Source: Acidobacteriota bacterium (GTDB taxonomy: Bacteria > Acidobacteriota > Vicinamibacteria > Vicinamibacterales > UBA2999). From it: DNA of 64,000 bases. Under the pieces are notes generated by a model. That model ran no database searches, was not told where the DNA came from, and saw nothing but the letters and a program-made list of their open reading frames with translations. The stretch is from assembly GCA_030697165.1 (NCBI GenBank), contig JAUYQQ010000008.1:5001-69000 (forward strand). The letters run 5' to 3'. This document shows, piece by piece, positions 1-64,000 of this stretch. Position numbers and translations under genes: made by a program. How positions within the stretch are numbered: the stretch's first letter is position 1; each line of letters starts with the position of its first letter.

Positions 1-1220
1 TAGAGCTGCCCGCCAAACGCTTGCTCGAGAGTGATCACGCCGCGCTCGTCGGTAAGCTTCTGATCGTTCACCGAGAGACCACCCTGCTTGATCAATCGCG
101 CGGCCTCGCCCTTCGACGCGGCCACGCCTGCCGTGACGGCCAACTCCGTCGCCGCCATCCCCGCCACGAACGCCTCGCGCGGCACCGTCACGGCCGGCAC
201 ATCAGCAAACACCATCAGCACATCCTCCACCGAGGCGTCTGCGAGCGGCCCGCCGTACAGCACCGCCGCGCCGCGCTCGGCCCGCGCCAACGCGTCGGCC
301 CCGTGGACCATCGACGTGACCTCACGCGCCAGCGTGCGCTGCGCCTCGCGCGCCTCCGGCCGGGCCGTCACCGTCTCCGCGAGCGCGGCGATCGCCTCGC
401 GGTCGAGCCACGTGAACAACTTCAGGTGGCTGATCACGTCGCGATCGTCGGTGTTCAGCCAGAACTGGTAGAAGCTGAACGGCGACGTTCGCTCAGGATC
501 CAGCCACACGGTGCCGGCCTCGGTCTTGCCGAACTTCGTGCCCGAGGAGGTCTTGAGCAGCGGCCACACCAGGCCGTGCGCCTTCTTGCCGCGCACCTTG
601 CGAATCAGATCGGTGCCGGCCGTGATGTTGCCCCACTGATCACTGCCGCCCATCTGAATAGTGCAGCCCTCGCGATCGAACAGGTGCAGGAAGTCGTACG
701 ACTGCAGGATCAGGTAGCTGAACTCGGTGTACGAAATGCCTTCTTCGCTCTCGAGCCGCCGGCTCACCGATTCCTTCTGCAGCATGTAGCCAATGCTGAA
801 GTGCTTGCCGACGTCGCGGAGAAACGTGAGGATATCGATCGCGCCCAGCCAGTCGGCGTTGTTGACGATGCGAGCGGCGTTGGGCGCTGCGGAGAAGTCG
901 AGAAAGCGCTCGAGCTGCGCGCGAATGCCGGCAACGTTCTGGTTCACCTGCTCGGTCGAGAGCAGCACCCGCTCCTGCGACTTGCCGCTCGGGTCGCCAA
1001 TCATCCCCGTGCCGCCGCCAACCAGGGCGATCGGCGTGTGCCCGAAGCGCTGCAGGCGCGCCAGCCCCATCACCGTCAGCAGCGAGCCGACGTGCAGGCT
1101 CGACGCGGTCGGATCGAAGCCGATGTAGGCGGTCACCTTCCCGGCCGCCAGCGCGTCCCTGGCGCCATCGGTTGCGTCGGAAAACATGCCACGCCACTGG
1201 AACTCATCGAACACGCTCAT
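1..1220 (-). CDS. tyrS: tyrosyl-tRNA synthetase, C-terminus cut by window edge
   Basis: Charges tRNA-Tyr with tyrosine in the cytoplasm. I translated the minus strand from the ATG at 1220. It opens MSVFDEFQWRGM and is open to the window edge, giving 406 residues of an expected ~420, so only a few residues are missing. The class I signature is HVGS at residues 43-46 after YIGFDPTASSL, and the KMSKS equivalent is KFGKT (in GTKFGKTEAG), as in the E. coli type. The C-terminal S4-like segment (ASKGEAARLIKQGGLSVND) is present. A long plus-strand frame opposite is a GC shadow. The gene is transcribed away from the phosphoesterase at 1426. Confidence 0.96.
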   Translation of the reverse strand, partial: MSVFDEFQWRGMFSDATDGARDALAAGKVTAYIGFDPTASSLHVGSLLTVMGLARLQRFGHTPIALVGGGTGMIGDPSGKSQERVLLSTEQVNQNVAGIRAQLERFLDFSAAPNAARIVNNADWLGAIDILTFLRDVGKHFSIGYMLQKESVSRRLESEEGISYTEFSYLILQSYDFLHLFDREGCTIQMGGSDQWGNITAGTDLIRKVRGKKAHGLVWPLLKTSSGTKFGKTEAGTVWLDPERTSPFSFYQFWLNTDDRDVISHLKLFTWLDREAIAALAETVTARPEAREAQRTLAREVTSMVHGADALARAERGAAVLYGGPLADASVEDVLMVFADVPAVTVPREAFVAGMAATELAVTAGVAASKGEAARLIKQGGLSVNDQKLTDERGVITLEQAFGGQL

Positions 1221-1425
1221 GGGTGACAACTATAGGTTGAAAGTTCAAGAGTTGGCAGTTGGTAGTTTCAGTTGAGAGTTTCAGTTTCAGTTTCCGTTTC
1301 CCAGTTCTGGCGACGCGGCGCCTGCCAGGGGAACCGGGAGCTGGGCTGGACTGGAATTGAAACTGGGAACTGCAACTTCCAACTACCAACTTCTCAACTT
1401 TCAACTTTCCTCATACACTGCCCCC
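1221..1425. repeat. intergenic inverted array of GTTGAAAGTT / AACTTTCAAC type motifs
   Basis: This divergent intergenic region between tyrS and the phosphoesterase holds a left half rich in GGTTGAAAGTT, GAGTTGGCAGTTGG and GTTTCAGTTTC (about 1230-1300). The right half carries the reverse complement (CTGGGAACTGCAACTTCC, CAACTACCAACTTCTC, AACTTTCAACTTTCC, about 1350-1412). The two halves could form a long imperfect cruciform or hairpin. Both promoters must lie in or beside it, but I see no convincing -35/-10 pair. Composition is much more AT-rich than the genes. Confidence 0.6.
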
Positions 1426-2250
1426 GTGGCCCTGACGCGCCGCGACTTTCTCCGCTCGGCGACCGTGGTCACGGCAGGCGCACTGACCGGCGTGGCCGCA
1501 TACGGGGTCGCCTACGAGCGGCACCACATCGATCGCATCGTCCGCGACATCGCCGTGCGCGGTCTCCCGCCGGCACTCGATGGCCTGCGCATCGGGATGA
1601 TCACCGACGTCCACCACAGCCCAGTCGTGTCGGCCGAAGACGTGTCGCGCGCGGTCGCGGTACTGAAGGAAGCGGCGCCCGACATCATCGTCCTGGGCGG
1701 CGACTACGTCAGCTTTTTCGATCGCGCCTACGCCGGTCCCGTCGCCGAACTGCTGGCGCCCCTCGCCAATGCCCCTTTCGGCTCGTTCGCCGTCCTCGGC
1801 AACCACGACGATGAGCGAGAGGTGCCGGCGGCGCTGTCGGCCCGCGGCTTTACGGTACTGAAGGATCAGCGGACCGCGCTCACGGTGCGAGGGGAGCCAC
1901 TCGACATTGCCGGCATTCGTTTCTGGACCCGGTCACCAGGTGAGATCGCGTCGGTGCTGAAGGGCACCAGTGGCACGACGATCCTGCTCGCGCATGACCC
2001 GCGGCGGCTGGTCGAGGCCGCGGCGCTGGACGTGCAGCTGGTGTTGTCGGGCCACACCCACGGCGGTCAGGTCATCGTGCCCGCGGTCGGGGCCATCGCC
2101 GGACGCAAGTTCCCGGTGCTGTCCGGCTACGCGATGCGCGAGAATACCTCGTTATTCGTCAGCAAGGGTGTCGGCACCGTCTATGTACCGGTCCGGATCA
2201 ACTGCCCGCCGGACGTGGCGGTGCTCACCCTGCGGCCGGCCGCGAATTAA
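1426..2250 (+). CDS. Tat-exported metallophosphoesterase (YkuE-like)
   Basis: Probable periplasmic or membrane-anchored binuclear-metal phosphoesterase of 274 residues; substrate unknown. I chose the GTG at 1426 because it gives MALTRRDFLRS, a twin-arginine signal followed by a hydrophobic stretch. The ATG at 1357 would place 23 residues of repeat-derived sequence in front. The calcineurin-like metal motifs are in order: D61-x-H63 (ITDVHHSP), GGDY 91-94, GNHD 125-128, AHDPR, then GHTHGGQ near residue 208. The stop overlaps the stop of purN on the other strand by a few bases. In the YkuE family such proteins are Tat substrates; UDP-diacylglucosamine or phosphodiester activity cannot be told from sequence. 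Confidence 0.88.
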   Translation: MALTRRDFLRSATVVTAGALTGVAAYGVAYERHHIDRIVRDIAVRGLPPALDGLRIGMITDVHHSPVVSAEDVSRAVAVLKEAAPDIIVLGGDYVSFFDRAYAGPVAELLAPLANAPFGSFAVLGNHDDEREVPAALSARGFTVLKDQRTALTVRGEPLDIAGIRFWTRSPGEIASVLKGTSGTTILLAHDPRRLVEAAALDVQLVLSGHTHGGQVIVPAVGAIAGRKFPVLSGYAMRENTSLFVSKGVGTVYVPVRINCPPDVAVLTLRPAAN

Positions 2251-2834
2251 CGGCTGCGTTCCAGGACTACTCGGATCGCCTCTGGGTACAGGCCGTGTTC
2301 GACGGCCAGGATTCGCGCCGCCAGGGTGTCGGCGGTGTCGCCGGGCAGGACCGGCACCTCGCGCTGCAGGACGATCGGGCCGGCATCCAGGTCCTTGTTC
2401 ACAATATGAACAGTGGCGCCGCTGACCGTGGCGCCATCGTCGAGCGCCTGCTGCTGCGGATGCAGGCCGGGGTATTTCGGCAGCAATGAGGGATGGATGT
2501 TGAGAATACGGTTCGGGAACGCATCCACGAACACCGGGCTCAACAGCCGCATGAAGCCAGCCAGACAAACCAAGCCCACGCCGCGATCCGTCAGCTTCTG
2601 GGCCATCGCGCGGTCGTAATCCTCGCGCGAGCCATACGCTTTGTGGCCGAGCACCAGGGTCTCGATGCCGGCGTGGCGCGCATGCTCCAACCCGGCCGCG
2701 TCGGCCTTGTTCGAGATCACGACTGCGATCGTCGCGTCGAGGCGGCCATCGTCAATCGCGTCGATGATCGCCTTTAGGTTCGAGCCGCGACCTGAGATGA
2801 GGACGCCGATGCGCCAGCTGAATGCGCCGCTCAT
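2247..2834 (-). CDS. purN: phosphoribosylglycinamide formyltransferase
   Basis: Transfers formyl from 10-formyl-THF to GAR, the third step of de novo IMP synthesis. The protein has 195 residues. GRGSNL is at 15-20, and the catalytic triad known from E. coli aligns as N112 and H114 (LNIHPSLLPKYPG) and D150 (DLDAGPIVLQ). The ATG at 2834 is chosen because upstream residues of the longer frame are not conserved, and because it makes an ATGA overlap with the stop of the MazF-like toxin gene. purN normally follows purM; here a dehydrogenase pair and a toxin-antitoxin pair lie between them. Confidence 0.95.
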   Translation of the reverse strand: MSGAFSWRIGVLISGRGSNLKAIIDAIDDGRLDATIAVVISNKADAAGLEHARHAGIETLVLGHKAYGSREDYDRAMAQKLTDRGVGLVCLAGFMRLLSPVFVDAFPNRILNIHPSLLPKYPGLHPQQQALDDGATVSGATVHIVNKDLDAGPIVLQREVPVLPGDTADTLAARILAVEHGLYPEAIRVVLERSR

Positions 2835-3157
2835 TGGCAGCCGAGGGCGAAGCCAAGCGCCGCGCACACCTCACGCATTCGTTCGTCGTTCAAGTCCGCT
2901 ATGCGCCGGCCGATCGCTCTCTTGTCAATGCAGATCACGTTGTGCAGGTTGACGGCGCAGGCGCTCTTCATGCCGTCATCCGGACCGAGCACGACCTCCG
3001 AAGGCACGCTCCGGATCGTTGAGGTGATCGGTGCGACGACAACACGGTTGAGGTGCGCAATGGTGGTGTCGCGAGTGAGCACCAGCGCGGGCCGAGACTT
3101 GTCAGGCTTGGCGAAAGCCACCAGCCGAACTTCACCGCGAGCTACTCGTCCGGCCAT
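2831..3157 (-). CDS. MazF/PemK-family toxin
   Basis: Putative ribosome-independent mRNA interferase of 108 residues. It starts MAGRVARGEVRLVAF and continues with PDKSRPALVLTRD, a typical MazF beta-barrel opening (RGEv, K.RPalvl). VVVAPITSTIRSVPSEVVLG and VNLHNVICIDK follow, the usual later MazF strands. I chose the ATG at 3157, which overlaps the antitoxin 3' end by 16 bases, as is common for such pairs; the longer open frame upstream is antitoxin antisense-frame noise. Its TGA overlaps the ATG of purN, so translation of the toxin and purN may be coupled. Activity is inferred from family only. Confidence 0.88.
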   Translation of the reverse strand: MAGRVARGEVRLVAFAKPDKSRPALVLTRDTTIAHLNRVVVAPITSTIRSVPSEVVLGPDDGMKSACAVNLHNVICIDKRAIGRRIADLNDERMREVCAALGFALGCQ

Positions 3158-3369
3158 GACGCCAGCGCCAGCCACGGCGAGTCCACCTCGTCGGGAATCA
3201 GCTCGTAACCACGGCGATCGGCCGCTTCCCGGTCTCGATTCGCAAGTGCGGAGAGATGTGCACGCAGCGCGTCGCGAACCAGCGCGGAGCGGTTTACCTT
3301 GAACCGGCGCGCGGCCTTGTCCGCTGCTTTCAAGAGCGGCGCGTCGAGCACGACCTGGATGGTCTCCAT
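3142..3369 (-). CDS. ribbon-helix-helix antitoxin
   Basis: 75-residue partner of the MazF-like toxin. The N-terminus METIQVVLDAPLLKAADKAARRFKVNRSALVRDALRAHL matches a CopG/MazE-type ribbon-helix-helix: one strand, then two helices with the RSALVRDALR pattern. The C-terminal third (GYELIPDEVDSPWLALASWPDE) is acidic and aromatic, as expected for the toxin-binding tail. The pair overlaps by 16 bases and a perfect-arm palindrome sits directly upstream of the start, which supports autoregulation. Confidence 0.88.
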   Translation of the reverse strand: METIQVVLDAPLLKAADKAARRFKVNRSALVRDALRAHLSALANRDREAADRRGYELIPDEVDSPWLALASWPDE

Positions 3370-3370
3370 A

Positions 3371-3388
3371 TGTGGAGTCTACTCCACA
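3371..3388. promoter_or_regulatory. palindromic operator of the toxin-antitoxin pair
   Basis: TGTGGAGT-CT-ACTCCACA is an 8+2+8 perfect dyad starting 2 bases upstream of the antitoxin ATG. A further half site, TCCACA at 3395-3400, repeats at a 12-base step. RHH antitoxins typically bind such repeated half sites. The site lies in the 32-base gap to the stop of the GMC gene, so any own promoter must overlap the GMC 3' end. Confidence 0.7.
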
Positions 3389-3401
3389 CTTGAGTCCACA
3401 A

Positions 3402-5003
3402 TCAAAACCGGGCGCTGAGCGAGGCAATGTGAGCGGCGGAGCGCAACGATACCGCCACGAACGTGAGCGTGCCGTTGGTGCAACCGCCGGTCGGCAGGGT
3501 GGGGGCGCCGATCACGAACAGGTTCTCGTGATCGTGGGTCCGGCCGAAGCTGTCGCAAACGCTGGTGGCCGGGTCGGTGCCCATGCGGCAACCGCCGGCC
3601 GGGTGGTCCCAGTAGGTCGAGACCGACGGCTGGCCGGTCAGCCGGCCATTGCTGGCGCGCACCAGGCGCTCGAACACGCCCGTGCAATGCGCCAGCGTGG
3701 CGGCTTCGCGCGCCTCGGCAGCGGCGTCGAGCCGGTGCTCGATCTTCGGCATGGGATCGCCGTAGCGATTCTTCGACGCCGGGTCGAGCGAGAGCCGGCT
3801 ATCGGCAGACGGATGCGAGTCGTAGTAAGTGCGCAAGCGAACCGAACTACCCTTGAGCGCGCGACCGCGCCACTCGTTGAGCAGTTCGTCGCCCAGTAAG
3901 AGGCCGCCGTCGGCGCTGCGCAGCCGAGGTTCCTTGCCGGCCGAGCTCTCCCAGACCCGCGTATCGTGCCGCACGAACGGGGCACCTGGGGCGCATCGGA
4001 AGTACTCGCGCGAGATCAGGCTGTGACTCATGTTCTGCCCGGGGAACGTTTCTTCGTCGATCGTCGCCTGGGCCGAAATGAACTTGTGACCGTTCATGTA
4101 GCGCCCGACCAATCCGGATCGATTGGCAATGCCGTTGGGGAACCGAGGGCTCGTCGACAGCAGCAACAGGTGCGGGCTCCAGCACTGGCCCGACGCCAGC
4201 ACGAACTGCCGTGCGCGATACTCGGTCACCTCGTTCGGCCGATCCTGGTGATAACCCTGCGCCATGGCGATCGTCGAGCGTCCCTCGTCCACGACGAGGC
4301 GCCGGATCAGCATGCGGTCGTGCAGCGTCACCTTGTTCGCGGCAATCAGCTGCTGATAGGTGTAATCCGGTGAGTAGCGTGCACCGGTGGGACAGACATC
4401 GCCGCAGGTGTCGTAGAGCCCGCACTGCCCGCGGCCGCCAAACGGCGCGCTCACGTTGCGCGACATCGGCAGCGGCGAGAACTTCAGCCCGCTCTGTTCT
4501 GCCCACTTCCTGAGAACCTGCAGGTTGTACGACAGCGGCATCGCCGGCTGCGGATACGGCGCCGATCGGCGATCTTCGGGATACGGACTGGTGTCTCCGG
4601 CAACATTCAGGCGGCGTTCGGCCTCGACGTAGTACCGCTCGAGTTCGGCCCACGTCATGGGCCAGTCATCCGCCAGCCCATACATGGACCTGAGCCGCAG
4701 ATCCTCCTCGGAGAATCGATTGCACGCGCCGCCCCAGTGCAACGCCTGGCCGCCGACGGCCATGGTCATCGAGATCATGCCCTTGGCCTGCTGATCCTCG
4801 ATGAAGTCGTCGTGCCACGGATGCTCGCCGTACGCCAGCGCGCGGCGATGGTACTGGCCGCGGTTCTCGCGATCGAAGATCGAGCGGCCAGCCTCGACCA
4901 CGGTGATGCTCAGACCAGGCTTCAGCTCGGACAGGCGTTCGACCAGCATGGCCGCCGTAATGCCACCGCCGATGACGCAGATGTCAGATTCGTGAATGGT
5001 CAT
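3402..5003 (-). CDS. GMC-family FAD oxidoreductase (gluconate 2-dehydrogenase large-subunit type)
   Basis: 533-residue flavoprotein probably oxidising a sugar or sugar acid. The FAD dinucleotide motif is GGGITAA (12-18). MAVGGQALHWGG near 81-92 is typical for the family. A Cys-rich segment with C194, C200 and C204 (QCGLYDTCGDVCPTGA) is typical of the gluconate/2-ketogluconate dehydrogenase branch. The GMC catalytic His is in HPAGGCRMG (H467) and the Asn in TNGTLT (N510). It lies 16 bp downstream of a 20-codon duplicate of its own 5' end and then the subunit-3-like gene. No cytochrome c subunit is adjacent, so the electron acceptor is unknown. Confidence 0.9.
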   Translation of the reverse strand: MTIHESDICVIGGGITAAMLVERLSELKPGLSITVVEAGRSIFDRENRGQYHRRALAYGEHPWHDDFIEDQQAKGMISMTMAVGGQALHWGGACNRFSEEDLRLRSMYGLADDWPMTWAELERYYVEAERRLNVAGDTSPYPEDRRSAPYPQPAMPLSYNLQVLRKWAEQSGLKFSPLPMSRNVSAPFGGRGQCGLYDTCGDVCPTGARYSPDYTYQQLIAANKVTLHDRMLIRRLVVDEGRSTIAMAQGYHQDRPNEVTEYRARQFVLASGQCWSPHLLLLSTSPRFPNGIANRSGLVGRYMNGHKFISAQATIDEETFPGQNMSHSLISREYFRCAPGAPFVRHDTRVWESSAGKEPRLRSADGGLLLGDELLNEWRGRALKGSSVRLRTYYDSHPSADSRLSLDPASKNRYGDPMPKIEHRLDAAAEAREAATLAHCTGVFERLVRASNGRLTGQPSVSTYWDHPAGGCRMGTDPATSVCDSFGRTHDHENLFVIGAPTLPTGGCTNGTLTFVAVSLRSAAHIASLSARF

Positions 5004-5009
5004 CGGTGC

Positions 5010-5072
5010 CTAATCGGTGCCAATCTGTGGCCCGCCGCCGATGACGCAGATGTCGGATTCGTGGACAGGCAT
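5010..5072 (-). pseudogene. 20-codon duplicate of the GMC gene 5' end
   Basis: An ATG at 5072 opens MPVHESDICVIGGG, nearly identical to the start of the GMC protein (MTIHESDICVIGGG). It then runs PQIGTD and stops at 5010, seven bases before the real start. The shared block covers about 30 bases. It looks like the scar of a short tandem duplication or of a lost FAD-binding gene. It may still be translated as a short leader. Confidence 0.65.
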
Positions 5073-5087
5073 GGTGGTCGGCGAAGG

Positions 5088-5684
5088 CTAAAGCCCCCGC
5101 CCTCCGTTCAATGGCTGCGGCTGCGCGGTTGTGATGCGGATGGCGCGATAGGTGTGCCGGCCGATGCGCGCGTTGTAGCAAAGGTCGTTGGCGGCACTGC
5201 TGCGGAAGTAGTGGGCCATCAGGTCGGTGATGACGTGCTTGCCATCGGGACGTGACGGCAGGTTCAGGATGCCGGCCTGCGTGAAGGCCGTGTCGAGAAT
5301 GGCGCGGCGCGCTTCGAGGGGCAAGGCGCCAAACCGGCCCCCGCGCTCGGCGGCAGCCTGCTGCAGCGCCGCGATCTGCGTTCCGTAACCGGGCGCGGGC
5401 GAGGGTCCGCTCCGAACCAACCGCGGCTCGCCGTAGCCGTGCGACAGCGGCACGCCCTCTTTGTAGTCGCGAAGCCAGCGCAGGAAGCTGTCGACGGCTT
5501 CGTCCTGCCCCTTCGCGCCGATCGCCGAAGGCAACACCGTGGTCGCGACGTCCCGGAGCACGAACACATGGCCCGTGCTGAGCAAGTCTGCCTGCGCCAG
5601 GGCCACAGCCGACAGGTCGGCGCGCCACACCGGCAGCGTGACCGCACCGGAGGCCAGCCATTGCAACAGGGCGCGCCGCTTCAT
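5088..5684 (-). CDS. gluconate 2-dehydrogenase subunit 3-like, Tat signal
   Basis: 198-residue protein with an N-terminal MKRRALLQWLASGAV, a twin-arginine-like leader ending near ADLSAVALA. The body (FVLRDVATTVLPSAIGAKGQD, FLRWLRDYKEGVPLSHGYGEPRL, later DGKHVITDLMAHYFRSSAANDLCYNA) resembles the small (gamma) subunit of gluconate 2-dehydrogenase. That subunit usually carries the Tat signal for the complex and sits directly upstream of the GMC subunit, as here. It starts 9 bases after the purM stop, so it belongs to the purine transcript by spacing. Confidence 0.75.
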   Translation of the reverse strand: MKRRALLQWLASGAVTLPVWRADLSAVALAQADLLSTGHVFVLRDVATTVLPSAIGAKGQDEAVDSFLRWLRDYKEGVPLSHGYGEPRLVRSGPSPAPGYGTQIAALQQAAAERGGRFGALPLEARRAILDTAFTQAGILNLPSRPDGKHVITDLMAHYFRSSAANDLCYNARIGRHTYRAIRITTAQPQPLNGGRGL

Positions 5685-5693
5685 GTGCCGATG

Positions 5694-6719
5694 CTACACG
5701 TACTCGACGCCGGGTTCACCCACGATGATGTCGCCAATGACCAGGCTGTTGGCTTCGCCGGCGTTGAGCAGTTCCTGGCGAACGGCGTCCACGTCGTTCT
5801 TCCCGACGACCAGGATCATGCCGATGCCCATGTTCAGCGCGCGGCGGAGGTCGTACTCCGGGACCCGGCCGGATTCTCCCAGCCAGCGGAAAATGGCCGG
5901 CACCCGCCACGAGGTGCGGTCGACGCGCGCGGCGGTTCCCGCCGGCAACACCCGCGGCAGGTTGTCGGTAATGCCGCCGCCGGTGATGTGCGCCATGCCC
6001 TTGATGACGCCCTTGCCCAGCAGTGGCTTGATCGCCGGCAGGTACGACCGGTGGGGACGCAGCAGCGCCTGGCCGACCGTCTCGCCAAGGTCGGGCACGT
6101 GCGTGTCGACATCCAGTTTCAGCTCCTCGAACGCGATCTTGCGGGCGAGCGAATAGCCGTTGGTGTGCAGGCCGCTCGACGGCAATCCGAGCAGCACGTC
6201 GCCGGCGGCGATGGTCTTGCCGTCGATCAGGCGGGCGCGATCCACGGCGCCGACAATGAACCCGGCGACGTCGTATTCGCCGTCGTTGTAGAAGCCCGGC
6301 ATCTCGGCGGTTTCGCCGCCGAGCAGCGCGCAGCCGTTATCCTTGCAGGCGCGCGCCAGGCCCTGCACGATCTGCTCAGCCACATCGGGCGAGAGCTTGC
6401 CGGTGGCGAGATAGTCGAGAAAGAACAGCGGCACGGCGCCCTGCACCAGGATGTCGTTGACGCAGTGGTTCACCAGGTCCACACCAATGGTGGTGTGCTG
6501 GTTGGCCATGAAGGCGACCTTGAGCTTGGTGCCAACGCCGTCGGCGCTCGACACCAGCACCGGCTCCTTCCAGGCCGCCGGATCGAGCTTGAACAGACCG
6601 CCGAACGAGCCGATCTCCGACAGCACGCCGGGCGTAAAGGTCGATTGCGCCAGCTTCTTGATGCGGCGAACGGTCTCGTGGCCCGCGTCGATATCTACGC
6701 CAGAACTCTTGTAATCCAT
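5694..6719 (-). CDS. purM: phosphoribosylformylglycinamidine cyclo-ligase
   Basis: AIR synthetase, the ATP-dependent ring closure of FGAM, 341 residues, normal length. It starts MDYKSSGVDIDAGHE as typical, with KVAFMANQHTTIGVDLVNHCVNDI, GALPLFFLDYL-type (here GAVPLFFLDYLATGKL), GGETAEMPGFY and HITGGGITDNLPRVLP motifs. It lies in the minus-strand purine block, 41 bases after the HEAT-repeat gene. The C-terminal end (ANSLVIGDIIVGEPGVEYV) is complete. Confidence 0.97.
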   Translation of the reverse strand: MDYKSSGVDIDAGHETVRRIKKLAQSTFTPGVLSEIGSFGGLFKLDPAAWKEPVLVSSADGVGTKLKVAFMANQHTTIGVDLVNHCVNDILVQGAVPLFFLDYLATGKLSPDVAEQIVQGLARACKDNGCALLGGETAEMPGFYNDGEYDVAGFIVGAVDRARLIDGKTIAAGDVLLGLPSSGLHTNGYSLARKIAFEELKLDVDTHVPDLGETVGQALLRPHRSYLPAIKPLLGKGVIKGMAHITGGGITDNLPRVLPAGTAARVDRTSWRVPAIFRWLGESGRVPEYDLRRALNMGIGMILVVGKNDVDAVRQELLNAGEANSLVIGDIIVGEPGVEYV

Positions 6720-6759
6720 GGGCTTGGGGCTTGGGGCTTGGGACTTGGGGGCCGGGACC

Positions 6760-7968
6760 CTAGAAGTCCAACTTGGTGATCAGCAGCTCGCACAGCTTGC
6801 GCATCTCCGAGCCATCGGGGGCCGACCAGTAGGCGCGGCGAACCGCGACGAAGAAGCGCTCTTCCTCGAGGTCCTCCTCGAGCATGTCGAACGCCTCGGC
6901 GAGAATGCCGATGGCGCCGGCCTGGTCGGGATGCGACCCGATCGCCTTCAGCATCAGCGGCGTGTTGCGCAGCGCCACCAGGCCGAGCGCCAGCGTGACC
7001 GGGGCGCGCACCGGATCCTGCGACGGAATGCCGACACGAAACAGGATGTTCAACGCCTCTTCATTGCCCTGCCTGGCCACGTTGCCCAGGCCCGCGGCGG
7101 CGCCACGCAACAGCTCCTGATACCCCGGATAAGTGTCGGCAAAAGTCAGGGTCTTCTCGAGATAGCCGACGTGCGCCGAGCAGTTGGTGCCCATCAGGCA
7201 GATCGCGGCGGCAATGGCCGGCTGCGCTTCCTTCGGCGCCGTTCGCTGCAGTTCCGCCAGAGTGCCGAGCGCCGCGTTGTCGCCAATCTTCCCCAGCGCC
7301 GTCGCCGCATCGTCCTGTAACGGCCCGTCGATCTTGGCGATCTCGATGAGCTTAGGCACACCGGCGGCAATCTTGTAGTCGCCGAGCGCCTCGATTACGG
7401 TGCTGCGGAAGAAGTCGACGCCGCGACCGGCGTCGCGGATCAAGGCGTCGGTGACCTTGGGTTCCTTGTGGATGGCCGCCAGCGCCCGAATCAGCGCCGG
7501 ACGCACGAACTCGCCCTGCTCCTTGTCGAGCGCCGCCAGCATGCCTGGCGCGAGCGACGCTGAGGGGAACTGCTCGAAGTACGCAAACGCCACCTCGCGC
7601 AGGCGGTCGTTGGGCGAGACCATGGCCTCGCGCATGGTGTCGACCGTCCGCGGGTCATTGAATCCGGTCAGCAGGATCAGCGCCTTGTAGCGGATGTAGC
7701 CGTCGGCGTGCCCGCTGATGGCCTCGAGCAGGGCCGGCACCACTTGCGCGGTAGGCGCACGGCGAAGGGTCCGGCCCGCGCCCATGCGTGTCGGGTAATC
7801 GAGGTCGCCGAGCTTGCCAATGGCCACGCGGATCTCTTCGGGCGACGCGGGTGTCGGACCGCGCTCCTGCGCGAGCGCAGTCGTGCCCGCCAGCAGCAAC
7901 GCCAGCGTGACAAGGCCAAGACGCTCAGCCAACGGGTTCCTCTTCCGGAAGGGGCTGACGCGGGCCAT
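6760..7968 (-). CDS. exported HEAT-repeat protein inside the purine block
   Basis: About 402 residues. An N-terminal basic stretch and hydrophobic core (RLGLVTLALLLAGTTALAQ) form a Sec signal peptide. The rest is alpha-helical with repeated units such as VVPALLEAISGHADGYIRYKAL, VPKLIEIAKIDGPLQDDAATALGKIGD and EALNILFRVG, typical of HEAT/PBS-lyase-like repeats. The start is uncertain: the ATG at 7968 overlaps purF by 44 bases, and a TTG at 7932 overlaps by 8 bases and would trim the basic N-region. The repeats suggest a protein scaffold in the periplasm. No link to purine synthesis is visible. Confidence 0.8.
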   Translation of the reverse strand: MARVSPFRKRNPLAERLGLVTLALLLAGTTALAQERGPTPASPEEIRVAIGKLGDLDYPTRMGAGRTLRRAPTAQVVPALLEAISGHADGYIRYKALILLTGFNDPRTVDTMREAMVSPNDRLREVAFAYFEQFPSASLAPGMLAALDKEQGEFVRPALIRALAAIHKEPKVTDALIRDAGRGVDFFRSTVIEALGDYKIAAGVPKLIEIAKIDGPLQDDAATALGKIGDNAALGTLAELQRTAPKEAQPAIAAAICLMGTNCSAHVGYLEKTLTFADTYPGYQELLRGAAAGLGNVARQGNEEALNILFRVGIPSQDPVRAPVTLALGLVALRNTPLMLKAIGSHPDQAGAIGILAEAFDMLEEDLEEERFFVAVRRAYWSAPDGSEMRKLCELLITKLDF

Positions 7969-9367
7969 CGATCTTGAGCGACAACTGCAGGTAGCCACTA
8001 TGGTCGCGCGGGAAGGCGACCGGATACTGGCCGGTATAGCACGACGTGCAGTACGACGGCCCCTGCCCCTTGACCGACGACAACAGGCCGTCGAGGCTGA
8101 GGTAGCCGATGGTGTCGGCGGCGACGTACTTGCGAATCTCCTCGAGCGTGTGGGTGGCGCCGATCAGCTCCTGCCGCCGCGGCGTATCGACGCCGTAGAA
8201 ACACGGCGAGACCGTCGGTGGGCAACTGATGCGCAGGTGCACTTCCTTCGCGCCCGACGCGCGCACCATCTTCACGATCTTCCGGCTGGTGGTGCCGCGC
8301 ACCAGCGAATCGTCGACCAGCACCACGCGCTTGCCGGCGAGAATGCTCTTCACCGGGTTCAACTTCACCTTGACGCCGAAGTGACGGATCGACTGCGCCG
8401 GCTCGATGAACGTCCGGCCGACGTAGTGATTGCGGATCAAGCCCATCCGCAGGGGAATCTTCGATTCCTCGGAATAGCCAATCGCCGCGCAGACGCCCGA
8501 GTCGGGAATGGGCACGACCACATCCGCCTCGACGCCGGTCTCTCGCGCCAGCACCCGGCCCAGCTCGGTGCGCACTTCGTTGACGCTCTGGCCGAACACC
8601 TCGCTGTCGGGGCGGGCGAAATAAACGTGCTCGAAAATGCAGTGCGACAACTGCGCCTTCGGGAACGGCTTGACCGATCGCAGCCCGTGCGGCCCGATGA
8701 TCAGCACTTCGCCGGGCTCGACGTCACGTACGTAGGTGGCGCCAATCAGGTCGAGCGCGCAAGTCTCTGAACTGACCACCCAGGAGTTATCGAGCTTGCC
8801 CAGGGCCAGCGGCCTGAAGCCGTGCGGATCGCGCACGGCTATCATGGAGTCCTTGGTGATCAGCGCGAACGAGAAGGCGCCGGTCAATTGCGTAACCGAC
8901 TCAACCAGCGCGTCTTCGACCGAGCCGGCCTGCGACCGCGCGTACAAATGCAGCACCACTTCGGTGTCGCTGTTGGTCTGGAAGATCGAGCCGGCGCGGA
9001 CCAGCCGGTCGCGCACTTCGTTGGCATTGACGATGTTGCCGTTGTGGCAGATGCCGACCTGGCCGTGGACGCAGTCGATCAGGATGGGTTGTGCGTTCGA
9101 CAGCTTGCTTTCACCGGCGGTCGAATAGCGAGTGTGGCCGATCGCGATCGGTCCGCTCAGCGTCGCCAGCGTCGCCTCGTTGAAGATGTCGTTGACGTAG
9201 CCCATCTGGCGGACGAGCCGCACGCGCTCGCCGTCGGCCGAGGCAATGCCGGCGCTTTCCTGTCCGCGATGCTGCAGCGCGTAGAGGCCCAGGTAGGCCA
9301 GCTTCGACGCTTCCGGGTGGCCGTAAATGCCGAAGACCCCGCACTCGTCGCGGAACTTATCGAACAT
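7925..9367 (-). CDS. purF: amidophosphoribosyltransferase
   Basis: Commits PRPP to purine synthesis using glutamine. The protein has 480 residues from the ATG at 9367; a GTG two codons earlier is possible. The short propeptide MFDKFRDE precedes Cys9 ([12 protein letters not shown]), the N-terminal nucleophile after processing. The glutaminase part has [11 protein letters not shown] and ICHNGNIVN. The PRPP site is [30 protein letters not shown] segment and a C-terminal [13 protein letters not shown] carry the Cys residues typical of the Fe-S type of the B. subtilis class. It overlaps the purL stop by 11 bases. Confidence 0.97.
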
Positions 9368-11630
9368 TGCCACTCATCCTTCGCTCGATCGACGTTGCCC
9401 AGGCCTGCTCGGCAGCGACGATGGCCGAGTCAACCGCCGCCGTGCCCCCCACGCTCAAACGAATGCGATCGCCGCCGGTCTTGCCGATCACGGTGGCCGT
9501 GACGCCTGCGTCCTTCGCGGCGGCGAGGACCGCGTCGAGGCGCTCTGTCGAAGCCGATACGACGATCCGCGATGCTGATTCGCCGAACAGTGTGGCGTTG
9601 ACAGTGTAGGTCCGGCTAAAGCCGGACGCCACATCAGCTGTAGTGTCCGGCTTTAGCCGGACCTCGGCGACATCAGCGGTCACCCCAATGCCGCCGCTGT
9701 TGAACGTGCACTCGGCCAACGTGACGGCGAGGCCGCCTTCCGAACAGTCGTGCGCCGAATCTACCAACCCACCGCGAATCAGCGTGACAATCAGCTTCTG
9801 CAGCGCGGCTTCCCGCGCCAGGTCCAGCGCGGGCGGCATACCGGCCACCGTGCCGTGCATGGTGGCAAGGTATTCGCTGCCGCCCAACTCGCCCAGATTA
9901 TCGCCCAGCAACACCACCGCCGCGCCCGCTCGTTTGAACGCGCGCGTCGTCGTCTTCGCGGCGTCTTCGAGCAGGCCGACCACGCCCAGCACTGGGGTCG
10001 GGTAGATGGCCCGGCCTTCAGTCTCGTTGTAAAGGCTGACGTTGCCGCCGGTGATGGGAATGCCCAGCGCCCGGCACGCTTCGCCAATGCCGCGCACGGC
10101 CTCGCCCAGCTGCCACATGATCTCGGGCCGCTCGGGATTGCCGAAGTTGAGGTTGTTGGTGCCGCCGATCGGCTCGCCGCCGGCGCACGCGACGTTGCGC
10201 CCGGCCTCGGCCACGGCCAGCATGGCGCCACGGTGCGGATCGAGATAACAGAACCGGCCGTTGCCGTCGACCGACACGGCCAGGCCGGTGGTGGTGCCCT
10301 TCACGCGCACCACGGCCGCCGACATGCCGGGCTGGGCGATCGTGTTGGTACCGACGCTGTGGTCGTACTGCCCGTAGGCCCAGCGCTTGCTGGCAATGGT
10401 CGGCACCGTGAGCAGCCGATCGAACGCCGCCTGGGCGGCCGGCGGCGGACCAAGGGCGTCGAGCGACAGCTTCCGCACGTCCTTCTGCCACGACGGTTCC
10501 TGCATGGGCCGGCGATACACCGGTGCTTCATCGGTCAACGCACGGTTCGGCACGTCAGCCACCAGCACACCGCGCTCGTGGACCTTCAGGCGCGAGCCCT
10601 CGACCACCTCGCCGACCTGCACCGCGTGCAGGTCCCACTTCTCGAACACCGCCGTCACTTCGTGCTCGCGGCCCTTCTCGACCACCAGCAACATGCGCTC
10701 CTGCGACTCCGACAGCATGATCTCGTAGGGGGTCATGCCGGTCTCGCGTTGCGGCACATGCATCACATCGATGGTCATGCCGACGCCGCCGCGCGAACCC
10801 ATCTCCGAGGTCGCGCACGACAGGCCGGCCGCGCCCATGTCCTGGAGGCCCAGCACCGCGCCGGTCTTCATCACCTCGATGCAGGCCTCCATCAGGAGCT
10901 TCTCCATGAAGGGATCGCCGACCTGCACGGCCGGACGCTTCTCGGCCGACTTCTCGTCGAACTCGGCCGACGCCATGGTCGCGCCGTGGATGCCGTCGCG
11001 GCCGGTCTTGGCACCAACGTAGAACACCGGGTTGCCGGCGCCCTTGGCGGCGCCTTTGACGATGCCGTCGATGCGCGAGATGCCGAGGCACAGCACGTTC
11101 ACGAGCGGGTTGCCGGAGTACATGTCGTCGAAAACGATCTCGCCGCCCACGGTCGGGATGCCGATGCTGTTGCCGTAGCCGCCGACGCCGGCGACGACCC
11201 CCTCGAAAATGCGGCGGGCCAGCGGCTGGTCGAGCGAGCCGAAACGCAGCGCGTTCAGGAGCGCGATCGGCCGCGCGCCCATGGTGAAGATGTCGCGGAT
11301 GATGCCGCCGACACCGGTCGCAGCGCCCTGGTACGGCTCGATGAACGAGGGATGGTTGTGCGACTCAATCTTGAAGACCGCGCATAAGCCACCACCGATG
11401 TCGACCGCGCCGGCGTTCTCGCCGGGCCCCTGCACGACGCGCGGGCCGGTGGTCGGCAGCGTCTTCAGGTGCACGCGCGAGCTCTTGTAGCTGCAGTGCT
11501 CGGACCACATCACCGAGAACAGGCCCAGCTCCAGCAGGTTGGGCTCGCGGCCCATCAGCTCGAGAATGCGCTCGTACTCGTCCGGCTTGATGCCGTGTCG
11601 TTCCAGAACTGCCGCGTCAATGACTGCCAC
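9357..11630 (-). CDS. purL: phosphoribosylformylglycinamidine synthase, large subunit
   Basis: FGAM synthase catalytic subunit of the three-part PurLQS type, 757 residues from a GTG at 11630. Recognisable blocks are [77 protein letters not shown] and [12 protein letters not shown]. Near the C-terminus an insertion of about 18 residues ([20 protein letters not shown]) lies between TADVAE and [10 protein letters not shown] and is encoded entirely by a palindromic repeat (9608-9663). The normal FGES.SR motif follows directly, so the insertion sits in a loop and the gene is otherwise intact. Confidence 0.97.
9608..9663. repeat. inverted pair of the GTCCGGCTAAAGCCGGAC palindrome, in frame in purL
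   Basis: GTCCGGCTAAAGCCGGAC and its reverse complement flank a 17-20 base spacer containing GCCACATCAGCTG. The spacer plus arms keep the purL frame open. A single copy occurs in purD at 20448-20470 and a decayed copy in a glycosyltransferase tail at 26186-26207. Confidence 0.85.
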
Positions 11631-11638
11631 CGGTGCCG

Positions 11639-12340
11639 TTACCTCGAGAGGGATGCGAGAGCTTTCACTGCCGATGCCAGGATCACGCGGCCGTCCGCGC
11701 TCCCCAGCTGGGCTTCCGTCGCGCGCTCGGGGTGCGGCATCAGCCCCACCACGTTGCGTTGCCGGTTACAGATGCCGGCGATGTTGTTGAGCGAGCCGTT
11801 GATGTTGCTGGCGGGCGTGACCTCGCCGGCGGCATCCGCGTAGCGGAACACGACCTGGCGGTGGGCCTCGAGCGCGGCCAGCGTCTCGGGATCGGCGTAG
11901 TAGTTGCCCTCGCCGTGCGCCACCGGCATGTGCAGCACTTGCCGGGCGGCGCAGGCCGCCGTGAACGGCGTATCGGTTTGCTCAACGCGCACCGGCACCA
12001 GTCGCGACACGAACTTGATGCGGTCGTTCCTGACCATGGCGCCCGGCAGCATGCCCGCCTCGAGCAGCACCTGGAAGCCATTGCAGATGCCCAGCACCGG
12101 CCCGCCGCGGTCGGCAAACGCCTTGACCGCCGACATGATCGGCGAGAAACGGGCAATGGCGCCGGTGCGAAGGTAGTCGCCGTGCGCGAAGCCGCCAGGC
12201 AGGATCACCACGTCGGCGCCCTGCAGGTCGGTGTCCTTGTGCCACACCAGCGCCGCGTCCTCGCCAATCACCGCCGAGGCCGCGTAGAACGCGTCGTAAT
12301 CCGAGTTCGACCCGGGGAAGACGACCACTGAGAATTTCAT
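11639..12340 (-). CDS. purQ: phosphoribosylformylglycinamidine synthase, glutaminase subunit
   Basis: Class I glutamine amidotransferase feeding ammonia to PurL, 233 residues. The nucleophile is in [15 protein letters not shown] and the catalytic His/Glu in [25 protein letters not shown] and [10 protein letters not shown] are typical. The gene ends 8 bases before the purL GTG and begins 37 bases after purS. The short purS-purQ gap is filled by a degenerate GGGAGTC-type repeat. Confidence 0.97.
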
Positions 12341-12345
12341 CGGTT

Positions 12346-12378
12346 CGACTCCCGACTCCCGGTTCCCGACTCCCGCCT
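12346..12378. repeat. GGGAGTC/CGACTCCC heptad repeat, purS-purQ gap
   Basis: Three to four units of CGACTCCC and one CGGTTCCC variant fill the whole gap between the purQ start and the purS stop. They belong to the same family as 13952-13983, 19574-19605 and 27567-27638. On one strand the G3 runs are spaced by four bases. Confidence 0.8.
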
Positions 12379-12620
12379 CATTCGAAGACCTCGACGCGGT
12401 AGCTCTCGATCACCGGGTTGGCGAGCAGCTTGTCGGCCATCTCGGTCACCCGCGCCTTCGCCTTCGTCGCATCCGGCTCAGTGAGCTCGACCTCGAAGAA
12501 CTTGCCCTGCCGCACATCCTGCACGTCCTGGTAGCCGAGCGTGACGAGCGCATCCGCGACGACGCGGCCCTGGGGATCGAACACGGACGGCTTCAAGGTC
12601 ACATACACACGGGCACGCAT
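12378..12620 (-). CDS. purS: phosphoribosylformylglycinamidine synthase, small subunit
   Basis: 80-residue PurS, the bridging subunit of the PurLQS complex. MRARVYVTLKPSVFDPQGRVVADAL and YQDVQDVRQGKFFEVEL are classical. The ATG at 12620 is preceded by GGAGGAG eight bases upstream, which fixes this start against the longer frame. Confidence 0.96.
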   Translation of the reverse strand: MRARVYVTLKPSVFDPQGRVVADALVTLGYQDVQDVRQGKFFEVELTEPDATKAKARVTEMADKLLANPVIESYRVEVFE

Positions 12621-12632
12621 ACGATCTCCTCC

Positions 12633-12652
12633 GGCGGCACTAAAGTGCCGCC
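12633..12652. repeat. palindrome GGCGGCACT-AA-AGTGCCGCC at the purB/purS junction
   Basis: A 9+2+9 dyad that encodes the last codons and stop of purB (R-A-A-L-stop on the minus strand). It ends just before the purS ribosome-binding site and could pair in the RNA near that site. Confidence 0.75.
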
Positions 12653-13950
12653 CTCCTGGTATCAAAAACTCGGGCGAACACGACGTCGACGTTGCGGAGC
12701 TGTTCCTTCAGGTCGAACGCCTTTTCAATCTCATCAGCCGGCAGCACCACGGCGATGTCGGCATCGGCCAGCAGCAGCGGCTTGAAGTCCTGCTGCTCGT
12801 GGAACGAGCGCATGGCGTTGCGCTGCACCCACTCGTAGGCCTGCTCGCGCGAGACGCCGTGGCGGGCCAGTTCGAGCAGCACCTGTCCCGAGAACACCAC
12901 GCCGCGCGACCGGTTCAGGTTGGCCAGCATGCGATCGGGATACACCACCATGCCGCTGACGATGCGGGTGAAGCGGCGCAACATGTGGTCGAGGGCAATG
13001 AAGGTGTCGGGCAGGATGACGCGCTCGACCGACGAGTGCGAGATGTCGCGCTCGTGCCACAGCGCCACGTTCTCCATCGCCGCCATGGCGTTGCTGCGCA
13101 GCAGGCGGGCCAGGCCGACGATCTGTTCGCAGCCAATCGGGTTGCGCTTGTGCGGCATCGCCGACGACCCTTTTTGCCCCTTGGCAAACGGCTCCTCGAC
13201 TTCGCCGATCTCGGTCTTCTGCAGGCCGCGAATCTCGAGCGCGAACTTTTCGAGGCATGCCCCGGTGATGGCCAGCGCGCTCAACAACTCGGCGTGGCGA
13301 TCGCGCTGGATGACCTGCGACGACACGGCGTCGGGCTCGAGCCCGAGCCGGTGGCACACGTCTTCCTCGATCTTCGGGTCCAGGTGCGCGAAGGTGCCGA
13401 CCGCACCCGAGATCATGCCCACGCGCACGCCCTCGCGGGCCCGCCGCACGCGCTCGATCGAGCGGGCGATGTCGGCGTACCACAGCGCCAGCTTCAAGCC
13501 GAAGGTCATGACCTCGGCATGGACGCCGTGCGTCCGCCCGATCATCGGCGTGTCCTTGTGCTCGATCGCGCGCGTCTTGACGGCCTCGCCGAGGCCGGTC
13601 AGCAGCTTCAGGATCACGTCGCACGCCTCGACCATCTGCACCGCCTGCGCGGTGTCGATCACGTCGGACGAGGTCAGGCCAAAGTGCAGCCAGCGCGCCG
13701 ACGGCCCAACCTTCTCGGCCACCGAGGTGGTGAAGGCAATGACGTCGTGCTGGGTGACCTTTTCGATTTCGTCGATGCGGGCAACGTCGAAGGCGCCCTT
13801 CTCGCGCAGGTCCCGCGCCGCTTCGGCGGGGATGATGCCGGCGGCGGCCATCGCCTCGGCGGCGGCCACTTCGACCTGGAGCCAGGTTTCGTAGCGCCGC
13901 TGGTCGCTCCAGATGCGGCCCATCTCGGGGTTGGTGTAGCGGCTGATCAT
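12640..13950 (-). CDS. purB: adenylosuccinate lyase
   Basis: Splits SAICAR and adenylosuccinate, releasing fumarate, 436 residues. ISRYTNPEMGRIWSDQRRYETWLQVE, FGLTSSDVIDTAQ, MIGRTHGVHAE and the fumarase/aspartase signature GSSAMPHKRNPIGCEQ are all present. It is the first gene of the continuous purine set; the 42-base gap to the upstream M16 peptidase gene is mostly a GGGAGTC heptad repeat. The last residues are encoded by a palindromic repeat. Confidence 0.97.
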   Translation of the reverse strand: MISRYTNPEMGRIWSDQRRYETWLQVEVAAAEAMAAAGIIPAEAARDLREKGAFDVARIDEIEKVTQHDVIAFTTSVAEKVGPSARWLHFGLTSSDVIDTAQAVQMVEACDVILKLLTGLGEAVKTRAIEHKDTPMIGRTHGVHAEVMTFGLKLALWYADIARSIERVRRAREGVRVGMISGAVGTFAHLDPKIEEDVCHRLGLEPDAVSSQVIQRDRHAELLSALAITGACLEKFALEIRGLQKTEIGEVEEPFAKGQKGSSAMPHKRNPIGCEQIVGLARLLRSNAMAAMENVALWHERDISHSSVERVILPDTFIALDHMLRRFTRIVSGMVVYPDRMLANLNRSRGVVFSGQVLLELARHGVSREQAYEWVQRNAMRSFHEQQDFKPLLLADADIAVVLPADEIEKAFDLKEQLRNVDVVFARVFDTRRAAL

Positions 13951-13951
13951 G

Positions 13952-13983
13952 GTCGGGAGTCGGGAGTCGGGAGTCGGGAGTCG
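13952..13983. repeat. GGGAGTC heptad repeat between the M16 peptidase gene and purB
   Basis: Four GTCGGGA units in tandem occupy most of the 42-base gap directly upstream of the purB start. Four G3 runs with four-base loops are on the plus strand, so the transcript of the minus-strand genes carries the C-rich version. Confidence 0.85.
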
Positions 13984-13992
13984 ATCATGTGC

Positions 13993-15261
13993 TTAGAGTG
14001 CAAGGTGCTCCTGGGTGACCTGCAGACCATTGACGTTTCCGAGCACCGTCACGGCGAGCGATCCGGGGGCGAAGAACCGGTCGGCGAGCTTCAACACGTC
14101 TTCCGCCGAGACCCGCTCGATCGCGGCCAGCATTTCGTCGAGCCCGTCGGTGCGGTCGCGGTACATTTCCTGGCGCGCCAGGTGCGACATCCGGCTCGAC
14201 GTGCTCTCGAGGCCGAGCATCAGCGAACCCTTCAGGTGATCCTTGGCGCGCCGCAGTTCGATGGGGTCAAGCCCGCCCAGCTTCATCTGCCGCAGTTCGG
14301 CGACGACCACGTCGATCAGCTCCGCGACCGAGTCGTTGCCGCAGCCGGCATAGATGCTGAGCGCGCCGGCATCCTGGTAGGACGACAGCCCCGAGAACAC
14401 CGAGTACGCCAGGCCGCGCTTCTCGCGCACGTTCTGGAACAGGCGCGAGCTCATCGAGCCGCCGAGCGTGGTGTTGAGCGCGTAGCCGGCGTAGCGTTCC
14501 GGATGGTGCTGCGGCAGGGCCGGCGTCCCGAACACGACGTGGCTCTGCTCCAGGTCCTTCTTGCGAATCTGGATGGTCGAGGCCACGACCGGTGGCGTGT
14601 GCTCGGCGTCGGGGCCGGTATGCGGAATGTGCGCGAGCGCCTTCTCCAGCAGCGACTGCACCTGGTCGTGCTCGAGGTTACCGACGGCCACGACGACGAA
14701 GTTGCCGGCCACGTAGGTGTTCGCGAAGTATTTGGTGATGGTGTCGCGGGTCAGCGCGTTCACGCTGGCCGGCGTGCCGAGAATGGGACGGCCGAGCGGG
14801 TGGCCGCTCCAGAAGCCCTCGGCGAAGATCTCGTGGACCAGATCGTCGGGCGTATCCTCGACCATCTTGATCTCTTCGAGAATGACCTTCTTCTCTTTCT
14901 CGATGTCATCGTCGGCCATCAGCGGATTGCTGATCAGATCGGCGAGAATCTCGACCGCCAGCGGCAGGTGCTCGTCGAGGACCTTCAAGTAGTAGCCGGC
15001 GTACTCCTTGGAGGTGAAGGCGTCTATCTGGCCGCCGATCGAATCCACCTGTTGCGCGATTTCCTCGGCCGAGCGCGTCGGCGTGCCCTTGAAGAGCATG
15101 TGCTCGACGAAGTGCGCGATGCCCATGCTTTCGGTCGGCTCGTGACGCGAACCGCGCGTCAGCCAGATGCCGATGGCGACCGAGCGTACGTGCGGCATCC
15201 GCTCGGTGGCTAGACGGACACCGTTGGCAAGGACGGCGCGACGGATGTTGGGCTCGGACAC
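13993..15261 (-). CDS. M16 zinc peptidase (processing-peptidase type)
   Basis: 422-residue insulinase-family peptidase. The inverted zinc motif is H50-F-V-E53-H54 in GIAHFVEHMLFKGT, with a downstream Glu-rich stretch (EKEKKVILEEIKMVEDTPDD) that holds the third metal ligand. IGGQIDAFTSKEYAGYY and GSMSSRLFQNVREKRGLAYSV are characteristic of the bacterial PepR/YmxG type. No signal peptide is seen, so cytoplasmic. A dnaN-like or pnp neighbourhood is absent. It is transcribed toward purB with a short gap, so it may start the purine transcript. Confidence 0.92.
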   Translation of the reverse strand: MSEPNIRRAVLANGVRLATERMPHVRSVAIGIWLTRGSRHEPTESMGIAHFVEHMLFKGTPTRSAEEIAQQVDSIGGQIDAFTSKEYAGYYLKVLDEHLPLAVEILADLISNPLMADDDIEKEKKVILEEIKMVEDTPDDLVHEIFAEGFWSGHPLGRPILGTPASVNALTRDTITKYFANTYVAGNFVVVAVGNLEHDQVQSLLEKALAHIPHTGPDAEHTPPVVASTIQIRKKDLEQSHVVFGTPALPQHHPERYAGYALNTTLGGSMSSRLFQNVREKRGLAYSVFSGLSSYQDAGALSIYAGCGNDSVAELIDVVVAELRQMKLGGLDPIELRRAKDHLKGSLMLGLESTSSRMSHLARQEMYRDRTDGLDEMLAAIERVSAEDVLKLADRFFAPGSLAVTVLGNVNGLQVTQEHLAL

Positions 15262-15373
15262 GTGGGAACCTGCCGCAGACTAAGTGGTTACGGCAGAAAG
15301 AATTACTGCGCGATCATATCACTTGAGCCGCGTTGGGCGCCATTTGCACATTTCGAAACAAGGGAGATTCGAG

Positions 15374-16048
15374 ATGTCATTCGCCACCCATACGCGCCGG
15401 AACACCAGCCTGCTTGCCGCGTCCGAGAAACGCCTGCTCATCTGGATGGCCGAGCACCTGCCGCGCTGGATCCACTCCGACCACCTGTCTGCGCTCGGGC
15501 TGGCGGCCATGGCCGGCGCCGGCCTCGCGTTCTGGCTGACCGCGTCCCATCCCGTTGCCGGTGCAGGTCTTGTGGCGCTGTGCCTCCTGCTGAACTGGTT
15601 CGGCGACAGCCTCGACGGGACCCTGGCCCGCGTCCGTAACCAGCTGCGGCCGCGCTACGGCTATTACCTCGACCACGTCATCGACCTGACCGGCACAGCC
15701 CTGGTGTTTGCCGGGCTGGCCGCCTCGGGGCACATGAGCCCGGTGGTGGCGGTCCTGGTGGTGGCGGCGTTCTTCCTGGTGTCGGCCGAATCCTACCTGG
15801 CGACCCACGCCCGCGGCATGTTCAACATGGCCTTCCTCGGCATTGGGCCAACCGAACTGAGGCTGGCGCTGGTGGCCGGCGCCTTCGCCCTGATCAGCTC
15901 GCCGGTGATCCGGCCGTTCGGCCTGGTTGAGCTCCGTTTGTTCGATCTCGGGGGTATTGTGGGAGTAGCAGGGATGGTCGTAACCTTCGTCATCACGAGC
16001 GTCAGGAACGCCCACGCCCTTTACCTGGAGGAGACCATCCGATCATGA
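15374..16048 (+). CDS. CDP-alcohol phosphatidyltransferase
   Basis: 224-residue integral membrane enzyme that joins a CDP-linked lipid to an alcohol. The full family motif is visible: D78-x2-D81-G82-x2-A85-R86 then G96-x3-D100-x3-D104 (GDSLDGTLAR, GYYLDHVID). About five or six hydrophobic segments follow. The ATG at 15374 has AGGGAG nine bases upstream; the longer frame from 15284 has no such site. The alcohol (glycerol phosphate, inositol or other) cannot be told. Its stop overlaps the next start by ATGA. Confidence 0.88.
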   Translation: MSFATHTRRNTSLLAASEKRLLIWMAEHLPRWIHSDHLSALGLAAMAGAGLAFWLTASHPVAGAGLVALCLLLNWFGDSLDGTLARVRNQLRPRYGYYLDHVIDLTGTALVFAGLAASGHMSPVVAVLVVAAFFLVSAESYLATHARGMFNMAFLGIGPTELRLALVAGAFALISSPVIRPFGLVELRLFDLGGIVGVAGMVVTFVITSVRNAHALYLEETIRS

Positions 16049-16914
16049 CGGGAGGGCACTGCTTGTCGGGAGGGCACTGCTTGTCGGGATTCGGGTTCCG
16101 GGCCATGGCCGTTGTGCTCATGGTCCTTGTCGCCACCTCCGCGTCGGCCGAACCGATGGAGGCTATCCTGCAAGCAAAGACCGTCGAGGGCTTCAACCGG
16201 TATGCCGCGGCGATCGAGGCGCGCATCGACAGGGAGCTGCGCGACGACTCGCCCTTCCTTGACATCGAGCGCCAGCCGGAGGCACAGCTGGCCAAGTCGA
16301 TGGAACGGCTGCGCCGCGGCGAGGTGATCGTGACGCGGGCGGTTGCGCGCGACGGCGCCGCGAGCGAGATCGAAGTCGAGGGCGGCATGATCAACCACTG
16401 GCGCGGCACCGGCTTCGTGCCCAACGTGAAGCTCGACGTGCTGCTGAAGACACTGCAGGAGCCGCAGGCCGACAAGCACAAGCAGGAAGACGTGCTGTCG
16501 TCGCGCGTGGTGCAGACCGGCGAGAACTCGCAGAAGCTGTTCCTGCGCCTGCGCCGCACCAAGCTGATCACGGTGGTCTACGACACCGAGTACGACACCA
16601 CCTATCGCCGCATCGCGGCCGACCGGGCACTGAGCAACAGCATCTCGACCAGGATCGTCGAGGTCGAAAACGCGGGGACGCCGCAGGAACGGGCGTTGCC
16701 GGAAGGCAACGACCACGGCTTCATGTGGCGGCTCTACTCGTACTGGCGCTACAAGCAAGTGGGCGACGGGGTCGTCGTCGAAGTGGAATCGCTGACGCTC
16801 AGCCGGAACCTGCCGTTCCTGTTCAGCCCGTTCCTCCGGCCCGTGGTCAACAGCACCGCGCGCGACTCGCTGACCCGCACGCTGACGTCCATGCGCGTGC
16901 GGTTCGCCAACTAG
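16045..16914 (+). CDS. exported protein of unknown function
   Basis: 289 residues. A hydrophobic segment (MAVVLMVLVATSASAE) forms a signal peptide, preceded by 20 residues that contain the duplication GGHCLSGGHCLSG. The start may be 16045 (ATGA overlap, GGAGGAG upstream) or the ATG at 16105, which removes the duplication. The mature part has a pattern like a lipid-binding START/SRPBCC fold: a strand-rich core, WRGTGFVPNVKLDVLL, MWRLYSYWRYKQVGDGVVVEVESLTLSR, then a long C-terminal helix. That fold assignment is a guess from pattern. Confidence 0.7.
   Translation: MTGGHCLSGGHCLSGFGFRAMAVVLMVLVATSASAEPMEAILQAKTVEGFNRYAAAIEARIDRELRDDSPFLDIERQPEAQLAKSMERLRRGEVIVTRAVARDGAASEIEVEGGMINHWRGTGFVPNVKLDVLLKTLQEPQADKHKQEDVLSSRVVQTGENSQKLFLRLRRTKLITVVYDTEYDTTYRRIAADRALSNSISTRIVEVENAGTPQERALPEGNDHGFMWRLYSYWRYKQVGDGVVVEVESLTLSRNLPFLFSPFLRPVVNSTARDSLTRTLTSMRVRFAN
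16050..16085. repeat. 18-bp tandem duplication in the leader of the exported protein
   Basis: GGGAGGGCACTGCTTGTC occurs twice in direct tandem without mismatch. It is in frame with the gene starting at 16045 and encodes the doubled GGHCLS. Confidence 0.9.
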
Positions 16915-16915
16915 G

Positions 16916-16945
16916 GTCCGCCTTCGCCAATGGCTTCGGCGGGAC
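16916..16945. repeat. palindrome GTCCGCC..TCGCCAA..GGCGGGAC before rlmN
   Basis: A 30-base inverted repeat that begins two bases after the upstream stop and ends 18 bases before the rlmN start. A 28-base relative lies at 42407-42434 (GTCCGCCGT / ACGGCGGAC). It could act as a hairpin between the two genes. Confidence 0.75.
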
Positions 16946-16963
16946 ACGCGCTACACTGAAGGG

Positions 16964-18012
<1,049 letters not shown>

Positions 18013-18016
<4 letters not shown>

Positions 18017-19230
18017 CGCCGGGTGTGCTTTTCCTGAGATGGCTGTGGAAAACCACACCCGGCGTCCTCGCGCTGCTCGTTGCGGCCGGTTGCGCCGGCG
18101 AGCCGCAGTCGTGGGCCGAGCTCAAGCGGCGATTGCCTGGCATGGAGTCGGAGCAGCGCGACGCGGCGATCGAGAAGTTCATCGCCGCCAGGGGCGGTAC
18201 GCCGATCATCGAGAACCAGACCCGGCTGGTGTTCTTCGCCAGGGACGTCAACGGCAAGACCCCGCGCGTGGTCGGCGACTTCAACGCGTGGGCCGCTACG
18301 CCACAAGGCTACGACGCCGCCATCGGCAAGATGACCCGCGTCGACGGGACGACGTGGTCGTACCTTGAAGGCACGGCGTACACGAATGCCCGCGCCGAGT
18401 ACGTCTTCTTCTTCGACGAAGAGACGGCGGCCGATCCGCTGAACCCGCGGGCGGTGCAGGCTTACGCCGGGCCGCGCTCGGAGGTTCGCATGCCGTTCTG
18501 GGTCGCCAACCCGGAAGTGGATGACGAGACGCCCGCGCCGGCCGGCGAGCTGATTGCCGACACGATCATCTCGCGCGAGCTGTTGGGTCCCAGGCGCGTG
18601 TGGTACTACCTGCCTCCTGGCTATGCGGCGAGCGACACGCTGTATCCCGTGATGTACGTCCTCGACGGCGGCAACTACGTGGAGAGGATGGACGTGCCGC
18701 GCGTGCTGGACCGGCTCATCGCGCGCAAGGCCATTCCGCCGGTGATCGCAGTGTTCTCGGAGCCAGGCGATCGGCAGGAAGAGTACACCCGTAACCCGCG
18801 GTGGCGGGCGTTCATCACCAGCGAACTCGTGCCGCAGATCGACAAACGCTTCCGCACCTTCCCGGCGCCGGACCACCGCATTGTTCTCGGCAGCTCACTT
18901 GCCGCCTACGGCGCGGTCGATCTCGCGGTCGAGTTCCCGGCTGTGTTCGGTTTGTGCGCCGCGCTTGCCCCGCCAGAGCAGGTGTCGTCGGTGATTGCCA
19001 ACCAGGCGCACGCGCGGGCCGCCGCCGTATCGATCCGGTTCTTCGTGTTGGGAGGCGTCTACGACGCCATGGTCGACGGCGCCCGCCGGCTGCGGACCAC
19101 GCTCGACGGCGTGAACGCGCCGGTCACCTACCTGGAAGTGTCGGAAGGGCACAACACCAACACCTTCCGCAATCACCTGGACGATGCGATCAACGCGCTG
19201 CTGCAACATCAACAGGAGCCAAGGAGATAA
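18013..19230 (+). CDS. esterase-D-like hydrolase with N-terminal CBM48-like domain, lipoprotein
   Basis: 405 residues. The N-terminus has a hydrophobic run ending LLVAAGCAG, a plausible lipobox with Cys. Residues ~65-150 contain the early-set pattern VVGDFNAWAAT typical of CBM48/glycogen-binding domains. The C-terminal ~230 residues are alpha/beta-hydrolase of the enterochelin-esterase type: RVWYYLPPGYAASDTLYPVMYVLDGG, a nucleophile elbow VLGSSLAAYG (GSSLA instead of the usual GxSxG), and a catalytic His in SEGHNTNTFRNHL. Substrate unknown. The last codons (QQEPRR) are encoded by the left arm of a palindromic repeat. It is co-transcribed with rlmN by overlap. Confidence 0.82.
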
Positions 19231-19265
19231 AGAGAAATATTCTCTTGGACTCCTGAACTCCTGTT
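19211..19265. terminator. CAGGAG-family hairpin between two convergent genes
   Basis: AACAGGAG ... AAGAGAA-TAT-TCTCTT ... CTCCTGTT forms a long imperfect stem. It begins inside the esterase gene and ends at the purD stop, so it can terminate either transcript. Relatives occur at 31081-31117 and 34658-34712. No U-run follows; the terminator role is inferred from position. Confidence 0.6.
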
Positions 19266-20584
19266 TATGCTCTTGGGCTCGCCAGGGCCTTTTGACCGAT
19301 GTCGCGGCGGAACTGCATGCCGTCGAAGTGGATCTTGCTGGCCGCTTCATAGGCGCGGGCGATGGCGATCTTGAACGAGGATCCGGTCCCGACGACCGTG
19401 AGCACGCGCCCACCGGCCGTGACCAGATCAGCGCCACGCAGTTTCACGCCGGCGTGAAACACCATCACGTCGGAACAGTCGCGCGCCACTTCGTCCAGGC
19501 CGGTGATGACGTCACCCGAGCGCACCTCGCCGGGATAGCCGTGGGCGGCAAGGACGACGCCCACCGACACGTGCCGGGAGTCGGGAGTCGGGAGTCGGGA
19601 GTCGGCCACACGACCTTCAGCGGCGGCCATCAACACAGGCGCGAGCGGCTCGGTCAGCAGCGGCAGCACGACCTGCGCCTCGGGATCGCCGAAGCGGACG
19701 TTGAACTCGATCACCTTGGGGCCGTCAGGCGTCAGCATCAACCCGCAGTAGAGAAAGCCGCGGAACGGTGTGCCTTCGGCGGCCATTCCTTCGAGGACGG
19801 GCCGGACGATCTCGCGCTCGACCTGGGCCTGCAGCGACGCAGTCATCAGCGGGCTGGGCGAGAAGGCGCCCATGCCGCCGGTATTGGGGCCTTCGTCGTG
19901 GTCGAAGATGCGCTTGTGGTCCTGCGCCGACAGCAACGACACGTAGTCCACGCCGGCGGCCACGACAAAGAACGAGACCTCGGGACCGGTGAGCAGTTCC
20001 TCCAGAACCACCCGCGCCCCGGCGTCGCCAAAGCTGCGATCGACCATGGCCGCCTGCACGGCGGCCTCGGCGGTGGCGCGGTCGGGCGCCACGACCACTC
20101 CCTTGCCGGCGGCCAGGCCGTCGGCCTTCACGACCAGTGCGTCACCAAACTCACCCGAGCGAATGGCCGCCAGCGCCTGGTCTGCCGAGGTGCACACGCG
20201 ATAGTGCGCGGTGGGCACCTGGTGCCGCTGCATGAAATCCTTGGCGAACGCCTTGCTGGTCTCGAGCTGGGCGGCGGCGCGGGTCGGGCCAAAGACCAGG
20301 CGGCCTTCGGCGGCCAGTCGATCGGCCAGGCCGCGGCCCAGTGGCGCTTCGGGTCCCACCACCGTCAGGTCGATGCGTTCGCGGGCGATCAGCTGAACCA
20401 CGGCATCGAGATCCAGGATGTCGAGTGGTTCAGTATTGATGGGCATGGTCCGGCTAAAGCCGGACGCCACAGACATTGCTTGGTTGCCAGGAGCGCAGAG
20501 TAAGTAGTCAACCCCGGGTTCTTGACCCAGCTTCCAGGCCAAGGCGTGCTCGCGCCCGCCGGAGCCGATAATGAGGATGCGCAT
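19265..20584 (-). CDS. purD: phosphoribosylamine-glycine ligase (GAR synthetase)
   Basis: Second step of purine synthesis, ATP-grasp enzyme, 439 residues. MRILIIGSGGREHALAWKL, GPEAPLGRGLADRL, KADGLAAGKGVVVAPD, SQDHK-type (SAQDHKRIFDHDEGPNTGGMGAFSP) and VIEFNVRFGDPEAQVVLPLL are present. Two palindromic repeats are in frame. VASGFSRTM at residues ~39-47 comes from the GTCCGGCTAAAGCCGGAC element. DSRLPTPDSR at ~327-336 comes from four GGGAGTC heptads, in the loop before HVSVGVVLAAHGYPG. Both positions are length-variable relative to E. coli PurD. It is the only de novo purine gene of the window away from the main block. Confidence 0.96.
   Translation of the reverse strand: MRILIIGSGGREHALAWKLGQEPGVDYLLCAPGNQAMSVASGFSRTMPINTEPLDILDLDAVVQLIARERIDLTVVGPEAPLGRGLADRLAAEGRLVFGPTRAAAQLETSKAFAKDFMQRHQVPTAHYRVCTSADQALAAIRSGEFGDALVVKADGLAAGKGVVVAPDRATAEAAVQAAMVDRSFGDAGARVVLEELLTGPEVSFFVVAAGVDYVSLLSAQDHKRIFDHDEGPNTGGMGAFSPSPLMTASLQAQVEREIVRPVLEGMAAEGTPFRGFLYCGLMLTPDGPKVIEFNVRFGDPEAQVVLPLLTEPLAPVLMAAAEGRVADSRLPTPDSRHVSVGVVLAAHGYPGEVRSGDVITGLDEVARDCSDVMVFHAGVKLRGADLVTAGGRVLTVVGTGSSFKIAIARAYEAASKIHFDGMQFRRDIGQKALASPRA
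19574..19605. repeat. GGGAGTC heptad repeat in frame in purD
   Basis: Four perfect GGGAGTC units (plus strand) read on the minus strand as DSRLPTPDSR. A 7-base unit in four copies plus flanks leaves the frame open. The sequence can form a four-run G-quadruplex on the plus, non-coding strand. Confidence 0.9.
20448..20470. repeat. GTCCGGCTAAAGCCGGAC element in frame in purD
   Basis: The 18-base palindrome plus GCCAC, identical to the left copy in purL. It encodes VASGFSR of PurD near residue 40. Confidence 0.9.
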
Positions 20585-20797
20585 TGGCGGTTTAGGGCGA
20601 TTGACTTCCGGGGTGGGCTGTAGCCATCTATGTCATTGATAACACTAGATTTATCTGTGTTATCTGTGTCATCTGCGGCCCCGTCTGCGTTTGTGATAGC
20701 CTAGCATACTTGTCCCGTCGGTCGCGGACCGGCAAGGGGCCCAAATCTCGTGATGTGATGATTTGGATGAAAACTGGTCGAAAGGGGGTGACTACAG
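20585..20797. other. divergent intergenic region purD-rpsU
   Basis: 213 bases holding the promoters of purD (minus) and rpsU (plus). It includes AT-rich text with repeated ATCTGTGT (TTATCTGTGTTATCTGTG, about 20650-20680) and TTGATAACACTAGATTTATC. TTGATA with TTATCT 18 bases later is a weak -35/-10 candidate on the plus strand. No riboswitch fold was recognised. Confidence 0.4.
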
Positions 20798-20995
20798 ATG
20801 GCCGAAGTGAAATTGCAAGAGGGTGAGTCGATCGAAAGCGCGTTGCGACGTTTCAAGCGCAAGGTGCAGCAGGAAGACATCATCAAGGACATCAAGAAGC
20901 ACTCCTTCTATTTGAAGCCGGGTGACAAGCGCCGCGCGAAGCAGGCGCTCGCCCGGAAGCGCAATCGGAAGAAGGCTCGCCGCGAGACCGAATAA
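20798..20995 (+). CDS. rpsU: 30S ribosomal protein S21
   Basis: 65-residue basic S21 (MAEVKLQEGESIESALRRFKRKVQQEDII, KPGDKRRAKQALARKRNRKKARR). A strong AAAGGGGGTG ribosome-binding site lies 8 bases before the ATG. It binds the 30S platform near the anti-SD. In other bacteria it is often followed by yqeY/dnaG; here a STAS gene follows. Confidence 0.96.
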   Translation: MAEVKLQEGESIESALRRFKRKVQQEDIIKDIKKHSFYLKPGDKRRAKQALARKRNRKKARRETE

Positions 20996-21002
20996 CGGGG
21001 CG

Positions 21003-21032
21003 TGGGGTCTTTAGGGGCCCCAACCCTTTTCT
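21003..21032 (+). terminator. possible terminator after rpsU
   Basis: TGGGG TCTTTAGGGG CCCCA followed by ACCCTTTTC. A 5-bp stem with a G-rich loop and a short T-run lies just after the rpsU stop. It is weak but in the right place. A second hairpin, GGGCG-GCTAA-CGCCC, follows at 21058-21072. Confidence 0.4.
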
Positions 21033-21111
21033 CGTGGTAACATTCGACACCTTTTTAGGGCGGCTAACGCCCACGATCTAAGGGTTTTACCGACGCAGAG
21101 GATCTAAGCGA

Positions 21112-21450
21112 ATGGAAATCGTCGAACGCACTGTGAACGATGTGACCGTGCTCGACCTCAAGGGCAAGATGACCCTTGGCGAGGGCGACGAGTTGCTGAA
21201 GGACAAGATCAACAGCCTGTTGGCCGCCGGCAAGAAGAAGCTGTTGCTCAATCTCGAAGGCGTGCCGTACATCGACAGCGCGGGCCTGGGCGAAGTGGTC
21301 CGGACGTACACCACGGTCAGCCGCCAGGGCGGCAGCCTCAAGCTGCTGAACCTGACCAAGCGCATCGAAGACCTGCTGTCGATCACCAAGTTGCTGACGG
21401 TATTTGACACCTTCGATTCGGAGGCGGAAGCCGTCAAGAGCTACAAGTAA
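21112..21450 (+). CDS. STAS-domain anti-sigma factor antagonist-like protein
   Basis: 112-residue single STAS domain of the SpoIIAA type. The phosphorylatable Ser is S56 in GVPYIDSAGLGEVV, and LKLLNLTKRIEDLLSITKLLTVFDTFDSEAEA is the typical C-terminal half. A partner-switching role is known for the family; no kinase or sigma factor is adjacent. It abuts the prenyltransferase gene without a gap, so it heads the glycan-like operon. Confidence 0.9.
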   Translation: MEIVERTVNDVTVLDLKGKMTLGEGDELLKDKINSLLAAGKKKLLLNLEGVPYIDSAGLGEVVRTYTTVSRQGGSLKLLNLTKRIEDLLSITKLLTVFDTFDSEAEAVKSYK

Positions 21451-22347
21451 GTGGAGACGCGGTCCCCGGTCGCGAACCTGATCATTTCGCTGCGACCGGA
21501 TCAATGGACCAAGAACCTGATTGTCTTTGCGGCGCTGGTTTTTGCCGTCAAATTGTTCGACCCGGCCGCCTTGGCGCTAGCTTCGGCGGCCTTTTTGATT
21601 TTTTGCGCGTTGTCCGGAAGCGTCTACCTGATCAACGACGTTTCCGATCGAGAGGCCGATCGCCTGCATCCGCTCAAGCGGCTGCGGCCCATCGCCTCGG
21701 GCGCGCTCGGCGCCGGCACCGCCCTCGGGTGGGCGATTGGGCTGAGCGTCGTCGCGTTGGCCGCGGCATACGCGCTGCGGCCGCTGTTTGCGGTAGCTGC
21801 CGCGGCGTACCTGGCGCTCTTCGCCTTGTACACGCACACGCTCAAGCATGTCGTGATCCTCGACGTGATGTCGATCGCGATTGGCTTCGTGCTGCGGGCC
21901 GTGGCGGGTGGATTGGTAATCGGAGTGCCGGTCAGCGACTGGTTGCTGGTCTGCACCATCCTGCTGGCATTGTTCCTGGGCCTGGCCAAGCGGCGGCATG
22001 AAATCACCGCGCTGGCCGATGGGGCCTCGGGACACCGGCGAATTCTGGAGGAGTACGATCCGTACTTGCTCGATCAGATGATCGCGATCGTAGCGGCGGC
22101 GACACTCGTCGTCTACATCATCTACTGCGCGAGCCCCGACACAGCCGAGCGGTTCGGCACCCACCTGCTGGTGCTGACCACGCCCTTTCCGATCTACGGC
22201 ATCTTCCGGTACCTGTACCTCGTGCATCGCAAGCACGGTGGCGGCAGCCCGTCGGACTTGCTGTTGCGGGATCGCCCGCTGCTGAGCTGTGTAGCGCTGT
22301 GGGGCATCGCGGTAGTCACGATCATCTATCGGCCGTACGCGTCGTAA
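21451..22347 (+). CDS. UbiA-family enzyme, decaprenyl-phosphate phosphoribosyltransferase-like
   Basis: 298-residue membrane enzyme with about eight hydrophobic segments, from a GTG that directly follows the STAS stop. LRPDQWTKNLIVFAALVFA matches the N-terminal signature of the DPPR-synthase branch of UbiA (RP.QW.KN), and the Mg-binding motif is NDVSDREADRLHPLKRLRP. The second acidic site is less clear (LYTHTLKHVVILDVMSIAIGFVLRAVAGG). In that branch the enzyme transfers phosphoribose to a polyprenyl phosphate, giving a lipid-linked pentose donor. The glycosyltransferases downstream fit that role; the actual lipid and sugar are inferred. Confidence 0.82.
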   Translation: METRSPVANLIISLRPDQWTKNLIVFAALVFAVKLFDPAALALASAAFLIFCALSGSVYLINDVSDREADRLHPLKRLRPIASGALGAGTALGWAIGLSVVALAAAYALRPLFAVAAAAYLALFALYTHTLKHVVILDVMSIAIGFVLRAVAGGLVIGVPVSDWLLVCTILLALFLGLAKRRHEITALADGASGHRRILEEYDPYLLDQMIAIVAAATLVVYIIYCASPDTAERFGTHLLVLTTPFPIYGIFRYLYLVHRKHGGGSPSDLLLRDRPLLSCVALWGIAVVTIIYRPYAS

Positions 22348-22354
22348 CTGAGAC

Positions 22355-23641
22355 GTGACGCGTTCAACAGTCGCCATTCGAAAGACCTCGCCCGCGACGG
22401 TCCTGAAGGACACGCACGCGGTCATGAACCTTGCCGGGTACCAGGACGTCATCGCCCGGGACGCCGATACCGCGCTCAAGATCAACATCTCGTGGCACTT
22501 CTTCTTCCCCGGCTGCTCGACCACGCCGTGGCAGCTCGATGGCGTGATCCGCGCCATGAAACAGGACGGTTACGACCCGGCCCTGATCCATGCCTGCCAC
22601 AACCGCACCGTCGTGATCGACGCCCACCTCGGCGAGGAAGCGAACAAGCAGCTGCCGGTGGTGCAGGCGCACGGCATCCGCAACGTGCACCTCTACGAGG
22701 GCGACGAACCGTGGCTCAACGTCCGCGAGGCGGTCGGCAGCGAGCTGGCCGACAAGTTCCTCTGCCTCAAGCAGGTCTACCCCGACGGCTTCATGATCCC
22801 GAAGCGCTTCATCGGGGAGAACATCATCCACCTGCCGACGGTCAAGACCCACGTCTTCACGACCACGACCGGGGCCATGAAGAACGCCTTCGGCGGGCTG
22901 CTGAACGAGCGCCGCCACTGGACCCACCCGGTGATCCACGAGACGCTGGTCGACCTGTTGATGATCCAGAAGAAAATCCACCGCGGCGTGTTCGCGGTCA
23001 TGGACGGCACCTTCGCCGGCGACGGCCCCGGGCCGCGCTGCATGGTGCCGCACGTCAAGAACGTGATGCTGGCCAGCGCCGACCAGGTCGCGATCGATGC
23101 GGTGGCCGCCAAGCTGATGGGCATGGATCCGATGTCGATCAAGTACATCCGGATGGCGCACGACCTCGGCCTCGGCTGCGGCGACCCGCGCGAGATCGAG
23201 ATCGTCGGCGACGTCGAGGCGGCGAAAGAGAACTGGCAGTTCACCGGCCCGTTCAAGAAGATGACGTTCGCGTCGAAGATGCAACACCACATTTACTGGG
23301 GACCCCTGCGCAAGCCGATCGAGTGGTCGCTGAAAACGGTGCTCGCGCCGTGGGCATACATCGCGAGCGTGATCTACCACGACAGCTACTGGTACCCGGT
23401 AAACGCCGAGCGCCAGATGAAACAGGCCCTGGCGAGCCCGTGGGGACGGCTGTTCGAGAACTGGGAACAGCTGACACCCGACGCCAATGGCTATCCGCAG
23501 GTGGGCGAATCGCCCGCCGCAATCACGCGTGCCGGCATGCACGCATTCAAGCAATCAATCGGCATTCTCGGCACCTGCATCGCAGAGGCGCCCGAGTTTG
23601 CCAGCCGGAAACGCCGCCAGCAGGCGAAGTCCGAGTCCTGA
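22355..23641 (+). CDS. DUF362 domain protein
   Basis: 428 residues from a GTG at 22355. The DUF362 core is seen in LKINISWHFFFPGCSTTPWQLDGVI, IIHLPTVKTHVFTTTTGAMKNAFGGLLNERRHW, DLLMIQKKIHRGVFAVMDGTFAGDGPGPR and ADQVAIDAVAAKLMG. The ferredoxin extension found in many DUF362 proteins is absent; the C-terminal 130 residues carry no CxxC motifs. The family's reaction is not established. Its place between the prenyltransferase and the glycosyltransferases suggests a surface-polymer role. Confidence 0.85.
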   Translation: MTRSTVAIRKTSPATVLKDTHAVMNLAGYQDVIARDADTALKINISWHFFFPGCSTTPWQLDGVIRAMKQDGYDPALIHACHNRTVVIDAHLGEEANKQLPVVQAHGIRNVHLYEGDEPWLNVREAVGSELADKFLCLKQVYPDGFMIPKRFIGENIIHLPTVKTHVFTTTTGAMKNAFGGLLNERRHWTHPVIHETLVDLLMIQKKIHRGVFAVMDGTFAGDGPGPRCMVPHVKNVMLASADQVAIDAVAAKLMGMDPMSIKYIRMAHDLGLGCGDPREIEIVGDVEAAKENWQFTGPFKKMTFASKMQHHIYWGPLRKPIEWSLKTVLAPWAYIASVIYHDSYWYPVNAERQMKQALASPWGRLFENWEQLTPDANGYPQVGESPAAITRAGMHAFKQSIGILGTCIAEAPEFASRKRRQQAKSES

Positions 23642-23651
23642 GGTTCAGTCG

Positions 23652-24734
23652 ATGAGCGAGTTCACCATTCGTTCCGAGTCGGTCGACGTCGAGCAGATCA
23701 TGAAGCAGATCCGCGCCCGCATTCTCGAGAAGCGCGGCGCCGACTACACCGAAGATCAGATCCGCGAGCTGGCCAGCGTCCGGCTCGAGAAGTTCCTGGA
23801 GCCCCGCAACCTGCGCTCCGACCTGCTCGAGCAGTTCCGCAAGAGCCGGCCGGCGGTCACCACCGAGCCGCCCACGATCGAGGCGCCCTACGCCTTCGAC
23901 GACCAGACGCTGTTTGCCTCGCATCGCGCGCCGCTGCGCTTCATGCGCAAGCTGCTGATGCCGATCCTGAAGCTGTTCTTCAACCCGAACGTGCTCAACC
24001 AGATCCTCCATACGCAGTCGCAGTTCAACGTCGACCTGCTGAAGCGCGAGTCGCGCCGGAAGATCGAGTTCGACCGCTCGCGCGCCGAGTGGAACGCGCT
24101 CTACTACGAGGTGCTGCACAACCTGGTGCTCGAGACCACCCGCATGGGCATCGAGGCCCAGAACCTGCGGATGCGCGTCGAATCGCTGTCGAGCCGGCTC
24201 GACTTCAGCGAGCGCCGGGTGCGGGCGCTCGAAGGCGTGGTCCAGTACCGCCCCGAGGTGATTCATGCGCCGGCGCGGCGCGAACGCGAACGCGAGGACG
24301 ACGAGCCGGCCGCGACGCCGGCCCCCGCCGGGTCGTTCGAGGGCTTCGTCCCGGCCGGCAATCAACCGAACCAGGGCCAGGGGCAAGCCGCCCAGGGTGA
24401 TGGCAGCCGCAAGCGCCGGCGAAGACGCCGCGGCCGGCGCGGTGGGACCGGCCTGCCGGGCTCGCCCGGAGTGGGTGGCGGTGCGGCCCTGGCCGGGCAG
24501 CCCGGAGGTCCCCAGGACGGCGAGGCCTTCGAGGCCGGCGAGTCGGATGGGCCCGACGACGGCGAAGGCTTCGACGGCGGCGACGACATGGGCGGCCCGG
24601 AGGATGTGGGCGGCGCCCAGACCTCCGCCTCCGAACAGGTTTCGGACACCCGCGGCGAGTCCGCCGCCGCTCCCCAGGACCCGGGCGAGCCGCGGCGCGA
24701 CCTCCCCTCTTCCGACGATAACGGCGAGCAGTGA
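23652..24734 (+). CDS. coiled-coil protein with long disordered Arg/Gly/acidic tail
   Basis: 360 residues from the ATG at 23652. Residues 1-70 are helical and charged (VEQIMKQIRARILEKRGADYTEDQIRELASVRLEKFLEP). A middle segment ends in a long helix or coiled coil (YYEVLHNLVLETTRMGIEAQNLRMRVESLSSRLDFSERRVRALEGVV, ~155-200). From ~215 the chain is low-complexity: a proline/alanine stretch, KRRRRRRGRRGG (~255-267), then Gly/Asp/Glu-rich sequence to the end. I do not recognise a family. It overlaps the next gene by GTGA, so its product is made with the first glycosyltransferase, whose own tail is also Arg/Gly-rich. Confidence 0.72.
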   Translation: MSEFTIRSESVDVEQIMKQIRARILEKRGADYTEDQIRELASVRLEKFLEPRNLRSDLLEQFRKSRPAVTTEPPTIEAPYAFDDQTLFASHRAPLRFMRKLLMPILKLFFNPNVLNQILHTQSQFNVDLLKRESRRKIEFDRSRAEWNALYYEVLHNLVLETTRMGIEAQNLRMRVESLSSRLDFSERRVRALEGVVQYRPEVIHAPARREREREDDEPAATPAPAGSFEGFVPAGNQPNQGQGQAAQGDGSRKRRRRRRGRRGGTGLPGSPGVGGGAALAGQPGGPQDGEAFEAGESDGPDDGEGFDGGDDMGGPEDVGGAQTSASEQVSDTRGESAAAPQDPGEPRRDLPSSDDNGEQ

Positions 24735-26374
24735 AGGTCGCGGTCGTCGTCCAGCGGTACGGCGCCGACATCAACGGCGGCGCCGAGCAGCATGCCCGCT
24801 ATGTGGCCGAGCACCTGGGCAAGCACGTCCAGGTCGAGGTGCTCACCACGTGCGCGCATCGCGACTACATTTCCTGGAAGAACGAGCTGCCGGAAGGCAA
24901 GGAGCTCGTGAACGGGATTACCGTCCACCGCTTCCCGGTGGCGGTCGAACGCGACCCGATTGAATTCGGGAAGTGGTCGGCCACCGTATTCACCAAGCGC
25001 CATTCGCTCGGCGACGAGCTTGCGTGGCTTGACGCCGAAGGCCCGACCAGCCCGGCCCTGATCAACCACATCAAGGCGCACGAAGCCGATTACGACTTCT
25101 TCATCTTCTTCAGCTTCCGTTATCACCACTCGTTCTACGGCTGCCGCGCCGTGGCCTCGAAGGCGATCCTGGTGCCGACCGCGGAACGCGATGGCGCGCT
25201 CGGGCTCGGCATCTTCCCGCCGGTGTTCCGCGGCATCCGCGCGTTGATGTACAACTCGTTCGAGGAACGCGCGCTGATCCAGGGCGTATCCAACAACCAG
25301 TCGGTGCCGGGCGTGGTGGTCGGCGTCGGTTCCGAGATCCCCGAGCGCTCGAACGGCGGCCGCTTCCGGCAGAAGTTCGACATCCGGGATCGCTTTGCGA
25401 TCTACGTCGGCCGCATCGACGAGAACAAGGGCTGCGTCGAGCTGTTCAACTTCTTCGAGCATTACAGCGCCGCGCTGGTTGACGGCATGCACCTGGTGCT
25501 GGTCGGCACACCGCACGTGCCCATTCCCACGCACCCGCGCATTCACCACCTAGGCTTCCTCGAAGATCAGGACAAGTACGACGCGATGGCCGCGGCCGAA
25601 GTGCTGATCATGCCGTCGTACCTCGAAAGCCTGTCGATGGTGGCGCTCGAGGCGTGGGCGATGGGCAAGCCCGTACTCGCCAACGCCAAGTGCGACGTGC
25701 TGCAGGGCCAGTGCCTCCGCAGCAACGCCGGGTTGTTCTACGACAACTTTCACGAATTCGCCGAGACCATGCGCGCGATCGATTCCGGGCCGAACCTGCA
25801 GCAAGCCCTCGGCCGGAACGGGCGCGCGTTCTTCGAGCGCAACTACGCCTGGCCGGTGATCGAGAAGAAGTACGTCGAGATGCTGGAGCAGTTGTCGAAA
25901 GAGACCCCGTCGCGGACGATGGAGCCGATGCCGGGTTGGTTCAGCCGCCGGCGCCGCACCTTGCCGCCCGCTGACAGCATCGTCAAGCAACTGCCGACCG
26001 GGGCCTATCGGGAAGCGAGAAGTGAGAAGTCGGAAGTGAGAAGCGGGCGAAGCGCGAGAACTGAGCGGCCCGCTGTCTCGCAATCGCCGGCGCCGAGCCG
26101 GCCGCCGCAGCCCGAGCGGCCACAGTTCCAGCCGCGTGACCCGCGCCGCGATCAGCGTCGTGATCAGCGTGGTCCACGGCCGGACGGCCGGTCAAAGCCG
26201 GACGCCAACCGCAAGCCCCTCGACGCCGCTCAGGGCAAGCCACCGGGCCCGCGCCCAGAGGGTGGGCGTCCTGAAGGTGGCAACCGCGGACGTGAGCAAC
26301 GGCGCGGAGGGCGCCCGCAGCGCCGACGAAGGCCCGGCGGCGGCGGCAACGGCGGCGGTCGCGGGGCAAAGTAG
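24731..26374 (+). CDS. GT4-type glycosyltransferase with repeat-derived basic tail
   Basis: 547 residues, GTG start. The GT-B fold part (1-~405) has MKVAVVVQRYGADINGGAEQHARYVAEHL, RFAIYVGRIDENKGCVELFNFF, HHLGFLEDQDKYDAMAAAEVLIMPSYLESLSMVALEAWAMGKPVL (E-x7-E) and NAGLFYDN. From ~425 the chain is disordered and strongly basic (RDPRRDQRRDQRGPR, RRGGRPQRRRRPGGGG). This tail runs across three intergenic-type repeats: GAAGTGAGAAG units at 26012-26059, a decayed GTCCGGC element at 26186-26207 and GCTCAGGGCAAGC at 26231-26243. It is paralogous to the fourth glycosyltransferase at 28694, which lacks the tail. Confidence 0.85.
   Translation: MKVAVVVQRYGADINGGAEQHARYVAEHLGKHVQVEVLTTCAHRDYISWKNELPEGKELVNGITVHRFPVAVERDPIEFGKWSATVFTKRHSLGDELAWLDAEGPTSPALINHIKAHEADYDFFIFFSFRYHHSFYGCRAVASKAILVPTAERDGALGLGIFPPVFRGIRALMYNSFEERALIQGVSNNQSVPGVVVGVGSEIPERSNGGRFRQKFDIRDRFAIYVGRIDENKGCVELFNFFEHYSAALVDGMHLVLVGTPHVPIPTHPRIHHLGFLEDQDKYDAMAAAEVLIMPSYLESLSMVALEAWAMGKPVLANAKCDVLQGQCLRSNAGLFYDNFHEFAETMRAIDSGPNLQQALGRNGRAFFERNYAWPVIEKKYVEMLEQLSKETPSRTMEPMPGWFSRRRRTLPPADSIVKQLPTGAYREARSEKSEVRSGRSARTERPAVSQSPAPSRPPQPERPQFQPRDPRRDQRRDQRGPRPDGRSKPDANRKPLDAAQGKPPGPRPEGGRPEGGNRGREQRRGGRPQRRRRPGGGGNGGGRGAK
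26012..26059 (+). repeat. GAAGTGAGAAG direct repeats inside the glycosyltransferase tail
   Basis: GAAGCGAGAAGTGAGAAG, then CGGAAGTGAGAAGCG, then CGAAGCGCGAGAA. These are imperfect 11-base direct repeats read as EARSEKSEVRSGRSAR. They are unlike the neighbouring high-GC codon pattern and resemble the intergenic repeats of the window. Confidence 0.65.
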
Positions 26375-27642
26375 TGGCGATCGCGATTCACCAGGTGCTC
26401 GCGACGCTCGGCTACGGCGACGCGATCGGCAACGAGGTGCTGGGGATTCAGCGCGTCTTGCGGGCGGCCGGGTACGAGTCGGAGATCTTTGTTCAGACCG
26501 CTGACCCGCGGCTCGAGGACCTGACGCTCGACTACCGGGACCTGGTGGATGCGAGCCACCCCGACAACATCCTGTTTCACCATTTCTCGATCGGCTCGCG
26601 GGCATCGCGCGTGGCCTATGCACTGCCCGAGCGGATGGCGCTCGTGTATCACAACATCACGCCGCCGGAATACTTCGTCGACATCCACAAGGAGCTGGTG
26701 CAGTTGTGCTTTCGCGGACGGCGCGAGCTGGCGCTCTACCGAGACCGCTGCGACCTGGCGCTGGGCGATTCGGAGTACAACCGCCAGGAGCTCGCGGACC
26801 TCGGCTTCCCGGTCACCGGGGTGCTGCCGGTCGTGCCCGGGTTCAGCCACCTGAGTGGCCCCGCTAATTACGTGCACGCCGGGCAGTTTGACGATGACTG
26901 GGTCAACGTGTTGTTCGTCGGGCGCGTGATTCCCAACAAGAAGTTCGAGGACGTCATCCGCTCGTTCCAGGCGTACAAGAAGTGGTTCAATCCGCGATCG
27001 CGCCTGCTGCTCGTGGGCGCCCAGTCGGGCTTCGAGCGTTACCTGACGCTGCTGCATCAGTTCATCGCCGACTGCGGCGTCTCGGACGTCCACTTCACCG
27101 GCCACGTGTCCAACGAGGAGCTGACGGCCTATTACGAACTGGCGGATGTCTTCCTGTGCGCCAGCGAGCACGAGGGCTTTTGCGTGCCCCTGATCGAGGC
27201 CTTCCACATGGGCGTGCCGGTGATCGCGTATGCCGCCACCGCGGTGCCGGCCACCATGGATGGGGCCGGCATCCTGTACTCGGACAAGCATCCGGTGGCG
27301 GTCGCGGCGCTCGTCAACGCGGTGGTCGAGGATCGCGCCATGCGCGAGCGCATTCTTGACGGCCAGGACGCGGCGCTCGATCGCCTCGAAGCCAGGGACT
27401 TCGACGGCACGCTGCTCGCCTTCGTGGATCAGCTGCTCGCCACGCCGCGCCGTCCCCACCCGCCGGTGGCGTTCGACTTCTGGGATCAAGTGCAGCTGGC
27501 CGAAGAGTTCGCCGAGATCAAGGCCTACCGCCCGTCGGCCTTCCTGGCGTTGCCCGCCGAACCCTCGGGAACCGGGAGTCGGGAACCGGGAACCGAGCAG
27601 CCCGCCGACTCCCGACTCCCGACTCCCGACTCCCGGCCATGA
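26374..27642 (+). CDS. GT4-type glycosyltransferase 2
   Basis: 422 residues, GTG start sharing one base with the upstream TAG. HQVLATLGYGDAIGNEVLGIQRVLRAAGYESEIF opens the N-lobe. VLFVGRVIPNKKFEDVIRSF, HFTGHVSNEELTAYYELADVFLCASEHEGFCVPLIEAFHMGVPVIAY (E-x7-E) and AVPATMDGAGILYSDK form the donor site typical of GT4. The last 24 residues (from ~398) are encoded by an inverted pair of GGGAGTC/GGGAACC heptad arrays (27567-27638). It is paralogous to the next gene (shared HESEIY/YESEIF, DLALGDSEYNRQEL, SEHEGFCVPL). Confidence 0.88.
   Translation: MAIAIHQVLATLGYGDAIGNEVLGIQRVLRAAGYESEIFVQTADPRLEDLTLDYRDLVDASHPDNILFHHFSIGSRASRVAYALPERMALVYHNITPPEYFVDIHKELVQLCFRGRRELALYRDRCDLALGDSEYNRQELADLGFPVTGVLPVVPGFSHLSGPANYVHAGQFDDDWVNVLFVGRVIPNKKFEDVIRSFQAYKKWFNPRSRLLLVGAQSGFERYLTLLHQFIADCGVSDVHFTGHVSNEELTAYYELADVFLCASEHEGFCVPLIEAFHMGVPVIAYAATAVPATMDGAGILYSDKHPVAVAALVNAVVEDRAMRERILDGQDAALDRLEARDFDGTLLAFVDQLLATPRRPHPPVAFDFWDQVQLAEEFAEIKAYRPSAFLALPAEPSGTGSREPGTEQPADSRLPTPDSRP
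27567..27638. repeat. inverted heptad arrays forming the tail of glycosyltransferase 2
   Basis: The left arm has GGGAACC, GGGAGTC, GGGAACC and GGGAACC; the right arm has four CGACTCCC-type units. An 11-base centre separates the arms. The whole element is translated (GTGSREPGTEQPADSRLPTPDSRP) and ends one base before the next gene's ATG. Confidence 0.88.
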
Positions 27643-28697
27643 TCGTGAATCAATGGGTGCCCGCCGCCCATCGGGGCGATGCGATCGGCGATTCGGCGCG
27701 CCGCGTGCGGGGACTGCTGCGCGGACTCGGCCACGAATCAGAGATCTACGCCATGACGATGGACGACGACCTGCGTGGCGATGTGCGGGACTGGACCGAT
27801 CCGGCGGCCGGGTCGGGCGACCTCACGATTTTTCATTTCGCGCTCGTCTCGCCGATGACGGCGGCCTTCGCCAGGCTGCCCCGCGGACGCGTGCTGCAGT
27901 ACCACAACGTGACGCCGGCGCACTTTTTCGCGGGCTACGATGCGAATATCTTCCGGCTGTGCGCGCTCAGCCGCGAGGACTTGAAGTCGCTGGTCGGCCA
28001 TACCGACGTCGCGCTCGGCGACTCGGAGTACAACCGGCAGGAACTCGAGGACATGGGTTTCACCAACACCGGTGTCTTCCCCATCGCCATCGACACCGGT
28101 CGGATCACGGCGGCCCCGCGGCGCCCCGCGCTCGAGGCGGTGCTCAGGACCGACGGCTTCCTCAATTTCCTGTTCGTGGGCCGGATTGCTCCGAACAAGA
28201 GAATCGAAGACCACATCAAGCTCGCGGAGCACTACAAGCGCTACGTGGACGAGTCGTATCGCTTCATCTTCGTCGGCCGCACCGACGCCGTGCCGCGCTA
28301 TTTCAACACTATTCAGGCCCTGCTGGCCCAGTACCGCATGCCGCCGGGCCGCTTCCTGTTCACCGGACCGGTGCCCGATGAAGACCTTGCCACTTACTAC
28401 CGCATGGCCAGTGTCTACATCTCGCTCTCCGAGCACGAGGGGTTCTGTGTCCCCCTGCTCGAGGCCATGGCCGCCGATGTGCCCGTCCTCGCCTATTCCT
28501 CCACCGCCGTTCCCGACACGCTCGGCGGAGCCGGCGTGCAGTTTGCGCCGAAAGACCTCGAATACGCCGCCGAGCTCCTGGGGGAGCTCGCCTACAACGA
28601 CACGCTCAGGGCCCAGGTGATAGCCGGACAGCGCGCCCGCCTGAATGACTTTGGCGACGCCCGGATCTGCCGCGAGCTCGAAAGGCTGACATCGTGA
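27639..28697 (+). CDS. GT4-type glycosyltransferase 3
   Basis: 352 residues, ATGA overlap with the upstream stop. NQWVPAAHRGDAIGDSARRVRGLLRGLGHESEIYA, VLQYHNVTPAHFFAGYD, DVALGDSEYNRQELEDMGF, FLFVGRIAPNKRIEDHIKLAEHY and YISLSEHEGFCVPLLEAMAADVPVLAY (E-x7-E). It is a shorter paralogue of glycosyltransferase 2 without the repeat-derived tail. Likely a peripheral inner-membrane enzyme using an NDP-sugar; acceptor unknown. Confidence 0.88.
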   Translation: MIVNQWVPAAHRGDAIGDSARRVRGLLRGLGHESEIYAMTMDDDLRGDVRDWTDPAAGSGDLTIFHFALVSPMTAAFARLPRGRVLQYHNVTPAHFFAGYDANIFRLCALSREDLKSLVGHTDVALGDSEYNRQELEDMGFTNTGVFPIAIDTGRITAAPRRPALEAVLRTDGFLNFLFVGRIAPNKRIEDHIKLAEHYKRYVDESYRFIFVGRTDAVPRYFNTIQALLAQYRMPPGRFLFTGPVPDEDLATYYRMASVYISLSEHEGFCVPLLEAMAADVPVLAYSSTAVPDTLGGAGVQFAPKDLEYAAELLGELAYNDTLRAQVIAGQRARLNDFGDARICRELERLTS

Positions 28698-29932
28698 AGA
28701 TTGCATTCATCGTTCAACGCTACGGCGCCGAGATTCTCGGCGGTTCCGAATATCACTGCCGGTTGATTGCCGAGCGGCTGGCCGCCAAGCACGAGGTCGA
28801 GGTGCTGACCACCTGTGCCCGCGACTACATCACCTGGGAGAACGAATACCCGGAGGGCACCGACCGCATTCGCGGCGTCACGGTGCGGCGGTTCAAGAAC
28901 GCGAAGACCCGCGACATCAACGCCTTTAACCAGTACTCAGACTGGATCTTCCATCACCCGCACACGCGGGAAGACGAAATGTCGTGGCTCGAGCAGCAGG
29001 GCCCGTGGTGCCCGCAGCTGATTGAGTACCTGAACAAGCATCACCGGCAATACGACGCGATGATCTTCTTCACTTACCTGTATGCGCCGACGGTGCTGGG
29101 CCTGGCGGTCGATCCGGCGCGCAGCATCCTGGTGCCGACCGCGCACGACGAGCCGGCCATTCACCTTGGCATCTACCGCGAGATGTTCGCCAAGCCGTCG
29201 GCGGTCGCCTTCAATACCGAGGTCGAAAAGAACTTCCTGAAGACCACGTTCGAGTTCCGCGCGGCGGCCGAAGAGACCGTCGGCTGCGGCGTGGACCTGC
29301 TGCAGGACGGCGCCCAGGCGGACGAGCCGGAGCCGGAAGACGAGGACGAGATTCACAAGCGCCTGCCGCAGCACCTGCGGACGCGCGGTGCGCAGTTCCG
29401 CCGGCGGCACCGGCTGCAGGGCCAGTTCCTGCTCTACGGCGGCCGCATCGACGCCGGCAAGGGCTGCGAGGAACTGATCGAGTACTTCACCAGCTACAAG
29501 GAACAGGGCGGCGAAGCGGCCCTGACCCTGATGGGCGTGAAGCTGATGCAGCTGCCCGAGGTGCCGTGGGTCCGCTTTGCCGGCCTGCTCTCGGAGCGCG
29601 AGCGCCTCCAGGCCCTCGAAGCCGCCACCATCGTCGTCGTTCCCTCCCCGTTCGAGAGCCTGTCACTGCTGGCGCTCGAGGCCATGGCGGTGGGCACGCC
29701 GATCCTGTGTAACGCGCGCTCGGAAGTGCTGGTGGACCACTGCGAGAAGAGCAACGCCGGGTTGTACTACGCCAACCGGGAAGAGTTCCTGGAGTGCACC
29801 AAGCTGTTGCTGGCCGACGAGCGGATGCGCGATCGCATGGGCCGCAACGGCAAGGAGTACATCAAGCGCAACTACCGGTGGGACGTGATCCTGTCGAAGT
29901 ATGACCGCCTGATCGGGTCGCTGCGCCGATGA
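28694..29932 (+). CDS. GT4-type glycosyltransferase 4 with acidic insert
   Basis: 412 residues, GTGA overlap. MKIAFIVQRYGAEILGGSEYHCRLIAERLAAKHEVEVLTTCARDYITWENEYPEG is clearly paralogous to glycosyltransferase 1. The C-lobe has FLLYGGRIDAGKGCEELIEYF, VRFAGLLSERERLQALEAATIVVVPSPFESLSLLALEAMAVGTPIL (E-x7-E) and NAGLYYANREEFLE. Between the lobes an acidic linker (DEPEPEDEDEIHKRLPQHL, ~217-235) is inserted that the paralogue lacks. Confidence 0.88.
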   Translation: MKIAFIVQRYGAEILGGSEYHCRLIAERLAAKHEVEVLTTCARDYITWENEYPEGTDRIRGVTVRRFKNAKTRDINAFNQYSDWIFHHPHTREDEMSWLEQQGPWCPQLIEYLNKHHRQYDAMIFFTYLYAPTVLGLAVDPARSILVPTAHDEPAIHLGIYREMFAKPSAVAFNTEVEKNFLKTTFEFRAAAEETVGCGVDLLQDGAQADEPEPEDEDEIHKRLPQHLRTRGAQFRRRHRLQGQFLLYGGRIDAGKGCEELIEYFTSYKEQGGEAALTLMGVKLMQLPEVPWVRFAGLLSERERLQALEAATIVVVPSPFESLSLLALEAMAVGTPILCNARSEVLVDHCEKSNAGLYYANREEFLECTKLLLADERMRDRMGRNGKEYIKRNYRWDVILSKYDRLIGSLRR

Positions 29933-31080
29933 TCGCGCTGCTGCTTGCCATTGCCCTGGCCTGGCAGTTCGGCCAGCGGGCGCCGCTAACGCCGGCCGAA
30001 ACCCTGCTGGCGCCGGCGATCCTGTCGGCGATCGATGAGCAGCCGCTGACGGCGGAGTCGTCTCCACAGACGACGGGAACCGACCCTGCGGCCGGCTGGA
30101 TCCTGCTGACGTGCCGCGAGGACGAGTGCGCGGCGGCTTCGCGCGCCGCCCGCAAGCTGAGCGCGCTGGTCGCCAGCAAGACCATCCCGCCGCCGGCCCG
30201 ATCGATTCGCGTCGCCTCGGCGATCGACAAGTCGATGATCGCCGGAGCCAAGGCGGCGATTCACGTCGCCGAGTTGGCGGATCGTCCGCTGCAGGTCGTG
30301 CGTGCGCCTTGGTCAACCGCGGCCATCGCCGACGAAGTCGTCGAGGTGCTGATCCGCCGCAACGGCTACGTGGCCGAGATGCGGCCGTTCGAGGATCTCG
30401 GGCAGTTGCGGCTCGACCCTTACGGCATTCCGACGACGACGATTGTCGTCAACGCCTGGGCCTCGCGCGATCACGTGGCGGCCACCGCCGCCGCGGCCGC
30501 CTATTTCCTGGCGACGCTGCCGAACGACGGCGCCGAAGCGCTGCTGTCGCACTTGATGATCGGCGCGCACGCACGACTTGCCGAAGATGGGCGGCGGGCG
30601 GTGGCGCAGATGGGACCCTCGCAGCGGGCCGGTGCCGATGTGCTGATCCTGATGGGCCAGGCGATCGATCGCGAGCATCGCCGCATTCGCTCGCTGGCGC
30701 GGTTCATGCCCACGCCGCTCGACGCCACGCTGGCCAGCCGCATGGCCGACATGGAGAAGGGTGTGGCGTCGGTATGGACCAGCCTCGGCATCACCAGCTC
30801 GCCGTTTGTGCCTCCGGCGGAACGCATCCGTGGCCGCGGCGGTGACGACCAGCGCGTGCCGACGCGCGTGCCCGGTGCGGCCGGCACGGCCGATTCGGCC
30901 GTGCTCAAGCTCGCCAACCACGCCGACGTCGCCTACGAGATCGTCAACTTCATCGACGGCAAGCGCACCATCAGCGACATTCGCGACGCGGTGATGGCCG
31001 AGTTCAGCCCGGTGGGCCTGCCGGCGGTCGTGCAGTATCTCGAAGCGCTCGCCAAGGCCGGCGCAATCTCGATCAAGTAA
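29929..31080 (+). CDS. exported or membrane-anchored protein with C-terminal PqqD-like domain
   Basis: 383 residues, ATGA overlap with glycosyltransferase 4. The short N-terminal hydrophobic run (MIALLLAIALAWQF) is a signal or anchor. The central ~270 residues are unfamiliar: GWILLTCREDECAAASRAARKLSAL, RPFEDLGQLRLDPYGIPTTTIVVNAW, then helical sequence; I see no complete peptidase metal site. The last 60 residues (ADVAYEIVNFIDGKRTISDIRDAVMAEFSPVGLPAVVQYLEALAKAGAIS) match the winged-helix pattern of PqqD-like domains (vn.idGkrti.dI...v...f). It ends the operon, followed by a CAGGAG-family hairpin. Confidence 0.7.
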   Translation: MIALLLAIALAWQFGQRAPLTPAETLLAPAILSAIDEQPLTAESSPQTTGTDPAAGWILLTCREDECAAASRAARKLSALVASKTIPPPARSIRVASAIDKSMIAGAKAAIHVAELADRPLQVVRAPWSTAAIADEVVEVLIRRNGYVAEMRPFEDLGQLRLDPYGIPTTTIVVNAWASRDHVAATAAAAAYFLATLPNDGAEALLSHLMIGAHARLAEDGRRAVAQMGPSQRAGADVLILMGQAIDREHRRIRSLARFMPTPLDATLASRMADMEKGVASVWTSLGITSSPFVPPAERIRGRGGDDQRVPTRVPGAAGTADSAVLKLANHADVAYEIVNFIDGKRTISDIRDAVMAEFSPVGLPAVVQYLEALAKAGAISIK

Positions 31081-31117
31081 CAGGAGTTCAGGAGTTCAAG
31101 AGAAACGTCTTCTCTTG
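31081..31117 (+). terminator. CAGGAG-family repeat and hairpin after the glycosyltransferase operon
   Basis: CAGGAGTTCAGGAGTT direct repeats begin at the stop codon. CAAGAGAA-ACGTC-TTCTCTTG (31097-31117) is an 8-bp perfect stem. There is no long T-run. Position suggests a terminator; sequence places it in the same family as 19211-19265. Confidence 0.5.
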
Positions 31118-31176
31118 CTCTGTTCGCGGTTAAGATGCGGCTGCTCGACCGGTAACGCCAGCCAAGGGGTTCGCCA

Positions 31177-31929
31177 ATGGCACCAGCAGCAGAAGCAGTT
31201 GCAGACGCTCGGGACCTTCTTCGAGATCGCACCGTCGCCGACCGCCGCCGCACCCACCAGTTCTATCTGGGCCTCACACTGTTCCTGATCGCCACCGTCA
31301 TTACCGGCTTCTGGCCAAGTTACTTCGGGGCGCTGCTGTCCGGCGGCGTCACGCGGCCGCTGGTGATGCACCTGCACGGCGCGGTCTTCACCGGCTGGAT
31401 GGCCCTGCTCTTCCTGCAAGTCGGATTGGCCGCCTCTGGCAGGGTGCGGCTTCACCGCCAGGTGGGCCGGCTCGGCATTGGCTACGGCGTGCTGGTCTTC
31501 GTGATGGGTGTGATCGTCACCTTCGCCGCACCGGTCATGCACGTGCGGGCCGGTGAATGGACGGTTGACGCGGCCGCCGGATTCCTGTTGCTGCCGATCG
31601 GCGACATGATCCTGTTCGCAGGCTTCTTCGGGACGGCGATTGCCTTCCGGCACAAACCGGAGATCCACAAGCGCCTGATTATTGCCGCCACCGTGGCACT
31701 GGCGTTCGCCGCCGTGGCGCGGCTGAACCTGCCGCTGCTCCCGTTCTTCCTGCTCTGGCTGTCGCCGATGGCGATTGCGATGGGGTTCGACGTTGTGACG
31801 CGCGGGCGGGTGCATCGCGTGGATGCGATCAGCACCGCCGTGCTGGCAATTGCGTTCGTTCGCGTATTGTTCGTCGAATCGGCGGGATGGCTCGTCGTCG
31901 GCCGCGCGATGCTGCAACCGTTTCTGTAA
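31177..31929 (+). CDS. hypothetical integral membrane protein
   Basis: 250 residues with about seven hydrophobic segments (FYLGLTLFLIATVITGF, LVMHLHGAVFTGWMALLFLQVGL, IGYGVLVFVMGVIVTFAA, GFLLLPIGDMILFAGFFG, LIIAATVALAFAAVARL, then two more). AAGGGG lies 9 bases before the ATG at 31177. H-L-H in the second segment and HRQVGRLG resemble DUF2306/YhaP-like small membrane proteins, but no function can be given. It stands alone, convergent with the M14 peptidase gene. Confidence 0.78.
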   Translation: MAPAAEAVADARDLLRDRTVADRRRTHQFYLGLTLFLIATVITGFWPSYFGALLSGGVTRPLVMHLHGAVFTGWMALLFLQVGLAASGRVRLHRQVGRLGIGYGVLVFVMGVIVTFAAPVMHVRAGEWTVDAAAGFLLLPIGDMILFAGFFGTAIAFRHKPEIHKRLIIAATVALAFAAVARLNLPLLPFFLLWLSPMAIAMGFDVVTRGRVHRVDAISTAVLAIAFVRVLFVESAGWLVVGRAMLQPFL

Positions 31930-31935
31930 CCGGGA

Positions 31936-31964
31936 AGGGGCCGGGGAGGTCACCCCCCGGCCCG
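31936..31964. terminator. bidirectional GC hairpin between convergent genes
   Basis: GGGGCCGGGG-AGGTCAC-CCCCCGGCCC forms a stem of about nine perfect G-C pairs in the 40-base gap between the membrane-protein stop (31929) and the M14 stop (31970). It lacks a strong T-run on either side. Confidence 0.65.
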
Positions 31965-31969
31965 CCCTG

Positions 31970-34642
31970 TTACTGCCGCGAGGTCGTGGTCGTGGCGGCC
32001 TCGCCAGCCGGGCCATTCAACAGCGCGTTGAACACCAGCTTGAACGTGCCGTGCGTCTGGTCACGATGCTGGGGACGGAATCCGAACAGCACGACCTTGC
32101 CTTCGCCAAGCTTCACCGACACGGCCGCCGCCTTCTTCGCAATGACCTGTTCGCCCAGCAGCCAGCCGCTTTGCAGGATGTCGCGGTCGAGGTAGGTCGA
32201 GAGGATCTCGACGTTGTGGCTGCGGTCGGTGGACGTCACTTCGTAGACCTGGCCGCCGGCCATGAACATCACCAGGCCGTCCGCCGGCATTCCGTAGACC
32301 AGCGGATTGGTGTTGGCGAAGTGCACCTTCAGCGTGGACCCCGGCGACCAGAACTGCTTCGAGGGCAGCCCGGCCACGACGTTGCGGAGCGGCAGGCTGA
32401 AGCGCTGGATCGGGAGGTCGCCGGCGTTCGCGAAGGTGAGCAACGTGCCGCCCTTTTCGACGAACGCCTGGAGGGCCTTGACGCCCTCGGCGCCGAATCC
32501 GCTCCGGAACTCGGCCGGCGTGTTGTCGGGACCACCACCGAATCCGCCGCCACCCCCTGGACTGCCCGCGCCGGCGGGAGGCTGCTCGCCGGTCATGGCG
32601 GCGATGGAGTCAGCCGGAAGGATGATGGTGTCGTATTTCGCCTCGAGGCCGCCGGCCTTGAGTTCGGTGTCCATGATCGACTTGAACGGCACGTTGAACT
32701 GCTCGAGCATCAGGCGCGTCCAACCCTCGTCCATGTTGCCGCCGCCGTAGCGCTGATACATGGCGACCCGGGGCTTGCGCAGCGCGTACGCGCCGGTGGT
32801 CACGGCCGACTTCAGCGCGACGAAGTCCACCCCCGTTTGTTGCGCGACAGCCGCAACATCACCGGACGCGACCAGGAAGTCGCCGGCCTTGACGCTGCCA
32901 TCAGCCGAGGGCTGGCTGGCCCGGCGCACGGCCATGCCCTTGTCGAGCAGCAGGAACGCCGCGCGGAAGCTGTCGTTCAACCGGCCGTCGAGCACGTAGC
33001 CATTCGCAGCCGCGGTGGCCGCGGTGCCGGTCATCGGCACCGGCGCCGTCAGCTTGACCAGATCGGCGGTGATCTTCTCGCCGATTGGATCGCTGCGCAC
33101 ACCCATGAACTCGCCGAACGTGTCGGTTGACATGTCGTAGGGTCGAATCGGGTTGCCCTCGAGATCGCGCGTGTAGGTGTTGTCGGGATAGAAGGTGCGG
33201 CCCAGCATCCAGCGGACGAGGCCCTGCTTTGGCTGCGCCGTCGTGACGACGAACGACCCGGGCCCGTAAACACGGCCATCGGCGATGAACTGCGCCTTGG
33301 CCTGGTGCACTTCGACGCCCGAGGCCATCAGCATGTTGGCCAGCTTCTTCACCGTCTGGCGATCGTGCTGGTCCGCGGCAATCGCGTAGGCCTTCACCGG
33401 CGCCGCGGCACCGCGCTCGGTCTGCCGCGTCCCCTTGAGATACATGTTCCACAGCACCGTCTCGCGGTTGCGGGCCGCGAGGTCAACCGTCGCCCACGCC
33501 GCGATCTTCTGCTGTTCGACGATGTCGCGGACGCGCCACCAGCCGCCATTCCAGAGGCTGGGCATGGTCGTCTGCACCTCGTAGGCGGGCAGGCCGCGGG
33601 GACCGCCACGCAGCTGATCGGGGTGCATGAACATGGGTGTCGCCAGCCGCGCGCTCGCCGACTCGGTCAGCATGCCCGCGATGTTGTGAAACGGCGTGAT
33701 CCAGTGGAAGCCCATGTGGCCCCAGCCGGAGTAGATGGCCGAACCGATCACGCCGGTCTTGCCGGCCGCCTCGAGCTGGTTGCCCATGTGAGCGCCCCAC
33801 AGCGTCATCTCGCGCCACACCAGCGGGTCGCCGCCAGGACGAATCGGTTCCGCATAGGGCGGAATGTAGAGGCGGGCATTGCCGCTGCCCATCTGGTGAT
33901 GGTCGACATAGGCCTGCGGCAGCCAATCCCGGTACATCAACTTGCCCAGGTGCTGCGACTCGGGCAGGTTCAGGGCAAAGCCGTCGCGGTTGTTGTCGTG
34001 GCCCGAATACTTCTGGTACAGCCACGGCAGGTTCGCCGCCTCGTGCTCGGTGCCGACGTACTTCATGTACCAGTCGGCGATCATCTGCGTGCCGTCCGGG
34101 TTGATCGACGGCATCACGATGCTGATCACGTTGTCCAGCATGCGCGTGGCTTCCTCGTCGGTCCGCGTGATGCTGTCAAACACGAACTCCGCCGCCGTCT
34201 GCGACGCGGCCACCTCGTTCGAGTGCAGCGCGAACGACTGAATCACCACCGCCTTGGCGCCGGTGACGAGCTTGCGGGCCTCACCCTCCGACAGGCCGCG
34301 CGGGTCGGCCAGGCGCGCGTTCGCCGCGCGCAACTGCTCGAGGCGGGCCAGGTTGGCGGGCGACGAGATGAAGATCGCCAGATAGGGCCGGCCTTCGCTG
34401 CTCTTGCCGAGCTCGACGACCTTCAGCTTGTTCGAGGTCTTCGCCAGCAACTGGTAGTACTCATGCAGCTGGTCCCAGTTGGCGAGCTTGCGATCGGCAC
34501 CCATCTGGAAGCCGAAGAACTTCTCGGGCGAGGTGACGGCCGCAGGCGCAGCCGATTGCGCCTGGATTGTCGGTGTTTGTATTGAGGCGCCCGCGGCAAG
34601 CAGCGCGAGTAGAACGAGGGTGGTGCGAATGCTGGCTTTCAT
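31970..34642 (-). CDS. exported M14 zinc carboxypeptidase-like protein
   Basis: 890 residues with a signal peptide (MKASIRTTLVLLALLAAGASIQTPTIQAQ); the ATG at 34651 is an alternative. The M14 zinc ligands are H and E in FALHSNEVAAS (HxxE) and a later His in YVDHHQMG. INPDGTQ and HDNNRDGFALNLPES supply substrate contacts. After the catalytic domain comes a long region with a Gly-rich loop (GAGSPGGGGGFGGG near ~700) and a C-terminal part resembling a glutamine-amidotransferase-like fold (EGVKALQAFVEKGGTLLTFANAG). Such large M14 proteins are common in Acidobacteria and Bacteroidetes; they act in the periplasm or outside. Confidence 0.88.
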   Translation of the reverse strand: MKASIRTTLVLLALLAAGASIQTPTIQAQSAAPAAVTSPEKFFGFQMGADRKLANWDQLHEYYQLLAKTSNKLKVVELGKSSEGRPYLAIFISSPANLARLEQLRAANARLADPRGLSEGEARKLVTGAKAVVIQSFALHSNEVAASQTAAEFVFDSITRTDEEATRMLDNVISIVMPSINPDGTQMIADWYMKYVGTEHEAANLPWLYQKYSGHDNNRDGFALNLPESQHLGKLMYRDWLPQAYVDHHQMGSGNARLYIPPYAEPIRPGGDPLVWREMTLWGAHMGNQLEAAGKTGVIGSAIYSGWGHMGFHWITPFHNIAGMLTESASARLATPMFMHPDQLRGGPRGLPAYEVQTTMPSLWNGGWWRVRDIVEQQKIAAWATVDLAARNRETVLWNMYLKGTRQTERGAAAPVKAYAIAADQHDRQTVKKLANMLMASGVEVHQAKAQFIADGRVYGPGSFVVTTAQPKQGLVRWMLGRTFYPDNTYTRDLEGNPIRPYDMSTDTFGEFMGVRSDPIGEKITADLVKLTAPVPMTGTAATAAANGYVLDGRLNDSFRAAFLLLDKGMAVRRASQPSADGSVKAGDFLVASGDVAAVAQQTGVDFVALKSAVTTGAYALRKPRVAMYQRYGGGNMDEGWTRLMLEQFNVPFKSIMDTELKAGGLEAKYDTIILPADSIAAMTGEQPPAGAGSPGGGGGFGGGPDNTPAEFRSGFGAEGVKALQAFVEKGGTLLTFANAGDLPIQRFSLPLRNVVAGLPSKQFWSPGSTLKVHFANTNPLVYGMPADGLVMFMAGGQVYEVTSTDRSHNVEILSTYLDRDILQSGWLLGEQVIAKKAAAVSVKLGEGKVVLFGFRPQHRDQTHGTFKLVFNALLNGPAGEAATTTTSRQ

Positions 34643-34657
34643 AGCGAGCATTCTCGG

Positions 34658-34712
34658 ACAGGAGCTCATGAGATCAGAAGAAGAATCTTCTTCTGACCTC
34701 CTGGTCTCCTGT
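34658..34712. repeat. CAGGAG-family palindrome between response regulator and M14 genes
   Basis: ACAGGAG ... CTCCTGT arms enclose an almost perfect 10+1+10 dyad of CAGAAGAAGA / TCTTCTTCTG at 34675-34695. Both flanking genes are on the minus strand, so the hairpin may uncouple them. It is the same family as 19211-19265. Confidence 0.8.
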
Positions 34713-34722
34713 GAATGGCTCG

Positions 34723-36192
34723 CTAGTCGGGTTCGCCGACGACCTCGAGTTCGTCGCCGTTTTCTGCAGGTCCCGGCTCGGGCTCGGCGCCGGCGGCCGA
34801 CGCCTTCTTCCGCCTGGGGCGGATGTCGTACCGCTTGATCATCTCGTTCAGCGTCGTCGGCTTGATGCGCAGCAACTCGGCCGCGCGCTTCTGCACGCCG
34901 CCGGCGGCCTCGAGCGCCGATTCGATCCACTGGCGCTCGTAGGCAACCGTCACTTCCTTCAACGAGACGCCTTCGACCGGCATCACCACGTGCGGGATCT
35001 GGAACGACGGGCTCTTGCGCACCTGGTCGGGGATGAGTTCGGTGCCGATGCGCTGCCCGGTCGCCAGCACCACCGCGCGTTCGATCACGTTCTCCAGCTC
35101 GCGGACGTTGCCCGGCCAGTCGTACTCCATCAACAGGTCGAGCGCTTCCGGCGCCACCTCGATGTTCTTGCGGCCGTTCTCTTCGCCGTACTTGTCGAGG
35201 AAGTGCTGGACCAGCAGCGGAATGTCGTCGCGGCGCTCGCGCAGCGCCGGCAGGTGAATGCTGATCACGTGCAGGCGATAGTAGAGGTCCTCGCGGAAGC
35301 GGCCCTCTTCCATCTCGTGCTTCAGGTCGACGTTGGTTGCGGCGACGATGCGGACGTCGACCTTGATGGTTTCCATGCCGCCCAGGCGCATGAACTCGCG
35401 TTCCTGCATCACGCGCAGCAGCTTCGCCTGCGTCTCGATCGGCACGTTGCCGATCTCATCGAAGAAGATCGTGCCCTTGTCGGCCAGGTCGAACATGCCC
35501 TTCTTGGGATACACCGCGCCGGTAAACGCGCCCTTGACGTGGCCGAAGAGGGTCGACTCGAGCAGGTCGGGCGGCAGGTTGCCCGAGTTGACCGCGACGA
35601 ACGAGCGGTCGCTGCGCGCCGAATTCTGGTGAATGGCGCGGGCGACCAGTTCCTTACCGGTGCCGCTTTCGCCGGTAATCAGGATGGTCGAGCGGCTCGG
35701 CGCCGCCTGGATGATCAGGTCGAACACCTGCTTCATCCGGCTGCTCTTGCCGATGATGCCCGAGAACTTGTGGTAGCGCGCCTGCAGGTTCTGCTTGAGC
35801 GCCACGTTCTCGGCCACCAGCTGGCGGCGCTCGACGGCGTTGCGCAACACCACCAGCACTTCGTCGTTCTTGAACGGCTTGGTGATGTAGTCGAACGCGC
35901 CCTTCTTCATGGCCGCGATCGCGCTTTCCATCGAGGCGTAGGCGGTCACCATCAGCACCGGCAGGTCATCGTCGTGCTTCTTGATCTCGTCCAGCACCTG
36001 CATGCCGTCGAGGCCGGGCATCATCACGTCGACGATCACCGCGTCGAACGGCAGCGACTTGGCCAGCTCGAGCCCTTCCTGCCCGCCCGACGCCAGTCGC
36101 ACGCTGTAGCCCTCGCGCTCGAGGAGCGTCCCCAGGATGTCGCGCATCACCTCTTCGTCGTCGATGACCAGTACTGACGCATTCCGTCGCAT
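34723..36192 (-). CDS. sigma-54-dependent NtrC-family response regulator
   Basis: 489 residues. Receiver domain 1-120 with DDEE and phospho-acceptor D55 (VIVDVMMPGLDG). AAA+ domain with Walker A GESGTGK 174-180, GAFTGA 221-226 for sigma-54 contact, and Walker B GTIFFDEIG. C-terminal Fis-type HTH (VQKRAAELLRIKPTTLNEMIKRY), then an acidic tail of ~30 residues. It starts 2 bases after the kinase stop, so the two form one system. It needs RpoN elsewhere. The target promoters are unknown; the M14 gene immediately downstream is a candidate. Confidence 0.95.
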   Translation of the reverse strand: MRRNASVLVIDDEEVMRDILGTLLEREGYSVRLASGGQEGLELAKSLPFDAVIVDVMMPGLDGMQVLDEIKKHDDDLPVLMVTAYASMESAIAAMKKGAFDYITKPFKNDEVLVVLRNAVERRQLVAENVALKQNLQARYHKFSGIIGKSSRMKQVFDLIIQAAPSRSTILITGESGTGKELVARAIHQNSARSDRSFVAVNSGNLPPDLLESTLFGHVKGAFTGAVYPKKGMFDLADKGTIFFDEIGNVPIETQAKLLRVMQEREFMRLGGMETIKVDVRIVAATNVDLKHEMEEGRFREDLYYRLHVISIHLPALRERRDDIPLLVQHFLDKYGEENGRKNIEVAPEALDLLMEYDWPGNVRELENVIERAVVLATGQRIGTELIPDQVRKSPSFQIPHVVMPVEGVSLKEVTVAYERQWIESALEAAGGVQKRAAELLRIKPTTLNEMIKRYDIRPRRKKASAAGAEPEPGPAENGDELEVVGEPD

Positions 36193-36194
36193 GG

Positions 36195-39107
36195 TTAGTG
36201 TCCCCTTCGACTCGCACGAGCGGATGGATCATCCGCTCGTGCTTGCTCAGGGCAAGCTGCGAATCGGATCTCGAATCGGGTGCCGGTGCCGGGCGTGCTG
36301 TCACACTGGATGGTGGCCTCGTGCTCGCGCACGATGCCGTAGGTAATCGACAACCCGAGCCCGGTGCCCTGGCCAATGGGCTTGGTCGTGAAGAACGGGT
36401 CGTAAATGCGGGCCAGGTGCTCTGCGGCAATGCCACTGCCGGTGTCGGCCACCTCGGCCACCACCTCCCGGCCGTCGGTGCGGGTCGAAATGGTCAGCCA
36501 GCCGCCGCTGTTCATGGCGTCGCGGGCGTTGAGGAAGAGGTTGAGGAACACCTGCTGCAGCTTGAACTCGAAGCCGATCACGCGGACCGGCTCGGCATGA
36601 AGCTCGCGGCGCACCTTGATGCTGCCCTTCTCGAACTGGTGCTCGAGCAGCGACAGCACGTCGGCAATGACCACATTGAGATCGACGACAGTGCGCTCGG
36701 ATTGTTCCGCGGCGCTCGGCCGCGACAGGTTGAGCAGGCCGTTCACGATGCGGGCGGCGCGGAAGGTCTGCTTTTCGATCTTCTCCAGCACAGGCGTGCG
36801 CGGATCCGCCGGGTCGGCACCCTCGAGCAGCATCTGGGTGTAGCTGGAAATGCCGGTCAGCGGCGTGTTGACCTCATGGGCCACACCGGCCGCCAGCAGG
36901 CCGAGCGACGCCATCTTCTCCGAGATGCGCAGCTGCTCCTCCATCTGCGAACGCTCGGTGATGTCCTCGAAGATCACGATGGTGCCGGCCTGCGAGCCGC
37001 CGGCCAGGGCCTGCAGCGGCACCGTGGTCACGTTGACCAGCAGGCGGGCGCCGTCGACGCCGTTACGGGCCAGCAGCGGGACGCGGAAAATAGTGGTGCC
37101 GTCGGGCTGGTCGCGACGCGCCGCGTTGAGCAATTCGATGACATGCGCGTCGAACAGGCGGTCGAGATGCTGGCCGAGCACGGCCGCGCGCCGCGGACCA
37201 TACAGGCGCTCGAGCGCCGCGTTCCAGCGCACCACGTGGTCGCCCGGCCCCATCACCAACAGGCCATCGTCGAGCGACTCGAGGATGTTCTCGTTGAAGG
37301 CGTGGAGCCGGTCGAGTTCCGACGCCTTGAGGTGCAACTGCCGATAGAGACGGCCGTTCTCGATGGCGGTCGCGGCCTGCGCGGCGACGGCAGTCACGAG
37401 CGCCGTGTCTTCGCTGCTGAGCGGCTCGCCGCTGGCGCGGCGGCCGAGCGCGAGCACGGCAATCGCGGTGTCCTTGGTGATGCAGGGGACGAAGTAGAAG
37501 ATGCCGGCATCGCGCCAGAACTCCACCTCTTCGGCGGTGAATCGGGTTGCCGCCAGCGGGTCGTCCAGGCGCACAGTGTGCGAGCTGTTCAAGCGCGTGC
37601 CGACCCCGGACGCGCCCGACAACCGCGGCGGCGCCGATTCGAAGCCGGCGTGGCTGATCACGTCGAAATCGCCGGCGTCGTTGGCCAGCAGGAACGCCAT
37701 GCGATCCAGCTCGATGGTCTCGCGCACGCGCGTGACGAGGCGATCGGCCAGGCGGTTGAGATCGAGGTCGCTGTTCAACTCGCCGGCGAAGCTCACCAGC
37801 GCGCGGCGGTAGTCGTAGCGGTCGCGGTAGAAGGCGCGATCAATCGCCCGCTGCAACCCCTCCTTTACCGGCTTGGCCAGCAGGATCACGACCACGGTGG
37901 CCAGGAAGGCGATCACCCAGCGGTGCTGCGACTCGCCGTCGAGCATCTCGTTGCCAGACGCGCGCAGGATCAGCACGTAGATCGCAACGATGGCGGCCAC
38001 CGCGGAAATGTAGACCAGCAGGCGCTTGAGGATGATCTCCACGTCCATCAGGCGATAGCGGATGATGGCCGAGGCAAACGCCAGCGGAATGAGGCCCAGC
38101 GGCACCGCCGACAGCTCCATCGGAATGGAGGGATCGGCACCAAGGGCAAACGGCACGGCGTAGCCAAGCGCAAACGGCACGGCGCCAAGGGCAGTGCCCC
38201 ACACGATCCAGCGCAGCTGGCGCTTCACCGTGACCGAGCGCGCGCGCGACAGCGCGCGCAGCAGCACCGCGAGGCCCGCGGCGCCAAACCCGGCGAGGTA
38301 GACGTACTCGAGCCGATCGAGCAGCGTGACGACCCTGATGAAGTACTCGGGATCGACACTTGACCGCAGCACCGCCAGCGTGCGCGTGGCGCCCAGCACC
38401 GCACCCGGCAGGTAAATGGCCGGCAGCCAGCGCGCCAGCGTGGCCGAGTAACCAGGCATGTGCGGGCGCTCGGGGAACACCAGCGTGAAATGCAGGAACA
38501 GCGCCGGCAGCACGCTGAGCGCGATCACATCGCCCCAGTAGAAGACCCAGTCAACGCGATCGAGCCGGCCGCTGAACGAGAACGTGAACACGCCGAAGAA
38601 CGCCACCGACAGCCAGAAGAAGTGCAGCGTGGCCTGGTCGGTCGGCCGGCGCGCGCGGACCGCCGCACCCACCAGCAAGGTGAAGATGCCGACTGCGGCC
38701 AGCACGTAGTAGAACAAGCCGGTGCCGCTCGGCATGGGCGCCAGCGAGACGGTCGCAATCTGATGGGAGCCCAGCCTGAGCAACGTGTACAAATGCCGCT
38801 CGCCCGCGTTGGCGCCGTGCTGCAACGCCAGCACGTCCTGGCGGCCGTCCACCGGCTGGTTGTTAATCGCGAGCAGGATGTCGCCGGGGCGAACCCCGGC
38901 GCGGCTGGCCGCGGACGGCGACGCCACTTCGGCGGCGACCACGCCGACCGCGCGCTCGACCCACAGCACGCCGTCTTCAACTTCGGTCGAGGTCGCGCGC
39001 GAGACGACGTTGGCCAACCCCAGCACCAACAGGCCGAGCGTCACCGCAATCGGCAACGCGGTTTGCCGCCACTCACGCCACCAGGATTCCGGGTCGGAAA
39101 CGGGCAT
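36195..39107 (-). CDS. membrane histidine kinase with PDZ, 7TM, GAF and PAS parts
   Basis: 970 residues from the ATG at 39107; an ATG at 39173 is also open. A first TM (TALPIAVTLGLLVLGLANVV) is followed by a PDZ-like segment (ASPSAASRAGVRPGDILLAINNQPVDGRQD). Six to seven further TM helices follow, up to about residue 400. A GAF-like domain (~440-600) and a PAS domain (NILESLDDGLLVMGPGDHVVRWNAALERLYG) come next. HisKA has the phospho-His in GLLAAGVAHEVNTPLTGISSYTQML, and the ATPase has N, G1 and G2 boxes (FLNLFLNARDAM, VADTGSGIA, GQGTGLGLSI). The periplasmic PDZ suggests sensing of protein C-termini or unfolded envelope proteins. The last residues overlap a GCTTGC..GCAAGC palindrome (36240-36256). 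Confidence 0.92.
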   Translation of the reverse strand: MPVSDPESWWREWRQTALPIAVTLGLLVLGLANVVSRATSTEVEDGVLWVERAVGVVAAEVASPSAASRAGVRPGDILLAINNQPVDGRQDVLALQHGANAGERHLYTLLRLGSHQIATVSLAPMPSGTGLFYYVLAAVGIFTLLVGAAVRARRPTDQATLHFFWLSVAFFGVFTFSFSGRLDRVDWVFYWGDVIALSVLPALFLHFTLVFPERPHMPGYSATLARWLPAIYLPGAVLGATRTLAVLRSSVDPEYFIRVVTLLDRLEYVYLAGFGAAGLAVLLRALSRARSVTVKRQLRWIVWGTALGAVPFALGYAVPFALGADPSIPMELSAVPLGLIPLAFASAIIRYRLMDVEIILKRLLVYISAVAAIVAIYVLILRASGNEMLDGESQHRWVIAFLATVVVILLAKPVKEGLQRAIDRAFYRDRYDYRRALVSFAGELNSDLDLNRLADRLVTRVRETIELDRMAFLLANDAGDFDVISHAGFESAPPRLSGASGVGTRLNSSHTVRLDDPLAATRFTAEEVEFWRDAGIFYFVPCITKDTAIAVLALGRRASGEPLSSEDTALVTAVAAQAATAIENGRLYRQLHLKASELDRLHAFNENILESLDDGLLVMGPGDHVVRWNAALERLYGPRRAAVLGQHLDRLFDAHVIELLNAARRDQPDGTTIFRVPLLARNGVDGARLLVNVTTVPLQALAGGSQAGTIVIFEDITERSQMEEQLRISEKMASLGLLAAGVAHEVNTPLTGISSYTQMLLEGADPADPRTPVLEKIEKQTFRAARIVNGLLNLSRPSAAEQSERTVVDLNVVIADVLSLLEHQFEKGSIKVRRELHAEPVRVIGFEFKLQQVFLNLFLNARDAMNSGGWLTISTRTDGREVVAEVADTGSGIAAEHLARIYDPFFTTKPIGQGTGLGLSITYGIVREHEATIQCDSTPGTGTRFEIRFAACPEQARADDPSARASRRGH
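36240..36256. repeat. GCTTGC-TCAGG-GCAAGC palindrome in the kinase 3' end
   Basis: A 6+5+6 dyad within the coding end of the kinase. The core GCTCAGGGCAAGC recurs in eno (45355-45367), in the glycosyltransferase 1 tail (26231-26243) and, with GCGAGC, after gpmA (47104-47122). Confidence 0.7.
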
Positions 39108-39305
39108 GGCCGTCGTTGGTTCAGTGTTACCTAACAAGACAGGGCTATCCGGCGAATTTACAGCAAACCCCATACCACGAGCTCGGCCGCGAACAGGCGG
39201 CTAAACAGTTGATAAATAAGCCTTTTCCAGCCCAGGCGCGAACCAGGTGGTCTAACTATCCAACCATGTGGTGGTTCGATCCAAAACTTAGTATGCGCCG
39301 AATAT

Positions 39306-39357
39306 GGGCGAAAATCCTGACCTCATGTTCAGCGAGCCTCGCTGATAGGATTCGCCC
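39306..39357 (+). promoter_or_regulatory. nested dyad-symmetry element abutting a start codon
   Basis: Outer arms GGGCGAAAATCCT and AGGATTCGCCC enclose a perfect inner palindrome TCAGCGAG-C-CTCGCTGA (39329-39345). The element ends one base before the ATG at 39358, so it covers the place of the ribosome-binding site. It could be an operator or an RNA hairpin that hides the start. The rest of the 250-base divergent gap is AT-richer and holds both promoters. Confidence 0.6.
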
Positions 39358-40398
39358 ATGTTCCTCCTCTACGGCGCCACCGGGTTCGTCGGGGAGGCAA
39401 TCGCCCGCCTCGCCGCCGACACCGGCCTGCGGCCCGTCCTCGCCGGCCGTAACCCCGGACAACTCGCCGCGCTGGCCACCGAACTCGGTCTCGAACACCG
39501 CGTGTTCGACCTCGGCCCGAACATCGATCGGTTTCTCGACGATGTGAAGGTGGTGCTGCACTGCGCCGGACCGTACATCCACACCTTCAAGCCGATGGTC
39601 GAAGCGTGCCTCCGCACACGCACGCACTATCTCGACCTCACCGGCGAGATCCCCGTGTACGAAGGCATCGCCGCCCTCGATGGCGACGCATTGAGGCAGG
39701 GCGTCATGCTGCTGCCAGGCGTCGGCTTCGACGTGGTGCCCACCGATTGCCTGGCGCTCCACCTGAAGCAGCGCCTGCCTTCGGCCACGCGCTTGACGCT
39801 GGCCTTCCGCACGCAGGGGCCCGGCGGGCTCCCACCGGGAACACAGCGCACCATGATCGAGCTGCTTCCGTACGGCAACCGCGTGCGGCGCAACGGACGG
39901 CTCGAGGTCCCCGAACGCGGCGTGAAGACCCGCATGATCGACTTTGGCGACGGCCCTGTCGAGGCGACGCGGCTGACATGGGGCGATGTCTTCATGGCGT
40001 ACCACAGCACCGGCATTCCCGACATCGAGGACTACGCCTTGCTGCCTGAGTCGGCGCGGCGGCAGATGGCGAAGCTGGACTACCTGCGGCCGCTCTTCAG
40101 GATCCCGATGCTGCGCGCGCTGTTGAAGCGCGGCGTGCGACCGGGGCCAGGCGCCGAGCAGCGCGCGCGCACCATCACTCACGTCTGGGGTGAAGTGGAA
40201 GACGATCGCGGCTCGCGCGCCACCGCGCGCCTTCACGGTCCCGAAGCCGGCGTCGTCTGGACCGGGCGCGCCGCGTTGGCCGCGGTGCGGAAGGTCTTGA
40301 GCGGCAATGCGCCGGCTGGTTTTCAAACACCGGCCAAGGCCTACGGCGCGGATTTCGTGTTGGAGTGCGAGGGGGTGACCCGCGAGGATGTCGCATAG
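39358..40398 (+). CDS. saccharopine-dehydrogenase-like NAD(P) Rossmann enzyme
   Basis: 346 residues opening MFLLYGATGFVGEAIARLAADTGLRPVLAGRN, a GxTGxxG Rossmann motif as in the saccharopine-dehydrogenase-like/trans-acting enoyl reductase family. VVLHCAGPYIHTFKPMVEACLRTRTHYLDLTGE is the matching second half. The C-terminal half carries GVGFDVVPTDCLA and is typical of the family's substrate domain. The substrate is unknown; members include lipid enoyl reductases and ketoreductases. It stands alone. Confidence 0.85.
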   Translation: MFLLYGATGFVGEAIARLAADTGLRPVLAGRNPGQLAALATELGLEHRVFDLGPNIDRFLDDVKVVLHCAGPYIHTFKPMVEACLRTRTHYLDLTGEIPVYEGIAALDGDALRQGVMLLPGVGFDVVPTDCLALHLKQRLPSATRLTLAFRTQGPGGLPPGTQRTMIELLPYGNRVRRNGRLEVPERGVKTRMIDFGDGPVEATRLTWGDVFMAYHSTGIPDIEDYALLPESARRQMAKLDYLRPLFRIPMLRALLKRGVRPGPGAEQRARTITHVWGEVEDDRGSRATARLHGPEAGVVWTGRAALAAVRKVLSGNAPAGFQTPAKAYGADFVLECEGVTREDVA

Positions 40399-40448
40399 GG
40401 CTCGCCAGGAGGCGCGCAGCGCCGAGCCCTATCGAGGGCCGAAGGCCC
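40397..40448. terminator. two hairpins between convergent genes
   Basis: AGGGCTCG / CGAGCCCT (40397-40404 with 40423-40430), then GGGCC-GAA-GGCCC (40436-40448). They fill the gap between the reductase stop and the stop of the outer-membrane protein gene. GC-rich without T-runs. Confidence 0.6.
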
Positions 40449-40458
40449 GAGGCCTTCT

Positions 40459-42345
40459 TCAGAATCTGACGGTGAGGCCGCCGACGACGCGCTTGGGCGG
40501 ACGCACGACGAGGATCTCGTCGTAGACCGAGGCGCCGGCGAGCGATTCGTGGAACAGGTTGCGTACGCCGAACAGCATCTCCCACTCTGACGCGCGGAAG
40601 TTCATGAAGGGCAGCGCCTGGTTGACCTGCAGGTCGAAGCGTGCGTCGAAGCCTGGACCGTCGGTCAGCGAACCCGACACGAACGCCGTGTTCAGCTTGT
40701 AGAGCACGACCACCCGCGTGGCGGTCATCGGAATCTCGGTTTGCAGCGATGTGGTCACGTCGTGAATCCGTTCGGCGCTGCGCACGGCCGACGGCACCCA
40801 GCGCGTGAGCACGGCGTACTCGACCGGCGTCGACGGCGACTGCCAGGTGGCGTTGGCCAGCGAGTAATCGATCGAACCACGGAAGTTTTCGAACAGCGCG
40901 TGCGTCAAGGTCACGCCGACCCCGCGGACGGTGGCATTGCCGGCGGCGCCGACGTAGTAATGGCCCAGCGAGGCGTCGGTGCTCTGGTCGTGGCGCAAGC
41001 CGAACAGGGTGACGGTCTGGTCGCTGATACGCTGCTCGAACGCGCGCACGCCGAACGTGGCGCCGTTGAAGACGCGCTCGACGCCGACCTCGTAGTTCTG
41101 CAGCTCCTGCGGGCGCATGGCCGCGGACGAGAAGGTCGAGAACGTGCGCTGGGGCGGCAGGTAGGCGGCGCTCGTCGGCGGGAGGAATTCTTCCGCGCCC
41201 GGGGCGCTCAACTCGCGCGCCGCGGAGAAGCGCACGCGCACGTTGCGGGTGGGCGACAGCGTCGCCGCCAAACGCGGGCTGAACAGCGACGGCGCGTCGC
41301 CCAGGTAATCGTAGTTGGCGTAGGTGGCGCCATAGCTCAGCGAGAGATAGCGCGACACTTCCCACTCGTCGTAGGCGAACACCGAGCCGACGTTGCGCGC
41401 CGTGTCGTTCACGGCCAGCAGCGCGGCGGTGTTGCCGCCTTCGTAGCGCTGCAGGCTGTAGGACATCCCCACCTGGTAGCGGTGAGCAACCGGGGCGGTG
41501 ACCACGTAGCTGCCGGCGAGCATCCAGGAACTCAGGTCGTTCTGGTTCATGGCCGCGCGCACCGTCCAGTCGCCGTGCGTGCCCACCGGCGCGCCGACCG
41601 AGAAGAAGGCGACGCTGCTCGTGCGGTCGAGTTGCAGCAACTGCAGCGGATTGTCGAAGGCCCCCGTCGTCAACAGGTTGACCTGGCCGCCGAGCGACAG
41701 GTCCGAGAACATTGCCGTAGCGGCCTTCGCCGACGAGCCGACCGCGCGGCCGATGAACTGGAACGAGTCGGTGATGAACCAGTCGTCATCGTGCGGATTG
41801 TCTTGTGGGATACCGGCCATGGCCTGGCCGTCGCGCAACACGCCGCGCTTCAGGTGGCGCAACCGCCAGGCGAAGTCGCCTTCGTTGCGGTCGTCCTTTC
41901 CGGAGGCGCCGACCGGAGCGCCGATCGCGGTGGTGCCGATGCCGGCGCTGACGATGCTGGGGGCGCTGGCAGTGCCTTCGCGCCGCAGGGTGAAGGACGA
42001 GGGGCTGCTCGCGGCGGGCCGCACGTTGACCATGGTGCTGCGCGGCGCGTGAAAGCCTTGCAGGTGCGCGCGAAGCAGGTAGGCTCCGGGGGGCAGCTGG
42101 CGCAGCGTGAACTGGCCGGCCTTATCGGACACCGCAAACGCGGTGGTGTTGCCGAGGGCGGAAATCACCACGCCATCGAGTGGCTGGCCGGCTTCGTCCA
42201 TCACCGAGCCGTCGATGTGGCCTGTGCTGGCGGCGGCGAGGTTAGTGATGCGTTCGATCTGGGGTTGTGCCGAGGCAAGGGTCGAGTGCAATGCCAACAG
42301 GCATAGCATCGAAACCGGGGCGAGCAGGCGACGGGGGGTGCCCAT
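40459..42345 (-). CDS. TonB-receptor-like outer-membrane beta-barrel with carboxypeptidase-regulatory domain
   Basis: 628 residues. Signal peptide MGTPRRLLAPVSMLCLLALHSTLASAQ, then a CarboxypepD-regulatory-like Ig fold (GHIDGSVMDEAGQPLDGVVISALGNTTAFAVSDKAGQFTLRQLPPGAYLLRA). The rest is an amphipathic-strand barrel (RYQVGMSYSLQRYEGG, SLSYGATYANYDYLG, RVRFSAARELSAPGAEEF) ending GLTVRF with the terminal Phe needed by the BAM machinery. A clear TonB box and plug domain are not seen, and the chain is short for a TonB receptor, so transport by TonB is uncertain. Confidence 0.82.
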   Translation of the reverse strand: MGTPRRLLAPVSMLCLLALHSTLASAQPQIERITNLAAASTGHIDGSVMDEAGQPLDGVVISALGNTTAFAVSDKAGQFTLRQLPPGAYLLRAHLQGFHAPRSTMVNVRPAASSPSSFTLRREGTASAPSIVSAGIGTTAIGAPVGASGKDDRNEGDFAWRLRHLKRGVLRDGQAMAGIPQDNPHDDDWFITDSFQFIGRAVGSSAKAATAMFSDLSLGGQVNLLTTGAFDNPLQLLQLDRTSSVAFFSVGAPVGTHGDWTVRAAMNQNDLSSWMLAGSYVVTAPVAHRYQVGMSYSLQRYEGGNTAALLAVNDTARNVGSVFAYDEWEVSRYLSLSYGATYANYDYLGDAPSLFSPRLAATLSPTRNVRVRFSAARELSAPGAEEFLPPTSAAYLPPQRTFSTFSSAAMRPQELQNYEVGVERVFNGATFGVRAFEQRISDQTVTLFGLRHDQSTDASLGHYYVGAAGNATVRGVGVTLTHALFENFRGSIDYSLANATWQSPSTPVEYAVLTRWVPSAVRSAERIHDVTTSLQTEIPMTATRVVVLYKLNTAFVSGSLTDGPGFDARFDLQVNQALPFMNFRASEWEMLFGVRNLFHESLAGASVYDEILVVRPPKRVVGGLTVRF

Positions 42346-42356
42346 CTGTGACGTTG

Positions 42357-42384
42357 CTGCCCGCCCCGTTTGAGGGGGCGGGCA
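42357..42384. terminator. GC hairpin upstream of the barrel gene
   Basis: TGCCCGCCCC-GTTTGA-GGGGGCGGGCA, a stem of about ten pairs, followed within 25 bases by the palindrome at 42407-42434. Both lie between two minus-strand genes. Confidence 0.6.
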
Positions 42385-42406
42385 GTCTACCTAGTCTACG
42401 CCTTTC

Positions 42407-42434
42407 GTCCGCCGTCGCCAAGGCTACGGCGGAC
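42407..42434. repeat. palindrome GTCCGCCGT..ACGGCGGAC
   Basis: 9-base perfect arms with a 10-base centre (CGCCAAGGCT). It is the same family as 16916-16945. Confidence 0.8.
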
Positions 42435-42453
42435 AAAGCGGTGCGGTTCGTCC

Positions 42454-43476
42454 CTACCCTTTGATAGTGAACTTGACGTCGCGAGTAATCGTCTTATTGG
42501 CCGCTTTATCCGTGATCTTGATGGCCAGTCGGTATTCGCCCTCGCCGAAAGACCCCAGCGGGACGGTAATGCCGCCGGGGACCGGGAACTTGGCCGGGTC
42601 GAACTGCGGAGGCAGCATCGAGGCGTTGACCACCTGCGGGTTGGTCTTGTTGAAGAACTTCTCGGCGCCAGCCTCGGTCTTGTGGAATTCGTACTCGAGG
42701 GTCAGGTCGGGCTTACCGCCCGCGTCGAGGCCTGAGTTGTAGACCTGGAAGAAGACCGACAGCTCGTCGGCTTTCTTGAACTCCATGTCGGGCGCCGGGA
42801 TCAGTTCCTGCGCGCCGAACACGAACGGACGCTCGCGCGCCTCCTCCGGGCCGATCGCCGCCGTCAGCATGTTGACCGTATCGGCAACCAGGACGGTGCT
42901 GGTGTTCAGTTCGGCGTTGTAGAAGTCGGGCACCGTGATCTGGGTCTTGAGGACGCCGATCTTGGCGACGGTGTTCTTCGGGGCCTTGTCGGCCAGGCGC
43001 TCCTTGAAGGCGATGTACACGTCGTAGGTGCCGGCGACGGCCATGAACACGCGGTGCAGCTTGGGCGCATCACCGGCGATCTGCGCGGCGGGCACGAAGT
43101 GAATGTCGTCCCACGGGTACTCGACCTTCTTGGCCTTCGGGTCGGGCACGGCCGCCGGGTTGACCACGCGGATGTAGAGCGCGGAGTCCGTCTTGGGCGC
43201 GTTGTTGATGCTCAGCACGAAGGGCACGAACGTGCGCGCCTCCTGCGACTTCATGAAGAAGGGCTGGACCGACATCGTGATGTCGGCGGGCGCAGGCTGG
43301 CCGGCCATGATACCGTCCACGGTCTTCACGAGCAGCTCGATCTCTGCCTGTTCCTGCTTGCTGCGCTTCTTCTCGTCCTTCTTCGGAGCCTGCTGAGCAG
43401 CTACTCCTGATGCGGCAAAGGTTGCCGACACCACCAGCGCGACTGCCACGGCCATTGCACGCCGAAATACCATCAT
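42454..43476 (-). CDS. exported protein of unknown function
   Basis: 340 residues with a signal peptide (MMVFRRAMAVAVALVVSATFAASGVAAQ), then a charged helix (KKDEKKRSKQEQAEIELLVKTVDGIMAG). The body is strand-rich with features such as FVLSINNAPKTDSALYIRVVNP, VFMAVAGTYDVYIAFKERL and SVFFQVYNSGLDAGGKPDLTLEYEFHK. It ends in a segment like an Ig-type domain (GEYRLAIKITDKAANKTITRDVKFTI). Probably periplasmic. I recognise no catalytic motif. It is the first gene upstream of the barrel gene, separated by two hairpins. Confidence 0.72.
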   Translation of the reverse strand: MMVFRRAMAVAVALVVSATFAASGVAAQQAPKKDEKKRSKQEQAEIELLVKTVDGIMAGQPAPADITMSVQPFFMKSQEARTFVPFVLSINNAPKTDSALYIRVVNPAAVPDPKAKKVEYPWDDIHFVPAAQIAGDAPKLHRVFMAVAGTYDVYIAFKERLADKAPKNTVAKIGVLKTQITVPDFYNAELNTSTVLVADTVNMLTAAIGPEEARERPFVFGAQELIPAPDMEFKKADELSVFFQVYNSGLDAGGKPDLTLEYEFHKTEAGAEKFFNKTNPQVVNASMLPPQFDPAKFPVPGGITVPLGSFGEGEYRLAIKITDKAANKTITRDVKFTIKG

Positions 43477-43644
43477 CAGTTCCCCCTCAAAGAGGGCGCG
43501 CTACGGCACGCCCCTACGCTTCCGATCACCCGATCATAGGGGGCCACCGCGATCAAGTCAACAAACGCTAAATCGTTATTACAGTAGAGGTTTGGCGTGA
43601 AAACGGGAGACATCCGGTGATATGGTGCTGAGGAGCTGCCACCC

Positions 43645-46247
<2,603 letters not shown>

Positions 46248-46337
46248 CGCCTCGCACTGAACCACTGAAGCACCGAAACACAGCCTTGGCCAAACCGCGC
46301 TTCCGTGTTTTGGTGTTTCCGTGAGAAGCATTCCCAT
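46248..46337. other. eno-gpmA gap with CACCGAAACAC / GTGTTTTGGTG inverted motifs
   Basis: 90 bases. GCACCGAAACAC near 46267 pairs with GTGTTTTGGTGTTT near 46307, giving an imperfect hairpin. CACTGAACCACTGAAGCACCG is a short direct repeat. It may attenuate or stabilise the transcript. No promoter is evident. Confidence 0.4.
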
Positions 46338-47087
46338 ATGTTCAAACTCGTTCTCATCCGTCACGGCGAGTCGACCTGGAACAAGGAAGGCCGCTTCACC
46401 GGCTGGACCGACGTTGACCTGAGCGACAAGGGCCGCGAGGAAGCGCGTGCGGCCGGACAATTGCTGAAGCACGAGGGCTACGGCTTTGACCTGGTGTTCA
46501 CCTCGCTGCTGAAGCGCGCCATTCGCACCAGCAACATCGTGCTCGACGAGCTCGATCAGCTGTGGCTTCCCGTGCAGCGCAGCTGGCGGCTGAACGAGCG
46601 GCATTACGGCGCGCTGCAGGGCTTGAACAAGGCGGAGACCGCGGCCAAGCACGGCGACGCCCAGGTCAAGATCTGGCGCCGGGCCTACGACATCCCGCCG
46701 CCGCCGCTGACCGCCGACGACCCGCGGCACCCGTCGCGCGATCCGCGCTACAAGAACCTGGCGGCGTCAGACCTGCCGCTCGCCGAATCGCTGAAGGACA
46801 CGGTCGCGCGCTTCCTGCCCTATTGGAACGAGGCGATTGCGCCCGCGGTGCGGGCCGGCCAGAAGGTCATTGTCGTCGCCCACGGCAACTCGCTGCGCGC
46901 GCTCGTGAAGTATCTGGACGATGTCTCCGACAGCGACATCGTCGAACTGAACATCCCGACCGGGATCCCGCTGGTTTATGAATTGGATGCGGCCCTGAAG
47001 CCGATCAGGAACTACTACCTGGGAGATGCGGAAGCCGCGAAGAAGGCGGCTACCGCGGTCGCCCAGCAGGCGTCGCGGCAGCCGTAA
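46338..47087 (+). CDS. gpmA: 2,3-bisphosphoglycerate-dependent phosphoglycerate mutase
   Basis: 249 residues from the ATG at 46338 (CCCATATG). The phospho-His is in [29 protein letters not shown], followed by [42 protein letters not shown] and the second His in [22 protein letters not shown]. The C-terminal tail is Ala-rich. It sits next to eno, catalysing the step before it. A GCTCAGGGC-family hairpin follows the stop. Confidence 0.97.
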
Positions 47088-47091
47088 CCCA

Positions 47092-47122
47092 TTCGACTCG
47101 CGTGGCTCGCTCAGGGCGAGCC
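47092..47122. terminator. GGCTCGC-TCA-GGGCGAGCC hairpin between convergent genes
   Basis: The hairpin lies between the gpmA stop and the stop of the minus-strand gene at 47124. It belongs to the same repeat family as the eno insertion. Bidirectional terminator by position. Confidence 0.6.
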
Positions 47123-47123
47123 G

Positions 47124-47441
47124 CTAGTTCGTTTCTTCGACCTTGACCTCTTCCGCAGCGATCCGCAGGGACCGGAGGAAGCGGCGGTCGTTCACGGTCA
47201 TGTCGAACGGCTTGCGCGGCACGAGCGCCTTCGAGGTCGCCACCTTGGCCTGGACCGCGGCGCCCACGTCCTGCGGCTGGCCACGATTCACGAACCCCAC
47301 GACCGCCTCGAGATTGACCTTCATCTCGTATCCAGCCGCGCGCGCCCGCTCGCGGCACGCTTCAACCTGGGCACTTTCGGAAACAGCAGCGGCGATGGAG
47401 TCGGCCAGCTCTCGCGCGAACCGGTTTACCACGTCATCCAT
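47124..47441 (-). CDS. small conserved-looking cytoplasmic protein, unknown function
   Basis: 105 residues from the ATG at 47441, preceded by GGGAGGG. It begins MDDVVNRFARELADSIAAAVSESAQVEACRERARAAGYEMKVNLEAVVGF and ends with TVNDRRFLRSLRIAAEEVKVEETN. It is charged, mainly helical, and without signal peptide or Cys cluster (one Cys). GYEMKVNLEAVVGFVNR resembles a segment common in small uncharacterised Acidobacteria proteins, but I cannot name a family. Confidence 0.65.
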   Translation of the reverse strand: MDDVVNRFARELADSIAAAVSESAQVEACRERARAAGYEMKVNLEAVVGFVNRGQPQDVGAAVQAKVATSKALVPRKPFDMTVNDRRFLRSLRIAAEEVKVEETN

Positions 47442-47848
47442 AGGACGGCTCCCTCCCGTAGGGCAAACCTCCAGGTTCACCCGCATTTCGCCAATCGGCT
47501 GGGACCGTCGGCATGTGCCGATGCGTGACCCACCGGGCGGCGGGCGGACATCGGCGAAAAGTCGTCATCAGGTGGGACGATGCAGCAGGGAAATTCCCGG
47601 CCATTCTATGAAGGGGTTGGGGTCGTGTCAAGGGAAGAACGCTATAAGTTGTGTTTTTGCTGTGACTTGGGCGGATGCCAGAGAGGGGTCGGCGGCTTTG
47701 ACGCCTCCTGGGGCTCGGGCGCTCCGCGCCCTGGTGGGGCTCGCGCCTTCGGCGCTCGTCGGGGAGCCCCTTCCCATCGACCCCACGATGGGGCGAAGCC
47801 CCGAGGCCGACGAAGGCGCGAAAGCGCCGCGCCCACTACAATCCAGTG
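47442..47848. other. 407-base intergenic region with palindromes
   Basis: No gene is supported here. The left part is ordinary sequence with an AT-rich patch (GCTATAAGTTGTGTTTTTGC, about 47641-47660) that could hold promoter elements. The right 130 bases are dense palindromes: GGGCGC-TCCGC-GCCC (47718-47732), GGCTCGCGCC..GGCGCTCG, GGGGAGCCCC, CCCCACGATGGGGCGAAGCCCC and GGCGCGAAAGCGCC. The text resembles the hairpins at 40397-40448. Confidence 0.5.
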
Positions 47849-49391
<1,543 letters not shown>

Positions 49392-49399
<8 letters not shown>

Positions 49400-50405
49400 G
49401 GCAGGTCGGCCAGGTGAGGCCGGTTGGGCGGGTGGGGACCGGAGTGAACCCCTGCTCAAGGTTGACAACCTCACGACCGTGTTCGACGTCACGCCGCGGC
49501 CGGTCGTGGCCGTGAACGACGTGTCGTTCGAGATCCGCAAGGGCGAAACGCTTGGGCTGGTGGGCGAATCGGGCAGCGGCAAGTCGGTCACCGCCTTCTC
49601 GATCATCGGATTGCTGCAGCCGCCCGGCCGTGTCGCCGGCGGCCGCGTCCTGTTCCAGGGCCGCGACCTGGCGACCTTGCCGGAGCCGGAGATGCGGCAG
49701 GTGCGCGGCGCCGGCATCGGCTTCGTATTCCAGGAACCCATGGCGGCACTGAACCCCGTGATGCGCGTTGGCGCGCACATCGCCGAGGCCCTGATCGTCC
49801 ACGGGCTGGCTTCGCGGACCGAAGCCCGTGACCGCGCGATCGAGTTGCTGCGCGCGGTGAAGATCACCGACCCCGAAAAGCGCGTCGATGACTACCCGCA
49901 CCAACTATCCGGCGGCATGCGCCAGCGCGTGATGATGGCAGTTGCCCTCGCCTGCAAACCGCCGCTGCTGATTGCCGACGAGCCGACGACGGCGCTGGAC
50001 GTCACCGTGCAGGCGCAGGTGCTCGACCTGCTGCGCGACATGAAGCAGCAGTTCGACCTGTCGCTGCTGCTCATCACCCACGACCTCGGCGTGATTGCCG
50101 AGACCGCGGATCGGGTCGCCGTGATGTACGCCGGCCGCATTGTCGAGCAGGGCACCGTGCGCGAGATCTTCCATCAGCCCAAGCACCCGTACACGCGCGG
50201 GCTGCTCGCCTCCATTCCGGGCGGCCTCGCTGGCTCGCGGCTGCAGGCCATTGACGGCACCGTCCCCAACCTGGGGTCGTTGCCACCGGGCTGCTCGTTT
50301 GCCCCGCGCTGCGGCGCTCGCATGGACGTATGCGCAACAGCGTTCCCTCCCCGCGTGGGCGCGGAGCATTCCGTGCGCTGCTATCTCCACGGAGGCCACC
50401 CGTGA
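49392..50405 (+). CDS. oligopeptide/dipeptide ABC transporter ATPase (DppD/OppD type)
   Basis: 337 residues from a TTG at 49392, the only reasonable start in the frame. Walker [10 protein letters not shown]-loop [11 protein letters not shown], signature LSGGMRQR, Walker [14 protein letters not shown]-loop ITHDLG. The C-terminal oligopeptide-binding extension has [12 protein letters not shown] and a Cys-rich end ([14 protein letters not shown]). It needs two permeases and a binding protein, none of which is in the window. The first 18 residues are Gly-rich and not conserved. Confidence 0.9.
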
Positions 50406-51283
50406 CGCCCCTGGTCGAGGTCAAGAACCTCGTCAAGCACTTCGGACGCGGCGGCGGCCTCTTCCGCGCCAAGACCATCGTCAAGGCGGTGGACGATGTG
50501 AGCTTCGTGGTGAACGAAGGCGAGACGTTCGCGCTGGTGGGCGAATCAGGAAGCGGCAAGAGCACGACCGGCCGGTGCATGCTGCGACTGATCGAGCCGA
50601 CGTCGGGCGAGGTGTTGTTCCGCGGCAAGAATGTGCTGGGCTATTCCGGCGCCGAGATGCGCGCGGCCCGGCGCGACATGCAGATGGTCTTCCAGGATCC
50701 CTACTCGTCGCTCAACCCCCGCATGCGTGCCTTCACCATCGTTGAAGAGCCGCTGGTGATTCATTCGATTGGCTCAAAGGCGGAGCGGCGAGCGCGCGTC
50801 GCGGACCTGTTCAAGCTGGTCGGCCTCGATCCGGCGCACCTCGATCGCTACCCCCACGAGTTCAGCGGCGGCCAGCGGCAGCGCCTCGGCCTGGCGCGGG
50901 CACTGGCGCTGAACCCGTCGTTCATCATCGCGGACGAACCGGTCTCGGCGCTCGATGTGTCGATTCAGGCGCAGGTGATCAACCTCCTGATGGACCTGCA
51001 GGACCAGCTGAAGCTGACGTACTTGTTCATTGCGCACGATCTTCGATTGGTCCGTCACATCTCGACCCGGGTAGCCGTAATGTACCTGGGACGAATCGTG
51101 GAGATGGGTAACACACCAGAGATCTTTACCAACGCGCAGCACCCCTACACCAAGGCCCTGCTGTCGGCCGTGCCGGCGACGGATCCCGACGCGCCGCGCG
51201 CCCGCATCGAACTGGATCCGGCCCTGGTCTCACACGACGCGCCGCTCCGGCAGGTTGCCGAAGGACATTTCGCCGCGGTGTAG
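50402..51283 (+). CDS. oligopeptide/dipeptide ABC transporter ATPase (DppF/OppF type)
   Basis: 293 residues; GTG at 50402 overlaps the upstream TGA (GTGA). Walker [23 protein letters not shown], signature FSGGQRQR, Walker [16 protein letters not shown]-loop [12 protein letters not shown], and the extension [12 protein letters not shown]. It forms a heterodimer with the preceding protein. Being an ATPase pair without local permeases, it may serve a transporter encoded elsewhere. Confidence 0.92.
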
Positions 51284-51285
51284 TC

Positions 51286-52131
51286 ATGCCCCGATCTGCC
51301 GGTGCCCTGCTCGCGGCCCTCGTCCTCGGTACATTGGTGGCCGCGCAGGCACCCGACGCGGTTACCCTTCGCGATCAGCTCGACGCATACCTGCTCGCGT
51401 ACGAACCGAAGCTGAGCACGCTCCTGGCCGACGAGGAGATGACGCAGCGGATGCAGGAGGGTTATGGGGGACGGCGGGTCACGCACCGCCGCATCCGTTC
51501 CGAAGTCGCGTTCATCGCGCTGCCCGGCGACGCCGGGTGGCTGGGCTTTCGGCGGGTGGTCAAGGTCAACGACAAGGCGATCAAGGATCACGGCGTGCCG
51601 TTGGGCCAGTTGATGGCCGAGGGCGCGAGCGACGACTACGACCAGGCCCGGCTGCTGCTGGCCGATAGCGCCGCCCACAACCTGGGCGCGCCGCGCACCA
51701 TCAACCTGCCCAACCTGCCGCTGGAACTGCTGCATCCGCGCAACCGGCATCGCTTTGCCCAGGAGCTGGCGGGCCGGGAGAAGATCCGTGGCGTCCAGAC
51801 GGTGGTGTTGCGCCTCGACGAGTTTGCGACACCGACCGTCATCCAGCAGGCGAACGGCGGGGACATGAAGACGGTGGTCTGGGCGTGGGTCGAACCTGAG
51901 TCAGGAAGGTTGCTGCGCGCCAACGTCAACGCCCGCGATGCGCGGTTTGGCCTCCGGCAATTCAGCGCGGTGATCCGGGTGGACTTCAAGGAGGTCCCGG
52001 CCCTCGACCTGCTGGTGCCATCCGAGATGAAAGAGACCTTCTTCGTCGAGCGGAACAGCCAGGGCACCGGCACCGCGAAATACACCAACTACCGGCGCTT
52101 CCAGACCGCGGCGCGGATTCTGCCGCAGTAG
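51286..52131 (+). CDS. exported protein of unknown function
   Basis: 281 residues with a signal peptide (MPRSAGALLAALVLGTLVAAQA). The mature part has VTLRDQLDAYLLAYEPKLSTLLADEEMTQRMQ, then strand-rich sequence with WLGFRRVVKVNDKAIKD and a C-terminal half with VVWAWVEPESGRLLRANVNARDA and LDLLVPSEMKETFFVE. That half recalls LolA/outer-membrane lipoprotein-sorting folds or DUF-type beta-sandwiches. This is pattern only. It begins 2 bases after the DppF-like gene, so it is co-transcribed. Confidence 0.72.
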   Translation: MPRSAGALLAALVLGTLVAAQAPDAVTLRDQLDAYLLAYEPKLSTLLADEEMTQRMQEGYGGRRVTHRRIRSEVAFIALPGDAGWLGFRRVVKVNDKAIKDHGVPLGQLMAEGASDDYDQARLLLADSAAHNLGAPRTINLPNLPLELLHPRNRHRFAQELAGREKIRGVQTVVLRLDEFATPTVIQQANGGDMKTVVWAWVEPESGRLLRANVNARDARFGLRQFSAVIRVDFKEVPALDLLVPSEMKETFFVERNSQGTGTAKYTNYRRFQTAARILPQ

Positions 52132-52137
52132 GCGCTG

Positions 52138-52854
52138 CTAGGTGTGGGCGGCGTGAACTTCACCGCCGTGAGGTGTCTGCCGAACGTCCCTCGCCACCTC
52201 ACCATCACGAATCGCAATCACCCGATGCGCGTAAGCCGCGATGTCGGGTTCGTGCGTCACGACGATGATCGTGTTGCCGGCTTCGTGCAGGCGCGCGAAC
52301 AGCGCCATGATTTCCACGCCGGTCTTCGAGTCGAGGTTGCCCGTCGGTTCGTCAGCCAGCAGGATCGACGGGTTGTTGACGAGGGCGCGGGCAATGGCCA
52401 CGCGCTGGCGCTGGCCGCCAGACAACTCGTTCGGCTTGTGGCTCATGCGGTGCGTCAACTCGACCTTCTCGATCGCCGCCTTCGCCTGCTCGAGCCTGGC
52501 CGTCTTCGACATGCCGGCGTAGACCAGCGGCAACTCCACGTTGTGAAGGGCCGAGGCGCGCGGCAACAGGTTGAAGGTCTGGAACACGAACCCGATTTCC
52601 TCGTTGCGGATGCGGGCCAGCTCGTTGTCGTTCATCTCGCTGACCAGCTTGCCGTTCAGCAGGTAGGTGCCCTTGCTGGGCGTGTCGAGGCAACCGATCA
52701 GGTTCATCAGCGTCGACTTGCCGGAGCCCGACGGCCCCATGATGGCTACGTACTCACCGCGTTCGATGGAAATCGACACCCCGCGCAGGGCATGAATTTC
52801 CTCGTCGCCCATCACGTAGGTCTTCCAGAGGTCCCGGGTTTCAATCATCGGCAT
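52138..52854 (-). CDS. MacB/LolD-type ABC transporter ATPase
   Basis: 238 residues: [55 protein letters not shown] is characteristic of the LolD/MacB/FtsE branch. Q-loop [10 protein letters not shown], signature [15 protein letters not shown], Walker [14 protein letters not shown]-loop [13 protein letters not shown]. The membrane partner (FtsX/MacB permease) is not in the window. Such ATPases power lipoprotein release or macrolide/peptide efflux by mechanotransmission. Confidence 0.93.
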
Positions 52855-52913
52855 ATGAGAAGTCTACCAACCTAGACGTCAGAACAGGCTCCCGGGTTTC
52901 CGGAACGGCGGTT

Positions 52914-53741
52914 TCACTCGCAGATCCGGTCGATGAGCTTGCGGACCGTCGCCGGCAGGTCGTCCTGGGTATGGCAAGACCAGTCGCCGATCTTGACGAT
53001 CACGATGACCATCTCGTGGGGGCCGCCTGGTGCCTGGCGCTGGCGCGCCGTGCCGTCCAATGCCCGGCGCAGCGCCCCCGGCGGCGGCAATTGCCGGCCG
53101 CACAGCAGCACCACCACCGGCGACTTGCCGGCGTGCACCCGCGACCGCGAGGCCGCGTTCCACGCCTCGGCGATGGCGGTGGCATCGGCGAGGTCGCAGA
53201 CCTTCAGGAGCACGCGCGGCGGGTGACTGCCCAGGAAGCGCGGCTTGGCCACGGGCACGAGCGCGGTGTCGAACCCGCGGACATCGGGCGTCTCGACTGG
53301 GCCGAACAGGGACTCGACGATGCCGCGAACGCGGGCGGTGATGGCGCGGCGCACAATCACATCGCGGCCGGCGCGCTCGGTCTCGAAGAGCCGCTTGCCC
53401 GGAGGCGGCGGCTCGGCGGAATCCGATTCCACCGGCGGCGGGTCGTGCGCCTCGGCTGTGGGGGGCGGTGGCGTCGGCGGCGCGGACTCGGCCCCGGCAC
53501 CGGGCGGCGGCGCGACCCCAGCGGCACCCGCGTCGTACTGCGCGCGGAGCACCGGGTCGCTCAGCGTCTTGTACGCCACCGTGAGCTCGGCCGCGCGAGT
53601 GGCCGCCATTTCCTGAAACTCGGGTCCCAGGTGGACGACTTTGTCAGGGTGGTAGCGGGCAATTTCCCGGCGAAACGCCTTCTTGATGGTGTCGGCGTCG
53701 GCAGTGGGCTCAACGCTCAACAGGTCGTAGTGGGTCTTCAG
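52914..53741 (-). CDS. J-domain protein, probable CTG start
   Basis: About 275 residues. A J domain fills the N-terminus: KTHYDLLSVEPTADADTIKKAFRREIARYHPDKVVHLG with the HPD tripeptide. The H-Y-D-L-L beginning is only included if translation starts at the CTG at 53741, which overlaps the pilB TGA (CTGA). The first ATG/GTG/TTG option, TTG at 53720, would cut the first helix. A Pro/Glu-rich linker (~70-105) separates it from a ~160-residue C-terminal domain with RVLLKVCDLADATAIAEAWNAA and VIVIVKIGDWSCHTQDDLPATVRKLIDRICE, unknown to me. Likely a cytoplasmic DnaK co-chaperone tied to pilus assembly. Confidence 0.8.
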   Translation of the reverse strand: MKTHYDLLSVEPTADADTIKKAFRREIARYHPDKVVHLGPEFQEMAATRAAELTVAYKTLSDPVLRAQYDAGAAGVAPPPGAGAESAPPTPPPPTAEAHDPPPVESDSAEPPPPGKRLFETERAGRDVIVRRAITARVRGIVESLFGPVETPDVRGFDTALVPVAKPRFLGSHPPRVLLKVCDLADATAIAEAWNAASRSRVHAGKSPVVVLLCGRQLPPPGALRRALDGTARQRQAPGGPHEMVIVIVKIGDWSCHTQDDLPATVRKLIDRICE

Positions 53742-55735
53742 GGCATGCCCTTCTTGAACTCAGTGACGTTGGTCATGCCCGCCGCCGGCAGTTCGCGCGC
53801 GACCTTGCGTTCGCGCAGGCGGCGCTCGCTGCGTCCCTCGGTGCCGCGGGCGCAGTAGGGACAGAAGGTCCAGCCCGGTTGCAGGCTGCGGGAACACCCC
53901 GGGCAGGCGCCGCTCAGCCGCCGGCCGCAGTTCGGACACGCCACGAAGTCGAGCGCCACCGGCCCGCTACAGCCCGGACAGATGCTGCGCATCTCGCGCA
54001 CCTCGGTGACCACGCGCAGCAGCTCTTCGGCGGTGGTGACGCCGGCCTTGACCTTGGCCAGCGCATCGTCACCAAGGGCGAGCATGCCGGTGGACTGCGC
54101 CACTTCGCGGACCGCGTCTTCCGACGCCCGTTGCGCAATCATGCGGCGGATGCGGTCGGTGATCTTCATCACCTCGTAGATGCCGATGCGGCCCTTGTAG
54201 CCGGTGTGGTGACAGGCGTCGCAACCGACCGGGCGATAGAACGGGATGTTGGCGGCCTCGGCTTCGGTGATGTTGAGCGCGCGCAGCGTGTCGGGCGGCG
54301 GCGTGTACTGGCGCCGGCACGCGGCGCACAGGCGCCGGACCAGCCGCTGGGCGACCACGCCGATCGTCGCCGAGGCGATCACGTACGGCTCGACGCCGAT
54401 GTCGGTGAGGCGGGTCACCGCCGACGGCGCGTCATCGGTATGCAGCGTGGTCAGCACGAGGTGGCCGGTCTGCGCGGCCTGCATGGCAATGCGAGCCGTT
54501 TCGTTGTCGCGAATCTCGCCGACCAGGATCACGTCAGGGTCCTGGCGCAGGATCGAGCGCAGGGCGCTGGCGAAGGTGAGCTTGATCTTCTCGTTGACCT
54601 GCGTCTGGTTGATGCCCGGGAGCTGGTACTCGATCGGGTCCTCGATGGTGATGACGTTGGTCCGCTCCGATTGCACCGCCATCAGCGCCGAGCACAGCGT
54701 GGTGGTCTTGCCGCTGCCGGTGGGGCCGACCACCAGGATCATCCCGTGCTGGAACTTGAGGAAGCCGCGCAGATCGTTCAGCGCCGGGGCCGAGAAGCCC
54801 AGCTCTTCGAGCGGCGGCACGCCGCGGTTCTGGTCGAGCACGCGCAGCACCATCTTCTCGCCGTGCAGCGTGCGCAGGGTCGAGGCGCGGAAGTCGACGT
54901 CCCGGCCTTCTTCGGTGGCGACGCGGACGCGGCCGTCCTGCGGCAGCCGCTTCTCGGCGATGTCCATGCCCGCCATGATCTTGAGGCGGGCGATCAGGCC
55001 TTCGTGGACCCACTTGGGCAGGTCCATCACTTCCTTCAGCAGGCCGTCGAGACGGTGGCGGATGAGGACGCCTTTCTCCATGGGCTCGACGTGCACGTCG
55101 CTGGCCCCCGCCTTGATCGCGCTCTTCACGACCAGGTCAACCAGGTCGATGATCGGCGCCGCCTCGCTGCGCTCCTTCAGCCCGGCAATCGGCTCGAGGC
55201 CATCATCATCGGGCCGCCGGATCAGCGCCGACTCGCCGCTGGCCTTCGGGTCGCGCGCGGCGCGCGATGCCAGGACGCCGGCCTGGGAGCTGCCGGTGCG
55301 CATCAGGGCCTTGTCGGGATAGCCGGCGGCAATCGCCTCCAGGATGTCGGCGCGGGTCGCCACCACCTGCTTGATGCGATAGCCGGTCTGAAACTCGAGG
55401 TCCTGTACGAGGCTGAACAGCAGCGGGTCCGCCATCGCGACGGTGAGCAGGTTCTTGTCGAGGCGCACGGCCACGCACGACCGCTTGAGCGCGACCTCTT
55501 TCGCAATCAGCGTTACCGTGACGGTGTCGGGCGGGTTCTCAGCGAGGTTGAGATACGGGAAGCCGAGTTGGTACGCCAGGGCCTTGGCAATCTGGCGCTC
55601 GCTGGCGAGGTTCAAGCGCACGAGGACCGCGCCGAGGCGTTCGCCCGTGCGCTTGTGCTCCGCCAGAGCGGCTTGCAGGTCCTCTTCGGTGATGAGGCCC
55701 GCCTGAATCAGGCACTCACCGAGCTTCTTGCGCAT
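53738..55735 (-). CDS. GspE/PilB-family assembly ATPase with C-terminal zinc-ribbon pair
   Basis: 665 residues; MRKKLGECLIQAGLITEEDLQAALAEH opens a GspE/MshEN N-terminal domain. The ATPase core has ASDVHVEP, Walker A GPTGSGKTTTL, Asp box TIEDPIEYQLPGINQTQV, Walker B ILVGEIRDNETA, and the four-Cys zinc site CAAC..CDACHHTGYKGR. After the usual end (~570) a unique tail carries four CxxC pairs at 586-628 (CPGC, CPNC, CPGC, CPYC), a double zinc ribbon, then an Arg-rich stretch and ~20 more residues. The family drives type IV pilus or type II secretion. No pilin genes are in the window. It overlaps the J-domain gene. Confidence 0.93.
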   Translation of the reverse strand: MRKKLGECLIQAGLITEEDLQAALAEHKRTGERLGAVLVRLNLASERQIAKALAYQLGFPYLNLAENPPDTVTVTLIAKEVALKRSCVAVRLDKNLLTVAMADPLLFSLVQDLEFQTGYRIKQVVATRADILEAIAAGYPDKALMRTGSSQAGVLASRAARDPKASGESALIRRPDDDGLEPIAGLKERSEAAPIIDLVDLVVKSAIKAGASDVHVEPMEKGVLIRHRLDGLLKEVMDLPKWVHEGLIARLKIMAGMDIAEKRLPQDGRVRVATEEGRDVDFRASTLRTLHGEKMVLRVLDQNRGVPPLEELGFSAPALNDLRGFLKFQHGMILVVGPTGSGKTTTLCSALMAVQSERTNVITIEDPIEYQLPGINQTQVNEKIKLTFASALRSILRQDPDVILVGEIRDNETARIAMQAAQTGHLVLTTLHTDDAPSAVTRLTDIGVEPYVIASATIGVVAQRLVRRLCAACRRQYTPPPDTLRALNITEAEAANIPFYRPVGCDACHHTGYKGRIGIYEVMKITDRIRRMIAQRASEDAVREVAQSTGMLALGDDALAKVKAGVTTAEELLRVVTEVREMRSICPGCSGPVALDFVACPNCGRRLSGACPGCSRSLQPGWTFCPYCARGTEGRSERRLRERKVARELPAAGMTNVTEFKKGMP

Positions 55736-55955
55736 CGTTCCCTTCTGGTCTGGCGGATACAAATCCGTCAGTGCAAATCATCATAGAAAGGGCGTATGAC
55801 CGACGCAACCTCGTCCGCCAGGCCATTTCAGGCCGGACCGTGCAATTCCGCGCACACCGATGGTTCCGAAGGAGCATCCCCTAACTCTTTCGGCCAAGCG
55901 GGGTTGCCGCCATAGGGCCTACAGGGATTACGCTGTGCTGTAGATAAATGTGGAT
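55736..55955. other. divergent intergenic region pilB-GGDEF
   Basis: 220 bases holding both promoters. GGCCATTTCAGGCC near 55829 is a short palindrome, and CTGTAGATAAATGTGG lies before the GGDEF gene. I see no convincing sigma-70 or sigma-54 site. Confidence 0.35.
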
Positions 55956-57107
55956 ATGAACCGCGAAGAGGCCGGCGTCGACCAGGGCATCGATGTCGAC
56001 CTGCGCCGTCACGTTGCCCAACTCCTGGCCGATCGGCGCGACGTCATCGTGGCCGACACGGTGGCCACCTTTCCGCTGACCAGCGGGTCGCGGCGCCTCG
56101 ATGCCGACTATTGCATCCGCCTCGGCAACCTGGTCACGCGGCTGCTCGGCGATGCCATTCTCGACAGCCGGCTCGACTCGCGGGGCCCCGGCATCAGCGA
56201 ACTGGCCGCGGTTGTCGCTGAACGCGAGGTGTCACCGGAACAGCTGTTCACGTTCGTGCACATCGCGATGGGCACCGGCATCGACGAGCTGTCGCTCGAC
56301 CCGCGCGTCGGCGCCAACACCGAGCCCTGGCCGCAAACCGCGCAGATCGTTCGGCGCGCCGCCTTCGATCTGCTCGCGGCGTGGACGACCCGCTCGGTAC
56401 ACATGCCGTTGCGTTCGTCGATCGAGGATTCGCTGACGACCCTGCATACGCGCCCGGTGCTCGATGCCGTGCTCCCGAAGGAGTGCTGCCGCGCCGAGCG
56501 CTTCGAGCACTGGCTGTCGATGATGCTGATCGACGTCGACGACCTGTCGGGGCTCAACAGCCGGCATGGCTACGGCGTCGGCGACCGCATCCTCGAGCGG
56601 ATGGGCATCCTGCTGCGTGCCTACTTCCGGCAGCACGACTGGGTCGTGCGCTATGCCGAGGACACCATCGCGGTATTGCTGCCGGAGACGACGCCGGCCG
56701 ATGCCCTCACCCTGGCGGATCGCACGCGGGTCATGGTCGAGGACCGACTCACGTTTCGCGATTACCGGACCGATCAGCGGGCGGCGGTGACGGTGTCCGT
56801 GGCCGTGACGAGCGCGCGGGCGCTCGAAGGCGAGCCGATCGACCACGTGCGGTTCGTGTCCGAAGCCGAAGCGGCACTGGTGCGTGCAAAGGGCGGCGGC
56901 CGTAATCGCGTCGAGCACGTGGAACTGCTGCCGCGGCTGATCTCGATTGAGGAAGCGACCGAACGCCTTGGCACTACGCTCGACGGCATCGAGACACTGG
57001 TGGCCGAAGGCAAGCTCGAGCCGGTCAAGGCCGGCCGACACGTCCGGCTCGAACGGGCAGCGGTTGAACTGATGGCGCGCGCGTCCGGGTCCGATCGCGC
57101 CCGCTAG
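55956..57107 (+). CDS. degenerate GGDEF-domain protein with C-terminal excisionase-type HTH
   Basis: 383 residues; ATG at 55956 or GTG at 55950. An N-terminal helical domain (~1-160) of unknown type precedes a GGDEF-like domain: MMLIDVDDLSGLNSRHGYGVGDRILERMGILLRAYFR matches the substrate-binding half. The active-site loop that should read GGDEF reads YAEDT (VVRYAEDTIAVLLPET), so cyclase activity is unlikely. EAEAALVRAKGGGRNRV is the normal end. The last ~50 residues (ISIEEATERLGTTLDGIETLVAEGKLEPVKAGRHVRLERAAVELM) match a MerR/excisionase winged helix. Possibly a nucleotide-sensing DNA-binding regulator. Its stop overlaps the next gene's stop. Confidence 0.8.
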   Translation: MNREEAGVDQGIDVDLRRHVAQLLADRRDVIVADTVATFPLTSGSRRLDADYCIRLGNLVTRLLGDAILDSRLDSRGPGISELAAVVAEREVSPEQLFTFVHIAMGTGIDELSLDPRVGANTEPWPQTAQIVRRAAFDLLAAWTTRSVHMPLRSSIEDSLTTLHTRPVLDAVLPKECCRAERFEHWLSMMLIDVDDLSGLNSRHGYGVGDRILERMGILLRAYFRQHDWVVRYAEDTIAVLLPETTPADALTLADRTRVMVEDRLTFRDYRTDQRAAVTVSVAVTSARALEGEPIDHVRFVSEAEAALVRAKGGGRNRVEHVELLPRLISIEEATERLGTTLDGIETLVAEGKLEPVKAGRHVRLERAAVELMARASGSDRAR

Positions 57108-57652
57108 CGCCACCAGCGGCGGTACGCGCGATACTCTGCTCCGCGCCGTTCGGCCAGCAGCCGGTCCTGCCGGCGCGCCGCGATCACGTGCAGCACGATC
57201 ATGATGAGCGCGGTCACGCCAAGTGTCGGGCTGTGCGTCGCGATCGGCGCTGCCGCCCAGGCCAGGGAGTACGCCAGGTAGACCGGGTGACGAAACAGCC
57301 GGTAGACGCCGTTCGTGAGCAGCGGCGTGGCCGCCTCGCTGGCTGCGAAGGCACGGGGCAGCATGACGTCGCCGGTGGCTTCCACGGCCGCCAGAAACAG
57401 GGCCACCGCGAGCACGTACAACGCAATGCCGGTCACGGTCCAGGAATCGCCGGGGCTGTCGCGGGTGATGATGCCGACGCAGTGAAGCACCGCGACCGCA
57501 ATGGCTGATTCCTGGAACAGAATCGCCTGCCGTTCAGCGGGCGTGGGCGTGATAAAGAACTTCTGCAGGCCGATTCCCATGACGACGAAGGCCGCCAGGC
57601 CCGAGGCGAGCAGCACCCATTCCAGGAGGTTGGCCGGACCCTCGAACCCCAC
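57104..57652 (-). CDS. ICMT/PEMT-like membrane methyltransferase family protein
   Basis: 182 residues from a GTG at 57652, with four or five hydrophobic segments. The C-terminal block GVYRLFRHPVYLAYSLAWAAAP ... ARRQDRLLAERRGAEYRAYRRWWR carries the RHPxYL and E-x-x-Y-x-x-Y patterns of isoprenylcysteine-carboxyl-methyltransferase-like proteins. Bacterial members methylate unknown small or lipid acceptors. Upstream of the GTG the frame continues, but without conserved features. Confidence 0.8.
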   Translation of the reverse strand: MGFEGPANLLEWVLLASGLAAFVVMGIGLQKFFITPTPAERQAILFQESAIAVAVLHCVGIITRDSPGDSWTVTGIALYVLAVALFLAAVEATGDVMLPRAFAASEAATPLLTNGVYRLFRHPVYLAYSLAWAAAPIATHSPTLGVTALIMIVLHVIAARRQDRLLAERRGAEYRAYRRWWR

Positions 57653-57708
57653 GGCGGGATTATAGGGCAGCGACGTTGCCTTCGGCCTTCCACCCCCGGT
57701 CTTGGTTG

Positions 57709-58761
57709 CTAGCGCTCCCCGGGTGGCCGGCGATCGAGCGGCTTCATTTCGACCGTGAAGCTGAAGGGTACCCGCGCGGGGTTGTAGCACAACTTGTCGT
57801 CACACGCCTGGTAGTCGAGCGCACCCGTGATGGTCACCGATGGCATGGCGGCCAGTTGCTTTTGGGCGGCCGGCGTCGCCAGCAGCGTCAGGTCGCGGCG
57901 CAGGCGGAACGGCTTCATGAAGACTTCAACCCGCTCGTCGAGCGGCTTGAAGTGATAGATCTCGGACGCCGGATAGACCGTGTCGTGGGTTCGCAACCAC
58001 GGTTGGGGATCGATCGTGACCTGCACCACGCGGTAGGTGTGTTTCCCTGGCGCGTACAAATGCATGCCAGGCTTTGGCGAGGCGTCCACCACGAGCGACA
58101 GGCGCTCGCCCGGCGCCGCGGTGGTGTCACTGATGGTCGCCGTCAGCGTGAGGTGCGCGGTGTCGGCGGTCACCGTGCCGCCGCCGATCCCAGCCCCGAG
58201 CGACGACAGGATGGTCGCTGTCGTGTACCGCTCCTGGTAGGCGTCCTCGAAGAACCGCGACACGACCACGCCCTTGCGATCGACGATGAACGTGCCCGGG
58301 TGCGGAATGCCAAAAGTCGTCGACTTCGGATCGACGCCCTGATTGAGCAGGCCGTACTGCTTGATGATGGCCGAGCCCGGGTCGGCGATGATCGGAAACG
58401 TGATGCTGCGCGACGCCGAGAAGCGCCGGTGGGTTTCGGCGCTGTCGTAGCTGATCGCAATGAGGCCCAGCCCCTGCCGGGTGATGTCAGCGTGGCGGCT
58501 TTGCAGCTCCACGAGCTGCGTCTTGCAGTACGGTCACCAGTCGGCGGAGCGGAAGAACACCAGCATGGCGCCCTTCGGCCCCATGACCGACGCGAGGGTG
58601 TGGGGTTTGCCGAACTGGTCGGTGCCCGAGAAAGCCGGGACGACGGCGCCGATCTGGGGACCGACCTTGGAAGTATCGACTGCCGGCGGCGCCTGGCCGG
58701 CCAGGCCCGCAACCGCCACCACGGCGGTCAACACGGTGAGCGCGAATCGGGGTTTCATCAT
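57709..58761 (-). CDS. exported redoxin with in-frame UGA at the UxxC site, probable selenoprotein
   Basis: Thioredoxin-fold peroxiredoxin/thiol oxidoreductase of 350 residues if the TGA at 58534-58536 is read as Sec76. Signal peptide MMKPRFALTVLTAVVAVAGLAG, then an AhpC/TSA-like domain: GAVVPAFSGTDQFGKPHTL, MLVFFRSADW-U-PYCKTQLVELQSRH, ISYDSAETHRRF, FPIIADPGS, HPGTFIVDRKGVVVSRFFEDAY. The UGA replaces the first Cys of the expected W-C-P-Y-C motif, both halves are in one frame, and a SECIS-like hairpin follows. The C-terminal ~150 residues resemble the DsbD N-terminal domain, with a Cys pair at ~320 and ~325 (DYQACDDKLCYNP). The alternative is a pseudogene by nonsense mutation; the intact flanks argue against that. 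Gene callers will split it at 58512/58534. Confidence 0.8.
58503..58519 (-). promoter_or_regulatory. bacterial SECIS-like hairpin after the in-frame UGA
   Basis: On the minus strand GCAGCTC-GTG-GAGCTGC makes a perfect 7-bp stem with a 3-base loop that begins with G. It starts 14 bases after the UGA, and the loop is 21 bases after it. Published bacterial SECIS rules ask for a small apical loop with G in the first two positions, within about 16-37 bases of the UGA. It also encodes QLVEL, so codon choice alone could create it. Confidence 0.65.
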
Positions 58762-58801
58762 CGGTAAGACGCCTCGGGCAGCCTGAAGATACATGAAGTG
58801 T

Positions 58802-60325
58802 TTAGCGACCAAGCAACCAAGTTTCCGGGTACTGCGCGTACCAGCCGAACCAGAACGCGCGCTGGGCGACGAAACGCGGCAACGCGATCGACCCATCCGT
58901 CAGCGTGAGCGCGTCTTCGCCCTGCCGCCAGGTTCGGCCGGCGGTGTCGACGAGGTCGCCGGTAACGGGTCGCGACTGGAACACCACGTCGTGGCCGCCC
59001 ACGGCATAGACCCGGTTGGCGCCCTTCGGCGTGGTCACCACCAGCAACCGGCGGCCAGCCACTTCGAAGGGAAACACCGGGGTGCGCTTGAGGAAGTCGG
59101 CCACGATCGCCACCGGCTGCGCCTCGCCGCCAGCCGCCGGCCTGACCTGCATCACCAGCACTTCGTCCTTATTCTTCAGGCGGCGGTCCTTGTTCGAGAC
59201 CTCGAAATACAGCCGGTCATTCGAAAAGTAGTCGCGGTAGGCCGCGCCCTCGCCGTAGTCCCGCTTGTGACCGGTGTCGAGCGACAGCACGGTCGTCTTC
59301 GGATGCGTCTCGCGCCACTCGCCCCAGGTCGTGGTCACCGCGGCGTGCGAGGTCATCTGTAGCCCGCTGTCGACCAGCGAACCGACGACCGGCTTGCCCT
59401 CGAGGGTGGACCACAGGCTCATGGACTCCTCGTCGAACATCAGCTTGTTCGATCGATAGAGCAGGCCACTCGTACCAAAACCGCGGCGTTTGCCGCCGAC
59501 CACGCTGTCGTACGGAATCACGGTACCGCACAAGGTGCAGTAGACGATGGTGATCTCGGCGCCGCCGAGCTTGTCGACGGCCATCTCGTGCCAGGCCAGG
59601 ATGCGCTTCGGGTAGGCGCGGGCCTCGCCGTTCACGACCACCCCAAACACGATATTGCCGTCGCGCAGGTAGCGTGCCTCCTCGCCTGACATGACCTTGG
59701 GGTAATAGAGCGGGGGAATGCCGTTGACGGTCACCCCGCCCCAATCGATCTCGTCGAGCCGAATCAAACTCTTCGCACCGGGCGGAAAGAATCGCTGCAT
59801 GCGCGGGTCAACGCCGCCGCCGTAGACCATGCCCTTGAACTGCGCGTACTCGGGATGCGGCTCGTACGGCAGGCTCCACATCCACGCCCGCCAGCCGTTC
59901 AGGGACAAGTCGAATCGCTTTCGGGTTTGCTTCTCGAGAAACGAGATCAATCGCGAGCGGATCATCGACTCACGCGTCACGCCAGTTCCGCCCGCCGCCG
60001 CCAGTTCCGCACCGAGCAAACGCGAGCCGGGATCGTCGCCGTCGTCAGGACCATCAGTGGGCTGCGCGCCGATGTCGGCGCCACCGGATGGCGCGGTGGG
60101 ACGGGGCGCCGGCCGCAGCAGCCGGGCCATGTCAATGATCATCGGGGTGTACGAGTCGCGCCACTGCTTGGACAGCGCGTCGAGGGCCGCGCGTGCGACG
60201 CGATCGTCCGGTGAGGTCGCGGCAAAGAACAGTTCGAGCGGCGGCGGGCCCGGCACCTGGGCCCGCATGTTGCCCTGGCTGAACAGGAGCAGTGTCGCGG
60301 TGATCACCAGGCTCGCGCGCATCAT
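58802..60325 (-). CDS. DUF3179 domain exported protein
   Basis: 507 residues; MMRASLVITATLLLFSQGNMRAQ is a signal peptide. The DUF3179 core is clear: VVVNGEARAYPKRILAWHEMAVDKLGGAEITIVYCTLCGTVIPYDS, GTSGLLYRSNKLMFDEESMSLWSTLEGKPVVG and GEGAAYRDYFSN. The CTLCGT motif offers a Cys pair for metal or disulfide. The function of the family is unknown. It overlaps the anti-sigma gene (ATGA) and precedes the redoxin by 40 bases, so all belong to one operon. The N-terminal ~130 residues are specific to this protein. Confidence 0.9.
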   Translation of the reverse strand: MMRASLVITATLLLFSQGNMRAQVPGPPPLELFFAATSPDDRVARAALDALSKQWRDSYTPMIIDMARLLRPAPRPTAPSGGADIGAQPTDGPDDGDDPGSRLLGAELAAAGGTGVTRESMIRSRLISFLEKQTRKRFDLSLNGWRAWMWSLPYEPHPEYAQFKGMVYGGGVDPRMQRFFPPGAKSLIRLDEIDWGGVTVNGIPPLYYPKVMSGEEARYLRDGNIVFGVVVNGEARAYPKRILAWHEMAVDKLGGAEITIVYCTLCGTVIPYDSVVGGKRRGFGTSGLLYRSNKLMFDEESMSLWSTLEGKPVVGSLVDSGLQMTSHAAVTTTWGEWRETHPKTTVLSLDTGHKRDYGEGAAYRDYFSNDRLYFEVSNKDRRLKNKDEVLVMQVRPAAGGEAQPVAIVADFLKRTPVFPFEVAGRRLLVVTTPKGANRVYAVGGHDVVFQSRPVTGDLVDTAGRTWRQGEDALTLTDGSIALPRFVAQRAFWFGWYAQYPETWLLGR

Positions 60326-60987
60326 CGCCGGACCTCGGTTCGCCCGGCGAACGCCGTGAACATGGCCCGACCAAACACGGCCGCCGACAGGACTACGGCC
60401 ATCACCGGGCCTGCGTGCCAGAGCAGGAGATGCATGGGGCCGTCCAGGGGACAGGTAAGTTCAACGCCGAGCGCGCCGACGGCGGCCGCCGCCAACGCCG
60501 CGAACGTGACCGTGGCGCGCACGTCGCCAGGCGCGCTCCGTCCCACCATGATCGCCAGCAGCAGGCCCGGCGTGGCACCGATCGCGAACGCCTTCGCGAC
60601 GCAGCCCCAGCCGGCCTCTGGCCAGGCGGCGCCGCCGGCCGCCGCCAACGGCATCAGCTCTCCGGCGAGCCAGGCCAGCCATGCGCCCAGGGCGATCGCG
60701 GGCGCGGCGCGGCGCCACCTGTCAACGGGTTCGCCTGGAATCGCCAACGCCAACGCCGCGGCGGCCGAGCTGACGGCCGCGAGTACCAGCAACGCCACGT
60801 GGGCCTGAAAGGGTTGCGCAAACACGCTCGTGGCCAGGTCGCCGCGGCGTCCGAGGACCGCGACGGAGGCGGCACCCACCGCCACCGAGGCCATCAGCCA
60901 CCGCCGTAGCCGGACGGAGGGCAGCGGGAGCGGTGACACCGGCTCGAGATCCCGAACCAGGGCGTCGATCACGTCGTTAGTTGCCAT
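60322..60987 (-). CDS. NrsF-like (DUF1109) membrane anti-sigma factor
   Basis: 221 residues with six hydrophobic segments, and a short cytoplasmic N-terminus MATNDVIDALVRDLEPVSPLPLPSVRLRRWL typical of the DUF1109/NrsF family. Conserved-type Cys residues lie in WGCVAKAFAIGATPG and LGVELTCPLDGPMHLLLWHAGPV. In Caulobacter NrsF holds SigF and releases it under metal or oxidative stress through a Cys pair. It starts 11 bases inside the 3' end of the sigma gene, the usual coupling. Confidence 0.88.
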   Translation of the reverse strand: MATNDVIDALVRDLEPVSPLPLPSVRLRRWLMASVAVGAASVAVLGRRGDLATSVFAQPFQAHVALLVLAAVSSAAAALALAIPGEPVDRWRRAAPAIALGAWLAWLAGELMPLAAAGGAAWPEAGWGCVAKAFAIGATPGLLLAIMVGRSAPGDVRATVTFAALAAAAVGALGVELTCPLDGPMHLLLWHAGPVMAVVLSAAVFGRAMFTAFAGRTEVRR

Positions 60988-61534
60988 AGCCGATTCCCGC
61001 CAGAAACTTTCTCAGCGCCGCGTAGCCGCGGTGGGCAATCACTTTGATGTTGGCTTCACTCATCCCGGTCTCCCGCGCGACATCGCTCACGGACATCTCC
61101 ATCAACTTCAGGCGTTCGATCACCACGCGTTGGGCCGGCGACAACTGTCGCATCGCTTGCGCCAGGTCGACTCGAGCAATGGTTTCACCCTCTGGCGTGT
61201 GTGACCACACCACCGGCGGCACCGCGTCCATGGGTTCCTCCCACGCGGCCGTACGCTTGTGCCGGCGAATCGCGTCGATCATGCGACTCTGCAGCACCGC
61301 GTAGAACCAGGGCGCGAAGGGCCGCTCGGGGTTCCAGGTCTGCCGCGCCCGGTGCAACGACACCAGCACATCCTGGACGACATCGTCGACCCACGGCGTT
61401 TGCCCGACCCGACGGCACACGTAGAGCCTGACGACGTGACCGAGCCCCCGTAACAGGGCGTCGTACGCCGATCGGTCGCCGCGCTGGCTCGCCGTCATGA
61501 GCAACGTCAGCTCATGTTCCTGCTCTGGGGTCAT
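60977..61534 (-). CDS. ECF RNA polymerase sigma factor (SigF/ECF16-like)
   Basis: 185 residues. Region 2: VDDVVQDVLVSLHRARQTWNPERPFAPWFYAVLQSRMIDAIRRHKR, close to the SigF/ECF16 pattern. Region 4: AMRQLSPAQRVVIERLKLMEMSVSDVARETGMSEANIKVIAHRGYAALRKFL. The paired NrsF-like gene supports the assignment. It is expected to drive its own operon, including the DUF3179 and redoxin genes. No clear autoregulatory promoter was identified by eye upstream of 61534. Confidence 0.93.
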   Translation of the reverse strand: MTPEQEHELTLLMTASQRGDRSAYDALLRGLGHVVRLYVCRRVGQTPWVDDVVQDVLVSLHRARQTWNPERPFAPWFYAVLQSRMIDAIRRHKRTAAWEEPMDAVPPVVWSHTPEGETIARVDLAQAMRQLSPAQRVVIERLKLMEMSVSDVARETGMSEANIKVIAHRGYAALRKFLAGIGYGN

Positions 61535-61704
61535 CCCCTTATTGGACTTCTACGAAGCACTCCGCGATTCGGTTACAGATGCCGGCGGTCTCAGGGGCGG
61601 GGCCGAGCGAGGTCGACTCGACGGGGGTCAGGCGGGGTTTCGGCTTCGAGAGTGGCGCGGTAGCGCGCCCGTGCGTCCTGCTCCAAGGACACTGGATCCA
61701 TCCC

Positions 61705-61803
61705 TCAACAGGCGGTTGGCTTCTGCATGTAGCCTTCCCAGAACTGGGCCACGCCTGTAACAAACTGGGACAGCGCCGTCTTGAGGGTTCGAGTGGTCGA
61801 CAT
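61705..61803 (-). CDS. possible 32-residue small protein downstream of acs
   Basis: An ATG at 61803 opens MSTTRTLKTALSQFVTGVAQ, continues with a Trp/Phe-rich amphipathic stretch (FWEGYMQKP) and stops at 61705. It lies 20 bases after the acs stop on the same strand. No strong ribosome-binding site is seen. The amphipathic helix gives it some plausibility; otherwise the 288 bases between acs and the sigma gene hold nothing I can name. Confidence 0.35.
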   Translation of the reverse strand: MSTTRTLKTALSQFVTGVAQFWEGYMQKPTAC

Positions 61804-61822
61804 AGCTTCGATGGTAGTCGCT

Positions 61823-63787
<1,965 letters not shown>

Positions 63788-63804
63788 GACGGCAGTATAT
63801 TCCT

Positions 63805-63926
63805 GGTTCAATCACGGTGGTTCAACCACGAAGGTTCAACCACGGAGGTTCAACCACGGAGGTTCTTAGAACCATCGTGATTGAACCCAGTGGTAGAACC
63901 CTCGTGGTTGAACCCTGTGATTGAAC
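63805..63926. repeat. inverted array of GGTTCAACCACGGA units upstream of acs
   Basis: Four 14-base units (GGTTCAATCACGGT, GGTTCAACCACGAA, two GGTTCAACCACGGA), then GGTTCTTAGAACC as the centre. Three reversed units follow (CGTGATTGAACCC, TGGTAGAACCC, CGTGGTTGAACCC) plus a partial. It fills the whole gap from 18 bases before the acs start to the stop of the next minus-strand gene. It may form a cruciform or present repeated sites to a regulator. Confidence 0.85.
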
Positions 63927-64000
63927 TATCGGGTTTGTGTCCCGAACCAGCGGAAGCGTTTCGGTCGCAGGCTCAGCAGTTGCAGCGCCGAGGCCGCCGA
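63926..64000 (-). CDS. C-terminal end of an unidentified gene cut by window edge
   Basis: A minus-strand frame enters from the right edge and ends LQLLSLRPKRFRWFGTQTR at the TAG at 63926-63928. Only about 24 residues are visible, so no family can be named. The stop lies in the last unit of the repeat array. It could also be a chance frame. Confidence 0.3.
   Translation of the reverse strand, partial: SAASALQLLSLRPKRFRWFGTQTR

Follow-up and report, generated by a model that had tools for sequence, protein, structure and literature searches.

A UxxC redoxin fused to a DsbD_N-like domain is a probable selenoprotein of the Acidobacteriota

We conclude that a gene on the minus strand of a 64,000-nucleotide stretch of Acidobacteriota DNA (the window, by which we mean the whole of the stretch analysed) very probably encodes a selenoprotein of the thiol-redox class, in which an in-frame UGA at codon 76 would be read as selenocysteine (Sec). 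We put the probability of this reading, which covers neither the electron relay nor the stress role proposed below, at roughly 0.93, on evidence that is comparative rather than chemical. The gene occupies positions 57709..58761, and its predicted product has a signal-peptide-like N-terminus (judged by eye), a peroxiredoxin-like (Prx-like) domain and a DsbD_N-like domain. A first-pass annotation had proposed a selenoprotein here, and that proposal is now strongly supported: the sel genes are present in the genome, homologues carry either UGA or Cys at residue 76, and a hairpin following the UGA is conserved only in the UGA forms.

Reading frame, homologues and residue 76

Read from 58761 to 57709 on the minus strand, the gene comprises 350 codons and ends in TAG, and its frame is broken once, by the TGA at 58536-58534 (codon 76), in the context F-R-S-A-D-W-[UGA]-P-Y-C-K. 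This confirms the single interruption of an otherwise continuous frame that the first-pass annotation had described. Its two fragments were likewise recovered: a standard ORF listing (table 11) yields one frame of 120 aa (58896-58534) and another of 267 aa that begins at an in-frame GTG (58512-57709). It is because the table 11 reading splits the gene in two that it is easily overlooked. With the UGA taken as a residue, two Pfam matches fall in the same frame, both above their cut-offs: PF00578 (AhpC-TSA, residues 37-167; 103.7 bits, cut-off 26) spans the UGA, and PF11412 (DsbD_N, residues 215-329; 29.1-32 bits, cut-off 25) lies beyond it. PF08534 (Redoxin; 62.2 bits, cut-off 26.6) also matches the first domain and runs to residue 177, the Prx-like domain thus occupying 58231..58653; the DsbD_N-like domain, with its Cys pair 320/325 (YQACDDKLC), occupies 57712..58185. 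Among curated NCBIfam models, none matched the protein above cut-off, the SelL-related redox protein model NF040769 giving 43 bits against a cut-off of 120. Judging from its N-terminus, where the signal peptide was assessed by eye, and from the DsbD_N domain, the product is probably exported.

When 396 genomes of the phylum were searched for homologues, 377 gave a match, in many cases a weak one. We read 70 loci, the best-scoring among the matches listed and with the window's own gene (L020) included; they are a sample, not a census. Raw counts at residue 76 were U 58, C 10 and gap 2, and at the second Cys 68 with 2 gaps. Removal of three duplicates (L078=L049, L080=L044, L081=L046) left 67 distinct loci, of which 56 have UGA at residue 76 (58534..58536, the first residue of U-P-Y-C) and nine have Cys; the other two (L079, L082) lack the redoxin domain. 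The alignment at this position, called for in the first-pass annotation, therefore gives UGA or Cys and nothing else wherever the domain is present, and Cys79 (58525..58527), the second residue of the UxxC pair, is retained as that annotation had noted, in 65/65 distinct loci with the domain. Because 56 of 67 distinct loci (the window included) share the UGA at this position, it is neither chance nor a sequencing error. Residues invariant in 37 aligned fusions include R71, S72, W75, C79, D106, D127, R178, Q318, C320 and C325.

The redoxin-DsbD_N enzyme is present in many families of the phylum. Eight loci have no aligned DsbD_N Cys pair, namely L083 (Cys), L084-L089 (UGA) and L043, whose match ends at query residue 301. 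The six loci L084-L089 are redoxins of the RG-x-W-UGA type from other genomes of the phylum, and the number of pairs in the hairpin described below (maximum 7) is 6 or 7 in L084, L085, L087 and L088, five in L089 and three in L086. A divergent subfamily (L068-L077) reads RSAVWUPYC or RSAVWUPPC and has both the UGA and the DsbD_N Cys pair. One genome, G116, carries a UGA copy and a Cys copy of the fusion (L051 and L028), a natural pair for comparison.

As controls, we scanned named bacterial genomes with a Cys-codon pattern, which finds Cys forms only. Of the 124 relatives that were found 80 were kept, comprising 27 with fusion-length frames (L111-L137) and 53 with a match to the redoxin domain only (Alphaproteobacteria, Opitutaceae and others). 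The titles of 26 of the 27 fusions name Acidobacteria, Terriglobia, Vicinamibacteria, Acidobacteriaceae or Sulfopaludibacter. The remaining one (L130, CALQBJ020000168.1) is titled as a Bifidobacterium breve MAG, but the gene is a Cys fusion of the Acidobacteriota type, and the bin is probably mislabelled or contaminated. A plasmid search gave weak redoxin matches only, with 0/91 records covering 80% of the query.

On a tree of 82 fusion rows with residue 76 masked, in which some genes appear twice (from two sources), UGA and Cys interchange 11 times, and no fewer than 7 of these exchanges are forced by the starred branches; the tree was built by a quick method and has some long branches. It is also unrooted, so that gain and loss of Sec are not distinguishable on it.

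Fold, redox sites and a proposed electron route

AlphaFold models the full-length protein with a mean pLDDT of 93.5 and a pTM of 0.87. In this model, helix 77-88 begins after residue 76, placing the UxxC motif at the N-terminus of the active-site helix. The DsbD_N-like domain, folded alone, reaches a pLDDT of 95.4, and Foldseek with this domain alone returns Neisseria meningitidis nDsbD (6dps) as its best match (E 1e-4, TM 0.61 by target) and as the sole match at E 0.001 or below. A sequence profile of the C-terminal domain, run against the PDB, gave 0 matches. The earlier description of the domain as DsbD-N-like is upheld by both Pfam PF11412 and the fold. Like the N-terminal (alpha) domain of DsbD, it also has a YQAC....C Cys pair, both Cys of which (320/325) are present in 37/37 aligned fusions. 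Unlike DsbD, the fusion gene has DsbD_N only, with neither a transmembrane nor a C-terminal thioredoxin domain, and it has a redoxin instead.

A full DsbD is found elsewhere in the genome, in the form of a single DsbD_TM match within a protein that has DsbD_N, TM and thioredoxin domains; BLAST of the fusion's C-terminal domain against it aligns only 12 residues, round the Cys pair. It is because the genome holds this protein that we propose a route from DsbD to the fusion. The exported protein, with its N-terminus and DsbD_N domain pointing to export, would act as a thiol:disulfide oxidoreductase in which, by the chemistry of the family, Sec76 would attack and Cys79 resolve, forming a selenenyl-sulfide at each turnover. 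Electrons would then pass from DsbD to Cys320/Cys325, from there to Sec76-Cys79 and finally to substrate, a route whose parts are identified and whose transfers we infer. That the cell's DsbD reduces the Cys320/Cys325 domain, which in turn reduces Sec76-Cys79, is in our judgement slightly favoured, and the periplasmic relay that the first-pass annotation had envisaged is plausible in a genome with a full DsbD. With this fusion one can ask directly whether a single polypeptide can couple a Sec enzyme to the DsbD pathway.

There are two other ways in which the protein might work. The first is that the DsbD_N-like domain serves in binding or docking and is not an electron donor, Sec76 being reduced by some other periplasmic thioredoxin; we give this a substantial, if minority, chance. 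A DsbD_N-like domain also occurs alone in the same genome, 56% identical to the fusion's C-terminal domain (locus L082, G000:C19:118000-119700), and therefore can act apart from the redoxin, but the invariance of both Cys in all 37 aligned fusions is what a redox function would predict. A further stand-alone DsbD_N-like protein is found at L079.

The second is that the selenoprotein is a peroxidase, with hydroperoxides reduced at Sec76 or Cys79 and the active site restored by the DsbD_N domain, for which the cell-envelope peroxiredoxin/ScsB pathway provides a parallel. We regard this as rather unlikely. The best solved folds listed for the first domain are indeed peroxiredoxins, the closest being Mycobacterium tuberculosis AhpE (Z 20.4, rmsd 2.0, 149 residues aligned), and the PF00578 match scores 103.7 bits. 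However, peroxiredoxins in the strict sense have T/S-x-x-C(U) together with a catalytic Arg, while the thioredoxin arrangement is CxxC plus a cis-Pro, and in the alignment with AhpE it is Cys79 that falls on the AhpE Cys, while Sec76 is found on the side of the Thr. Pro155 takes the place of the Arg that is altered in AhpE R116A, and this position is Pro in 36/37 fusions and Ala in 1/37. The strict peroxiredoxin signature is thus absent, and although this is an argument from alignment, the signature is of the thioredoxin type. What we find instead, PF00578 together with a UxxC at the helix start, is characteristic of the Prx-like thiol:disulfide oxidoreductases (UxxC), and because of the thioredoxin-type arrangement of UxxC and Pro155 we favour thiol:disulfide exchange over peroxidase activity.

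The hairpin downstream of the UGA and the selenocysteine machinery

Downstream of the UGA lies a SECIS-like hairpin (58503..58519, minus strand; GCAGCUC-GUG-GAGCUGC), with a stem of 7 bp, a 3-nt GUG loop, 21 nt from UGA to loop and an energy of -11.6 kcal/mol. The bSECIS model, as given in the legend to Fig 2 of PMC13188914, has a loop of 3-9 nt with G in its first two positions, a stem of 4-16 bp, a distance of 16-37 nt from the UGA and an energy of at most -7.5 kcal/mol, and the hairpin agrees with every item stated there (for the G, in the first loop position). If the selenoprotein reading is correct, the hairpin, close behind the UGA, would recruit SelB carrying Sec-tRNA(Sec), and selenocysteine would be inserted by the ribosome at residue 76.

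Since the peptide QLVELQ alone favours such a hairpin, we chose synonymous-codon shuffles as the control. In the 37 distinct UGA fusions a mean of 6.59 of the 7 pairs can form; the shuffles give 5.06 (sd 0.165), and 0/300 of them were as high. The Cys forms show nothing comparable: 4.44 pairs against 4.42 shuffled in the nine distinct Cys loci of the phylum set (L083 among them); 4.65 against 4.50 (68/300 as high) in the 26 distinct Cys fusions from named genomes, seven of which are identical in sequence to members of the phylum set of nine; and 3.71 against 3.74 (203/300 as high) in 52 distinct Cys redoxins without a matched C-terminal domain. All 37 UGA fusions have GU at the loop positions +25/+26, as do 6/26 Cys fusions. 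Across the 37 UGA fusions 94.2% of cells are paired, the covariation score exceeds that of all 500 shuffles, and double changes are seen in 3 of the 7 hairpin pairs, a number that 16/500 shuffles reach; in the nine Cys loci 63.5% of cells are paired, with no excess. Thus the hairpin is conserved beyond the demands of the peptide in the UGA fusions only, and not in the Cys fusions.

It is important to note that kinship inflates the UGA signal somewhat, although the Cys sets, whose members are also related among themselves, show nothing. The signal is also a property of the family, given that codon shuffling of single UGA fusions gives p <= 0.05 in only 8% of them. Single-sequence folding of the UGA region did not stand out from dinucleotide shuffles (z 0.25 and -0.19), and an Rfam search of 241 bases matched no SECIS model. 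The combination of at least seven UGA/Cys exchanges with a hairpin constrained only in the UGA forms makes this family well suited to the question of why Sec is gained and lost.

A search of the genome for selA, selB, selC and selD had been suggested in the first-pass annotation, and all four are present and over cut-off in the source assembly (5.39 Mb, 23 contigs, rated 100% complete): tRNA-Sec (selC) at 61.9 bits, called SeC(tca) by ARAGORN, selB at 309.3 bits (643 aa), selA at 532.7 bits and selD at 354.7 bits. The selD gene (locus L017) itself contains an in-frame UGA, within C-A-G-U-A-S-K, at the position usual for Sec in SelD, and is a second probable selenoprotein gene of the genome.

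Translation of the UGA as Trp or Cys, through suppression or a different genetic code, is very improbable. Nothing specific speaks for it beyond the Cys homologues, which indicate that Cys would be tolerated, whereas the genome has complete Sec machinery with a Sec-type selD. Furthermore, UGA is an ordinary stop here: 3 of the 12 window genes checked end in TGA, the NrsF gene among them. The window holds 13 coding-like stretches bridged by a TGA, and the 12 besides the present gene resemble shadow frames when judged by eye. That the UGA is a true stop, with the two table 11 frames as separate products or the remains of a decayed gene, has a negligible probability given the same-site UGA in most homologues, with Cys in nine and flanks conserved on both sides, and a hairpin constrained only in the UGA forms.

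We also asked how the fusion is distributed with respect to the machinery, seeking selA in 60 chosen genomes and tRNA-Sec (E 1e-9) in 37 of these. The 60 include 30 of the 40 genomes in which a UGA fusion was read, the window's own genome apart (G089, G108, G117, G126, G184, G214, G222, G270, G310 and G392 were left out); G116, with copies of both kinds, was counted as UGA. In these 30, selA is over cut-off in 25 and tRNA-Sec is found in 27; selA falls below cut-off in five and tRNA-Sec fails to pass E 1e-9 in three, but no genome lacks both, so that one or both are found in 30/30. Among seven genomes in which only a Cys fusion was read, both are found in two (G379, G394) and neither in five. 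The comparison of 30/30 with 2/7 for selA and/or tRNA-Sec gives a Fisher value of 4.8e-5, uncorrected for relatedness. The Sec machinery is not, however, tied to the redoxin fusion, since selA is over cut-off in 15 of the 23 other genomes searched as well.

Known selenoproteins, operon and sel clusters

Prx-like selenoproteins with UxxC are known, and were already present in the Sargasso Sea survey (PMC1088965). A 2026 table has two UxxC entries, Prx-like (PF00578) and 'Redoxin family protein' (PF08534) (PMC13188914 table 1). A count made in 2006 gave Acidobacteria four selenoproteins in three families (PMC1794560), and one Acidobacteriota genome is listed with three known selenoprotein genes (PMC12013277). 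The present gene resembles the Prx-like selenoproteins, as described in the relevant parts of PMC1088965, PMC1794560 and PMC13188914, in its PF00578 domain, its Cys homologues, the SECIS after the UGA and the UxxC that replaces the TxxU of Sec peroxiredoxins; it differs in the fused DsbD_N-like domain, a fusion absent from those descriptions. It is likewise similar to the 'Redoxin family protein', a UxxC redoxin of PF08534, whose cut-off is passed here, although the comparison is with a table entry (PMC13188914), in which a fusion is unmentioned. Also similar in plan is Unknown_3 (PMC2398784), which joins a UxxC Prx-like domain to a Cys-containing domain but is probably distinct, since its description gives three conserved Cys with a CxxC, against one C-x4-C pair in a DsbD_N domain here. 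Excerpts of the literature on such fusions and on Acidobacteria selenoproteins (PMC9312934 and PMC5029168 included), supplements apart, hold no mention of a DsbD_N fusion, which thus appears to be unreported.

The redoxin gene is the last of a probable four-gene operon, all on the minus strand, that starts with an ECF sigma factor (60977..61534; PF04542, PF08281, TIGR02937), followed by an NrsF-family anti-sigma factor (60322..60987; PF06532, 80.8 bits, cut-off 26.8) and a DUF3179 protein (58802..60325). The sigma and NrsF genes overlap by 11 bases, the NrsF and DUF3179 genes by 4, and a gap of 40 bases separates DUF3179 from the redoxin. Table 1 of PMC13188914 counts DUF3179 among the selenoprotein families; the protein here is of the Cys type (CTLC). 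NrsF of Caulobacter holds sigmaF in check, and the release of sigmaF is affected by chromium and by two conserved Cys of NrsF (PMC3511200). The window's NrsF has two Cys in its sequence, and by analogy with Caulobacter sigmaF the operon position suggests that the redoxin might be induced by envelope redox or metal stress. A sigma-70 promoter scan of 57500-61900, which is blind to ECF promoters, gave 0 sites.

Comparing 20 gene contexts, we found conserved synteny in the DUF3179-nrsF-sigma order and in sel clusters only. The former is seen in the window and in a relative of the same genus (G107), and in none of the other 18 contexts, which include another relative of the genus (G301) and the locus at which DsbD_N stands alone in the window's own genome. 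Sel clusters adjoin the redoxin gene in two genomes, both of the window's family. In G028 the redoxin gene (C15:58745-59809) comes first, then selC (59856-59946, on the opposite strand), selA, selB and selD; in G183 (L091) selA lies directly upstream of it on the same strand, and selB and selC are found farther along, no more than 7.5 kb away. The redoxin and the sel cluster may move as a unit. We tentatively consider, as a possibility that we think doubtful as a whole, that the protein is an envelope selenoenzyme with a built-in reductant, the electron-accepting domain of DsbD, and driven in this species by the redox- or metal-sensing sigma operon, which would be a principal client of the Acidobacteriota Sec machinery and be transferred as a block in some lineages. 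If this were true, Acidobacteriota would keep the whole Sec machinery for this client, and some lineages would pass on redoxin-selC-selA-selB-selD together. A 592-aa neighbour in G333, which BLAST clustered with SelB, looks by eye like a GTPase of the sulfate adenylyltransferase type and not like SelB. The compact Sec cluster of G028 corresponds to about 6700-12430 of locus L090 (G028:C15:52000-70000).
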